DNA from: Ischnura elegans
Taxonomy: Eukaryota; Arthropoda; Insecta; Odonata; Coenagrionidae
Direction: 5' to 3'
Assembly: GCF_921293095.1 (NCBI RefSeq)
Contig: NC_060253.1
Span: forward strand, 75,243,992-75,307,991
Length of the DNA: 64,000 bases
The notes under the pieces are model-generated. The model searched no databases, was not told the DNA's origin, and saw only the letters and a list, made by a program, of their open reading frames with translations. Positions 1-64,000 of the stretch are shown in pieces. Every line of letters begins with the position of its first letter. Position 1 is the stretch's first letter. Both the position numbers and the translations under genes were made by a program.

Positions 1-515
1 GCATGTATTGGCTGCAACTTTGTAAAAAGTAAGGCCGGAAATAATTCAGGAGTTCCAACATTTGTAGCAAAAATTTGACAGAGATTAAGGATTGTATGCA
101 AGTAATGATAATTCTTCGCAATGAGTCATAAAAAAATTTGACCTTACATTTTCAATTCACTAAATTACATTTTACCTATTTCTTAAAACACTAGTTTTTG
201 GAGACTGGAGGGAAAGTAAGATATAGGAAACAATATGGTAATTCGACAGTGGGTACTTTTGTATCTCTGAATGGGTACTTTGACTGTCGCCAATAACCAA
301 TGTAAGCATTTGATGTTCATTTGCTTCGTAATTTTTAGAGCGACTTCAAGGTCCTGCTTTCTCCCTTTACTTAAAATAAACATCCATCAGACACCCTATT
401 TTTGTTCAATATATTTTTTTATGCAACTCCAGAGAAATGAAAAGAACACATTTTAAATTTTTCACTCAATTTTGGCCCTACACAATAATATCCATAATCA
501 TCAAAAGGAGAAATA

Positions 516-1462
<947 letters not shown>

Positions 1463-1493
1463 TACAATTAGCAGAGACTAACAGATAACTTAA

Positions 1494-1966
1494 CCCTATG
1501 GCACTCGTGCAGGATACAGTTGTAGCCCAGACATTCTGTACACTGTGTTTCTGCCACATGTTGACAGGGGTGGGGAGGAGTCTCAGTAAGAAAAAAAATA
1601 TGTAGAGATAAAAAATGTAGGAGGTAATTTAACCCTTTTAGTGCTATCCATCTTCCCGGGGTACAGTCGAAAAATGCGGAGGATATTTTAATAAAATGTA
1701 GCAACTAGGAAAAATAAACAATATATAGTTCATTTTTTTGATATCTAAAAGCAGTTTTTTAATTAATGAGATTAAATTGGACAATAATCACATTTTTATA
1801 CGTTTACTGATATATAAGTTATTTTATTTCAATGTCCTCAAATTTAACAACAATAACGTAAAAGCCGATATATCAGCGCGCCGCACTAAAAGGGTTAATT
1901 TAAAAAACTGTAGCGGTATCCCGCACATTTACTCGTGATTCAGTATCCTGCGTGAGTGCCGCAGGG
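1494..1966. mobile_element. piggyBac-type MITE (outer)
   Basis: The ends are CCCTATGGCACTCGTGCAGG and the complement of CCTGCGTGAGTGCCGCAGGG, each flanked by TTAA (1490-1493 and 1967-1970). A TTAA duplication with CCC-starting inverted repeats is the piggyBac signature. No transposase is present. A second TTAA element is nested inside. Confidence 0.82.
1633..1894. mobile_element. piggyBac-type MITE (inner, nested)
   Basis: A 262 bp element with 12 bp perfect inverted repeats (CCCTTTTAGTGC) and TTAA at both borders (1629-1632 and 1895-1898). It lies wholly within the TTAA element at 1494-1966, so it inserted later. The inside is AT-rich and non-coding. Confidence 0.82.
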
Positions 1967-2089
1967 TTAAGTGCTCCATCCATAGATGGAGAAAGAGAAA
2001 GATGTAAAAATAAAGAATGCAAGATACTGGCAAGAGCGAAATGCAAACTGTCCATGAGTAAGGCTTGCAATTGCCCACCTAGTTCTTAC

Positions 2090-4831
2090 TTTCTGAGCAT
2101 TTCCTGGGCTGCAGGCCGCAACTTATTGAAGGTGATCTTTTCTTTGCGATTCACCATGATTGATACAACCACATCTACACAGCGAAACACCTCAGCAAGG
2201 CAGCGGTACTGATATGGTAGACTGAGAGGAGATCCTTTAGAGGGGGAGGCAGTCATGGATTTTGAAGGTGACAACGTCACCCGTGATGATGTGAGATGAC
2301 TGAATCGTTGATAAGCTGGAATTGGTGATTTCGGGGGAGATTTGATTGGACTAGCAGGCATGGTTTTAGCTGGGCTGCAAAGTAAACAAAGAGATCAAAT
2401 GATGAGAGATGGCCAAAAAATTCTTTTCGACAATACAATTAATGAAATTTTATGTACACAGAAAAAGCATCCTACATAGTAAACCCCTATTTTAAGAAGT
2501 TATCATTTAATGCCTTGAATGCTAATACATGACATTCATCATTTATGCCATTCATAACTATAAAATTTGATAACAATAATAAGATTTTTTGCAACAGGAG
2601 GAAGCATTACTTGAAACGAGAAGTTTAATCAAACATCTGCACACAAGTCAGGCTAATCATGGAAAAACAAAAGGTTTCCTTCCTCTTCAGGCTACATTTA
2701 CACATGATTAGTGAGTGGAAAATAACTTGGATAGTACACCAAAAGTAATGGCCTAAGCTCAAACCTCTTTAGCACAGGAACTTCAAATTGGATTTCCTCG
2801 AACTTCTGCAATGATGGCATCCCACCAGAACTAATTTCTCTATCAGCCTCACGTATTTTAGCGGCACAGCTAGATACATGTGCAAGAGACTGTCTCAGCT
2901 CTGCAAGCCTCTTACTTCCCAACAGCCGTCCTCGAATTTCAGAAAGGGATAAATCCTATAAGAGATTTACAAATCAAAATCAAAAAAATCAAATGCTTCC
3001 AAGATATACCCCACATAAATACTTGTCCGTTTGTTTCTAGTCAACTGCTTTTCATCTCAATAGCCAAGAACATGACATCCCTCATTCCTCTTTAAATTAT
3101 AAAAAACCTGACCCCTAAGAGACCACAGTAATGAACTTATCAATTGGGACACCAGCTAATATAACATAAAATAAAACTGAGAAGTTTATGGCAATCGAAG
3201 ATGCATTAGCAATGCATTGTCGATTATGATAAGCATAAAAATCTTAGTGTGGAGACATCAACGAGGTACAAATCTGATACCGGCATTCAGTCAAATAAAA
3301 CAACTATATGAGAACAATAAAATGACTTTTCTTCCTCCCATTCCACTGAAAAGTCAACAGGCTTTTTTAACAGTTTAAAAGAAAAGGCTAGGCATAAAAG
3401 AAACAATTATTAATTTCAAAAACTACCAGGAATGGATCTTTAATTGAATTGCCCAGTTAGCAACATAAGAACTCCCTTAAGGACCTGAAAATCCAGGGAC
3501 TGAAATTCACACCTTTCAAAATCTTGAACATTCTATATTCCATAGATAAATCCAAAATCATAATTCCTCAAAACTTTATCCAAGTATCACAATTGAAAGG
3601 ATATAAAAAATTGCGAACAGCTTTCCTCGTTATTAATCTTTGCTGAGTTTAAACTATCATTTCTATTCGCAAAATAAGAAATTGAGGGCAATGTACACCA
3701 TTTGAGAATAAAATTGCAATATCACCAGGTTAGATGATGAATCAAAATGAAAAATAAAAGCGGTCAAAATACTAACCCCACATGGTCAATTGCGAGCGCA
3801 ATAAATAATTTGGCTCAACTGAAGGAAGCAACAAGTACTTGAAATAATATTTCAAAACTGAAAAAAAATAATCATTAATTTTGACATTCACAACCTCCTT
3901 ACGCCCTTTCGTCCTCGGCCCCAAGGAAAATATCTCACCTTTCGCGACGTTTTCTCAGTTTTTCCTGACACAGCAGCAGTTTCATTGCTAGTCTTTTCCT
4001 GACTACCGACATGCCTTTCAAGTGCTGAAACAGCGATTTCTTTTCCCTTCTCGTTTTCCTCACGTCGAGTGTCATCCACCTTTCGAGGAGACAAATTCCC
4101 CATCTTCTCAAACACGACATGTTTCTTTTTTGGAGACAAGTACAGAGGCGGTTCTACAATAGAAGCTTCTTGCTTTGGCTGAAAAGCAAAATACTCTGGT
4201 AGAAAACATGGGCTCCTGAACCATACACAGTCTTATCAAAGAGGAAAAATAAGAACCACAAGCAGGCATTTCATTTCCACAGTTAATGAAACCAAACTTG
4301 ACCGTTGTCAGGAATCTATGACGAAGTGTTAAGGATTATTTTAAAAAAGCATTTACTCACCAACGTTTGATTGTTTTCAACGTTTTGCGATCCTTCAGAT
4401 GACTCTTGCGGCGTCTGAACACTTTCCTTCGGCTGGATTTCGGCTACCTGAACGACTCTTTCGCTGACGCTGAAAAACAAACTGCTAATAGACGCTTGAC
4501 CTTTGTCCTCGCATGATTTGATAGCCTTTTTCCCTTTTAGGGCCTCTTTTTTAACTTTAGCCTTCTTCACAGATGTCGACCTTTTAACAGCTTGAGAATT
4601 ACTATTATTTACCCTAGGAGGTGCCTTCTGAGAAGTGTTGTTTACATCTTTCAAGTCAGCATCTTTAGCTTTTCTCAGAAGTAACAAAGATTCATTGATA
4701 ATATCTTGCTTGCCTGAACTTTCGGTGATGCACTCATCAATAATCCTAACCTTGGAATGTTTTTTTATCTCCTCCACAGAACTCCTCTTCCTAACGCTGT
4801 AGAAGCCAGTCAAAGTGGATTGCACAGACAT
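2090..4831 (-). CDS. CDT1: CDT1 replication licensing factor, 5' four coding exons (3' end outside window)
   Basis: CDT1 loads the MCM2-7 helicase at origins in G1 and is blocked by geminin. Coding exons, all with GT-AG borders and matching phases: 4361-4831, 3939-4178, 2765-2955 and 2090-2374, giving 395 codons plus two bases. The N-terminus reads QSTLTGFYSVRKR, a PIP box with basic residues at the expected degron spacing (TG replaces the usual TD). Six full CDK sites of the S-P-x-K/R type occur (SPKK, SPRK, SPIK, SPPK, SPSK twice). Exon 4 carries IPAYQRF and then LPYQYRCLAEVFRCVDVVVS and FNKLRPAAQEMLRK, the start of the geminin/MCM-binding winged-helix region. The donor at 2089-2088 shows the gene continues left of the window. 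The start codon at 4831 puts the PIP box at the extreme N-terminus, as in the family. Drosophila calls this gene double parked. Exon calls are from reading, not alignment. Confidence 0.92.
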
Positions 4832-5046
4832 TTTACCGTCGATCAGACGTGAATTACTATTGAGTAGCTGGCTTTACAAAGCTTATCATCAAAATAAGGA
4901 ATTAAGAATTGCGGTACCGATTCCAAAGACAATTTCCTCAACTTCAGAACTTGAATTTAACACAATAGCAATTCTCCACAGCCACCACAGCTGACAACAT
5001 AGCACAGCTTGATCCGTGAGGTTCGGGACGACCAGTTTCACCAGTT

Positions 5047-5056
5047 GGGCGGGAAA
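5047..5056 (-). promoter_or_regulatory. E2F-type site upstream of CDT1
   Basis: The minus strand reads TTTCCCGCCC, a perfect match to the E2F consensus TTTSSCGC, about 215 bp upstream of the CDT1 start codon in the CDT1 direction. CDT1 is an established E2F/S-phase target in animals, so the position fits. No TATA box was noticed. Confidence 0.65.
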
Positions 5057-5099
5057 TTGAGTGCGAATGCAGAGACATCTGTGTTTCTTTCTGCTTAAC

Positions 5100-5235
5100 C
5101 AGCGGAGTTCGGGGCGGCCGGCGCGGCTCAGCGCGGCAGGTGAGGGAGTCCAGGGAGTCGGGAGTGCGGGGAAGGGTAGTGGATAGTGGTTGATAGTGGT
5201 GGATAGGGCCAGATAGGGCAGGGTAGGGTATGGAG
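5100..5235. promoter_or_regulatory. GC-rich promoter-like stretch with a possible plus-strand splice donor
   Basis: 5105-5150 is strongly GC- and CpG-rich against an AT-rich background and lies just upstream of CDT1, so it is probably part of that promoter. On the plus strand GCGGCAG/GTGAGGG near 5140 is a strong donor, which could end a non-coding first exon of a divergent transcript. 5160-5235 is a G-rich imperfect repeat of GGATAG/GGTAG units. No open reading frame supports a gene here. Confidence 0.35.
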
Positions 5236-5410
5236 GGGTGAAGGTGGTCGTTTGGGAATAATTATCTTCGGCTATCTTTATGTTTTCGTGGGGTGGATGA
5301 AGTTGAGAATGAAAGAATTATTAACCTCTGGCCAGTAAATGTGAGTAAAGATTTTGAAATTTAGTCTTGAGGTTCTCAGTTTTAGGATGCGTGTGTATGC
5401 AAATCATTTG

Positions 5411-5583
5411 AAAAAATAATCGGGTGTTTTCCCGGCGTAGGTGTTGGATGAAAAGTTCTCGGGCTTTCCACCGGGTAATAAAATCCTTCTCCGCAGACGT
5501 TTCGATGTCCAGCAGGGGCATCGAAACGTCTGCGGAGAAGGATTTTATTACCCGGTGGAAAGAAAGCCCGAGAACTTTTCATC
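5411..5583. mobile_element. fold-back insertion 1, with 11 bp target duplication
   Basis: A long palindrome with arms at about 5444-5507 and 5519-5586 (64 and 68 bp, the right arm carrying a 4 bp insertion) around an 11 bp centre. The insertion is flanked by direct repeats CAAATCATTTG at 5400-5410 and 5584-5594. Shared words with the copies at 42.0 and 59.9 kb are TTTTCCCGGCG, TTCTCGGG, ACCGGGT and CGAAACGT. The 11 bp duplication suggests target-primed reverse transcription rather than a cut-and-paste element. Confidence 0.75.
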
Positions 5584-5590
5584 CAAATCA

Positions 5591-8500
5591 TTTGGCTGAA
5601 GCAAGCACCTTTGATTTCGTGATGTATCGGAGAGGAATTTCATGTTATGTAATGCTTGTTCGTTTAGCAAAAGAGCAGCCCTACTGTCAAACGTATACTC
5701 GATTACACGCTATATATACGTGACTCAAAATCACGAATAGCTGAATCACCTAGATTTAATACTCCTAATCGAACTTATATAAAATTATCATTGCACTCAC
5801 ACCTTTCATGATTCTGGGAGGTTTGATGAAGATTATAGCTTTTGTAAATCTCCCAGTGGAAGTTGAAGGTAGTTTGTCCCATTGCTCTTATGAAGCAGTC
5901 ATGGAAGAGACCGACAGCTTTTTCGTCCAAAGTATGGCTGAAATTCCTCGTTATCCATCTTTATATCCGCCCCTAAGATCCTCAAAGGTCCACCCATACT
6001 TCCACCGTTTTTACCATGGTTCTCAGTTCTCACTTATCTTTACTGTGCTAGGCAAGCGGCATCATTGTTTTTTAGTTGCCGTAGGTGATATTACCAAAAC
6101 GCACGGTCTTAGCGGAAATACACAAATGTTTACAAAATGACTGGGCAGTCTGAATAATATGGTAATCCTGTTCCTTGACTTAACCAACTACACCTTAAAA
6201 ATAATTCCTACGTTTATTTATGCTCGGGCATTTGTTGTGGTTATCCTGTTGCGCATAAAACTTTGTTGAACAATTATTTCTGTTGCCCATTCATGTGTTT
6301 TTGCCGTCTATATAATATGCTTTTCGCTGATTCCGAGTGACCTAACAACTTGATGCTTAATTTTGGAATTACTTAAATCTTTGTTATTGCCATGTTGTCA
6401 GCCGCCTATATTTTTGTGAATGTCTTTTCATGTCTTATTCCTCTCCACCTCGGACTGTATTAAATTTCAATTTTCAAACTTAAGAGTTCTTTCGCTCCCT
6501 GTATGTTGTCCTTCAATGTAACAATTAATAAAATAATGTTATTTGAATTTCAAACTGTACAAAATTATGGTATACCGACAACTAATCCTAGACACTGGTC
6601 ATATAAAGGTGAAGGAGAGGGGCTCGGCTAAAGAACCTGAATTCAGTGTTTATATTTTCAACTTTTTCGATACATTTCTCTCAGAAACTCTAGACCCCAT
6701 GAAAAGTCAACCCAGGAGATTCCACAGCAGTTGCCATCTAACTCTGTTCATGATTTATTGCTAAACTAACCGAAAATTTCTTCTACCATCATGCACTGTT
6801 TTTTGCTGGTTTAAGAGACTAGAAATAAAAACTCAGTACTCCTTGAAATAGATATATTTGGGGGTCTCTCTCTACTTGCCATTTAGTAACTACTCCCATG
6901 TATTATCCTGGTGTGCATTTTCCAACTCTGAACAATACCTAGTGCATATTTCATCCCAGTAAAATATTGACTTGGAATCTTTACTAAATTAGCTGATGTT
7001 TGAGTTGCAGTGAAAATAGTCTTCCAAGGCTTTATTACTTCCTTGTGCTTATCTTCATGACTGGACAGGAAAACACTCTTTAAAACAGTCAGGCTTAACA
7101 GAGGATCCAGAAAAGTTTTGAGTTGGAGGTAACTTTCCGAGAAGCACTGGAAATGTGTAATGTGATTCGGAATGAAATGAAAGGGTCTTAGGTCACTTTG
7201 TTGGCAAATTTTGTTTTTTTTTCCTTTTGCTCATTCCAAAAGTGAGGGCCTCTCTTTGGTAATATATTCAACTCATTACTAATATTATAGACACTTACTA
7301 CAATTAACTCGATCACTTATACAGCCCATCTACAAGATAACTTGAACTCCCTCGACATCTGGTTGGGAAACGAGTAGCGGATTCAGGAGGGGTCACGATC
7401 CCTCCCCAAAATTTTTATTAGTTCAATAGTTTTTGTATCCTTGTGAAGGAATACAGGTAGTGCATATGCATGCAAGTCAGTAATGTGATGGAAATTTAAG
7501 TTTTATTTATCGTAGAGCATAGTCCTCCCTGCAAAATCATTGACACAGGAGATCGCCCCTCATGGGGAGTATACGTTACTCCCCGGACCCTGGTTATCCC
7601 TATCCCCTCCCCCTCCCAAATTTGATGCCAAATCCACCCCTGGAAATAACGACATTTCATTCAACTGTGCAAATGTAGTGCCATTGGCTTCTGGAGATTC
7701 AGGACATTCTTCATTTTCCATACCCTATTTCCAATCAATAATTAACCAGAACAGCATCTGTAAAACTTAAGATGCATGTAATGATTGCAAAAGACTTAGA
7801 TTCAAGGACTTGCAAAAGATATCATCCCAAGTCATGAGAATATTAGGATTTGTCGTATGCTCCTCACCTTCATTTTACAATTTATTCTGAACATATTAAA
7901 ACCGTATTAACTTCATTAATTTGCTCTTGTTTTGAATACCCCTTTTTTCAAATTCTTGAGATGGTTCTACGAAAATTCATGGGGCATATTTCAGTCAAAT
8001 TAGGCCATCTTATTTTACTGCGTATAAAGATTTATAATCTGCTCTCAGTATACCTACTCATACAGGAAGGAGTGAGATTAACAACCTAATGTTATAATTT
8101 AACATTATATTATCATATGAACTCACCTGAGGTATTGAAGTTAAGAAACATTTATGTTCCTCATGTATGTCAATCATCGAATATACTCCACATTTTTCAT
8201 CATAGTGCACATTGTGCATTCAATATCCAAATTTCAAGAATGGTATGGTTGGCTAACAGTAATAAGGGTATTGATTTATCTTTTTCAGTAACTAAATTTC
8301 AAAATATTGTCCTGTCTTCTATGTGATATATTAGCACCATTGTCCTCGTCCTTTTTCTATTATGTGTTCCTATCCCTTACCTATGATTTATTTGTGTTTT
8401 TGCCCTTGATGTGTCATGTGAATTAATGAAGGAGTAAATTTTCATACTTAGTCATAATTTTGATCTTAGAGATTTTTCTCTATTATAGTAAATCATAAAT

Positions 8501-10047
8501 TTAAGAAATAAACTCATATATTCATAAAAGCATAGTTAATCATCCACATTAGCTGTTTGTGCCATTGCAACTCTTACACTGTTTATTTTCTAAATGTACT
8601 TCTCCAATATTATTTATTCTCCAAAGGTATTTGAATATTTTGCTATTTTCTATTGCAAATTTTGTACTAAAATGTATATTGGTAATTCTGAAGCCTATAA
8701 ATAAAGACTATATAGAATCTGTTTGAATTTTTTCAATTATTAACCTCTGCAAAAAACTTTAAGTACATACTAATAAAATATTTCCAGGTAGTGCTGGGGT
8801 TATGTTTGAGTTAGGTTCCTAAGAATTTCAGTAATTCAGATTTGTAAATTACTTGGATTCAGATAAAGAGTACTGGAGAATAATTGAAATAGCAATATTT
8901 TTCCAAAACTCGTTTTTATAATGTATGAATTTAACATTAGAAAAAGTATATTGCTTGAGGTTGTATGCAAGAAATTCCACAGGGTAATAACTGAACTGTT
9001 ATCTAATGTTGTATACATGGCTTACTTATTAGGGGAGAATTGGTTGGATGTAGGAGGTAGATTTTAGGAATGTTTATTTATCTGCAGATGACACACAGGT
9101 CATTACATTTCTAACCATCCAATATTAATGAAGTTTGTTGCTCGACAATTTTAATTATCCTGATTTTTTTATATTTGGTTCCCTACAAATAGATAATGGC
9201 AAAACACTATTTGAAAAAATTTACAGGCCATAGTTTTTTTGGCAGCAATTTTTATAAGGACAGCGGAGCAAATTTGGATGAAAAGCCTGGTTTGCATGAA
9301 GTTTAATTTTGAAGCTATTTTAAAAGATATCTGTATAATTCAAAAACCAGTGTGTTCAGCATGAAATAAACTATGGGAAACCATTTTTAATTTTTCTATC
9401 ATAAAAGACAGTCAGTTGAAATCTTTCCGTAAAACGTCTGGAAAAATTTGTCAATACTAACTTTTTAACACCATAAATTTTTATGAAGTAAATGAGACTT
9501 ACTAATAAAATGTTATTTCTGAGTTGAATACTTAAAAAGCTACTTGCAGTATAAGTTTTAGAACTGAGAATGCACTCCTTTTTTTTCTAGAGCTTGTCAA
9601 GCAATACTAAAAGCCTTTTATAGTATCTCATAAAAAAATTATGGCTGAGACCCAACAACATTTAGAGTAGTGGAGCAGTGAATTTCAGTAAAAACGCAAC
9701 CATTCTTCACACTCATTCAGTGCAAACAAGAGCTCGTGCAGTGCAAGTTAGCACACAAGGGCTTGATTAATTACATCGCCAATAAGTTTTATCTAAAACA
9801 TTAAAATTACATTTAAAATGGTATTATTTTTAATTTAGGCTTGATTTACACTATAATAAAAATTTATTTATAAATAGAAATATTTTGCATTGTCTGCATC
9901 GTAACGGCCATCTGTTGTAACCACATTGCACTTGCGGGAGTAAACTGCAGTTGAAAATAAGGCAGTAAAGGTCAGTCCCTCCCTCTATTTCATCTGCTAA
10001 AACTTTCGTTCATTTAAAATTTCATGTATGGAAAATTGGTCAATTTG
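5591..10047. other. gene-free AT-rich stretch
   Basis: No exon or conserved protein could be recognised. Open frames (for example 5808-6140) show no domain, splice context or family resemblance. 7375-7645 has facing C-rich and G-rich segments (GATTCAGGAGGGG and CCAAATCCACCCCTGG) that may be the ends of a degraded MITE; this is weak. Confidence 0.5.
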
Positions 10048-10055
10048 TATGACAC

Positions 10056-10353
10056 ATGGGAACACCCAGGGGGGGCGGCAGCCCCCTTAGAGGCAAAAAT
10101 CGCAAGTCTTTAAGCAAAATCAGTACTGAATTGAAACGAAAGTATTCAACAAATTTTCTTTAAACCAACAAAAAATGTTATATATTAGTATAAGATATGA
10201 AACTAAAATGAAACTTTTTTCAAGGAATAATCTCATAAACTGATAAGGCGATGTTATAATTTTCTTAAATTGTTGGTTTCATTCACTTTTCCATGCTAAA
10301 ATGTCACATCTTGGCTTGACCCACCCCTAGTTATGATCCTGGGTACGCCCTTG
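10056..10353. mobile_element. hAT-type MITE, CAAGGGCGTACCCAG family
   Basis: The left end is ATGGGAACACCCAG followed by a G/C-run hairpin (GGGGGGGCGGCAGCCCCC); the right end is CTGGGTACGCCCTTG. Flanks TATGACAC (10048-10055) and TATGACAT (10354-10361) match in 7 of 8 bases, an 8 bp duplication as in hAT elements. Relatives occur at 51078-51347 and about 62878-63168. Confidence 0.72.
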
Positions 10354-11195
10354 TATGACATTGACTTGTGATTCAGATTCCTCTGACAATCATACTAGCA
10401 CATCTGGAGATTTTAGGGTATGATAAATAAAAACAGCTTTGCTTCTGATTTTGATCCAGTCCAACAAGGTTGTACTGTATGTTTTGTGTGCCTTAGAGAT
10501 ACTTGTGCCAACAAAAGTCCACCTGTAAATTTGCCCATTACTTTCCCTTTGTTGCCTTTTCATAGTCTAATCAAATGCTTTCCGGAACTAACCTGACATA
10601 CTACCTTTTTCTTGAAGAATTAACATCATACATTTTAATATTGTCTGAATGTTACAAAAATTTCATCCAGGAGAAATGAAAGATTCCATTAATTGGTAAT
10701 CTTTTGTTGATCGGCTGTGGAAAAAAGTAAACTGCCAGGGAATTAATGCATCACACACATGTGAAAATGGAAGTTATGTTGGTAATTTTTTGTTTGACTG
10801 CTTATATTGAGGTGTGGGGAGTTGTTTAATGTATTTTTGGGGTCACTTAATCACATTAGGTCCCTAATTCCAACTATTTGTTAGCCTCCTTGGAACCATG
10901 TCAACTATGGATACTTAATTTTTCGTACAAATTCATTACTTTGCTGTAAACATTCGTGAAGCCTGTTCTCTCCACGGTCATTGGCTTTTGTTGAACACCA
11001 TTGAATACATCTTTAGTTTTCTTCATTTCAATGCCATTCACCTCAAGTCAATCATTAAGTTTTTTAAACTTTGACGTTTATAATTATTTTTTGTGATTTT
11101 CCGACATTTTGGTTGTAGTTCATACCATCATGAAAATCAGTCATTTATATTAGTGTGAATGATGTGTCAGTCTTTGAAGGAGTAGAAGTCTAATG

Positions 11196-11332
11196 AACTG
11201 GAGAAGAATTTAGAGCACCTTAGTGGGCCACATTATGAGAGACAATTGTGTGCTGAAAATATTCGTTGGAGGACAATATGTTGGGAAGAACTGCAGAGGA
11301 AGGCCACAAATAAGATATATGGAGCTATAGTG
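11196..11332 (+). pseudogene. non-LTR retrotransposon (LINE) C-terminal fragment
   Basis: One frame reads LVGHIMRDNCVLKIF, then VGKNCRGRPQIRYMEL and a stop. GHIMR...GR..RGRP...Y is the usual end of RTE/Jockey-like reverse transcriptase proteins. A stop interrupts the frame upstream and nothing longer is preserved. Confidence 0.6.
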
Positions 11333-12182
11333 GTCAAGGAGGTAGAACAGAAGTAGTGGCATAACTGCAGTGGGAGGGTTTAGATCCTCCTCCTAAGCCT
11401 CAGAGAAAAAAAATGTTTAAAACGATGGCCTAGTTTTGACATAGAGCAACTGGATCTGCTTAAAGTTGAATATCATTTAATAATATAATGGCAGTGAGAC
11501 TATAGTGACTGCATACCGACCAGTGATTAACCCATGGATCCCCTGTTGCCATGGGAGTCGTCCCACGCTCCTCCAATCCACCCAAATCAGAAGAATTATG
11601 TTAGCGTAATAATATTAGCTGTCAGGAGAATTGATGGGAGGGCTGTGTTAAACCTATCTTTAGGTAACTATGAATCGATTATTAAAGAAAAACTATAAGA
11701 ACTGTAAATGATATCAAATGGCCCAGATTTTTTTCCTGTCTGAAAGATTTCAAAATTTGTGATAGTGTAGGAGTACTGTCACAGTTACTGAATATATTTT
11801 TTAGTACAAAGAAAAATCGAAAGAATACTTCAATTGGTACTTCATCTTATTTCAGCTCCATATAGTGAGTGGAGAAAAATATTTAACCGCTAATTAAGTG
11901 AAGTATGGCCTCCTTTGTAACGGGTTGCAGTTTCTTTTCAGACAGTGGATTTAGTTTTACAGTCTCCTATATATGCACACATCTTTATATTTCGCGCGTT
12001 CTTCACCGCCATTACCCTTCAATTCGCATTTTCCGCAGCATTTGTTTTATTGTTTCTACGCCATCTGCAATGTTCTGAAATTGCTGTAGTACAGGCCGCC
12101 ATAATCAAACAACTGTGATAAAACGCTTCATGTTATGTTAGTTTTCCGTATTTCTACTTCTAAATTTCTCTAAGTACGTAAA
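11333..12182. other. SRPK upstream region
   Basis: Non-coding. Around 11352 a short segment (AGTGGCATAACTGCAG and facing G/C-rich words) resembles the left end of the CAGTGGCGTAACTATG MITE found at 52905. A CpG-containing stretch at 11990-12075 may be the SRPK promoter or 5' UTR. No clear TATA box. Confidence 0.4.
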
Positions 12183-13991
12183 ATGAGCACCAAATTAGAT
12201 GCCAACCGCCGTGTACTCGCTATAAAAGCGAAGAAGAAGCGCCACAGGGGATCAAAGCGAATAGGAAAGAACGAAGAACATAGACCAGCCACATCTAGAC
12301 CTTCAAACTCGAACAGGTTGGAACCACGCCATTCATCATCTTATGAATCTGTTTCTGATGGAGAGGATTCCGAAGATTATAGTTCTGACGAAGAGGAGCA
12401 GGAAGACCCTAAAGATTATTGTAAGGGTGGATATCATCCGGTGAAAATAGGAGACTTGTTTCTTAATAGATATCATGTCCAACGGAAGTTGGGTTGGGGA
12501 CATTTTTCTACAGTATGGCTTTGTTGGGACCTCGTGGATAAAAGATATGTAGCCCTTAAAGTTGTCAAAAGTGAATCTCATTTCACCGAAACTGCATTGG
12601 ATGAAATCAAGTTACTTAAGCGTGTTAACGAAAGCGATGTTAACGATCCTAAAAGACACAAGACTGTGCAGTTACTTAACGACTTCAAGCTCAGTGGAGT
12701 CAATGGCACCCATGTGTGTATGGTTTTTGAAGTATTGGGTGAGAATTTGTTGAAGTTAATAATAAGGAGCAATTATCGTGGTATTCCCATTGAAAACGTT
12801 AAGTCCATCATTCGACAGGTGTTAGAAGGTTTAGATTATCTTCATTTCAAATGCAGGATTATTCATACTGATATTAAACCGGAGAATGTGCTTTTGTGTG
12901 TTGATGACAGCTATATTCGTAAGTTGGCTTTTGAAGCCACGGAACTGCACAGTACCGGGAACAAATTGCCAACCTCCTTAGTTAGTACTGCTCCTAAGGA
13001 AATAAGAGATCAAGGCTCAGGCGGTAAGATGTCCCGAAACAAGAAGAAGAAGCTGAAAAAGAAAGCCAAGAGGCAGAGTGAACTGCTGAAAAAGCAAATG
13101 CAGCAAATCGAAGAAGCTGAGGAGCACATCCAAGGTGATGAAAATCCTGAAGGCGGTGATCATATCCCAATGATAGATGACACAACGGAGTCGACAAACG
13201 TTGAACCTGAAGATAATAAGAAAGATGACGAAAAAGCTGGTTCCGAGACTGAACCGGAATCCTTGCAGAATGGATGTGTCAAGACCTCTCTTCCCTGTGG
13301 TGGAGATGCTCAAAGTCCCAATGACTCCACTACGGATCCCGCTCCTTCTTGCCAAAATGGTAACACTGTTGATGAGGAAAAGAGTTGCCCGTCACCTGAT
13401 AAAACGGAGAAGGTCGGTGATAGTGCAGAGCAGGGTGACAGCCTTCCCACCACCAACAAATCTCGTCCGGACCCGGCATTTGAGGTCTGCAAAATAGATG
13501 TTAAAATTGCTGACTTAGGGAATGCTTGCTATGTTGATCATCATTTTACGGAGGATATTCAAACAAGGCAGTATCGTGCGTTAGAAGTAATCTTAGGTTC
13601 CTCTTACGGCACAGCAGCAGACATTTGGAGCACTGCATGTATGGCGTTCGAGTTGGCTACGGGTGATTATTTATTCGAACCTCGTGCCGGGGATGGGTAT
13701 TCTCGTGACGATGATCATATTGCTCACATTATTGAACTTCTAGGTGATATTCCTCGTAGGATTGCGCTGTCAGGTAAGAATTCCCTTAGGTTTTTCAACA
13801 AGAAATGTGAACTTAGGTATATCGGTTTCCTTAAGTCTTGGGGATTAGTTGATGTTCTTAAGGAAAAGTATAAATGGAGTACCAAGGACGCTCGAGAATT
13901 TGCGTCATTCCTGAAGCCTATGCTTGATTACGATCCTGTACGCAGGGCTACGGCTGCTGAATGCCTCAAGCATCCGTGGCTCAAGCAATAG
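12183..13991 (+). CDS. SRPK: SR-protein-specific kinase (SRPK), intronless
   Basis: Phosphorylates Arg-Ser domains of splicing factors, controlling their nuclear import and activity. The 602-residue frame has the split kinase typical of SRPKs. Lobe 1 covers about residues 81-250: glycine loop GWGHFSTV at 104-111, catalytic lysine K126 in VALKVV, and HTDIKPEN at 228-235 with D230. A charged spacer runs from about 255 to 435 with a lysine-rich run (RNKKKKLKKKAKR) that could act in localisation. Lobe 2 begins KIADLGNACY at 441-450 (D444 is the DFG-type aspartate), then TRQYRALEV, ADIWSTACMAFELATGDYLF and the C-terminal RATAAECLKHPWL. The family normally has NACW; here the tryptophan is tyrosine. 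The whole gene is one exon while all its neighbours are split, suggesting a retrocopy that stayed intact. A possible AATAAA is at 14643-14648. Confidence 0.96.
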   Translation: MSTKLDANRRVLAIKAKKKRHRGSKRIGKNEEHRPATSRPSNSNRLEPRHSSSYESVSDGEDSEDYSSDEEEQEDPKDYCKGGYHPVKIGDLFLNRYHVQRKLGWGHFSTVWLCWDLVDKRYVALKVVKSESHFTETALDEIKLLKRVNESDVNDPKRHKTVQLLNDFKLSGVNGTHVCMVFEVLGENLLKLIIRSNYRGIPIENVKSIIRQVLEGLDYLHFKCRIIHTDIKPENVLLCVDDSYIRKLAFEATELHSTGNKLPTSLVSTAPKEIRDQGSGGKMSRNKKKKLKKKAKRQSELLKKQMQQIEEAEEHIQGDENPEGGDHIPMIDDTTESTNVEPEDNKKDDEKAGSETEPESLQNGCVKTSLPCGGDAQSPNDSTTDPAPSCQNGNTVDEEKSCPSPDKTEKVGDSAEQGDSLPTTNKSRPDPAFEVCKIDVKIADLGNACYVDHHFTEDIQTRQYRALEVILGSSYGTAADIWSTACMAFELATGDYLFEPRAGDGYSRDDDHIAHIIELLGDIPRRIALSGKNSLRFFNKKCELRYIGFLKSWGLVDVLKEKYKWSTKDAREFASFLKPMLDYDPVRRATAAECLKHPWLKQ

Positions 13992-14772
13992 AGACAGTCA
14001 TAAGAATCCATCCTAATTTTTATTTATTCAGCCCATTTAGTTACAAGAAACATTTTCCCTGTACTTTAATCATTTTACTTAGGTATTTATTGCCATCATT
14101 TGATATAAGCAGCCAGAAGTTAGTGAAATTCAGTTTTTATACAGTTTTCAACGATGAAATTATTACACCATACGTAGTGCGTAAAAAAATTTCAGGCTAT
14201 TACTGTTCAGAATTGCACACCAAAGTAAATCCCTCAACCTGCAGTTGGTTTTTGGGTAATTTTTTAAATGACCGGTTAATTTTTTAGTGTGTGAGTGCAA
14301 AATCGTGGATGCTTCTGGGTAATTATGAATCGTATTGTGATAATAGCTCAGATGTACCTAAGAAAGCTTTAACAAAAATGATATATTATCCCTAGAGCAT
14401 GTTGCAGCTGTTGTTAACATTTATAGTGTGGAATCGGGCTAAGTAACTTCGGTATAATTGGAAGAAGACATTTGGCAACGATAAAATGTTTTAATTGTAG
14501 GTTTATTGCTTATCAATGAGAAAATACATTTGTTTTTTTTTCTAAACGATTCATTATGTTCGGGAAGGTGGAAGTGCATGCACAGTAGCAGACCGACCTT
14601 CAAGTGGTCTGATACCATTAATCAAAGATAAGGTTGCCACTCAATAAACTTTACTTGATTCAGTTGCCGGGTCAATTCAGATCAATTTAAGCGTCGTCCA
14701 GTAGTCGATTTCCGACGCTAGTTCCTCTCGCATCGTACGAGTTTGGCTCCTAAGAAACCTGGTCCTGATGCT
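13992..14772 (+). other. SRPK 3' region and oxidase promoter
   Basis: A 780 bp gap between two same-strand genes. AATAAA occurs at 14643-14648, only about 125 bp before the oxidase start, so SRPK transcripts may run close to the next promoter. No core promoter element is clear. Confidence 0.4.
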
Positions 14773-17700
14773 ATGGATTCAAGAGGGGCCATGAATGTTT
14801 GCATTCTTGGAGCTGGTGTTGTTGGATTGACTACAGCATTGGAACTTCAAAATCAGTTTCCCAATGCCAATTTCACTACCATCGCTCATCTCTTCAATCA
14901 ACAGACAACAAGTGATGGAGCTGCTGGGCTGTTTTATCCCAGTTCCACCTTCTATGGCCCCTCACTTGACATCACTAAGTAAGTAATTTGCAATTTCAGT
15001 ATTAGAATTTTCAGAATAGGGTAGACTATGGATAATATCTGAATGCATAATGAAATCTTGTTATTAGTTTGAATAAGTCAATTTTCTGCTATCATAGATG
15101 CATTTTAAGATGGTGCCATCAGCTACTTTCTTGTCATTTTATACATGAGGGGGTGAGAAGCCAAGGGATGCTAGTGATTTTCTTTCTAAACAGAGATTGA
15201 TAAAAGAAATATATAACAAACTTTGTGGCCAAGGGATATGAGCGATTCTCTGTTCTGTGCTGACATCGAGTGGAATATCAAATGCAGTACTAAATATCCA
15301 GTTGATCTTGTTGTACTTTTTGACTTCTCACCCCCTCATATGTACTTGGTCATTATGCTACAATTTTTGTTTTCCTTCAAATATTAAATTTTATTTTTTT
15401 ATGCTTCACATTTTGGATGTAAACATGTAGCAAAATTAAATTTTTACCTTGTGCAAATGAATGTATTGTATTGGCACACATATTTTGGACCATCATCTGT
15501 CTTGAGAAGATTGATCACTTCCTGTCATTTTTGTGACATTTTATTAGTTTAATTGTATGCTATTATCTAAAATTTCTATATGTTGAGATTAGATACTTTT
15601 GTCTGATTGGCAACATTTGCCTGAACCATTCATCTCGGTATCAATTTTTGTTAAAATGATTGCTTGTAATTACTATTGTCATAAGATATAGTTTTTTGAG
15701 AGTCACAAGCAAATATTATTTAGGGTCTGCATTAATTACCTTGAAGAGAAATTTAAGGATTATACTTGGCGTCAAGTTTAAGGCAAGTGGTCTGTCATGA
15801 AAAAAAGATAATATATAGCTTGTCGAGCTGGTAGGATGTGTCCTCATTCTGCTGATAATGTATTCGTAATTGTTATTTGCATTATATTTATCACCAATTT
15901 CAGACTTGTATTCATATCGAGAATACTCAAAATTCTAACCTAACTCCCTGATTCATTCCAGGAAATGGATTGGAGATGCCTATTCATATTATGATAGTTT
16001 GAGAATCTCGTCAGATGGTGAAAATGCAGGAGTTTTCCAGTACTCAGGTTTTCGTTTGTCGAGCTCAGTACCATCATTGGTCAGGGTAAATAATTTTTTT
16101 TCTTTGAACACTAGATTGTATTATTTACACGTATTTCTCAACTATCTTTTATGGAAGGGGAATTATTTTCCATTTGTCCATAGTATTTCTTGTACTTAAC
16201 TTTTTCTCAAAAGAGTACCCAAAACTTGTAGCCCCACATTGAGTATGTACTTGGTATTTTTGTTATATGGAAGCTCAGATTATTTGTAACTCTTTGAAGA
16301 AAACAAATTGTTTGTGTTGTTAAAATTTATTAACTTGTTGGAAACAACTCAATCCTTTGCTACCGTGGATATAAATGGCTCAATGGAAAATTGATTTGTG
16401 CTGTTGTGTGCAGTATATTTTACTAAGTGCAGTTATTTTGAGTATTCAGATAGAGCATCAATAGTTTATCAAATACGGGAACAGGAAGAGATGAAATTAA
16501 TATTTATTTATATTATGGGCAATGCTGGACGTAGATTTTTCTGCACCTAGCTAGGGGGAACAAAACAAAGCAACTAGAAAGAGAAAGAGTCTTGGAGGCA
16601 TGCATGGAGGCTGTAATGTGCATTGTGACGCACAGAAACATAAGAGCATGTGAATTATGAACTTATACTATTGCGGAGTTGGTGGCTACCATGCCAGGTC
16701 CTCTTCCCACTCCCACTGTAAAGTTGCCCATACTTGTAGCAACACGTGCTTATAAATAGTAAATATTATTAGCCATGAAATTTTTTGAATGATTGCATTG
16801 CTTAAATTATACAGTGCACAACAGGGTAGTTTCCTTCATCAAAGGAAACTAAAGGCATTGATTGCGATTCGTTACCCACCATTAGTGTATTTATACTATA
16901 CAAATTATTTGGTTTTAGAAATCCCAGCTTAGACGAATGTTAATGGTCAATTTTAATCTCATTTTATAAAGGCCAGATTGGCAGCTGTGCGATGCCACTC
17001 CACGTGACGTAGCAGGGACCTAGATTATATACGAGTAGATAGAAGCTTTACATCCTCCGAGATTACCAATGCATGCATGGGGCACAGAGCTCAGGGAAAC
17101 ATCTCTTTATAAACATTTATTAAAATTGCCTCGGAAGGTCGGCAAATTTCCTTCGTTTGATAGGGTATTAATAATCCTTATTTAAGCCAAGCACTACCTG
17201 CTAGCATGCTTGCAAGGTCACCTACCACAGCGGCAGCGGGAACCAGAATTACATCACACAGGCGTTTCCCAGCATTCATACTTAGCCATCCCATTTTCGC
17301 GAGCTTGAAATTTTTCACTTTTCACTTAATCGGGAAAAACAGGTATCATCATTTAAAAATGTAAGAGCGTGATATGTGTACTCCAGAAGTAATAATCTTT
17401 CGATTTAGGCAATAAAAAAATAATAGGAAAACACCCTACTGTACCGATCAATTTTTAATCTTGCTATTGCTTTCCAAGTAAGCAGATGTTTACTTTATTT
17501 ACACCAACTTCATTATGTTAGTTGTACAAGCAATTTGCTTTCTGTGAACAGGAATACATTTAGCTCCCTAATATAAAAACTGCAAGTTATGGGAACGAAA
17601 AGGACAGGAATAGCAAGTGCTCTCAGTGGAGGAATATGGTTTTAGACAAAAAAATGGTATTGAAATAAACACAATTTTCCATTTTAATAAAATTTATTAC

Positions 17701-20700
17701 AACCTAGATTTTGATATTATTAAATTAATTTCAAGGTTTTTTTGGACATGATCTGATGTAGAAATAAACTGCTTCTATTTTGCTTATTGTGTAAATTAAA
17801 TTGGTTGATTCGTTTAGACAATACAAGTCCTTAAACTTAAACTAACAATAAGTGTTTGGCTATTTTTTGCAGCTAGTTGGTGAACCTTATCTTATTTGGT
17901 CATGAGAACAACAGTCCGAGATGAACGTGGAGAGAAGCACTTTGATAGTCTTTTTTTGTTGCATAAACGAAACTGCACACCTGAATGCACTTTTTTTACT
18001 GTGCTTATCTTTGTGACAGCTTTTTTTATTTCTTTTATCAAGGTCTCACTTTGATCAGGCCATTCTTCTGTGGTCATAAATATGTTTTACTGATATCTCT
18101 CTGAGATAGAGTTTCACCGTTGGGTAAAATTGGTGTTGTTAGGATGGTCATGATAGGAACTAATATTACAGCTCATGATATTTCTTTTCCTTGAATCCTC
18201 AGTGTTTGGTCTTTCATCTCTTATGGTTTTACGTAAAGGCAGGATGTCCAGTGACTGAAAAAAATCTGGAATTGTGCGTGAATTTTTAGTGCCTTGAATT
18301 ATGCATGAATTATTCATGAATTTTTACTCCTACCTGGAATTTCAAAATCTTTAATTTCAAATTCATTACACACATAATTTTGCCAGTTCAACACCCGTTT
18401 TCTGGCCTAAAATGTGTTTGTCGTAATTTTAAGTGCAGTAGCTCAGTAGAGTTTTTACAGCCACATTGAAACGTGGAGTGTCAGATAAGACAACAGAATT
18501 GAAACGTCTGGCACTCTTGACTCTAGTAAAATTCAAAAACGCGAAGAATAGAATGCCAAGTGATGTCAGCATCTACATATGAGGTCAAAGCAGCAGCTTG
18601 GCTTGCATTGAATAACCATGATAAAAACACCAATGGTAATTTCCACACTATTTAATACAACACTCAACGACCGACCATGGTTTCTACACTAAGTGTCATT
18701 TTCAAGGACAAAAATGACACTAAGTGTTGAAACCATGGTTGGTCGTTGAGTGTTGTATTAAATTGTGTGGAAATTACCATTTGTGTTTTTATCATGGATA
18801 TAGCAAAATTCCACAAAATCAAGCCTGAAACGATTTTATATGCATTGAATAAATTTAAATTTCAAATACAACATGTGCTAACTAATCTATTCCTTGTAAA
18901 TACATAAATATAATATTTTTTAAAGTGTTGTTGTAATTTTGGGTGTTTTTCAATTCCTATCTATTCCAGTAATCACGTAATATTAGCCTGGAGTTTTTAA
19001 AAATATCTCTGGAAAACCAGGAATTATGGATGAATTTTTCTGCTTTGATTGGCTGGACACCCTGAAAGGGTACTTATTAATTAGCTTGCAGTAAATTGGT
19101 TGCTGCAAATAGAGGACTAGGCACTTCAGTATGTGGGGCAATGTAGGGGAAGTACTGGGAATTCCTGAATTTATATGCTGGGATACATTTAAACTTGTGA
19201 ATAGGGATTAAGAGAGAAAATGATGCCTCGGGCTAGTGTATTTTGCTGAGCCCCCATTTGAGTTACCATTTGCGTAACAATTCATATCGAGGCTTGTGTA
19301 TGGACAGAGAAATTTATTTCCTTCTTTTTAGTTGGCAAGAAAAACGTTTTTAAATTTTTTAATTTATAATATTATTTTAGTTTATATTTGTTAAAGCTGC
19401 AGATTTTAAGTTGTCTATTCAATGTAAAGGCCGTTTTGGCGGTTGTTGAATGATTCAATAAATAAATTTTTTTTTTAATATCAGGAGAATGTGGAAAAGC
19501 AATGCCACAAAATATGGGGCTACTTCACTTTACATAGCAACTTGTTGGTATTTTTTTGGTATAATTGGTAATCAGTAAGTGTACATAGCATATTGATATT
19601 CTCAAATGCTATATATCCAAAGGCAGTTAGATAGCAAGGTAAACTGATCAGTTATTTCATATTTTATTTTTATTTTATTTATTTCACACACCATCGAAAA
19701 CAGCACTGTTCGGCCTTTACATTGGGGTTGATTACATTTAATAATCACATACATCCATGCCCTGGGAAAGGACAACTTACCCTGGCGGGACTTGAACCCG
19801 CGACCTTCGGTTTGGCAGGCGAGGACTTTACCCCGCCGCCACCGAGGCCGGCAATATGATCATTATTGTTCGTCACTGTGGTGATTATGTTGCTTTTTGA
19901 GAATAACTGAGAAAGTATGGAAGAAGTGCACATATCTCTATCGGCATAGCAATTACTAAAGGTACAATATAGTTATGGACAGCTCTATTTCAGAGAAGTT
20001 TTTTTGTTGTAAATTATTAATGTTTATCATCATAATAATGTCATAGTTTTTCTATTCTAATATCAGGGTTCCCACTCAACTATGAAAACCTTAAAACCGT
20101 GAATTTCTTCTACCGTGAAAAAACCTGGAAAAAGCAGTGAATTTCGCCATGAAACCTTAAAAATATCTCAATCTTGATAATAATACTACGATTGACTGAT
20201 CAAATTCAATATGTTAATCATGCTTCATGGTCAGGCACGCGCAGACTGTTAGTCGACGCATTTCTTTACACACGAATATTCAAAGTGTAGTAATTGGTCC
20301 GTACTATATGACGACACATTGACCGATATTTTCCATTTTAATGGCGGAAGTCTGTTATTTTGTCTAAGCCTTTTAATTTTAGTGATAGCTTGGGATGGAC
20401 TTATATTCGGAAAAGGACGATTGAAATAACTAGCATTTCTAATGCACCCAGAATGAACCATTTACGAAAATTATCTGATTTGTAACTCAAAGTTCGGTTC
20501 CCACACAAAATTAGGGCACATGCCTTATGCTTCGAAATATGAGTTTGCCATTGGAATTTTCCTTAAGGAAACATTTCTACCGCTAATAGGCTTTCAATTT
20601 ATGGCAATAGCTCTCAATAGACTACGCTCACCTCGTTTGAATTTATTTGAATAATAAAGGAAAAGTGAAAATAAAGTGTTTCAGCTGATATTTATTTTGT

Positions 20701-23700
20701 CTTGATGTATTTAAAACCAAGTGCATTATATGTAATTATATGAAATTGATTTTTTGATTTATTACATTTCTATAAACAATTTTAATAAATATTTTCCGCG
20801 ATCTCAGAAAGATTGGGTAAGGGAAATTTGGTTACTGTGCGGTAATAGCAACGTGCACAAAAAACAATCTCTCTGCAAGGAATTAAAAAAGGTCTTCCGG
20901 TGTTCAGACGGAAAAAGGTCCTAAGGGCATTGGCATATTGAAGGAGACCATGGTATTCGGCGATTGGGCAAGAGCACGGTTGGGTTGGGCCTTTAGTTGG
21001 CCCTGAATTTTCCAAACGTTGACGTCATAACAGATATCGCTTTTTATTGCTGCGTTTACATTCACGGCGTATGTCGCGTACGTTAATTTTTATTAATATA
21101 CGGCTAGTGATTGTCCTATTGTTCACTTGTAAACGGACCATGAATTTGACGACATTGAGACCGTGAAAACTTAATTAAAAAAAAAACGTGAAAACCTGGA
21201 AAAAACCGTGAATTTCATTATTTAGGTAAAGTGGGAGCCCTGAAAATTTAATTTTGTATTTGAAATTAAGGAATCAGTTCAATCAGGATTGCATTGTTTC
21301 TAAAAATTATGTATTTGGAATTTATTTTAATGTAGAATTCCATTGCTTTTCAGAGTGAATACATGGAGGATGTAGCACCAGTTCATAGATATGCTACTGA
21401 AGAGGAACTTCAACAATTTCCTGGGAAATGGAAATATGGTTCATACTGTGTTACTCTTGGCATTGAATGTCGTCGATTGCTTCCTTGGGCATTGGCAAGG
21501 TAAGTTCATAATATCTCTCATGTCTCATTAATTCAACGTAGTATTTTTGAATTGTTGTTATGTATAACAGTAGTCACAGCTCATGGTTTTAGTTAATGGT
21601 TTTATGGCTCATGTCTGTACTGTTCTGTAATGGTTGTGGTGAGGGTCAGAACCTCATTAATGAGTATGTGTTATTACTTATTGGTTATGGGATTTGCCAA
21701 GTATGCATTCAATAGTTCAATCTCTTTATTGATCATCTGAGTCTTATAGCAATGTGAGGTATCATTTGATGACATACCCTGCAGAGTGTGAACATTTCCT
21801 TTTTTTTATGTTAAGGTTTCAAGAACATGGTGGGAAAGTCATAACTAAGAAAATTGAAAGATTTGGGGAGTTGGCAGATGATTATGATGTGATCATGAAT
21901 TGCTCAGGACTCAGTGCTGAACATCTTTGTCAAGATCGTCTCATGGTGCCCATCCGTGGGCAAGTTATCAAGGTATGAGATTATGTAAACCATAATATGT
22001 CATTTTAAATCAGTTATCTCCATCCCTATCTTTGATTTTATTTCTTCTATAGTTTCATAAGGCTCATAATTACCATTAATCTCCATTTATGTATGTATCA
22101 GTTTTCCATTTTCACCTAAATATTGTCTTTAAAAAGTGTAGGGGGGCTGTTTTGGGCCATAATCATTTTTCCAATGCACATTCAGTAGTAGTATGCAACC
22201 CATAACTCAAAAATTGTAAATGTTGAGTGTTTGTCCTTCAAGTTTTTATTGCCTTTAGTTTTTTTACAGCTCTTGGAAAGAGGAAATGGTACAGATACAT
22301 ATTTATTAATTATCACCATTGGGTCATTGTTACCCTGCCTACAGTGTCTTGCTTCATTACATTCTAATGCAGTTTTTTGCTCCCATTGGTCTTGAGAATT
22401 ACTATGCAGTTGTATAATTACCACAAATGTAGGGTTTGCAAGAGCTGGAAGGTTTTCTCTCTCACATACTCAGCTGTCCTCATTGGTGGAGCAAGAAAAT
22501 TTATATCAGTGGTGAAGTGTCCAGTCATTTGTGGATTTGCCGATAACTAAACACAATCAAAAAATAGTAAAAATGTCTTAGAAAATACCAGAAAATTATT
22601 TTCAGTAAGGGTATAAAGGCTGTTGTTCCGTTTGTTGTAGATAAAAAAGGCACATGAGTAAAAACGAAAACATAACATTGGTTCGCTTGGTCTCGAAAAT
22701 CTCAAGTTTCAGGATTTCTGCTTCCATTCTCACCCTTGCCAGTCCCTTCCATCAAAGACAGCTAGTCATGGCTTAGGCCAGGGAGTCCACGTTAATTTGG
22801 CTTCTTTCACTCATTCTTAACAGCTCTCGTTGGGATAGAGGAACAAGTCTTACTTATTACCCAAGCTGCCATGTGATCATAGGACTCTAAGGGGCAGAAA
22901 AGAGTGAAGTGGTGTACTGTTAGAGGTAAAATATGTAAACCTTAGAGTTAAAATGTAAAAATTAAACCGAAAAATGAGCGAGACTTGGTCACTGGAAGTA
23001 CTTGATTATTGTAATGTTTAGATCCTGGACCAGTGCGAGAATAAATAAAAATGAGCCATAACCACTGCAGGGGTCTTAAGTGTTCTTACATTTTAAATTA
23101 GTATCACGAATGAGGTCTGACTAAGACATCGACATAAACACCGTCGAATCTTGTGGAAAGTGACGATTCAATGAGGGTAGGTGCGCTCTGGGGACAAATC
23201 TTGGAAAGGGTATGATATATAATACGATTTATCATCCTTTAGCCTTAAGTAACCGCTGCCATGGGAATGAACATCGGTAAAAGCGTAAGGGTAAATGTGA
23301 CATAATATGTAAGGTTGTGAATTAGTCTTCCGCTTTACACTATGCTAAATTTTGAAATATGGCTAAAATGACAAATGGATAGTTTTACATAAATATAAAT
23401 GATCCTTGAGATTTAATAGCAAATATAAAGTGATATGATGTTAATCTTGCCACGTTTCACTTTGTATAAGTTATCATAACTTTTTATGTAAGGAAAATTT
23501 GGTTCGTCTAACAAAAACAATGCTTTAGTATTTATGTATTATTTAAAGGTTATTTCATTTTAAATCCACCAAAACAACAGCTGCTCTTTCCATTGGTCTC
23601 GCTGCTGAAATATCACGGGGAGTATTCATTTTTCACATTTTTGCCACTCATAGTCTACAGTGCTACAATAGACGTTTTTAAATTATCATTTCAAAGGATC

Positions 23701-26700
23701 CTTATTTTATAATTGAAATCGCTCAAAAATGCATAGATGGTGAGGTGACATTATAATGTACATATATGTTTTTTTATGAGTAGTCAAATTTCTATTTTAA
23801 GAAAATTAGTTCTTTATTGAATTGACTTCATAGCATTAGTGCTGAAATAACATCAGTGTCATCCATTTGCGTTAAATGTGGAAAATAATTTTTGTGGGAA
23901 TATGTAATTATTCCTGGACAAAGAAAAGTAATGACAAATTTATTAAAAGAAAAAAATCATACTTCAACATACATGCATCGTTCGATGGCATTAGTCTCCT
24001 TTTGCCTGTAAAATTGAGCCAGTTGTTGGTTATATCACTATTGTTCACTAGTAAAAACTCTTAAATGGTGGAAGATTCCATTTGAGGGTACATATTTCCC
24101 ATGCTGCACAAGCTTTTTGCTGCCCCATATGTTGGGTAATTTTTCTTCAATCTATCATTTTGTGAATAGCATAGATGAGTACACATCTCAAGCTTATGAT
24201 CTCCTTAATCTCCTCTTTCAGGTCCATGCACCTTGGGTCACCCAGTTCGTTTTTTCAGAACATGATACATACATCATTCCAAGTGGCCGTGGTCGTGTGA
24301 CACTGGGTGGATGTCGTCAATTCAGCAATTACAACTTGTCGGTGAGCAAGTGGGACTCTGAAAAGATACGAGAAGAATGTTTTCAGCTGATGCCGAAGCT
24401 TGCTATTGCACCAGAATTGGAAACATGGGTTGGTCTTCGCCCTCACCGTCATCCTGTTCGTGTGGAAGCAGAAGTTCTTTCTATTCCGAATAAGCGAGGT
24501 GGAACATTGAAGGTAACTAGATACTACAGTGTGATAAAAAATCATATAGATTCTACAGGGCAGTATGAAAATATTGCCATAATGAAAACAAAAGAGTGTA
24601 ACTTAAAGGTAGCAATTGCCTTATTTTTAGTACTGACCTGATGATAACGTTATGAGTGAGTCCTCACAAGTTTTTGGATTCTGCTGTATCTTGAGGTTAG
24701 TAGCTTCAGCTTTTTGTGCCCAATGCAGTTGACATCATCAGGATGACGCCACCTGCAAAGCTATAGGTAATGACATAAAGATACAGCTGAACATGGACCT
24801 GCGTTAAGATATGATTTGGTGAGATAGTGAAAGTTTGGGTGTTTCACCATCTTCGTTGAAGGATTATGTTTCTTAAGCTACATGAACATCTTAATTGAAG
24901 AAATCTCTGCTATCATATGACCTCAGCTCAGGACCAGCAGCAAATCATGTTATTTCTATGGGAAAAATATTCACTTTGTTGGAATATGTAATATATATAT
25001 ATGAAAAAATAATTATCTCTGTTATTAACTATAATAGTAATTGCTTCAATTTTTTATTATTCATCATTTAATTTTAAGTATTTGCACAAATTCTTTTAAC
25101 TTTTGGGAAAGGATTTTTTTGTAAAGACATGAAGGCATAAAGTGCCAATTTTTAGGTTTTTTAGTACAGCACTTCTTGGTTGGTACGTTTTTGAAGGGAC
25201 CACAAAAAAATTGAATGTACTTCCTTGAAAACGTTATAGTGTAATTAAACCCAAATGTTCCTTAGGTAACTTGCATCATTGGGATGAGTAGCATTTTGAT
25301 TGACAAAAAGTAAAATTTTCTATTTTTTTCATCCTAGTTAGTCATCAAACTTAAACAAAAAGGTTTCATAATAGATTTTGTCATTTTATAAAGTTAGCTG
25401 TGTATTGACAGAGAAAGGTTTGAATATTCTTGAAACATCTTGGGTGTTCAGATTTTCCAATCACAAGAGGCATTAGTGGATCAGTGCTCCTCTGGTTGCT
25501 GCATAACAGAAATGTCAGTCTTTTTTTTGTTTAATTTACCATCAAGGCATTTTTTCCTAATGGCAAATGGTTGATCTAGCTATAAGTTGAATAATAAAGC
25601 ACTGTGATAGGGATTGTAAATTTTATTGGAGCTGTAACCTTCAAGCAGCTGTGGCAGGCTTTATTTTCCCAAGTTTCTATGACATCAAGATTAACACTGC
25701 CTGCCTCACTTTGCACAAATGTGTAAACTAATTCACGTCTCTTTTTGAAACAATCAATCCAACCATTGAAGGCATGGAATATTCAATGTTCATTCTCACA
25801 GCTAAATGCAATGTCTTTTCTTTGACAGTGGAAGCATGAAAGGACAAGTTTGAACTTTGTGCTTGTTGGCACTATTTAAACCTTTCGAGACAATGGAGTT
25901 CCTGCCTTAGCATGAATGGCTGAGCCCCACGAGACTCTTCCATCCCCTCTTTACAGAGCATTCTTGCAGTACATTCATTAACACTAGAATGCCCGGCTGG
26001 GTCAATTTGACCCATAAGAGAATATTTATTTTGATTACAGTGAGTCCTCGTTCTACGTCACTCCGTTTAACGTCATTTCGTGATAACGTCACGAAAGTTT
26101 TGAGACCGTCATTTGTTTGTCGCACCTTCGCTTCGCAATAACGTCAAGGCTTTTAAATTTCGCGCGAGAAAAAAACGCGAAGCGGCGGGCGTTGCAGGTT
26201 GTTCGTTTTGTGGGCGGTAATACAGTCAGTCTAAACGAAGTGTAAAACGGTGTGTTTATTGTTAATTGCGATTACGGTTTTAGCAAATTTTCTGCTAAAT
26301 GAATTCTTATGCAGGTGCGCAAGGTTTTACTTGACATAATGGTATTCAGGAACCTAAAAAGTGATTTCAAGGAATTTTTCCGTGTAGAACGCGGAGTTTT
26401 TGTCGTCACTGTTTTCGCCGTGTTCACAATAATTTTGGTTCCTGTAACTGCGACGATGTTTAAGCGATGATGATGCCCAGGCGACTCTCGCCCGGGCGAC
26501 CACTATAGCGAAGCCGAAAAGCAAATGCGGTAAGATACAACAATGGTCAATGGAGAAGGATTTACGTCAGTGCTGCTATTGTCGTCGATGAAGTCAGGAA
26601 CTCGTATTTATGCCATAGCTTGGCATTCCCATCGTAAAAAATGTCCCAGATATTATACGCTAAAATTTTTTCGCATAGGAATTGTGAGGTCTAGGAGCCG

Positions 26701-29700
26701 ATATTCACTTTTTACATTGTTTCTAATGGGATACAGTGGAAGCCCCTTATAACGAGTACGGGATATAGCGACAAGCTCGAATTAGCGACAGCTACCCAAG
26801 GAACCATTTTAAACCCTATGATTTAAATGTAAAATAAATTCGTATTAGCGATAATGGCTCGATTCCTCTCTTGCGCCATTCGTAATTACGACAGGTTGAC
26901 TTTTTGACCACGTGCCACATCTCTGGAATTCAATGCTTTTAAAACGGCATTTTTTCCGCCAACGTCGACGTCTACATGTTCCGTATTCTCCTATTCTTCT
27001 TTCCTTAATAAATTTCTCGAGTACACATTTCATTGCTCTTTTGTCATCTCCCTCCCGCGCCTCCGCAGTGAGGTTAAAAATAATTCCGCCCGTCTGCTAG
27101 CACCATGGCTGGTAAACGCAAGTCCTTGGATTTAAAAACCAAAATGAGAATTATTGCAGATTGTGAAAGTGGAGAGTGTTCAAAGAGTGAAATATCGAGG
27201 CGATTTGGAATTAATACATCGACATTGTTCACTATTTTAAAGAAAAAAGAACAAATTCGTTCGGCAATGCGTAAAGAAGGGCGTCCAAGCACTCAAAAAC
27301 ACTTGCGGCCCGGAGAGCATCCGCAGCTAGAAACTGCTCTTTTCTCGTGGTTTTGCCAGCAAAGAGCCGCAGGGATTCCTATCACCGGCCCAATGATGAA
27401 GGCTAAAGCTGAGTATTTGTGTGAGAGGGTTGGTGAAGACAATTTTAAGTGCTCGGATGGATGGTTTGCACGATTTAAAAATAGGAAGGGGATATCCCTT
27501 GTCAAACTATCCGGTAAATCATCAAGTGTTGACGTTAATGCTGTGGAAGGCTGGGCTCCGGTCCTTAAAGACTATATGGACAATTACAGTCCCTGCGATA
27601 TTTACAACGCGGATGAGACGGGCATATATTTTAACCTTCTCCCGGGCTAAACTCTCGCCACTCGAACGGACCCCTGCAAAGGAGGGAAAAAAAGTAAAGA
27701 CCCCGTAACTGTTCTTTTATTCGCCAATATGGATGGTTCAGATAAGTTAAAACCGTTCGTGGTGGGGAAATCCGCCCATCCCCAATGTTTTAAGGGAGTT
27801 AAAACTCTCCCTTGCACTTACGAAGCAAATAAAAATGCTTGGATGACGGCTGCTATCTTCACGCAGTGGTTACGAGCGTTTGATGCCAGGATTGGTGGAA
27901 GGAATAAAAAAGTACTATTATTTACTATTATTCATTGACAATTGCCCAGCCCACCCACTAATAGAACTAAGAAACGTTAAAATTGTGTTATTGCCGCCTA
28001 ACACTACGAGCGTTCTTCAGTTCCAGTCAGCATTCCTATCAAAAAGTGTGCGCTACTGCCGCTAGAGGTCTCTACGTCCGCTGATATTGCGTCTGATTGC
28101 GTGAATCTCTACGAAACATAAATTTTGCTAACAGACAGACAAAGAGTGGACTTCATTTGTCCTTCTATTTATTTGAAGCAGTTTTTCACCCTTTCCACCG
28201 AAGATAATTGATATGACTAATATGCTTTTAGATGCCGTAATGCTGTTCGGTTTCATGATTCCGATAGCATTTGAGTCGGCTGTTTTGAAACACGATAGTA
28301 AACCATTCATACAGGCAGACTTGAAGCATAAGAAGATTACTTCCACCTTCATTCCGCCGTTAACCTGAAAAAGATAGAATTGCAATGCCCATGTGGAACC
28401 GTAAATTTTTTTTTATCACGCTCCTTTCGTCACCCAATTGCAGCAGCCACCCATCATTTTCATTACTATTTGGAAAGATAGAAGGTATGAATTTTTGAAC
28501 AGATTCCGAAGTTTTAGCATTTAATAGTCTTATGCATAGCCATAGCCAACTGGTAGTTATGACATGTATATTTGGAGCATCTAAGAAATAAGGATAATAA
28601 CAGCTCATAATGCACAGTTCAGTACGAGTGAGTCTGAAGCTGGGACTTTTAAAATCGACTTCTTAATGCCTCGGCATATAGCATCCTGCATAATTACATA
28701 TGATTTGATCATAGATTGCAAGTGAATATGAACATTAGTGAATTAAATGTTCAAAATAATGATTTAAAACGGCTATCATGCTGCAATTTTCGCCTCTCGG
28801 CAGAAACAGCCGTGGTGACGCCTGATGAGTGATTTTTTTGTGACGATGTAATTGCATTCGGTAACAACGACAACTCACTATAGCGACAGATTTCTCTGTT
28901 CCCAACAGCTGTCGTTATAAGGGGCTTCCACTGTATTATGTCTCGATTAACGTCATTTTGCTTATCGTCACATTTTTCAGGAACGGTAAGTGACGTTAAA
29001 CGAGGACTCACTGTATTTTGAAAGGAAGTAAAATTTTAGACTCATATTTCATAACTTTTAATTATTTAGTTTGGTTTACCACTTTGCAAAAGTTAGGCCT
29101 GATATTATTATTTTTCTTAATTTTTTTCTCATCACTTATATCTGCCATGCCCAGATGACTCATTTTGACCCAGACTATCATATCCATTTGAAACCTTTCT
29201 ACTTTCCCTTTGTATTCAATATAACGGTGTTATTTATACTGATTTTTTGTCAAAATGTTATTGAATATTTTTTAAAACCTGATGCCATTGAGATTCATTG
29301 TACCTCCCAAACCCATCAGATGAAAAGTGATAGGTATGTATTCTCAAATTTGTGGAAGCTAGTTTCCCGTAACACCATAGAAATTGTTGAACAACTACAA
29401 TTTTAATATTTTTAGTCTAATTAAATTTTCTACTACCCTCCCAAATGATTTATAAACAATATTTTGAATGAAGCTGGGAAGGAATTGAATATTTTGAGTG
29501 AAATATGCAGACATGGTCATATTGGGTCAAATTGACCCATTTGGGTATAATAGGATGTAAGGATTGGTCGGGCATGCTAGTGGTAAGAAGGGTCTTGCAG
29601 ATAATCACGCACTCTCAGCACCAACCTTTTTTTGACCCTTCTTGGCAGGGACTCTGTATTATCGTGGACTCCAAGGATAGTTGGGCTCCCTCCCTCCTTT

Positions 29701-30811
29701 CAGGGTGTATAACCCTACCAGCGGCATTGGTTTGCGGTCTATCATGCCATGTTTATATGAATTAGCTATGCAACCAACTTCGACTCTTGCAAGATTTACC
29801 CGGCTTGGAAATCAAGTTGCATCCGAATGAGACCTCTTTTTTGACAGCCTCCATAAATCCACAGGCAGGCCTCCCTTCTCCTGGTTCCTTGATATGTCGT
29901 CTTTCTCTTGTTCACTTTACTTTGTCTAACCTTCTTCGTTATCACACTCCCCTTTGTTATTTTACTAACATTATATGTACCATCTTATGTTTTCATATAC
30001 CACTGTATATTATCTGTAAATTGGCTGCTGCAGTTGAAAAATAAATTAATAGACAGTTTGACAACACTGTGAGCTGGAGGGCAATGTTAACCATACAGAA
30101 GTCAGAGAGAGACTGAAGACACCTCCACCTTTTTGCATGCCTCTTTTCTGTGATTGGCTTGAGGAATGAGAGGGATACAAGCATGTTCAAGGTCACCTAC
30201 CATCATTTGGGAAAAAGACCATATTCTTAAATAAAAATAATTGAACAAATTGTTTTTTTTTTGTAAATCCAACTCATTGAAGCATAGATTAATGTATTTA
30301 CTCTGAAAATACGCAATTTGAACTATCTCTTGTGAGATTAGTAGGAGGGGGTCGCGCCAAATCTCATGATATCTCGCTGTGGGGGGAATGGCCAAAAATC
30401 ACCTAACGTAATTAATGGACCCTAAGTTCATTCCAAGTCCAGAGTCATGAGTCATTGTTTGCCTTATCAATAATAAAATTATGTAGCATAATTACCTGCA
30501 TTGTTACTAACATCCACTATAGAGAGAGAAATTCGATAGCAAGAAACTAAGAAAGTCAAGATTTAGCATATATATGTATTCTGCATCAAATAGTCTGAAT
30601 GAACTGCATAGATAATTCCTACAGTAATGGCATAAATGGTGGATTATTTCATATTTATAATGTTGCTATGTTTATTTGGTTCTAGGTTGTGCATAACTAT
30701 GGGCATGGTGGGTATGGTGTCACCACCGCACCTGGAACTGCAAAGCATGCTGTCAACGTTTTTCGCCATCTTCATGCCAGAAGTGGTGGAAATCAGCTCA
30801 GCAAACTGTAA
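14773..30811 (+). CDS. DDO: D-aspartate oxidase / D-amino-acid oxidase (six exons, peroxisomal)
   Basis: FAD enzyme that oxidatively deaminates D-amino acids to 2-oxo acids, ammonia and H2O2 in peroxisomes. Coding exons: 14773-14978, 15962-16085, 21354-21499, 21816-21972, 24222-24512 and 30686-30811. Phases agree and total 349 residues plus stop, near the family length of about 340. Residues 12-18 read LGAGVVG (FAD dinucleotide fold), followed by TSDGAAGLFYP. PIRGQVIKVHAPW spans the exon 4/5 join. Y228 in TYIIPS and R284 in VGLRPHR match the substrate tyrosine and arginine of the family. Exon 6 gives VVHNYGHGGYG. VGLRP is closer to aspartate oxidase (VGLRPYRP) than to DAAO (TGFRP), but substrate choice cannot be fixed from this. 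The protein ends in SKL, a perfect PTS1 signal. The first in-frame ATG is used; 14791 (MNVCILG) is an equally good start. ATTAAA at 30941 may be the poly(A) signal. Confidence 0.93.
16822..17436. mobile_element. about 615 bp MITE, AGGGTAGTTTCC family, in oxidase intron 2
   Basis: Starts AGGGTAGTTTCCTTCATC and ends GGAAAACACCCT, giving short inverted repeats. It matches the element at 58107-58738 almost end to end (shared words ATTGCGATTCGT, CCACTCCACGTGACGT, TACCAATGCATGCATGGG, TATTTAAGCCAAGC) and inverted copies at 56006-56923 and about 57305-57832. It has no coding capacity. Confidence 0.8.
18240..19064. mobile_element. TIR element with CAGGATGTCCAG ends
   Basis: The left end CAGGATGTCCAG faces CTGGACACCCTG at the right. 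Sub-terminal words such as TGAATTTTT and CTGGAATT recur near both ends. Flanks share only AAAGG, so the target duplication is uncertain. It carries a nested palindromic insertion at 18616-18840. Non-coding. Confidence 0.6.
18616..18840. mobile_element. fold-back insertion 2, with 12 bp target duplication
   Basis: Flanked by TGCATTGAATAA at 18604-18615 and 18841-18852. Inside, arms of about 80-90 bp face each other around a centre near 18703 (TTTTCAAGGACAAAAATG). The right arm reads ACACTAAGTGTTGAAACCATGG: a short stem followed by GAAAC and a second short stem, an order seen in hammerhead-type cores. It differs in sequence from the copies at 5.4 and 42.0 kb but shares size, palindromy and duplication length. 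Confidence 0.72.
19418..19470 (+). repeat. 5'-truncated SINE tail
   Basis: Shares CAATGTAAAGGCCG with the tail of the SINE at 19660-19852 (opposite strand) and ends in AATAAATAAA followed by a T run. It is probably a truncated copy of that family. Confidence 0.4.
19660..19852 (-). mobile_element. tRNA-derived SINE
   Basis: Reading the minus strand from 19852: GGCCTCGGTGGCGGCGGGG (box A-like head), then GGTCGCGGGTTCAAGTCCC with a good box B (GGTTCAAGTCC), then a non-tRNA body and an A/T-rich AATAAATAAAATAAAA tail. This is the layout of a polymerase III SINE. It lies in oxidase intron 2, opposite to the gene. Confidence 0.8.
20064..21242. mobile_element. 1.18 kb TIR element with CAGGGTTCCCACT ends
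   Basis: The left end CAGGGTTCCCACTC faces the right end GTGGGAGCCCTG. Both ends are followed inward by CGTGAA and ACCTGGAAAAA words in opposite orientation, giving long sub-terminal inverted repeats. No transposase frame was found and the flanks show no clear target duplication. Confidence 0.65.
22000..24221. other. oxidase intron 4
   Basis: AT-rich sequence between exon 4 (ends 21972) and exon 5 (starts 24222). I recognise no element or RNA gene in it. Confidence 0.5.
26734..28933 (+). mobile_element. Tigger-like (pogo superfamily) transposon, 2.2 kb
   Basis: Inverted repeats begin CAGTGGAAGCCCCTTATAAC and end with the complement at 28933. TA duplications are at 26732-26733 and 28934-28935. 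It carries a damaged pogo/jerky-type transposase on the plus strand. It is the innermost and youngest layer of the nest. Confidence 0.93.
27105..28065 (+). pseudogene. Tigger/pogo transposase, broken
   Basis: The N-terminus MAGKRKSLDLKTKMRIIADC and ISRRFGINTSTLFTILKKK form the CENP-B/Psq-type helix-turn-helix. A second CENP-B-type domain follows (CSDGWFARFKNRKG). The catalytic domain shows NADETGIYF (first aspartate) and FIDNCPAHP (second). A nonsense codon TAA (27648-27650) replaces the lysine after LLPG, and the same frame then runs on as ACT CTC GCC. A local duplication near 27920 shifts the frame before FIDNCPAHP. After PPNTTSVLQ the sequence diverges and the third acidic residue is lost. 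It cannot encode an active enzyme. Confidence 0.92.
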
Positions 30812-31835
30812 TATAATAAGACTATTGTATGAATTGAAATGAGCACAAGAAATTGTTGATTTGAGCTTAATGTCTTCCTGTTATACCGTGGTTTCTGGGT
30901 GAAGTGTTTCAGTTAAATTTCTGTCTGTATATGCCTGTTAATTAAAATCATCAACCTCACATTCATCGTTTTATCCTTTTACATATGTGTTCGTTGTTTT
31001 TCTGTATATTAGTTATGCGAAAGAAATTTGTACTTACATGAAAGATGAAAGGGGTCGAAATGATAGGTCTGAAGTATTAATAATAGTGTTCGACGGGTAT
31101 TTAGGCAATGATTTTCCATTGAGTCATTTTTCATGAAATTTAATTTTAATAAAATATGGGATATAGTAAAAAACAAGTGGATGCTACACGTTAGTAGTCT
31201 CAGAAAACGTGATCAGCATTATTTCCATGAATGCTGCTTTTTTGTTGTGTGCCATTTAAAGGATGCATTACATTTCCCTGCAGCTTGGCTTGGCCCTACA
31301 AGGCCTCTGAAACATTGGCGGATAAAGAAAAAACTAAAGGGAGGGGGGGGAGGCAAAAGATATCTTGTGTTACCTTTACTCATTGTTATAAAACAAGGAG
31401 ATGCATGCAAAGTTAAACAATTATTTAAACTGATTGTACACATAAAAAACAAAACCATCTTGTGATGTAAAAAGTTAAAATTATGGTTTGGCTATTCAGG
31501 CGATTCTATGCGTCTACGTGCAGTCTAGCTATCCTGAAGAGGGCTGTTGAGAGTGACTGAGAAGCCGAATTAACTGGGACTCACTGGCCTTAAGATGACT
31601 AGCCTACCAACACGCCATGCGTAGCAGTCTTCAATGGAGGGGACTGGCGTGAGCTAACGGAAATGCCGTCAGCAGACACTTTGAAAGCATATACATGTAA
31701 GTGGTCAATACGGAGGGGGGACTGTCTCACCTAAAATTTGGGCGAGTTTGACCCTTATCGCTGGCTATGGCCTTGTAGTAACCTCCAAAGTAGAACTTCT
31801 CATGAGCATCTTGTGATACTACATATTGTGTAAAT
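30812..31835. other. oxidase 3' region and intergenic sequence
   Basis: Contains the possible oxidase poly(A) signal ATTAAA at 30941-30946. Otherwise AT-rich, with a short G run near 31340 and no recognised gene. Confidence 0.45.
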
Positions 31836-32121
31836 CAGGGGTGCAGCTAGGAATGAAAGCTGGGGGGGATATCGGTGCAACTAATACCGCGGTGTGTGGG
31901 GTATGGAATACCCACCAGGATAAGTGGTAGGTGTGAGATTACTAAATTGTGGAATATCAAGATAAATGGTGAGTTTTACGGCTTTCTGAGGGATAATTTA
32001 TTAATCCTTACACTATTCTATTATTAATATCAATCCAATTTAGTAAAATGGATTGAACCTCTGAGGTGCTGGGGGGGGGAGGGAGGTTTATCCCCCAATA
32101 CCCCACCTCGCTGCGCCACTG
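31836..32121. mobile_element. hAT-type MITE, CAGGGGTGCAGC family
   Basis: Ends CAGGGGTGCAGCTAGG and CCTCGCTGCGCCACTG are inverted repeats. Flanks GTGTAAAT and GTGTAAAA match in 7 of 8 bases. A second copy starts at 63860 and runs off the window (shared words GGTGCAACTAATACC, TACCCACCAGGATAAG). Confidence 0.78.
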
Positions 32122-32931
32122 GTGTAAAAACTGATTAATCATCCCGTATTTTGTCATGAAATCGTAGCGTTGCCACTCGCTTCTTCCGCGGTCGTAGATA
32201 ATTCGATATATGCTCGTAATTTTTTTTTTTATTGCTTAATATAGAGTACCTATTTCGAGTGGTATATACTATATAGTTACATGGAGGAAAATTACTGGCC
32301 TTATAGTCGTTAACCTTACCTGAGATACCTGTTAGATAAATATTGGTTCCCCAATGATCTTAAACTACCGATTAAGTGTGAAGAGCATCATTCACTTATG
32401 ATGACAAGGCCGACAATATTCGATCATATATTCGTCGTACACTGCCATTCGGTCGTGCAATGAGCATAATGAGTTTCATTTTCCATTCGCTCACGCTCCA
32501 GTGAGTTGTTTTTGCAGCTGAGATACCAAGAACATTCATACGTTTTCATGCGAAACACCTTTTAAAAGCGAAAATTCGCCTCTAACTCCTCTAATTATGA
32601 TTCCTATTGACCTCGTACATAAAACTGTAAGAGTGCTTGCGTGTAGGAAACTTTTAGGTGGTACTGCCCGCGTAGCGAAGCGATGATCGCCGAAACAAAT
32701 CGGTTATTATGGTACCGATGGTACCTACCGTACCTACCATGAAACATGCGGTTTCGTCATGGCTGGTCATGGCCATACGAGATTAGTGTGAAAGGAGGCC
32801 ATGGTTTCGTACATTTTCGTAGTTCGTGGATTTTTTGTATCAGGTTACCATAGTTTCCTACCGCTGCATCAAAATATTTGATAATTTTTATGTCTTCCGT
32901 CACGAAGTAAATTCAAATTTTTAATAAAGTT

Positions 32932-34856
32932 ATGGCTGAAGCTGTGGAACCAAGCCTTAAGGATATCTTTGCTGCTTTCTCGAAGTTCGGCGATACCAAT
33001 TCAGACGGTAGTACGATTAATTTGAGCAAGCTGGACAAATGGTTTAAGCAAGCAAAAGTTATCGACGGGAAAAAGATAACCACCACTGACACAGGAATAT
33101 GTTTTAACAAGTTTAAGTAGGTATCAAATAGATTTTTGAAATATTAACTGTTCAAATTCTCTGGCTGGGTGTGAGGTTCATCATCCATTTGTACTCCTAC
33201 CCTGATTGGTCTGAGAGAACAAAAATACTTCCCAATTTTAGTTGAGTTTAGTTTTTTCCTGAGCTAGGGTCCTTCATTAAATTGCATTTGAAAGGGCGAT
33301 TTTTCATGTCTAGCGATTATATGGATCCACAATGGTTGGGAACCAGTAGAATTATTTTATATTTTCCTTTGAATTGGTAAAAACTATGAGGGGTCCGGAA
33401 CCAAGTTACAAAATTAGAAGTCAAAAGTTTCAAGAAAATTTTAGATCATTGTTCCAAACCTATAAAATTTCTAAGCCTTAAACAAGTCCTCTTTAGCCTT
33501 AAACATTCTACATAAATCGCTTCAAACACAAAGATTCATTCGTTCAAGAAGGAAGGTCATCAAAATACTAAAAAGGTGGCCTCTACAGTGCCAAAACATA
33601 ATGCAAGATCCAGGTTCAAAATCCAACAATTAATTGAAATTTTTAAGAAATAGCCAGGAGGAGTAATGCTATGAAAAAAGTAATTTTACTTTTCCATACA
33701 AGTCCTAACATTGACATTTTTTCTGGCGACAAAAAGTAAGATAGAATTTTCAATATCTCCACTTCATGATGTCAGAACCTGAATAGGTAATCAATCATCC
33801 GTAAGAAATAATGTACTAATTACCTATGCAAGACAAGACTATACACCCTGAATGGATTATATTTCTTCCACATGTAGATCTCAAACATTCCATTATTGCG
33901 AGAAAGTAAAGGTTAAATATTTATGTGGTAACTTACACATAATGGCTTCACCTTGTAGATTGTCTTGATACATCTAACTTGAGTGCTACCTCATGGTTAA
34001 TCAAATTCATTTTCCTACATTTTCCATATCGTACAGTAAATGAGGGATGCATTGGAATATGAACATCTTTGTATATATTTTTTTATTTTGTCGCTTTCCA
34101 TATAATTAACGTCCAGGAAAACTAGTCTTTTCTCATTGAGACTCGTGTATACACTTGGTATATGACTATGCACTGAAAGCGAGAAGTTGTGACATTCATA
34201 TCCTTATTGTAGCACAGTGCAGCTATTATAAATTTGACATTAGATAAATAGGAATTAAGAATTATAATTGCATTTTCCTAGAAATCTTTGAAGCTTGTTT
34301 TGATTAGCATTCCTTGAGCTTCATCATGAAAGCCATCCAAATGCATTGGAAAAGTGTGTTATTTTGAAGACAACTTGCATGCATGGATGTCGAAATAATA
34401 AAAGCACAATTTGCAATTCACCCACTGAATTTACAGATCCCGCACAATTGATTTCGCAACATTTGAGAAGTATTTAGCAGACTTGGCCCAAACAAAAAAA
34501 ATGGAGCTGCAAGAATTGAAAGATAAACTTCTACAATGTGGTTTACCAGGAACTTCTGGTGCAACGGTAAATTAAAATGTTCATTATCACTATATCCTTC
34601 TTGGTCTTTTAAATGGCACTCTCAAAAAAAATTTCAATTACATGTATACTGATGCTAATCAATCAAATTACAGCAAGCTGTCAAAACAGGGGCAGTAGAC
34701 AGATTAACTGATGTATCGAAATATACTGGTGCACACAAAGAACGCTTTGATAAAAGTGGAAAGGGAAAAGGGAAAGAAGGACGTGAAGATCTCGCTGACG
34801 ATTCAGGCTATGTCACTGGCTACAAAGAAAAGGATACTTATGATAAAAAGAAGTAA
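32932..34856 (+). CDS. TPPP: Tubulin polymerization-promoting protein (TPPP/p25, ringmaker-like)
   Basis: Binds and bundles microtubules; the insect homologue ringmaker works in axon extension. Coding exons 32932-33116, 34437-34566 and 34674-34856 join in phase to 165 residues plus stop. The p25-alpha core starts [15 protein letters not shown] and continues [20 protein letters not shown], then [17 protein letters not shown]. The C-terminus has the family signature: [20 protein letters not shown], a KGKGKEG linker and [16 protein letters not shown]. The start is preceded by AAAGTT. Exon 1 runs into an apparent TAG two bases past the donor, so reading through without splicing would give a false stop. 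The long N-terminal tail of vertebrate TPPP1 is absent, as in invertebrate short forms. AATAAA is at 35036-35041. Confidence 0.96.
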
Positions 34857-35035
34857 AATCTACAGTTTTGGAACCCTAATAAGGTGAAAAGTATTAACTA
34901 GTCCATGAACGTAGAATGAACTATGAGTAATGAAGAGGTAAATTAGCTAATGTGGAGTTTTAACGCAGGACAGCATTCTCCACATAAATTGTAAGAAGCA
35001 CTTTATTGAGACTAGTAAATCAATGGTTTTGATTA

Positions 35036-35041
35036 AATAAA
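35036..35041 (+). terminator. TPPP poly(A) signal
   Basis: AATAAA about 180 bp after the TPPP stop codon. On the other strand an AATAAA (plus-strand TTTATT) lies at 35060-35065, and a nearer one for the opposing gene at 35300-35305, so the two convergent transcripts may overlap at their 3' ends. Confidence 0.6.
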
Positions 35042-35065
35042 TATCATGGGAATGATAACTTTATT

Positions 35066-35738
35066 TCCAACAATTTAAAATACAAAGAGTCATCCTAACA
35101 GGTTACAAAATCATTCACACATTCTTCAAATATAAACTAATGCACCAAATTTTATACACCTGGGAATGATGATAAATCAATTATAGTTGCACTTTACCTA
35201 ACAAAAACATTCAATTAAAAATAATTATAGTAATACAGAGTTATACAATGCATTTTAATTACCATAATGTTTTTCCATACAAAGAAAATATAGAAGAAAT
35301 TTATTTTGCAGTATATTGTGTTCTATAAGCTAAGAAAGTAGGTATTTATAATAGAAGCTGGACAGTAGTATACAAAGAGCTTTAGTAGTAATTCAGAGAA
35401 TTAGATGGACTTTAACAGCTGGTTCACTGTCAACTAATGTGGTGGTTTCCATTTTACACTACTGGCAGAAAATCCATAAGGTGGGCGCTATAAGTGGACA
35501 CCATTAAAGTGGCAATTACACTGCATCATTTACACTGGAGAAAAATCCTCCAGAACAGTCTCTCAGCCTTCTTTTGTCACATTTCTCTCAGTTGATAATA
35601 TGGACACACAGCCATACTAAGGAGGATGGCACCATCATCTCAAAATATCCTAAATAATTCTTCAAGGAATGTGACTCAATTCTCCGCAAGTCAAATGCTC
35701 TCTGGACATTTAATGAGCATTACACTACAAGCACTTGT
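35066..35738 (-). other. PIP4P 3' untranslated region
   Basis: Non-coding sequence after the stop at 35741-35739. Candidate minus-strand AATAAA signals are at 35305-35300 and 35065-35060. Confidence 0.5.
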
Positions 35739-38700
35739 TTACATAAGTCCTTCAATCAAACTAACCTTCATGGTACAATAATAGATACTGCGTGCAAAAG
35801 CAAGGAGAGCAACCAAAATAGGACCTGAAATGTATAATTGATTCCAGAGTCAATACAGGAACAAATAGTGTAGGAAATGGTAAAAGTACATCTACAATAG
35901 GGAAACAAGAAAAAGCCAAAGTATACATGTGATTGAATCAAGAAATACTCTGCCATTTATAAATGTTATCTGAGCATTAATATTTACATTTCTAATTGAA
36001 TTTTCTGTAGTCTGAATTATTGCTACAATATTTAAATTAAAATCCACTGATCACAGTGACTGAAAATCAATCTTTAGATATAGATTTGGGATGCTATTGA
36101 CTAGAGTTGATTGGAGTCAAAAACATATTGAATGTAGAGAAATCACATCCAATAAAAATACTGCTCTATCATAACTGACACTATTAAAACACAGGGGTAA
36201 GATTTTAGATACTCAAACAGCATAACCTGTAATGACATAGGCAATTGCAGTTCTGAATTTTCTAGAACTTAACTGATATATTCTTCACAAGATATTTGGC
36301 TACACTTAATTAATTCAAGAAGCATAAAAATTGGCTATTTCTAAATTTCTCAAATATTTTAAAAAGTAAACAACCCCAAGACAACATTATCAATCACTGC
36401 ACCAAAATGGTGGGCAGAATGACCCAACCTAAAGTGGACTTCGATCAGTAGACAAGACAATCATTGAATACAATGGCTGATGGTGGCACCACATTTACCG
36501 ATGGAGAGATGATCGCTTGCAAGCATCTATACATGATAACTGTCTATAATTGTTTTTTTTAATTAATCAAGCAGTGGGCTCAATAATTGAAGCATTCCCA
36601 GCTTGTGAATACATTAACGTCCAACAACAGCCCTTGAATAAAGATACGAGATAATTCATTACCACTCAAGTAATTATTTACACGTGATTTGAGAGAGAAC
36701 TTGTATTCAGGAGTATCTATCAAAATGTGTATGCTTCAGAGCAGTAAATTCAATAGAAAATCTCATGAATGGAAAGTTTTCAATCTTGTCATCAAAGGAC
36801 ACAAGCCTCAATGCTAAATATTATGTAACATTTTGCAAGATTCTGGTTCAGGAAGGCGTAACCATTATGTTGATGTCCACAGATCATCCCCAAAAAAGCA
36901 AACGGAATGCTTTTAAACGACACATTAGATGATAAAAATTAAGTTCAGACGAAATAAATTTATGAGAGCATATTTCTTGGAAACCATCTAAAAAATATTG
37001 ATAACATTAATGGCAATCTTTGCGGTCATAGTAAAAAAGTCACGAAACTCAAATAGCTTCATTCACGCGATCACCTTTCCAAACCTTTGATATTTGTCTT
37101 TTGAGTGCCAGACCATTCATTGGAATGCGCAAAAGAGCAACTACCTATTGGAGGAAAGTACAAGACTAGAAACAAGTAAAAGATTATCAATACTTAATCA
37201 CATCATCACTTAATCCATTGACTGGAAGAATAAAAAATAAACATAAACATTAAAGAAAATGGAGCTTTACTGCTATGAAAATTGTTGTTGAAAAAAAATG
37301 TTGAGATAAAATTACCGTAATGAACACCAGGGAAGGACGATTAACCAAATGCATCATTAAAATAGGTTGAGAGGATCTCAAAATTTGGACGTGATAGATA
37401 TTTGAGTAACTAAGCATATGGTATTACTAATACAAGGCCCCTGTGTGCAAAATTAGATCGTTCTGCACATGTCGTCACTTGAGTAGAATTTATTTATAAG
37501 GTAAAAATATTGTAAATGAATAAATATGTGGGGTAATCAGAGCCTTGACTTTAAATAATAGAGCTCAGATAATTTAATTTATAACAGTGTCAGAAGAGTG
37601 TCAATGGAATGCACGTACTCTAAAGTACAGCTATAACATTTGTATTTGATTGGAAATTGTGGATTTGTGTGCTCTCTGAATAGAAAGCCTAATTAACAAC
37701 AAAATGAAACAAACCACTAGGATGTCCAGGTAACCTAACCACTATGATAACTGAAATCGAAGATATTAGAACTGTAATCACTTATCGTTTCGCACTAATT
37801 GTTGAGATTCGATGTAAAGTTAATCACAACTGGATAATAAGGCGGCTCATGGAAACAAATAAAGCTGTATGTCAGCATTTTATTAGGGTATAAATGCAGT
37901 AGTTATTAACTGGTAAGAGCATATTTGAAATGCTATGTGTTTCTGTAGCACGCGCAATTATAGTATCGCTTGTCAAAGTGAGTAAACTAACTTTATAACA
38001 TTTATTATTCAACCATTGCCTATTCCTCAAAAGTAATGTGTTGCATTGATTCTGAATCATTTCTTCCAAGCGAATATTGCATATAATATATTTAAGTTAC
38101 ACAAAGTAATCCACTACTAATATGTGCAACAACAAACCTCACATTGAAAAGGTTAACAAATAAGGATTACGATGATTTTGATAGCCACTCCTCTCGTTTG
38201 GTTGAATCTAAATGTATCATTGTTCAATAAATGGTATTTATATAGAAGTTTCATATTTCATAAATTTTATTTCTCCATTATTTTACTCTCATACTGAGTT
38301 GAGGTGAAAAGGCCACAAAAATGCTTATATAATTCAAATATAATTGTTTTCTTCTCACACATCCCATGATTGTAAGCATACATAGAAGCTTTCACAATCT
38401 GTCCTGATTCTAAAATAATGTATAATAAGTTTGCCTTCTTTGTCACTTCCATTAACACATTCAGCGCGGAGCATGTCAACTGATGTGGTCCCGACCAAGC
38501 CGAGATATGGAACACATCAATCGACTTGCTCTGCTGGTCAGGCCGGGAGCCCTTTCTCCGCCCCCGTACCTGACTAATATCCACTTCCGAGTCTTCCGAT
38601 CATGTGCATGGCCTTCGCAAGCTTCCCTCTTTCGACCCATGTGTGCCATTTGTAAATATCAGTATTTGAATGGAAGTTATTGCACGAAAACCTCTATTTT

Positions 38701-41686
38701 TCTTTCTTATTTCATCAGCCGATTCTGACGACTTTCATGAATATCGGGCCCACATTGAATGTGTTAATGGTACTGATTGATCAGATGGAGATCTAAAAAA
38801 TATTTAATTTTTCCTTGTGAATGTAATCAATGATCCTTGACTTTCGACAAAATTTTAAATACCCTTAAATGATATCACCACCTGATGCACAACAACATAC
38901 CAGGTATTAATAGTACCATTTTTAAGCAGATGGATACAAATATCTATAGGGTATCAATCATGAATATTATGAATGATGTTATGTAATTAATTATTTCAAT
39001 TAAAAAAATTGCTACAGAGAGAGAGTTCCATCATAGTATCACCACTTATGCATTGATAGTGTGATTACTGATCAATACTATTAATAAATAAAATTGTAGT
39101 TACTGCATGCAACAACATTAAGAATAAATAACCAAAATAGAGGTTTACATACCAACATAAGCGACATACAATCCACCATTCTCAGAAGCCATTTTATATG
39201 TACCCACCTGAAAAAAAGAAATAAACATGTAAGAAAATAATGCTAAGAGAAAGAAAAAGAAGATAAGCATTTCTTTTACTTACGGTAACTCCAATTCCGA
39301 CTGCCAAAAATATCAGTCCAAATATGAGGAACAGAATTCCTCGCCCTCGAGAAAAATCTGGGCCAACAGATGACCTATTGTTAATGGAATTTAATTAGAA
39401 AATGTTTTCTAAAAAGTAATATGATGAAACTTGTGCATGCACTACAATAAATGAGATCCAAATAAGCTAAATACATAAATAAAATAAATAAACTACAAAA
39501 AAAACTTACACTTTTCTACAATGTGGGCATCGAGCAAGTGCATTGCTCAAGGTATTGAACTGCAAAAGAAAATAATAAACAGTTAGACACAAATTCAATG
39601 CAATGCTTAAAAGCATCTCAATTGTATGGCCTAAATATTTATGGAAGTTTTCCATTACTGCTGTTCATGCGATGCGATGGTGGTTGGCGTAACATGGTGA
39701 AACTCCTTCATGATGCACAAAGGTTAATCTGGCCAGATGATGATACGCTGTATTGAAACCGGTCGCAAATATATTTTATTTTGTGAAACAGCTAAGTCTT
39801 TTCTTAACCTTTGAGCAACTGCTGTTCATAATCACCCCAATTAGTCTTTAAGTTATAACACTTTATCATCACATTAAAAGTCTTGCTTCTAAAGGACACT
39901 ATATATGGTGAATTATCATACAAATGAAATCATTCATCGTGTATAACGGAAAAATTTGTGAATAAACCGTCATGTGCTTGATCATTCAGTGAAAATTTGA
40001 AACTTGTTCTATTTTGCTCACATGATCCTGTGAATGATCACGTGATCATTCAGCATGATCATTCGCATGATTACACACCGTGTATAGCGGTATTAATACA
40101 CGCCATCATGATACAATCCATGCTTGCTATACTCACCCGCTTATGAGAAAAAGAACAACTTAATATTTTAATGAATTGAGCGCTATCCCTAAGGCACTGC
40201 CTTTAATTAGGCAATGAATATAAATTATTAACCTTTTAATTACTTAAACAGTTTCAATTACTAAATCATTGTTTGATAGAATCAATTAACCACTAATAAA
40301 AACTTTTATATGCAGAAGAAATCACTTCAAAACAGTCTATTGATACATCAAAGTCAATCAAAGAATAAAAGGCAAATATAATTTTTGGTTCTTACAAGGA
40401 AAGTGTCATGACAATGAGCGCATGTGACTCTGCACATTCCAGGCACAGGGGGAACAGGCGGAGACACTGGACTCGGAGCAAGGTTGATTATCCTTTTACA
40501 GTTGTTTCTAGGGCAAGCAATCCTTTGTGATGAGCTCTTACAGATGAGCAAACAGTTGCAAGGGCATCGAACGTATTTCTTGCCAAGTGGTGCATTCCTA
40601 ATGGGCTAAAGGAGATAAGAGGAAAATGCAAATACATGATAAAAAAAAATAAAAAAATGCAAGTCATCTGTAGTTAACACCACTTTGCACATATCTAGAC
40701 TCTACAATAAAAAAGAAACTTCGAAATATGACATTTCCAACTTTAATCTAAGCATAAGATACAATAATTTCCTACCAACAAAATGTGATTTCTTAATCCC
40801 CAGACACCTAAGAGTACTAAGTATGTCACTATGTAATACGTTACACCAGCATATCACCATCAGCAGTATATAGGAGGAGGGCTGGTGGGAGGGACACCAA
40901 AATAAGAATATGTATAAAGAAAACATTGAGTACCGTAGTCTGAATTGATGAATTATGTGCGAAAGCAAGACTGCAGCATGTAGAGAGACTTCATTCTATA
41001 CTGTGATTGATTATACTTGTTTAAAATAAGATAATTTACCCTTAATGTTGGCCATTGCCCCATTATTCATCCATCATCTCAAGTTATAACTGCATTAGGC
41101 CAAGCCTATGCATAGAGTTGGTAAAGTCCTCAGAGGCTTATATTATGAGGGGACTAGCCCCCCTCAGTTTGAGGATCTCCATATGTCACCGTTTCATCAC
41201 CATATTTTCTTAATTTATAAATGCAAGCGAGGCGAGGAGTAAAAAGCATGCACATAGTTAAAAAATAGTGTAAATGATGAATAGTATGCTACCTTGAAAC
41301 AAAATTATTGATACTGAACTAGCCACACCTTTTTATGATGAGTACTGATTTTTGGCATTCCGAATCTTCCAAGAATCACGGTTAATTATATCCTAATTCA
41401 ATTGCACCCAACACCAACTATAAACGGTTGTTTCAAAACCCCAATTTTCACATGCTAGCCTTCTCTACTATGACTCCTGGGTCTTTTCTTCGCTAAGCCT
41501 AAGTATACCAGTGAGAGAATACACATACACTAAATATACACTCACTTTACACCTGTACAAGTACATATACAAAAACTACTAAATTATTAAAAATTCAAAA
41601 TTTTTAATAAAATATGGGGGAGGTCGCGACTCTGGCTCAGGTGGTTAAACCCTCCAATTGCTTCCCACTAACGATTTCCAATCCTC

Positions 41687-41726
<40 letters not shown>

Positions 41727-44700
41727 AAGTACACAAGCCTCTTCTATTCTACCACTCACTGGGAACCTTCATTTTCTGATTCTTCATATTCTGATACGGT
41801 AGATTTTTTGCATTCAAAGGGGCGATTCTTTCAAAAAAAATCTATCAACCCCGCCAGAGATAGAGCAAGAAGCCTAAGGCATTCCTCTCTCATTGTATCA
41901 CCTCAATGAATATCATATGTGTGGATTCCACAGGCCACTGAAAGGCACACAAGCTGTTTCTTCATGTCCAAACTGCATTTGAGTAACCACGACAACCCAT
42001 GGAGAACAAGCACTCTTCAGATAGATTTCGTGCTTTCCCGGCGAATGGACTTGGTAAAGAGTTCTCGGGATCACCACCGGGTCAGGAACTCCATATCTGC
42101 CAACGTTTCGATGACCGAGTCGGACATCGAAACGTTGGCAGATATGGAGTTCCTGACCCGGTGGCGATCCCGAGAACTCTTTACCAAGCACTCTTCATCT
42201 TGAGCCTTATGTTAAGTCTATCAAAGTATAACTATTTATTTAATTTCAATTGTGTAAGAGGTTAAAAAATTAAGAGACCTGTAATTTCCACTGGCCTACT
42301 CCATCGCTTACTTCTTAAGCCATCAACAGTGAAAAATCATAGCCTTAATAGATAAGTTGACAATGTCATGAAGTCCTGCGGAGCATGTCACCACATCTCA
42401 ATAGCTCCTCAGCCTTGCGCATATATCTGGTTTCTTTTTTATTTAAATTTAGTAAGCCATTCCTTACCCTAATGGGCAGTTCTCCCGGTACATGAAATCT
42501 AAATGCACCACCAAAATCAAGAGAAGTGGCTGGCAACTTCTTTTCATTTTAAACATTGTGAGGGAATGACTGAATGAGGAAGATATTTTTTTATGTAACC
42601 TACCCTTCCCTTTACTTAAGTCCTAATAATATCACTTAACAGCAGATGGTGAATTTAAACCGTGAATGATGGTGAATCAGTTTCAACTTTCTTCAACAAC
42701 AGTTTACCCCAGCATCCACCAGGGGAGGATTTACCATAGAATTTGGGAGAGATCATCTGGGCCTGGGGAGTATGGAATACACCTAAGAAAAGAGGCGCGT
42801 TTTTACGGTACGGAGTGCTACACTCTACGATAAATACAACTCACACCTATTTCACGTCTGGGACTTGTAGCCAATACATTAACATATACACTCACTTTAC
42901 TCCTGTTTAAGTATACAAAAACTACTGAATTATTAAAAATTCAAAATTTTTGATAAAATATAGGGGATGTCACGACTCGGGTGGTTAAACCCTCCAATTG
43001 CAGAGCTGTCAGCTTTGCGTATCATTACAGACCACAATTCTAATTTTTTATACCATAAGATGCCATTGCATTGTATGTGTGTATAATCAGTTTAAATAAA
43101 ACTTTGCATGTGACTTGATTATTTTTTTACGACAAAAGTAAAGGTATTAGTATCGGAGGCTTTCGGGAGCAGCTGCTTTTGCGCTTTGTTAAGTGAGCTT
43201 TCGCCGCCACTGCATTATGCATCATGAAGCAATAAATGCATCATTCATTCTACAAAAGTGTACGTTTCAAGAAAGTAAAGGTAGCCTAAGATATCTTTTG
43301 TGCCCCCCTTGAGTTTTTTCTGTGTCTGTCACTGACTACAGCATTTTTCTTAGCTTAGGTTACAAATATAAATTATATGAGTCTATGTTATTTAGTATTA
43401 AAGTTATCACTGCTTGTCTCTAAGAGAGGTCTTTCATGTGGGACAGGCCAGCAGAAGTTTTAAAGATGTAGAAAATTGAGCTTATGACCTAATTTATTGT
43501 TGCAAACCTTGGTATGTATTTAACCCTTAAGAGTGCGGGAACATTTTTATACGTTTTGCAAGCTCACTGTGACATTTACCCAAAATCTTCATTACCGGCT
43601 GAATATCTTGCACTTGGGCACTTTCCCTCACCCTAAGGATAGATAAGGGGCTTTATTCTACCAGAACAGCCCTCATGGCAGGGGGTCTCTTCTGGACTAG
43701 CTGGCAGTTAAAAGCGCGAACTCCCACAGCCCAAGGGTTAAATCAGTCATGACACCAATCAAAGTGCTCCAGAATGAAAAAAAATCAGAGGTCCTTGAAG
43801 CAGAAACAGATAAAGCATCCCATGCAAACATATGCTTGCATAAAATATTTTTATGCAAAGGCATGAAGCTAGGAGTTTAATAGGCAAGTCTTTGAGTGTA
43901 AAGACATGAGGCTTGCAATGTGACTTCTCAGTCTCCCAGCTCAAAAGGCACATGATCCTAAATATAAAGGTTCACCCACAGCCTAGAATATTCGGGGATG
44001 GTCGGGTTTTATCGAATGCTTAATTATCCACCGATCTTCACCAAATTTAGGATTTATGACTTATTTAACATTATAAACAATCTTAGCCATGGAATAAAGC
44101 GCTAGCACAACTATTTAAATATGATAAATACGGTACATATCTTGATTAGGAAGTGGCTACTTTTACGAGGAGGCAGCCATCTTTTTTGACAGAAGACGAT
44201 CGAAAACAAATGATATTAATTAGTAATGGCAGGGAAATTTCGATATTTTAATCTGCAGTTAACAAGGTAACAGGCCTGTGGAGTGAAACAGGGGTGCTGG
44301 GGTGGGACGGTACTCAGGCGGGATATGGGCAATTATGAGGGGAAATCTTTCGGTCCAGGGCACTCCTATGAAAAGACATTTTGGAAACCAGTGATAAAAC
44401 GATTCCCCGTTCCTTTTAGTACAACCCGTCCTACCCAACCCGCCCGGGCAATCCTCCGTTTGGGCACTCATGCGAAAAAACATTATTTTTATCCATCTCA
44501 AATCTCCATTGTTCAAACTCCAAATAATGTTTGAAAAGCCTCTTCTTTGTTTATGATCGTCTTTTGTCAAACAAGATGACTGCCTCCTCGTAAAAGGGTC
44601 ATTCCATGCCAAATCATCACAGCTCCCAACCCGACCGTCTCAGATTTGCTTGAAATTTGGTAGGAAGTTGAAGCACATGAAACTGTGCTCATACACAAAA

Positions 44701-47700
44701 TTTTAACCCTCAGCCATACACGGTATTCATACAGCAGGGTTGCAAACATGACAAAAAATGCAAAATTTTCCCTCACATGCTCTACAAAAATAAATCATAA
44801 CTTAGGTAATAATTGTGGTAGAAACTTCCTGTTGGTCTCATTTTAAAGCTAAAGGAACATGGTTTCTGTAAAAAATGTTAGATTTTAAGATACCGATTTT
44901 TTTTATTCCGAGGTCACACCATGTGACCTTTGACCTCGAGTATCTAAAAAAATGTATCTTAAATTTTATTCGGAAAAAAATATGTTAGACAGTTAAATGC
45001 ATTCTATCTTTGGTATAAATTTCATTTTGGGATGGCTTTGGGAACAGGAGTAAAAAAAATCGTGAAAACATCATACTTCACATTCAGTGGAAAAACTTAG
45101 CATTTATATATAGAAATTACCTGAATAGAATTGAATTATGTACAGAATAAAATTTAATGCTCTATACAACACCCAGGAAGAAATATAATCAAAAACTAGT
45201 TAGTTCCTCCTCCTCTGAAGTGCTTCTTCTGAACTCAGAGTGTCAAAAGCTGTTAATTTGTAAGTTCGCCCAGTTGCAGTACATGGATCGACCCTAGCGA
45301 GAACTTGTTCACTTGGAATATTAAGAATGCCTGGCTGGTAAGGATACACATATGATGGTGATGGTCCTTTGGGATGTAAGAAACTGACCAAAACTTCCTG
45401 TGATGCTACATTCACACTCATGACAAAACCTAACCACCACGCATCACTATAGACACAAGTCAAAAAACCTTTAATTTCTTCTAGAGACAATGTTTCTTGT
45501 GGAATATTTGTTTCATGCACATCACTGGTGGTGTCTGTTGCAAACTTCTTTATTATTAATTCATTCCTTGTTCCTGGAATGAAAGTTTGAAATGTTTGAG
45601 TTCCAGGTATTGGTCTTTTTTTTCAAGTCGAGTGTGTAGCATCCTCCCATTTTCCATTATTTCTTTTTGACACACATAAACGAAGTTCTTATTCTTAATA
45701 TTGTCTGTTGCCCAGACAAACATTTGTCTTGGAATCAAAATTTGATTATTATAGATACGTTGTAAGCTTGCGCTAGTGGCTAGCCTCTTCAGAGTTCCAC
45801 CCAATCCATCACATGAATTCTAGCCATGAGATGTGGCAAAGAAGTGCCACTCGGCTGGAATCCCAAATTCAACTTTGTGTTGTATCAGGTTTGAAAATTT
45901 TTTCCTGTTTTTGTATTGGCCTGCACACACCCCAATGCTTAGGGCGTAGAGAGGCAAATTTTGTACTGTTCTGTCTGTTTGAAATGCATGTACACTTCTG
46001 CAAGGTTGTTTAAAATTAGCCTCTTTTGTATTTGTTCTTTCACACCACTCATTTTCACACACAGTCTTTTTTGCCAGGCATAATTCTGCTGACATCATCA
46101 TTGGCGTAAGTGCTCTTCACAGTCTCGGAAACATCTGGATCCACGCTCCTTCCTGGTTTAGGATTTGGTGTTGACAAAATCCCACGTTCTTTTACTAATT
46201 GCTTTGCTTTTCATATCATGTGGATACCATCTAGTGGAAATTCTTGCTCGATTCTTTTGATACTCCAGAGTTTAGGAAGACGGGTCAAAATTGTTACTTT
46301 CTCACTTTTCATAGTAGTTTCTTCACAATTTTCTTTTAGTTGTTGCAAATGTCATCACAACTATGATTGTTAGGCACGGATTCTTCAGCTGGAATCGGAA
46401 ATATCTTCTCTTTTACGACTTTTGCAATTTTAATAGCTTTCTTTCTGCAGTATGGCTCTTCCTTCATTCTCTTCCTCTTGTTAGGTGATGCACCAATACT
46501 ACTCAGACTTTCATATAATGTTTATAAAGCAGATTCAGTCCTGAATGTGCTCAATTCCATATCACTTTCTTCATCAACTGATATGCTTGGTTCTTCATGA
46601 GGAGCATAATCAAATATGTTAATGTCTTGCTACAGTTGTCACAAATCATTTGTTCACAATTGACATGCGATAGTTTTCCCACCATCCATGGTAGCACTTT
46701 CCTCAATTGTTTTCTACTGCATTATGCCCTTTAATGTCAAAAGAGTTGCAGCACTATGTGTCTATATACTTCTTATCCATTACCACACACTTATTTAAGT
46801 TGTCAATTATTATACACACTAAGTAGTCCCTTGAAACACACGTGAACTCCACAGAAGCTCGAGAAAGACTTGAGCTTGCTTACCAGACTAGTAGTGCACT
46901 GACAGAAAGAGAGAGAGAGCTAGAGAATTTTGAACTTGTGTGATGGATGTTTTATACAGGAAGAGCATAAAATGTCAAATGAAAATTTAGCGTACAATTT
47001 GTACACAATGTACAAAGGATTTCCAGGTTATGGTGTGGATGCACAAATGGTATAAAAAATGTGTATGTTGTATAAAAATTTGGCTTATCACAATTTGTAT
47101 GCAATGTATGCTTTGTATACAATATGCACTACCGTACATTGTATACATTTTATGGACTCACAATATATGCATATACAATGAGTTCATTTATGCAAATGCA
47201 GTTATGCAAATGTACATAAAATGACATTGTACACATCCAAAATGGAAATTGAGTATATTGTATGCGATGTACTCATGTATGCTTTAATATACAAAAGCAT
47301 ATAAATGTATGTAAAATGTGTACATTGTACACAGCCTGTTTAGAACTTGTGTACAACTTTTTCATAGGGGATATTATTTTCACTCATGATTCAATAATTT
47401 TTTTACTCCTGTTCCCAAAGCCATCCCAAAATGAAATTTATACCAAAGATAGAATGCATTTAACTGTCTAACATATTTTTTTCCGAATAAAATTTAAGAT
47501 ACATTTTTTTAGATACTCGAGGTCAAAGGTCACATGGTGTGACCTCGGAATAAAAAAAATCGGTATCTTAAAATCTAACATTTTTTACAGAAACCATGTT
47601 CCTTTAGCTTTAAAATGAGACCAACAGGAAGTTTCTATCACAATTATTACCTAAGTTATGATTTATTTTTGTAGAGCATGCGAGGGAAAATTTTGCATTT

Positions 47701-50610
47701 TTTGTCATGTTTGCAACCCTGCTGTATGAATACCGTGTACGGCTGAGGGTTAAAATTTTGTGTATGAGCACAGTTTCATGTGCTTCAACTTCCTACCAAA
47801 TTTCAAGCAAATCTGAGACGGTCGGGTTGAAAAGTCCACTTTTCTGTGATGATTTGGCATGGAATGACCCAAAAGTAGCCACTTCCTAATCAAGATATGT
47901 ACCGTATTTATCATAATTAAATAGTTGTGCTAGCGCTTTCTTCCATGGCTAAGATTGTTTATAAAGGTAAATAAGTCATAAATCCTAAATTTGCTGAATA
48001 TCGGTGGATAATTAAGCATTCGATAAAACCCGACCATAGCCGAATTTTCATGCACCCCTAAAAGACAAAGGGTACACTGGTGTGATAAAATGGAAGAATG
48101 GTACCCTGGCATCTGATGAAGTGGTAGGCTGGCTATGAATTCGGGCATATTTTCACTCTGAGATGATAATGCTTATATAGATGTGATTTGAATCGCATTA
48201 GCACTCATTGCCTCTACATTAATTAAATATGTTTGGTAGAAGATATTTCTGGTCTTGGAGTGAAGAATATTGAAGTCTTTAAAGAAGAGTGTTACTTCTG
48301 CTCATACCTCTGTAATCCAATGCTTAGCCATGAGTTTCTCCTCTGGCAAATCAATGATTCTAATAACTTAACTGAGGGTGAACTGTACCTAAAATCTGAA
48401 ATCTTCAATGTCAAAATAGTGAAAATCATAAATTATCAATAATTGTACTGTACATATTAAAAAAATCTTTGTTTTCTTTCAATCATCTGGTGTTTGCACA
48501 TAAAATTTATTTATAATCATACTTTATATTGAAGGCGTACTACTCAAAATTGAAGCTTTCTAGATATAGTTGCTCTGTTTGCCTATAAGTGACACCATAA
48601 TTCACAATAAGGGTTGCATTTATGCCCCAGATAGGCTCAGTAGAAACCCCATCTGACTAGAGACTTACTTGGAGTTCAATTCTATGACTGACATTTGAGG
48701 GTCTATTACATCATTACAAGGTTTACCTGCAGATGGTACAGACCATAAAAAATTATAGAAGGAAAGAGAGGAGATAAGTAAAAACACTATGCATAACACC
48801 ACGCAGCCTCAAAAGGGAGATAGCCATTCTAAATATGAAATCATACATCAAAGTATATCAGTTGGAATATAATTCCAAATAGCCTAAATTCACTATTATT
48901 GAAAGCACCCATGCCATCTCTCAATTGATTTAAGTCCTCAGAAACCATGGAGAAAGGTTAAGTGCCAGCACAATACCACACTAAAAAATTGGCTACGAGA
49001 TCCAGTGCAGAAATGTCACCACGGCTTTTTCATTACATGGAAGGATCACCTTTTCAAGAGAACTATGACTTAATACGGCAAGTTAAAACTATGAGAACAC
49101 CATTTATGCAATATCATTACATAACATAACAAAAAGTATATAACAATTCCTTTCTGTCATAGTGTCCAAGTTCACTTTTGAGTGCCCCTTAAAAGCAAAT
49201 GCCCAGTTTATCCAACCTAGAATTTAACTTTGGGAGCAAACAAAACCTTCACCATAACACCTTACCCACTTTTGAGGCATGAGAATTATCGATTTTCTGG
49301 CAAAGAAACTTATGGCTAGGCAGTAAAATACTGAAGTATGATCAGAGGTTTCTTTCTTCCTTTTAACGTTCAATATTCTTCACTTCATGACAATAAATAA
49401 CTTTTGAGAATATGTCCAAATGAAATGCAAGGCAATAAACATTAATGCGATTGAATTCACACCTACATAAGCGTTATCATAATACAATAGACACCGGTAC
49501 TATGGATAAAACATACAGTATAATCCATAAAAAAACTGCAATGTCACGAATAACGTTGACATCTGAATTAGTTTGACAAGAACGTTGGTAGTGCTCGTAA
49601 GTCACCAAAAGTACTCACTACTAATCAGTTACATAATTAAGTATGTATTATCCACGAAAACGCTAACTGAATAGGGAAATCTGCTAAATTCGTTAAATAC
49701 GCGAATGTCCTACCGTTTATTAACTTTTGAAGGCAGATATGCATTTGACCCTGACGGTATTTCAGATTAAGACAAAGTCGTTCCATGGCATCTATCCTCA
49801 CAAAAACGATAACATCATTGACAATGTAAGGGCTGGAGGATAAAAGCCTAAACATTTGGAAAATGTGGGGTTCAGTTAGGGAAAGAAAACTTAAGGCGTT
49901 GATATATTGATACGTCAAATTTAAACTGAAATATGACTTACTGTAGCTTCGTTACAATGGCTACATTTCACAACATGCTGATCGCGTTTCCCAGAAATGT
50001 CAATCATTTCTTGGCATACACGACATGTAACCATTGGTACCCCTCCGGGCGTTGCAGATCTGTATGGTGGTGGTAATTCATCAGGCCCAACTGGGGAGAC
50101 AGTAGTGGACGAATCTGCAATAACTAAAGTGACATCGATTAAAACACAGTGATATATTTATTAACGCCACATACGAATATCGACGATCTTTCTTATCGAC
50201 ATTAGGGTAAACAAAGATAGTATAACGGTCCTACGGTCACGAACATCCGATGACTGATATATGATTCATACTTCTCCGTATTTACATTTACGGAGCAACG
50301 GATAATATCCAAGTGATAACTTTCACTTTCAGTAAAAATTATTTCAACAATAAGTTTTAAACAATGTAGACACATCGATAAACTCTTATGTCAGCTGACT
50401 ACAACCAAATAAACTTAACTCGGTAGCGTTACGAAACAACATAGACGAGACACTTTTTGGATCGCTAAATCAAGTATATATACTTTAAAATTCTTTAAAC
50501 CAATAGATAATATAATTAGTTATCTTACCTTGCACTTGATCAGATCGTCTGCCATCATAATTCCCCTGAACGTCGTTTTTTAGCAAAGGTTGCTTCTCTC
50601 CGCTCGGCAT
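35739..50610 (-). CDS. PIP4P: TMEM55/PIP4P: phosphatidylinositol-4,5-bisphosphate 4-phosphatase
   Basis: Lysosomal/late-endosomal two-pass protein described as removing the 4-phosphate of PI(4,5)P2. Seven coding exons (minus): 50529-50610, 49942-50114, 40396-40605, 39510-39559, 39284-39374, 39153-39207 and 35739-35824. Phases fit throughout, giving 248 residues plus stop. EKQPLL near the N-terminus is an acidic dileucine sorting signal, as in the human [15 protein letters not shown] is the PPPY motif. Cysteine pairs (CRVC, CSHC, CPCNC, CAHC, CPHC) look like zinc-ribbon ligands. [13 protein letters not shown] contains the C-x5-R phosphatase motif (C107 to R113). Membrane spans are [17 protein letters not shown] and [15 protein letters not shown], ending [11 protein letters not shown]. 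The second intron is 9.3 kb and full of mobile DNA. Vertebrates have two paralogues (PIP4P1/2); which one this matches cannot be told. Confidence 0.96.
35825..39152 (-). other. PIP4P intron 6
   Basis: A 3.3 kb AT-rich intron. No exon, RNA gene or terminal repeat recognised. 38460-38760 is a more GC-rich patch that opens with TTAACACATTCAGCGCGGAGC and closes with GCCCACATTGAATGTGTTAA. These ends are inverted and TTAA-bordered, so it may be another piggyBac-type MITE (about 38452-38765). Confidence 0.45.
38456..38761. mobile_element. putative piggyBac-type MITE in PIP4P intron 6
   Basis: The left end reads TTAACACATTCAGCGCGG and the right end CCCACATTGAATGTGTTAA, so CACATTCA is inverted against TGAATGTG with TTAA at both borders. 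It is GC-richer than its surroundings. The inverted match beyond the first 8 bp is imperfect (AGCGCGG against ATGTGGG). Confidence 0.6.
39669..39817 (+). mobile_element. retrozyme-like insertion with 12 bp target duplication
   Basis: 149 bp flanked by ACTGCTGTTCAT at 39657-39668 and 39818-39829. The inside reads CTGGCCAGATGATGATACGC, then a hairpin closed by GTATT, then GAAACCGGTCGC. The last word matches the 3' core and short stem III of hammerhead ribozymes found in Penelope-like elements and retrozymes. Ends AAAGGTTAA and TTAACCTTT are inverted. A relative is at 62231-62350. It lies in PIP4P intron 3. Confidence 0.7.
40031..40052. repeat. 22 bp perfect palindrome centred on CACGTG
   Basis: The half-site TGAATGATCAC is followed directly by its complement. 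The centre is the E-box CACGTG, and TGATCATTC words recur on both sides (40000-40075). Located in PIP4P intron 2/3 surroundings. Confidence 0.6.
41532..41662. repeat. dispersed repeat, copy A, ending in a poly(A) run
   Basis: About 125 bp (ACACTCACTTTAC ... GGTGGTTAAACCCTCC AATTGC) repeated in direct orientation at 42888-43004. Copy A is soon followed by an uninterrupted run of about 35 A (41689-41724), so it may be a retroposed sequence. Confidence 0.65.
42020..42184. mobile_element. fold-back insertion 3, with 13 bp target duplication
   Basis: Flanked by CAAGCACTCTTCA at 42007-42019 and 42185-42197. The arms around 42110 are near-perfect mirror images: left TTCTCGGGATCACCACCGGG, right CCCGGTGGCGATCCCGAGAA. 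The centre is CATCGAAACGTTGGC facing its complement. It shares TTTCCCGGCG, TCTCGGG, ACCGGGT and CGAAACGT with the copy at 5411-5583, but the arm sequences between those words differ. Confidence 0.78.
42888..43004. repeat. dispersed repeat, copy B
   Basis: Direct repeat of 41532-41662 with small indels. The shared core AATTATTAAAAATTCAAAA is followed by GGTGGTTAAACCCTCCAATT. No poly(A) follows this copy. Confidence 0.65.
43524..43737. mobile_element. piggyBac-type MITE, 214 bp
   Basis: TTAA at 43520-43523 and 43738-43741. The ends CCCTTAAGAGTGCGGGA and TCCCACAGCCCAAGGG are imperfect inverted repeats starting CCCTT. Non-coding. Confidence 0.75.
44160..44596. mobile_element. TIR insertion splitting the left arm
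   Basis: 437 bp with roughly 50 bp inverted repeats starting CTTTTACGAGGAGGCAG and ending CTGCCTCCTCGTAAAAG. The uninterrupted right arm (GGCTACTTTTGGGTCATT when read on the minus strand) is the empty site, which proves insertion. Non-coding. Confidence 0.8.
45200..46640 (-). pseudogene. decayed transposase-like gene of the long-arm element
   Basis: Read on the minus strand: an N-terminal charged region with stops, then [90 protein letters not shown] and [20 protein letters not shown], ending [12 protein letters not shown] and stop. The [10 protein letters not shown]-x-x-CDG-GG-KR-A--ASLQ block is one I recognise from uncharacterised repeat-associated proteins in insects and cnidarians; I do not know a named transposase family for it. 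Breaks: TAG in place of a lysine codon after ATSHG (near 45823), a frameshift at an A run near 45620, and several stops upstream of 46101. Confidence 0.7.
46985..47345. repeat. GTACA/TGTATAC-rich low-complexity tract
   Basis: Dense repeats of TGTACA, GTATAC and ATGTA words inside the long-arm element, between its gene and its right arm. It is not a strict tandem array. Confidence 0.5.
48046..49941. other. rest of PIP4P intron 2
   Basis: AT-rich, with no element, exon or RNA gene recognised. Confidence 0.45.
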
Positions 50611-51077
50611 ATTTGATGACAGAAATGCACTTGACAAATGAAATGCCAATCACGTGAGTCTGTCTCGTAGGTGGCACCACCGAAAGAAATTTGTTTCCCT
50701 GTGGGAAGGCGGGAATTCAAACTTTTGATAATGGGATCCATAGTAATGCGAAATTGATTCAGGGTATATCAAGTAAATTCTCTGATAAATTATGTACAAA
50801 TTAATTTTTAACAAATTAATGTCATTAAACTGAAGAAAAAAATATGAAAATATGTAGTACGTATGCAAATAAAATTTCCATAAAGATACATAACATTATT
50901 TTCAAAGAGCAGTGATTAATGTTTTTTAAATAATGAATTTAAAATTATATATTTTCCTAGTGACTAGAAATGTTGTCTTGTATTATCTTGTAAAATGAAA
51001 AACCTTAAACCCATACTGCCATCTTATTCAATCGAATGAGAAATTACCTGAAGTAGATGATTACCTAGGTTTGTTAC

Positions 51078-51347
51078 CATGGACGTATTCAGCGGGGGCA
51101 GCAGGGGGTAACTGATGCAAATGCTAATTTAGCTAAAAAAATTCTGAACAAATTTTATTTAAATCCAAGAAAAATGATATTAGTACAAAATGCGTAATTT
51201 AAATGAAAGTATATTTTTTTCGAGCAAATGATTTTAAAAACTAGTAATTCGCAGCTATAATTTTCATGAAATCCTGGTCTTTTATTTATCACAACTTGAA
51301 CGAACACGGCTTGCTCCCTTCTAGTTTTGATTCTGGGTACGCCCTTG
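51078..51347. mobile_element. hAT-type MITE with perfect 8 bp duplication
   Basis: TTTGTTAC occurs at 51070-51077 and 51348-51355. The left end is CATGGACGTATTCAG, the right end CTGGGTACGCCCTTG, followed inward by the same G/C-run words as the copy at 10056. 270 bp, non-coding. Confidence 0.85.
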
Positions 51348-51653
51348 TTTGTTACATTGATGGATGTTAGCTGTTGGTAGATTTTCCAGGGGAAAACTGT
51401 CTCCTGACATTCTCGGAAACGCAAAATGCATAAGGCCAGCAGGATTGGAGTTTCCATGCCCCTTCTTCATCTATTTCCATTGCCCTCCTCTCTAATATAG
51501 ATTTCCTCTCACTCACGGGTCTTACACTGCGCCTAGGGGGGTAAGTTTCTTTCTCTGAGACACTCAATATTTTGCTAGTGGTTATGGAAAAATTGGCAAC
51601 GCGATTATTTTTAGATTAGTGTGTACTTGCCCCTATGAAAAATAATAAAGAAA

Positions 51654-51717
51654 TACATTCTTATACAATATTATAATAATGTAATATAATAAATTAATAC
51701 AATTGTATAAGAATGTA
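51654..51717. repeat. hairpin with 16 bp perfect arms
   Basis: TACATTCTTATACAAT (51654-51669) faces its complement at 51702-51717, separated by an A/T-only loop. Less perfect mirror words (CCCCTATGAA and TTCATAGGAG) lie just outside, so it may be a degenerate MITE of about 130 bp. Confidence 0.6.
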
Positions 51718-52904
51718 TACAAATTTTATACAGGTTTACTCAATTTCTTCATAGGAGTGAGTTCTAAGGAATATACCCTACTGATTTGTCTCCTTAATTT
51801 AACAGCTTGAAGTTGTACGGCAGTCACTTACCCCATTGACTAAACTTGTACAACTCACATCACAAGACTAAACGATGAAGCCTCTTTAATAATGTTCCCC
51901 TCTCGGGAGCTGTCTCGTACCACAAGAGGCCCTTGGCTTGAGGCCTCCTATCAGTGAATAATGATAATATAATAATGCAATATTGCGGACAGTGATCGAA
52001 CAACAATCAAAATATAGAGCACTTCATGAGTAATGAATAAAAAAATATGCAGTCACAGTTATATTTGTTCATTTTACAGACAAAAAAGTTCCAATTTTTC
52101 TTTCAAAAAATATTTTAAATATTAAAAATTTCAATCAACCAACAACCTGACGCGGAAGAAAACCCTGGAGAAATGCAGAGATCAGACCATCGCCGCGGAA
52201 ACCTACGCTCTAACAATATTTTAAATATTTAATTATATTTCAATGTATTTCTGAGCTTTCGCTTTTTTGTGAAGATTTATTAGCCATCAAGCCACATTAA
52301 TTTTGAAATTCACTTCTTAAAAATGTAATCAATTCTATTGGATTAAAAATATTTGATCGGAAGTAAACTTCCATCGTGATATTACCCGTAAAACACCCTG
52401 CAGCGAAGAGATACTCTTTGATCTGTCATCTTCTAATCTTATGTAAAATTTCCCATCTTGTTGACTCTTCATAAATTAGCACCATGCATTTCACATACAT
52501 GGTGTATCAAGCATATCACCAAGGATGAAAACAATGGCAAATTTGCCACCTCCAGTCGGAACCGGACGTGACATAACATTTATGTAAAACATGTGGCGCT
52601 TCAAGAAATACATGAAATGATAAGTTATTCTTCAAAATATATGTTACTGTTGAGCAGAAAGAAAGTAAGAAACAAATTTAAATGAAAAGGAGGATTATAT
52701 CTACTTATTTTCTTAATTATCTATGTGATGACGAAACACTACGATAAAAACGCCTTAAGAGAATTTTTACTTTGACTTATGTTCGAGAAATTGATATCGT
52801 ACCCGAAATTATAATTTTTTGCGTACCTCTGTTAAAAACGGCAAGTAATGGAGGAAAGGAACTATAATGCGTTAATTGAATAGCCGCTGACTATTAGGTT
52901 AGAG

Positions 52905-53179
52905 CAGTGGCGTAACTATGGGGGGATGCATCCCCCCAAAGCGTCAGATAAATAAAAAAATTATTTAAAAACCTTGTCTGGATTTGATATATAATAACTT
53001 CATCTGATTAAAGTTAAATTTTAAGTACCAAAATGTTGTAAAATGCATTTTCAGGCATGTAATTTTTCAAAAATTTTCCTCGACTCCCCGTTTTCTGGGG
53101 GCGTAGTCCCCACTAACCACCCTCATCCCCACCTGGAGCCCCCACATCCCCCCAAAGCATATTCCTAGTCACACCACTG
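52905..53179. mobile_element. hAT-type MITE, CAGTGGCGTAACTATG family
   Basis: Ends CAGTGGCGTAACTATG and TAGTCACACCACTG are inverted repeats. Flanks GGTTAGAG and AGTTAGAG match in 7 of 8 bases. G-run and C-run segments face each other inside both ends. 275 bp, non-coding. Confidence 0.75.
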
Positions 53180-53629
53180 AGTTAGAGAAAGAAATTTGAA
53201 AAGGGGGCTTTTCAGAATAGATGGAGTGCTCGTCAAATAAAGTAGAATTATTCATTATTCATAGTATTATTTATTTTAATCTACATTAATTTGACAAAAT
53301 TAACCCAACTATCAGCATCTGAGCGCCATTTTCAAGGTGACCTTGAGGCAGCTATTTTTTAACCACGACTATTTGTGGCAGCCAGACTCAGAGGTTCACA
53401 GCATGCACGATTTCATTCGGGGTCGTTCACTTATGATTACAGCGTGAGATGGAGAGGACTTCAAGAGGCCGGGAAATCCTTTAAACAATTAAGGATCGTT
53501 ACCAGGAAATCGTTTCAGAGGAAGGAAGAGTAAAAGAGTTTAAATGTAACAAAGTAGCCTCATTAGGTTAGATAACTAATCGCTAGCATTTTCATGAGAG
53601 ACTTTAATTTATAATTAGAGAAAATTTAC

Positions 53630-53745
53630 TCATAAATGATTATTTATGTGATTTGCCATGGAAATGAGACCCTTACATGGGAATTGAACCGCGGATCGTT
53701 GACTATTAGATACATCTCTACCACCCTATACGCCAATCGGGTTAC
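53630..53745 (-). mobile_element. tRNA-derived SINE fragment
   Basis: On the minus strand: TTGGCGTATAGGGTGGTAGAG (box A-like), a degenerate anticodon part, then GCGGTTCAATTCCCATG (box B). The cloverleaf is incomplete, so this is a SINE head, not a working tRNA gene. Confidence 0.55.
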
Positions 53746-53749
53746 ATAA

Positions 53750-56005
53750 TTACGAGAGTAATTTCACTAAGAGTCATGTTGCTTGCTGCTATGGCCTCGT
53801 GGTTTATCAAAGATGTTAATGCGAAGGAGAAAGGACTTCAAAGAAGCCAAAGGCTGTGGTGAGTCTTATAACGGGGCTAGAGTCACGCTCGGCATTTAAT
53901 GTGATTACTTTCAAGCCTACCGCGCGAAAAACAGTGAAATTTGTAATGGATAAAAGTAAGTACGAGAAACGAAGTATATGCAATTTCCATGAATATTTCA
54001 GTGCATAATCTTCTAAGTGCGCTATGTATTTGCTTTGAGCCGCGCATTCATGACTTTACCTCATTTTCAGCAGGAAAAACATTTTCTGGACCGAGGATCG
54101 AGCCAGGTATTTTTTCTTTTATGGAAACTGAAGATTGTAATGCCTTATGATGTGACCTAGTATGTCTTTAGTCTATACCAGGTCCAGGAAATATTTTTTC
54201 CTCATGAAATTAATATGATTTTCAATGTTCAAATGGTAAGTTTGGAAATTTTAATATGGATAATGAATCCAAAATACGCGGATTAACTTCATAAAAATTT
54301 TTGCTCAGGAATAGAGCGACTTGATGTAGAAAACGATTAAAGAATATATTATTAAAAGCCAATAGCCAATTTCATTATAATTTTAATTTCAAAATGTATG
54401 TCCGAATAAAATGTGTTCAAAATACTGAACTGATAGAGAAAGAGGAAAAAAGTGGGAATTTTATCCCGTTCTTGTGCTTTATGTCCAGAAATTATGGTAA
54501 ATATTGTTTTAAAATTATTGATGAAAAAAATTATTGAGAACTCGTAAGTGAATCGTGAATATCTTTTGCAATTTAGAGAATTTAGCTTTGGCATGATTTT
54601 GAATTGGCGTAGGGATGCCTTCTTTGAAATTCGTAAGCATTTTTCGTGAACTGGAAGGGAAAATTGGAGGTCGATGCGAGGAATCGTAGGAAGAAGAGTT
54701 GAGTTCGAATTACCAGAAGCCTCACAGGGACTGGCAAGAGGGCGAAGACCCTTCCTTTCATGCCATAACTTCCCTCTCGGCGTTGTCGGAACAGATTCAC
54801 TGAAAAAAATAAAAACGCACGTCAGTCACGAGAGGGAACTCGTCAACAACGCGAACGGAATAAGTGTGTCGTCAGCTCAAAACATAATTTGATGAAACTT
54901 TTAACCCGGAAACTTTCATTAAATGTCGGAATTTAAATTCTCAGCCATAATCTCAATTTTAACTGAGCCAGGGTGCAGGGTGGACGAGTCACTGTAAAGA
55001 CAACGCGTCCGAAGAACACTTACTGAATTGAATTTTAGCTGGCTCCGTCATCTTCTTTGCATGTAGTAATAACGGAACATAGTTATCACAGTAAAAAATA
55101 TTTTTACCAGAGAAACTTTTGTTTCATATAAACCTATTTTACTTACCATATTCCCACGTAAGATTTTTGGTCTTTCAGCATCACAATTACGACAATTTAC
55201 CTACCTTTATTACGTGCATCATTCGAGTTACAAGACGTCTAAAGTGTAAATCATTTTTCCCCAAATCAATCGTTCCCAAGCAATAATTAGTGATCGCATT
55301 TTCGGCGAGGTAGGTAAGTGGAGGCGAATGTGCTTGAGCCAATACCAAAATGATAAGTTATTTGTGATATATCTTAACTTGAATGTCTATCTCGAAATTT
55401 TACGTATGTATTTTTACACTTAATCCCTTTTTCTTTATTTTCCTTGCTTCATCTCGAGGAATTAGCTTTAAAAATACAATAATGATTCTGTTACCCTTTT
55501 TTATTCCAATTACATCGATCAGGATGCTACCCGAGTTTTTTTTTGTCATCTGCGATTCCCCCGTACTCGGCTACAGTCAGTCGGTTACTACCGAGTCATT
55601 TCCCATTCCACTTTTCCGACGGATAAATGGGCGAAGAGAACTCACTCTAGCGGAGAAATCGTGCCTCCTTTGTCGGAGCTCCTCAGAACGCTTCTACAAG
55701 TGACTGATTTGAGCAAGCGAATGCCTAACCGGGCCAGGATTACTGGCCAGCGGAGGCAGATAGGTGGTAAGGTCGGACAACAAGTATATGTTACTGGGGA
55801 GGGGGGGGGGTGTAATCAGTATTGGCAAGTAATCTAGTAAAAGTAATCGCTTTTGTACCGATTACTTTTACTTGTTACGACAAGCAGTGCTCATCTGCGT
55901 GCTCTGCAACAAGACTGACCTTGCTGGACTACCGGTTTGTACCTTGTTGCTTGCATTAACCTAATCATGACAACCATGGCCCAATCGCGAGAATCATGGG
56001 CCAAA
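53750..56005. other. gene-free stretch
   Basis: Open frames at 54674-54892 and 55383-55703 show no recognisable domain or splice context. Includes a small hairpin (55836-55872: AGTAAAAGTAATCG against its complement) after a G12 run near 55800, probably the end of a hAT-like relic. Confidence 0.45.
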
Positions 56006-56923
56006 AGGGTGGTTTCCTATTATATTTGTACTGCCTAAATCGAAAGATTATGACTCCTGGCGTACGTATTTCACGCTTTGGGATTTTTAAACGACGATAT
56101 CTATTTTTCACGATTAAATGAAAAGCGAAAAATTTCAAGCGCGCGAAAACGCGACGGCTAAGTATGAATGCTGAGAAAAGCCCGTGGTCCCTGTGACGTC
56201 ACGTGGAGTGGAATCGCATGGGCGCCAATCTGGCCTTTTTCAAATGAGGTTAAAATTGACCATTAACATTCGTCTAAACTGGGATTTCTAAAACCAAATA
56301 ATTTGTATATTATGAGTATACTAATGGTGGGTAACGAATCGCAATCAATGCCTTTCATTTTCTTTGATGAAGGAAACTACTAGGGATGGACGGATCCAGG
56401 ATTTTTTTTCAGATCCGGATTCGGATCGGATCCTTGATTTTCGGAGCCGGATCTTTCGGGTCGGATATTTTCGGATCCAAATGCATTTTCAAATTCCTGC
56501 TATTAAACAAAGAAATTATTCAAGTTTATTCTGGATACGTACAATCGAAGGGATGCTACATTTTAATGTTTTTATAAATTAAAAATCATTTTTATAGGCT
56601 TTCAAGTTGTTTTTTTTTACATCTTTACATGATCAGGGCCTAAACTGTTATGCTTGGGTTTGGAAATAAAAATTGGAAAAATCTTCGGATAAACCACTGA
56701 CCAGTGGTGTAGGACAAGAATTGCATGCGACGGCACATTCGAAGAGAGAATCGGAACTCTTTCCACTCTTATTGGGGCGTTGCATTCACTGAAGCTATTA
56801 TTTAAAATTTCATATACAGATCCGATGTCTTCCGCGACTTTGGATCCGACGTATCTGATGAAGAGCAATATCCGCAATATTTGGATCCGAGGTATCCGAT
56901 CCGACCATCCCTAGAAACTACCC
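56006..56923. mobile_element. AGGGTRGTTTCC MITE, inverted copy, interrupted by hAT-type insertion
   Basis: Starts AGGGTGGTTTCCTATTAT and ends GGAAACTACCC, in opposite orientation to 16822-17436 and 58107-58738. With the 533 bp insertion (and one copy of its duplication) removed it is about 377 bp, so it is internally deleted relative to the 632 bp copy. Confidence 0.75.
56381..56913. mobile_element. hAT-type non-autonomous element, 533 bp
   Basis: Perfect 8 bp duplication GAAACTAC at 56373-56380 and 56914-56921. Inverted repeats TAGGGATGGACGGATC and GATCCGACCATCCCTA. Many CGGATC/GGATCC words near both ends are likely sub-terminal transposase sites. No coding capacity. Confidence 0.88.
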
Positions 56924-57304
56924 AATTGGTCGCTGGGGACATGACATTATTGTGGCATACCAGTGCCTGGTTCTCCTTTGCTAGAGTTTTTCAAAGGAGA
57001 ACCACTGCAGTGGGGAGACAGGAATTGATTTTGGCCTGCCACTGTTAGTCTCCCGTTTTGTGGACAGGATGTTTTTGGTACTTTTTTGCACGTTTTTTCC
57101 CGCAACTTAACGCAATGTCGAGCTACAGCACATGCACGTCCAGAGATTCTCCATCGAACGCAAACGACGCGAAGTACAGGGTGCGGCAACATAACATCCT
57201 TATCTAAAATGGGCGCCATTCAATCGGTTGATGTCGTTGCGGAGCGCCAGTGGTCTCGTTCGAGAGGCGTGACTATAAAGTTTTGTTTCTGCAAAATTCA
57301 ATCG

Positions 57305-57832
57305 CCATCATGCGTCAAAATTTTAAAGCGCGCGAAACGCGACGGCTAAGCAGGAATGCTGGGAAAAGTCCGAGTGACGTGTTTCTGGTTCCAGCTGTCG
57401 CCTTGTGAGGTGACCTTGGGGCGAGGCTTTGAGCGCTGATACGACGCAGGCTGCTAGCAGGTAGCGCTTGGCTTAAATAAGGATTATTATTACCCTATTA
57501 AACGAAGGAAACTTTCCAAACTTAGGTAATTTTAATGGGAGATTAATAAGAGATGTTTCCCTGAGCTCTGTGCCTCATGCATGCATTGGTAATCTCAGAC
57601 AATGTAAAACTCCTATCTACTCGTATAGAAACTAGGTCCCTGTGACGTCACGTGGAGTGGAATCGCATGGGCACCAATCTGGCCTTTTTCAAATGGGGTT
57701 AAAATTGACCATTGCCATTCGTCTAAACTGTGATTTCTAAAACCAAATAATTTGTGTATTATGTATACACTAATGGTGGGTAACGAATCGCAATCAATGC
57801 CTTTCGTTATCTTTGATGAAGGAAACTACCCC
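57305..57832. mobile_element. AGGGTRGTTTCC MITE, second inverted copy (left end lost)
   Basis: Shares GCGCGCGAAA, TATTTAAGCCAAGC (complement), CCATGCATGCATTGG-type words and the right end GATGAAGGAAACTACCC with the other copies. Its left terminus is not recognisable. Confidence 0.65.
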
Positions 57833-57879
57833 ATTCTTATTTTCTGGGTAGTCCCCACGAATATTATTATGACTGCTAC

Positions 57880-57982
57880 GGGATTTCTAAAACCAAATAA
57901 TTTGTGTATTATGAATACACTAATGGTGGGTAAGGAATCGCAATCGATGCATTTCGTTTTCTTTGATGAAGGAAACTACCCT
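57880..57982. repeat. duplicated right end of the AGGGTRGTTTCC MITE
   Basis: About 100 bp (GGATTTCTAAAACCAAATAA ... GAAGGAAACTACC) repeats the terminus of the copy ending at 57832. Together they form a short tandem that creates an artificial 120-codon open frame. Confidence 0.7.
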
Positions 57983-58106
57983 ATACTGGATGAATTTTCC
58001 AGCATACCCCCTGATATGCTGGTAACAGCTATGGCAAACGCCAAAAAATGGTTTAATCATTCTCTGGAGAATGGGGGAGGTCACCTACGTCACCCACGGG
58101 CGAGAA

Positions 58107-58738
58107 TAGGGTAGTTTCCTTCATCAAAGAAAACGAAAGGCATTGATTGCGATTCGTAACCCACCATCAGTGTATTCATAATATACAAATTATTTGGTTT
58201 TAGAAATCCCAGTTTAGATGAATGACAATGGTCAATTTTATCCTCATTTGAAAAAGGCCAGATTGGCGCCTATGCGATGCCACTCCACGTGACGTCACAG
58301 GGACCTAGTTTCTATACGAGTAGATACGAATTTTACATCGTCTGAGATTACCAATGCATGCATGGGGCACAGAGCTCAGGGAAACGTCTCTTAATAATCA
58401 CCTATTAAAACTGCCTATGGTCGGAAAGTTTCCTGCGTTTGATAAGGTAATAATAACCCTTATTTAAGCCAAGCGCTACCTGCTAGCATCCTGCGTCGTA
58501 TCAGCGCTCAAAGCCTCGCCCCAAGGTCACCTCACTTGCGGCAGCGGGAACCAGAACGACGTCACACGGTGTTTTCCCAGCATTCATACTTTTTTTTTCG
58601 CGCGCTTGAAATTTTTCACTTTTCATTTAATCGCGAAAAATAGATATCGTCATTTAAAAATGTAAGAGCGTGAAATACGTACTCCAGGAGAAATAATCTT
58701 TCGATTTAGGCAATAAAAAATAATAGGAAACCACCCTA
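58107..58738. mobile_element. AGGGTRGTTTCC MITE, full-length copy
   Basis: Starts TAGGGTAGTTTCCTTCATC and ends GGAAACCACCCTA; 632 bp and AT-rich with a GC-rich middle. Best reference copy for the family. The flanks do not show a convincing duplication beyond TA-rich bases. Confidence 0.82.
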
Positions 58739-58818
58739 TTTTTTGTTTGCGTTCAATGCCACCGGACCACTTCGACTCCAGCCACGGATTACCTTCCTGC
58801 CGCTGTGATGTGGTGTTA

Positions 58819-59050
58819 AAGACGTTTTACACGGGGCACGTACTTACACAATCTGGACGTGTGTACGAAGGCGCAGTCAAAATTGCGTCGTGTAAAGCGG
58901 TGAATTGCTAGAACATTCGCGAGAATGCGTGGACGTGAGATGGGAAAATAACCCCTATTCTAATTTCGTTCATGCATTCGCGCAATCCCACGCCATTTTA
59001 AAAATTAATGCAGTTCTAACCTGGGCAATTCCGTGCCTCGTGTAAAACGG
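58819..59050. mobile_element. AAGGCCGTTTTACACG MITE, copy 1
   Basis: Begins AAGACGTTTTACACGGGGC and ends CGTGTAAAACGG. It is the inverted counterpart of 62488-62724, sharing AATTGCGTCGTGTAAAGCGG, GAGAATGCGTGGACGTGAG and TTAATGCAGT. A 40 bp word containing CTTCGACTCCA flanks it on both sides (about 58745-58790 and 59068-59115). Confidence 0.78.
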
Positions 59051-59874
59051 GGCACGGAATGTATTTTATTTTCGCATTCAGTGCGAGCGGACCTCTTCGA
59101 CTCCAATCCACGAAATCAATATTTTCATAGATTTGAATTTTTTATATTTCAGACAACGAAAGAATTTGATATTCTAATCAATGTGATAGGTACCCTGAAA
59201 TTTTCTGCATGATTGCTTGAGATTCAACCAAGCAATGCGTCAAAATATGATCGTTTGAGGGGGGGTTATGCGACCTCATAATAGATTCCAAGAGGAAATT
59301 GTCTGCTTCCGCTCTGGTTTCCACAATACGACCATGGTTAGTCACCTGTTTTAAGGCCGGAAACCACGTATGAAAACGCGAAAGAGGGGGAAAGTTTGGC
59401 AGTCAAAACAACCTGAACGTGCTAGCTGGAAGGCTAGCGGCATGTTTTAATCGTGAAACTCGAACGTGAAATGAACTCCGGAAAATATATTTTCATAGCC
59501 TAAGCCTGAAAAGTAAGAAATTCACGAGTCGCTATTATTTTAAAATGCTTAGTAATGCCATAGGTAACTTATTGATAAATCATGCTGGGTGAGGATCTTG
59601 GTTCAAATCTCGCAGATTGATGTAGGACCCTCTTTTGGCTTTTGCGGCGTGGATAAAAAGGGTAAAGAATATAACTAATTTAAACGTATTTTTATTTTAA
59701 TTATTTTGATTCCGCTTTTTCAGTTCACCAATCTCTTTCCATATATCACAATGCGTACGAGCGATTGTGGATTTTATGCTATTACTTCCTCTGCAGGAAA
59801 TAGGATTTCCAATGAAAATAGAAAAATTACCTTTTCTGCGAAATGACCTTATGAAAGTGATATAAGATTTTAGA

Positions 59875-60090
59875 TTTTCCCGGCGTATCAAGTGCAAACA
59901 GGATTCTCGGGTAATAATCAACCGGGTAATTGGCTTCATGTCTCCCGACGTTTAGAAGAATGACTTGCTCTACATTCTCAGGCGATCTTTTGAATGATGA
60001 ATTAGAAGATAACCGAAGAGCAAGTCGTTCTTCGACACGTTGGGAGACATGGAGCCAATTAACAGGTCGAAAAACCGAGAATCCTTTCCG
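59875..60090. mobile_element. fold-back insertion 4 (old, diverged)
   Basis: TTTTCCCGGCGTATC opens it, as in copies 1 and 3. Arms at about 59911-59972 and 60022-60086 mirror each other with mismatches (GGATTCTCGGG ... ATGTCTCCCGACG against CGTTGGGAGACATGG ... CCGAGAATCC). A target duplication was not found. Confidence 0.6.
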
Positions 60091-60924
60091 CACATAATGT
60101 GAGAACGGTTTCCTTGTTCATCCAGCTTCTAATTTTTCTTCATGGCAAAGTTTTCTTAAAAAAATCGTTTACATAATTAAAATTTGTTTTTGGTTTTTAT
60201 TCATCAGGAATAAAAATGAGTAATAATGAATTTAGTATCGGAAAAAAGCGATTTTGCTTATCTTCCAGCCTCAACTCTGTCGATAAAAATTCTCCTCCTC
60301 GCGCGGCGTATGACGTAAAGTATTTTCGAACGGGATGTCAATTATCGTGTTTAGAAATGCTAGGTGCGACACGTGCATCACAAAATCCTTTCACAACAAA
60401 TGAAACACTCATTACGTTCATGTGCACATTCTTATAATATCCTAGTCTTTTAATTGATTCTTACACATTAACTATTGATGAAAATAATACTACCGCAATA
60501 TTTATGTGCATTGCGAAGGCTGAAGGATTAAAACTACCAAAGGAACTGGTCAATTAAAGGCATTGGAAAACGAGTCACACTTACGTACGGTATTTACGAC
60601 TTTTATTTAATGATAAAGAAGCATCAAATCATTTAGGGCAGCAATTATTGCTTAAACTTCACTACACCTGCATTTTGTCTGCAATTAATGCCGGCACTAA
60701 AAGCTGTCACTGTCGAGAAAGTTTTGGAAAAATAATTGTCTTTTTATAGTTCTTCATTTTCTGTATGCTATTTCAACTACTGCTGAACTGTTGTTAAATT
60801 TATTTTTATTCCCTCACCCAGTGATTCAAGATGAAAGTCAAGTTCTTGGTATGGATAGATAGGGGTTATTTTGCCAAAAGCGTGGAGAGTTCACACATTT
60901 ATGGTAGGGGGTCTGGCTAGTTCA

Positions 60925-61030
60925 ATTCCTGGACTACGTCGTAATTCGAGGATTTATTTTGGGTTCCCCGAAGGGTTTACCCGGGATTCGAACCGAGCGC
61001 TCTACTCGCTGGGCTACTAAATTCCCCATT
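60925..61030 (-). repeat. tRNA-like repeat fragment
   Basis: Minus strand reads TAGCCCAGCGAGTAGAGCGC and then GGTTCGAATCCCGGGTA: box A-like and box B words with too little between them for a tRNA. Probably a SINE head. Confidence 0.4.
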
Positions 61031-62230
61031 TCCAATTTCAATTTGATTCATTTCCTCTAAAAAAATTTATGAGGTATTTGATTTATCTTATTAAATAATT
61101 CGACAGTAATTATTAAATTATAATTTTTAGACAATAAATAATAAATAAATTAATAAAACTCCTTAATAGCGCAAAAATGCGAGGTGTAATTTCAACTACC
61201 GCATCTCAAAAGAATGGGTTACGGATGTACGAGTTTCATAGTTTAGTGGTGGGGGAAGGGAGGGAAAAAGCGAGGAAGGACCGGGGAAGGAGGGGAAGGC
61301 AAACTGATCTTTGCCCCCCAGACAAAATTCTTAGTTCCGGTCCTGATTGAAACCAATATCATTTTACTTTGATCGATTTGAAAATAATACCAGTTCGCGT
61401 TACAATGGTAGTGTTTCACCAATATCCATCCGCTGCCTACTGATTTCGACGCATTCGTGCCTTTGCGAGGGACTAAGAATCATTAGGGAGGCCTTACAGG
61501 CCTCTGAGACCCGCGAAGTGGATTAAGAATTGGTGGTTTCGGATGGGGAAGGGAGTTGAAGGATAAATGAGGTCACGTATTTGGTTGGAGAAAAAATCGG
61601 CTACACAAACTACAGGGATCAATGGTAAACATTCATAATCGATTAAGTCATATAGTAATAGTAAGTAATAGTACGATATCTGATGAGCGACTTCGTAAAA
61701 AATTTTTTTTTGTTGAAAAATGGTATTTAAACCTTTTTTAAGGGTATAGTCTTTTATGAAAATTTTCCTAGTTTCCACATATATGCCAAATCATAATTTT
61801 TCTCAGTTCTTGAGGCCATTTTTCTTGTCTGGATGTTTCACCTTTTTACAAATACCTGCGGTATTAGGGTTATCAATATTTACTAAATGATTACTAGTTA
61901 TATGTTAGTTAGATTCTTCTCGCTACTTTGATTCTAAGAGTGAAAAAACAAATTACTAACGATTACGTAACTATAAAATAAATTATTGAAAGCAGCTGTA
62001 TGAAAATGATGTATAAATTCGTAAGCCTAGTGCATCACTAATGTAGCGTAGAAATGACAGTTTGTGTCAATTATTGGATTGTTCGAAGAATTTCGTTAAT
62101 TTTTATATAAAATTAATATTGAAAGTGAAATCGATGAGCAATGAACCGAATCCCACATTAAATTATTTTGAATTATATAACAATTTCGCAAGGCTATGAA
62201 TTAAAATTATTATGAAAAATATTCAGCGTA

Positions 62231-62350
62231 TCATCATCTGGCCAGATGATGATACGCATCATCTGGCCAGATGATGATACCTACGCTGTATCGAAACCGG
62301 TCGCAAATATATTTTATTTTGTGGAACAGCGAAGTCTTTTTCTTAACTTT
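62231..62350 (+). repeat. second retrozyme-like sequence
   Basis: Contains CTGGCCAGATGATGATAC twice in tandem, then GCTGTATCGAAACCGGTCGC and ATATTTTATTTTGTGGAACAG, matching the insertion at 39669-39817. Its left part is mirrored (GTATCATCATC before CTGGCCAG). Target duplication unclear (ATGAAA near both sides). Confidence 0.65.
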
Positions 62351-62487
62351 CATGAAATGTTTGTAATTTAAAAAAATAATGAAATCGAGTTTTTAAAACG
62401 GAAATGAATTAATGGCGCAGAGATACGTTTTTGTGGACTGGGGTTCTGACACACGATTTTACAGACAAAATTTCATATACGATTATA

Positions 62488-62724
62488 AAGGCCGTTTTAC
62501 ACGGGGCACGCAATTTCGCAGGCTAGCACTGCATTAATTTCTCTTCATGGCCTGGAATTGCGCGAATACACGAAAAAAATGAGACCAGGGTCTATTTTGC
62601 CATCTCACGTCCACGCATTCTCGCATGTGATCAAGTAATTCACCGCTTTACACGACGCAATTTTAACAGCACCTTTGTACACACGTCAGATTGTGCAATT
62701 ACGTTCCACGTGTAAAACGGCCTT
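62488..62724. mobile_element. AAGGCCGTTTTACACG MITE, copy 2
   Basis: 237 bp with inverted repeats AAGGCCGTTTTACACG and CGTGTAAAACGGCCTT. Non-coding; inverted relative to 58819-59050. Confidence 0.85.
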
Positions 62725-62877
62725 TTGGCTCAAATTTTAAAGATGCGATTTTCTGAACTAGAAATTCAACATACGCCTGAATGGAATGATTTTTTGAGAT
62801 ACTACTTTGCGGCAAGGAGCGTTCGAATTATTCTCAACAACTCTCTCTACGGCAGAGTCAGTAGTAGCCGCAGTTAT

Positions 62878-63168
62878 CATGGGCGTACCCAGCGGGGGGC
62901 AGGAAGGGGCAGCTGCCCCCCCTCTTAGGAGCGAAGATTAATTTAGTTCAAAACGAAAAAGTTTATAACAAAATTTCTTTTGAAGAAAAATTAAATTAGT
63001 AGAAGACATGGAATTGAAATAAAATCATTATTTTTTTCAAGCAAATACTTTTAAAAACTAATAAAGTGCTGTCATATTTTTTAAAAATTTGGTTTCACCA
63101 TCCAATTTGTGCTTAAATGTTACCACTAGAACGACCTCGGCTTTCCATCCCCCCAATTTTGATCCTGG
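62878..63168. mobile_element. hAT-type MITE, CAAGGGCGTACCCAG family, right end decayed
   Basis: The left end CATGGGCGTACCCAGC is followed by a G/C-run hairpin (GGGGCAGCTGCCCCCC). The right side keeps TTTTGATCCTGG but not the terminal GTACGCCCTTG. Confidence 0.65.
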
Positions 63169-63431
63169 TTAAGCTATTAGTATTTATAGGTTGGTATGTT
63201 GATACAAAGTTACAGGTAAGTTGCCATGGAGCCACAAATTATGCACTCCGGGAACCATTTGCACTAGGAATCTCAAGTATACAGCTTCGAAAGAAGTGGA
63301 TCTTGTTTTCTGTTCGGTTACATATACACCGTTTGATTCATCTACCACGGGTTTTGCTGGAGCATGTGACAACGCAAGTTGATGAGAAAATATTGACCTA
63401 GATACGCGATTAGAGCGTTAACATCATGGTT

Positions 63432-63483
63432 ACCGCTTCACCGAATGAATTGCAAGCTATCGAAAGAACGGCTTACGGTGAGA
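63432..63483 (+). other. candidate first coding exon of a gene running off the right edge
   Basis: An ATG opens MVTASPNELQAIERTAY and meets a strong donor (TACG/GTGAGATTTT). The composition is protein-like, with no stop before the donor. There is no homology call and the next exon is not visible, so this may be chance. Confidence 0.25.
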
Positions 63484-63859
63484 TTTTCTCAAGCATGAGG
63501 TTATTACCTCATATTTTCTCTTTCTGAGAACTCTACAATTACCTGGTGTATCAAGACCAAATTACTATAGATCGCTTATCAGTTCCAGATTCGTTAACTC
63601 TTACTAAGGAGTAAAACTAGAGTTACGGGGTTTTGCGGAGCTTATTCATCGAAGGAAAACAGGCTTAATATTAAGATGAAGGTCCCACCTTTGATAGATT
63701 AAACTATTTTACTACTTTATGAGCGTCGTAAAAGAAAAAAAATCGAACAGAATGAAAAGATTTTGGTAAAATACTATTGCGTTCAAGGAGAGATTTGTCA
63801 GCAAGAAAGGCGTCAATGATTGAAACCTCATGATAGAACATAGAGAAAATATCGGCGAG

Positions 63860-64000
63860 CAGGGGCGCAGCCAGGAATTAAGGCTGGGGTGGGGGGGGGG
63901 TTTAGGTGCAACTAATACCGGCGTCTGAGGGGGTATGGTATACCCACCAGGATAAGCGGTAGGTGCGAGATTAATAAATTGCGGAATTTTTAGATTAACG
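63860..64000. mobile_element. hAT-type MITE, CAGGGGTGCAGC family, cut by window end
   Basis: Starts CAGGGGCGCAGCCAGG and shares GGTGCAACTAATACC, TACCCACCAGGATAAG and GGTAGGTG with the copy at 31836-32121. Its right end lies outside. Confidence 0.75.

Follow-up and report, generated by a model that had tools for sequence, protein, structure and literature searches.

Palindromic insertions in Ischnura elegans made of the 3' end of a Penelope-like element, and a two-ended target-primed reading of their formation

Palindromic insertions and other features of the window

The window analyzed here, a 64,000-nucleotide stretch of the Ischnura elegans genome, contains copies of a short palindromic insertion at 5.4, 42.0 and 59.9 kb (Table 1). 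A preliminary description of this DNA had reported a palindrome with an 11-bp duplication at 5400-5594 and a class of such insertions shared across the window. The first report was correct: the insertion at 5411-5583 is flanked by an exact 11-bp target-site duplication (TSD), CAAATCATTTG. The class is also present at all three positions, the 59.9-kb copy being old and decayed, with no convincing TSD (the best common word has 5 bases). The 42.0-kb copy has the same anatomy as the 5.4-kb copy.

Comparison of the window with itself gave an inverted repeat at 5444-5586 (90% over 147 aligned columns, E = 4e-50). The palindrome had been described as self-complementary, and this holds for the arms, whose pairing starts at 5444 and runs inward, and not for 5411-5443, which has no partner (or for 5411-5446, when the 3 bases that overlap the duplication are included). 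The arms are joined via the common bases CATC, and compared to the left arm the right one carries an insertion of 4 bases. On the minus strand, 5521-5411 is an ATG-started open frame of exactly 37 codons, MPLLDIETSAEKDFITRWKARELFIQHLRRENTRLFF. In the coordinates of the open reading frame (ORF) to which it belongs, the two ends of the insertion are 33-36 nt apart.

Table 1. Parts of the three insertions in the window (PLE, Penelope-like element; nt, nucleotide of the PLE ORF)
Feature	Position	Strand	Remarks
5.4-kb copy, left TSD	5400-5410		Exact sequence match
5.4-kb copy, tail, at this end only	5411-5446	-	Antisense PLE ORF, from nt 111 (end 1, borders the duplication) to about nt 76; "tail" as in PMC11167929
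5.4-kb copy, tail bases	5444-5446	-	Match the right-end duplication as well
5.4-kb copy, left arm	5447-5522	-	Antisense PLE pseudo-LTR; N-terminus related to that in PLE loci
5.4-kb copy, common bases of the arms	5519-5522		CATC
5.4-kb copy, right arm	5519-5583	+	PLE sense, without tail; ends near nt 75-78 (end 2)
5.4-kb copy, right TSD	5584-5594		First three bases, CAA, also match the continuation of the arm
42.0-kb copy	42007-42197		Family F1; 13-bp TSD, 42007-42019 and 42185-42197
42.0-kb copy, tail	~42020-42049		
42.0-kb copy, left arm	~42050-42113		
42.0-kb copy, right arm	~42109-42184		Contains the loop, in sense orientation (type A)
59.9-kb copy	59864-60089		Old and decayed
59.9-kb copy, left arm	59864-59953		
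59.9-kb copy, right-arm remnant	60027-60089		

Matches to TTTTCCCGGCG with at most one mismatch occur four times in the window, compared to 0.45 expected, and none of 100 shuffles reached four. Three of the four lie inside the copies; comparison of the fourth, at 33.06 kb, with 50 copies shows nothing. There were no Rfam matches in the window at gathering thresholds. Allowing E up to 10, the palindrome matched mainly microRNA hairpins, all below gathering scores, and these were discounted because any perfect hairpin gives such matches.

The window has several other features. A different, longer palindrome at 18612-18801 (190 bp, ~89% self-complementary) matches none of 50 PLE copies compared and is probably another type of element. 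An inverted repeat at 57314-58619 (~520 bp, 89% identical, ~270 bp spacing) has an ORF nearby and did not match either of the two PLE proteins used for comparison. There is a short nested palindrome of CATCATCTGGCCAGATGATG units at 62226-62280. An unbroken 605-aa ORF with a protein kinase domain, resembling SRPK kinases, is located at 12174-13991 and is possibly a retrocopy or a single-exon gene. A transposase fragment of the pogo/Tigger type, with HTH_Tnp_Tc5 and CENP-B_N domains, is located at 27084-27650.

Origin of the insertions in the 3' end of a Penelope-like element

Penelope elements are described as a third class of eukaryotic retroelements. The fixed words shared by the copies fall within the first 37 codons of a PLE ORF: they are codons of TRW, (S/A/T)RE and RRE, together with GAAACGT following a covarying stem. 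The N-terminus MSEVLIETLASKSLTRCLTREDFIHSIRRE is present in loci retrieved with a PLE protein. In locus L072, a 341-aa ORF goes from MSEVLIETLASKSLTRCLTREDFIHSIRRE into FEKLRKERSVLL..., the opening sequence of two 764-aa ORFs, in L073 and L085, that are cut by the edge of the locus. In L075 and L084, the N-terminus is found past the stop codon of a PLE ORF, or next to such an ORF, and then gives way to other DNA, as would be expected of a 3' terminus. None of the fetched ORFs contained the N-terminus, reverse transcriptase (RT) and endonuclease together.

The RT domain (RVT_1) was detected in all four ORFs of related loci (E = 1.1e-14 to 3.4e-14) and in L030 (E = 6.4e-9). It was not found in the shorter pieces L037 and L022, the latter having no Pfam match of any kind. 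The best PDB matches were bacterial-type RTs (E = 3.6e-7), with telomerase found only at E = 0.08. The C-terminus of L085 carries GVYHIPCECGLAYVGETSRTVEARIKEH, with the motif GVY...YVGETSR...RIKEH. Pfam GIY-YIG was below cut-off in L037 (E = 0.0071) and L079 (E = 0.024), and was unlisted at E up to 0.1 in the other three of the four ORFs with RVT_1. PLE matches spaced exactly 2,527 bp apart were found on contig C1 at 37190405, 37192932 and 37195459 (minus strand) and at 37199488 and 37202015 (plus strand). From these coordinates, C1:37190405-37202818 looks like tandem head-to-head PLE arrays, with three minus copies facing two plus copies. PLEs have a pseudo-LTR (pLTR) that overlaps the ORF start and an optional tail of 30-40 bp, features present here as the 37-codon start and the ends 33-36 nt apart. 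On this evidence, the insertion is identified as the 3' end of a PLE, made of a pLTR and a tail that both overlap the ORF start.

Five PLE matches had identical scores (C1:49636, C4:136378917, C7:118213878, C11:71542 and C19:123544596), two of them less than 75 kb from the contig start. They are perhaps a common segment, possibly subtelomeric.

Differences among ten family representatives numbered 361, 367 and 421 at the three codon positions. Since the excess at the third position is only slight, conservation of the words appears to act on the RNA as well as on the protein, and we make no claim of a purely coding constraint. The stem at the start codon, which follows CTGANGA (CTAAAGA in family F7), had 89.3% of cells paired over eight families, with changes on both sides in five of its seven pairs. 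Its covariation was 0.541, compared to 0.201 for shuffled sequences and at most 0.189 for slid partners. The surrounding core, CTGANGA ... GAAACGTY, was found in 10 of the 12 copies tried, and in F1, by hand count, the last base of the GTC is 26 nt into the ORF. One paper has reportedly described a hammerhead in Penelope elements. A search of six loci for Rfam hammerheads, with E up to 10, gave no match, and hammerhead activity is therefore only presumed here.

These positions resemble those of PAc, a Poseidon element of Anolis carolinensis (PMC11167929). The PAc ORF starts at stem II of the hammerhead, with part of the core just before the ORF; the cut site is 26 bp into the ORF, like the end of GTC in F1; and the commonest start of reverse transcription is 111-118 bp into the ORF, a range that includes the outer end (nt 111) of the window copy. 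Two adjacent internal start sites bound the tail of PAc, much as the two end positions do in the window copy. The agreement in these numbers may be partly chance. The PAc data are from in vitro reactions, and the sections of that paper considered here (PMC11167929) do not discuss head-to-head palindromic insertions or their junctions.

Ends, arms and junctions across the genome

We found 1,848 matches (933 + 915) to the conserved-word pattern TTTCCCGGCG-N(8-30)-TTCTCGGG-N(4-20)-ACCGGGT in the 1.72-Gb genome, and 0 and 0 with control patterns. The earlier observation that the words are shared and the sequence between them differs was confirmed: there are many families with different fillers among the 100 matches listed of these 1,848. 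The first 50 of the 100, all on C1, served as a positional sample, with 1.5 kb (L009-L038) or ~350 bases (L089-L108) read downstream. A copy was scored as palindromic if it had its own right arm scoring at least 28 and ending at index 26 or less, index 0 being the first T of TTTCCC. By this measure 34 of the 50 copies were palindromic, including L025, which qualified solely via a weak 22-base right arm and has no TSD; 28 of the 34 had a TSD of 10-15 bases. Two others (L011 and L031) had an inverted right arm ending elsewhere, at index 44 and 40. The remaining 14 had no right arm in the stretch read, and some may have one beyond it, as in L092, whose left arm runs into sense RT-coding sequence.

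Combining the positional sample with two similarity-ranked sets, and dropping L004 and L061, which lack the exact anchor word, gave 70 palindromes. L058 and L064 represent a single insertion that lies in a duplicated segment, so 69 of the 70 are independent. TSDs varied in length, with 8-16 bases in 63 of the 70 (one mismatch allowed) and an AT content of 0.69. There are two preferred ends. The right arms terminate between index 9 and 24 (mode 17; the upper limit of 26 was part of the definition of a palindrome), and the left ends of the 63 copies with a TSD are at -10 to -20 (mode -16). A tail of 33-36 bp is found at one end. The anchor word required it at the left end of the 70, and although no lower limit was imposed on the right arm, none of the 70 was two-tailed. 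A two-tailed pattern at hairpin spacing occurs at one place genome-wide, compared to 66 one-tailed hairpin-junction palindromes (37 + 29) in family F1 alone. With a query containing the arm only, 36 of the best 40 places had the tail (hand comparison). The copies are thus asymmetric, with a tail at one end and not at the other.

Either arm can be the longer one. We scored 30 of the 34 positional palindromes with a threshold of 10 bases and one reference copy per family (uninverted, except for F2, F3 and F6, where it was the left arm of a palindromic copy), and found nine left-longer, seven right-longer and 14 even. L025, L097, L103 and L108 were left out, having no anchored right arm or being their own reference. 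On visual inspection, L012, which was scored as left-longer, seems to belong with the right-longer copies, and L036, which was scored as right-longer, is ambiguous. An automatic tally (10 left, nine right and 12 even of 31) was contaminated by short chance matches and was dropped in favor of the anchored version. The right arm of L037, and only that arm, has ~0.9 kb of sense PLE sequence including the ORF. The 5.4-kb copy was scored left-longer, and its relatives L002, L003 and L005 right-longer.

Hairpin loops occur in both orientations. In F1, 37 are oriented as the right arm (sense) and 29, a count that includes both L058 and L064, as the left arm (antisense), a ratio close to equality (p = 0.39). 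No sense-type loops were found in uninverted copies. A degenerate loop pattern had 235 matches in all, leaving ~169 elsewhere, mostly in uninverted copies. In the positional sample, most junctions between arms differ from one another. Twenty-nine of the 30 fetched copies of the 42-kb subfamily, which were ranked by similarity to a query carrying that junction, have one hairpin junction in common; their loops are in both orientations (16 and 13 of 29, two of the 13 being one duplicated insertion).

The arms did not cluster by side, the comparison suggested in the preliminary description. In F1 (n = 37), the mean score deficit was 2.79 between left arms, where selection by exact words lowered the value, and 6.09 between right arms, for an average of 4.44; between left and right arms it was 4.46 for different copies and 4.05 within a copy. 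Pairing each arm with its own partner in F1 (n = 39) beat 19,999 of 20,000 permutations. There was no such advantage in F2 (n = 9), F3 (n = 6), F4 (n = 5) or F6 (n = 4), which have little variation or few copies. Among young copies (n = 29), three deviations were mirrored on both arms, compared to 0.17 in permutations. Arms share the source variant of their own copy. There was no clear cross-family chimera among the 70 palindromes; L038 and L089 are each matched about equally well by two sister families. The varied junctions and the lack of grouping by side bear out the earlier proposal of rebuilding: palindromes were made many times.

Of the 58 palindromes whose TSD is exact and 8 bases or longer, 16 have filler at the right junction and 42 do not. 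In 34 of these 42, the arm and the duplication overlap by 1-5 bases (mean 1.76 over the 42), compared to a calculated ~0.33 bases for blunt random joining (34/42 versus 25%, p ~ 4e-14). The microhomology previously pointed out at CAA in the 5.4-kb copy is real, and is one case of the 34. This overlap fits priming with slight pairing or end-joining alike, and does not decide between models.

At the arm junctions of L012, L017 and L098, 18 to 32 bases were not assigned to the element, as if filler had been added at fusion.

Formation of the palindromes

The explanation that we favor, with a probability of about 0.7, is that a short PLE insertion consists of the 3' end only, present twice head-to-head as a result of two-ended priming. 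In this model, the endonuclease of the element would cut both target strands with a stagger of 8-16 bases, and each cut 3' end would prime reverse transcription from its own site within the element RNA. One of these sites would be near ORF nt 111, and the second near nt 75-78, ~33-36 nt upstream of the first. Two short cDNAs would result and would then be joined head-to-head, in many cases by annealing via the start-codon hairpin (stem II of the presumed hammerhead) and in the rest with homology slight or absent. The TSD would arise when the staggered ends are repaired. Such a reaction would produce two ends, a single tail and staggered cuts, with either arm the longer and the loop in either orientation. 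Because the start-codon stem is a self-complementary point of annealing, it would account for the frequent junction and for loops found both ways round. The kind of element is known; for the mechanism, we infer that the right end was primed rather than joined and that two cDNAs were made.

A published PLE protein cleaves and extends both target strands in vitro, with no apparent difference in start site between them (PMC11167929). The genomic copies have the tail at one end only, so the model needs an added rule. In a further reading, to which we give even odds, two-ended target-primed insertion is obligatory and the default for PLEs: the distal site (giving the tail) would always be used on one strand and the proximal site always on the other. 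Several findings speak against two-ended priming: the right arms of L011 and L031 (2 of 50) end elsewhere; the microhomology at 34 of 42 right junctions could reflect end-joining; the single junction in 29 of 30 copies of the 42-kb subfamily is as amplification of a ready-made palindrome would give; and no clear two-family chimera was found in 70, though the use of two RNAs might give some.

The preliminary description gave snap-back copying during target-primed reverse transcription as one way in which the palindrome could be rebuilt. Target priming is still the best fit for the insertion, and snap-back is not supported as the general mechanism. In a snap-back, a single-primed cDNA bearing the tail, or an antisense RNA as for rotifer Penelope, would fold and copy back. 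A natural hairpin is located at the frequent F1 junction, and nine of the 30 scored copies, together with the 5.4-kb copy, have the longer left arm that snap-back predicts, with 14 of the 30 even; the 5.4-kb copy taken alone could have arisen in this way. However, if one arm were copied from its partner, the right could not outreach the left, and it does so in seven of the 30. Loops should also lie in one orientation, yet 37 of 66 F1 loops are oriented as the right arm, an orientation absent from uninverted copies, and the tail should have been copied and is found on 0 of 70 right arms. An inversion between the arms at a later time could reverse the loop, but genome-wide the turned loops are about as frequent as the rest, and they also occur among near-identical copies. 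Taken together, snap-back is improbable as an explanation of these insertions. We also consider it unlikely that the palindrome is a ready-made, inherited non-autonomous element amplified by PLE enzymes, like a hairpin SINE. The many near-identical copies of the 42-kb subfamily with one hairpin junction, ranked as they were by similarity to that copy, are what this would produce, and amplification of this kind may contribute in that subfamily. Yet loops in both orientations (16 and 13 of 29) occur within the subfamily, an uninverted copy (L101) has the same diagnostic bases, junctions in the sample mostly differ, arms are not grouped by side, and each copy would have required an RNA whose start is close to end 2. 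A DNA transposon of the foldback or MITE type, bounded by terminal inverted repeats, would likewise be palindromic and flanked by a duplication. That reading is refuted by the asymmetry of the termini (0 of 70 right arms reach the tail) and by the PLE coding content, the sequence being the N-terminal part of a PLE ORF; the TSD also has no fixed length (8-16 bases in 63 of 70).

Two-ended priming can be compared to further known systems. In LINE-1 twin priming, reverse transcription starts from the nicks in both target strands, and one part of the product comes to lie inverted between one pair of TSDs. There the segments are different parts of one RNA, whereas here the same 3' region would be copied twice from two defined sites. 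Penelope elements of bdelloid rotifers, such as Pen2a_Av, also resemble these insertions: they have an inverted pLTR, shorter than the direct one, a pLTR overlapping the ORF start, a 31-bp tail on one inverted pLTR, a 9-bp TSD, and palindromes at inverted junctions (PMC3846280). The rotifer elements are low-copy, and from the palindromes self-priming on an antisense template was inferred (PMC3846280); the copies here are high-copy, often without the ORF, and their junctions disfavor self-priming.

If two-ended insertion is the default, the head-to-head repeats, tails and palindromes of Penelope would be the regular outcome of a single reaction, and self-priming accidents would not be needed to explain them. 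The two preferred ends, the one-tail rule and the junctions with either side longer constrain the PLE insertion reaction, the later steps of which are described as yet to be validated (PMC11167929). This collection of natural insertions argues against the published self-priming reading and provides a direct bench test. The titles and abstracts that we searched contained no proposal of two-ended priming for Penelope; what is new here is the two-ended reading and the genomic tests.

Two further loci, L105 and L106 (C1:54288385-54289560), lie ~1 kb apart on opposite strands and have the tail, the arm and flanking DNA in common. One possibility is an inverted duplication that took in target DNA, which is what a true snap-back would produce.
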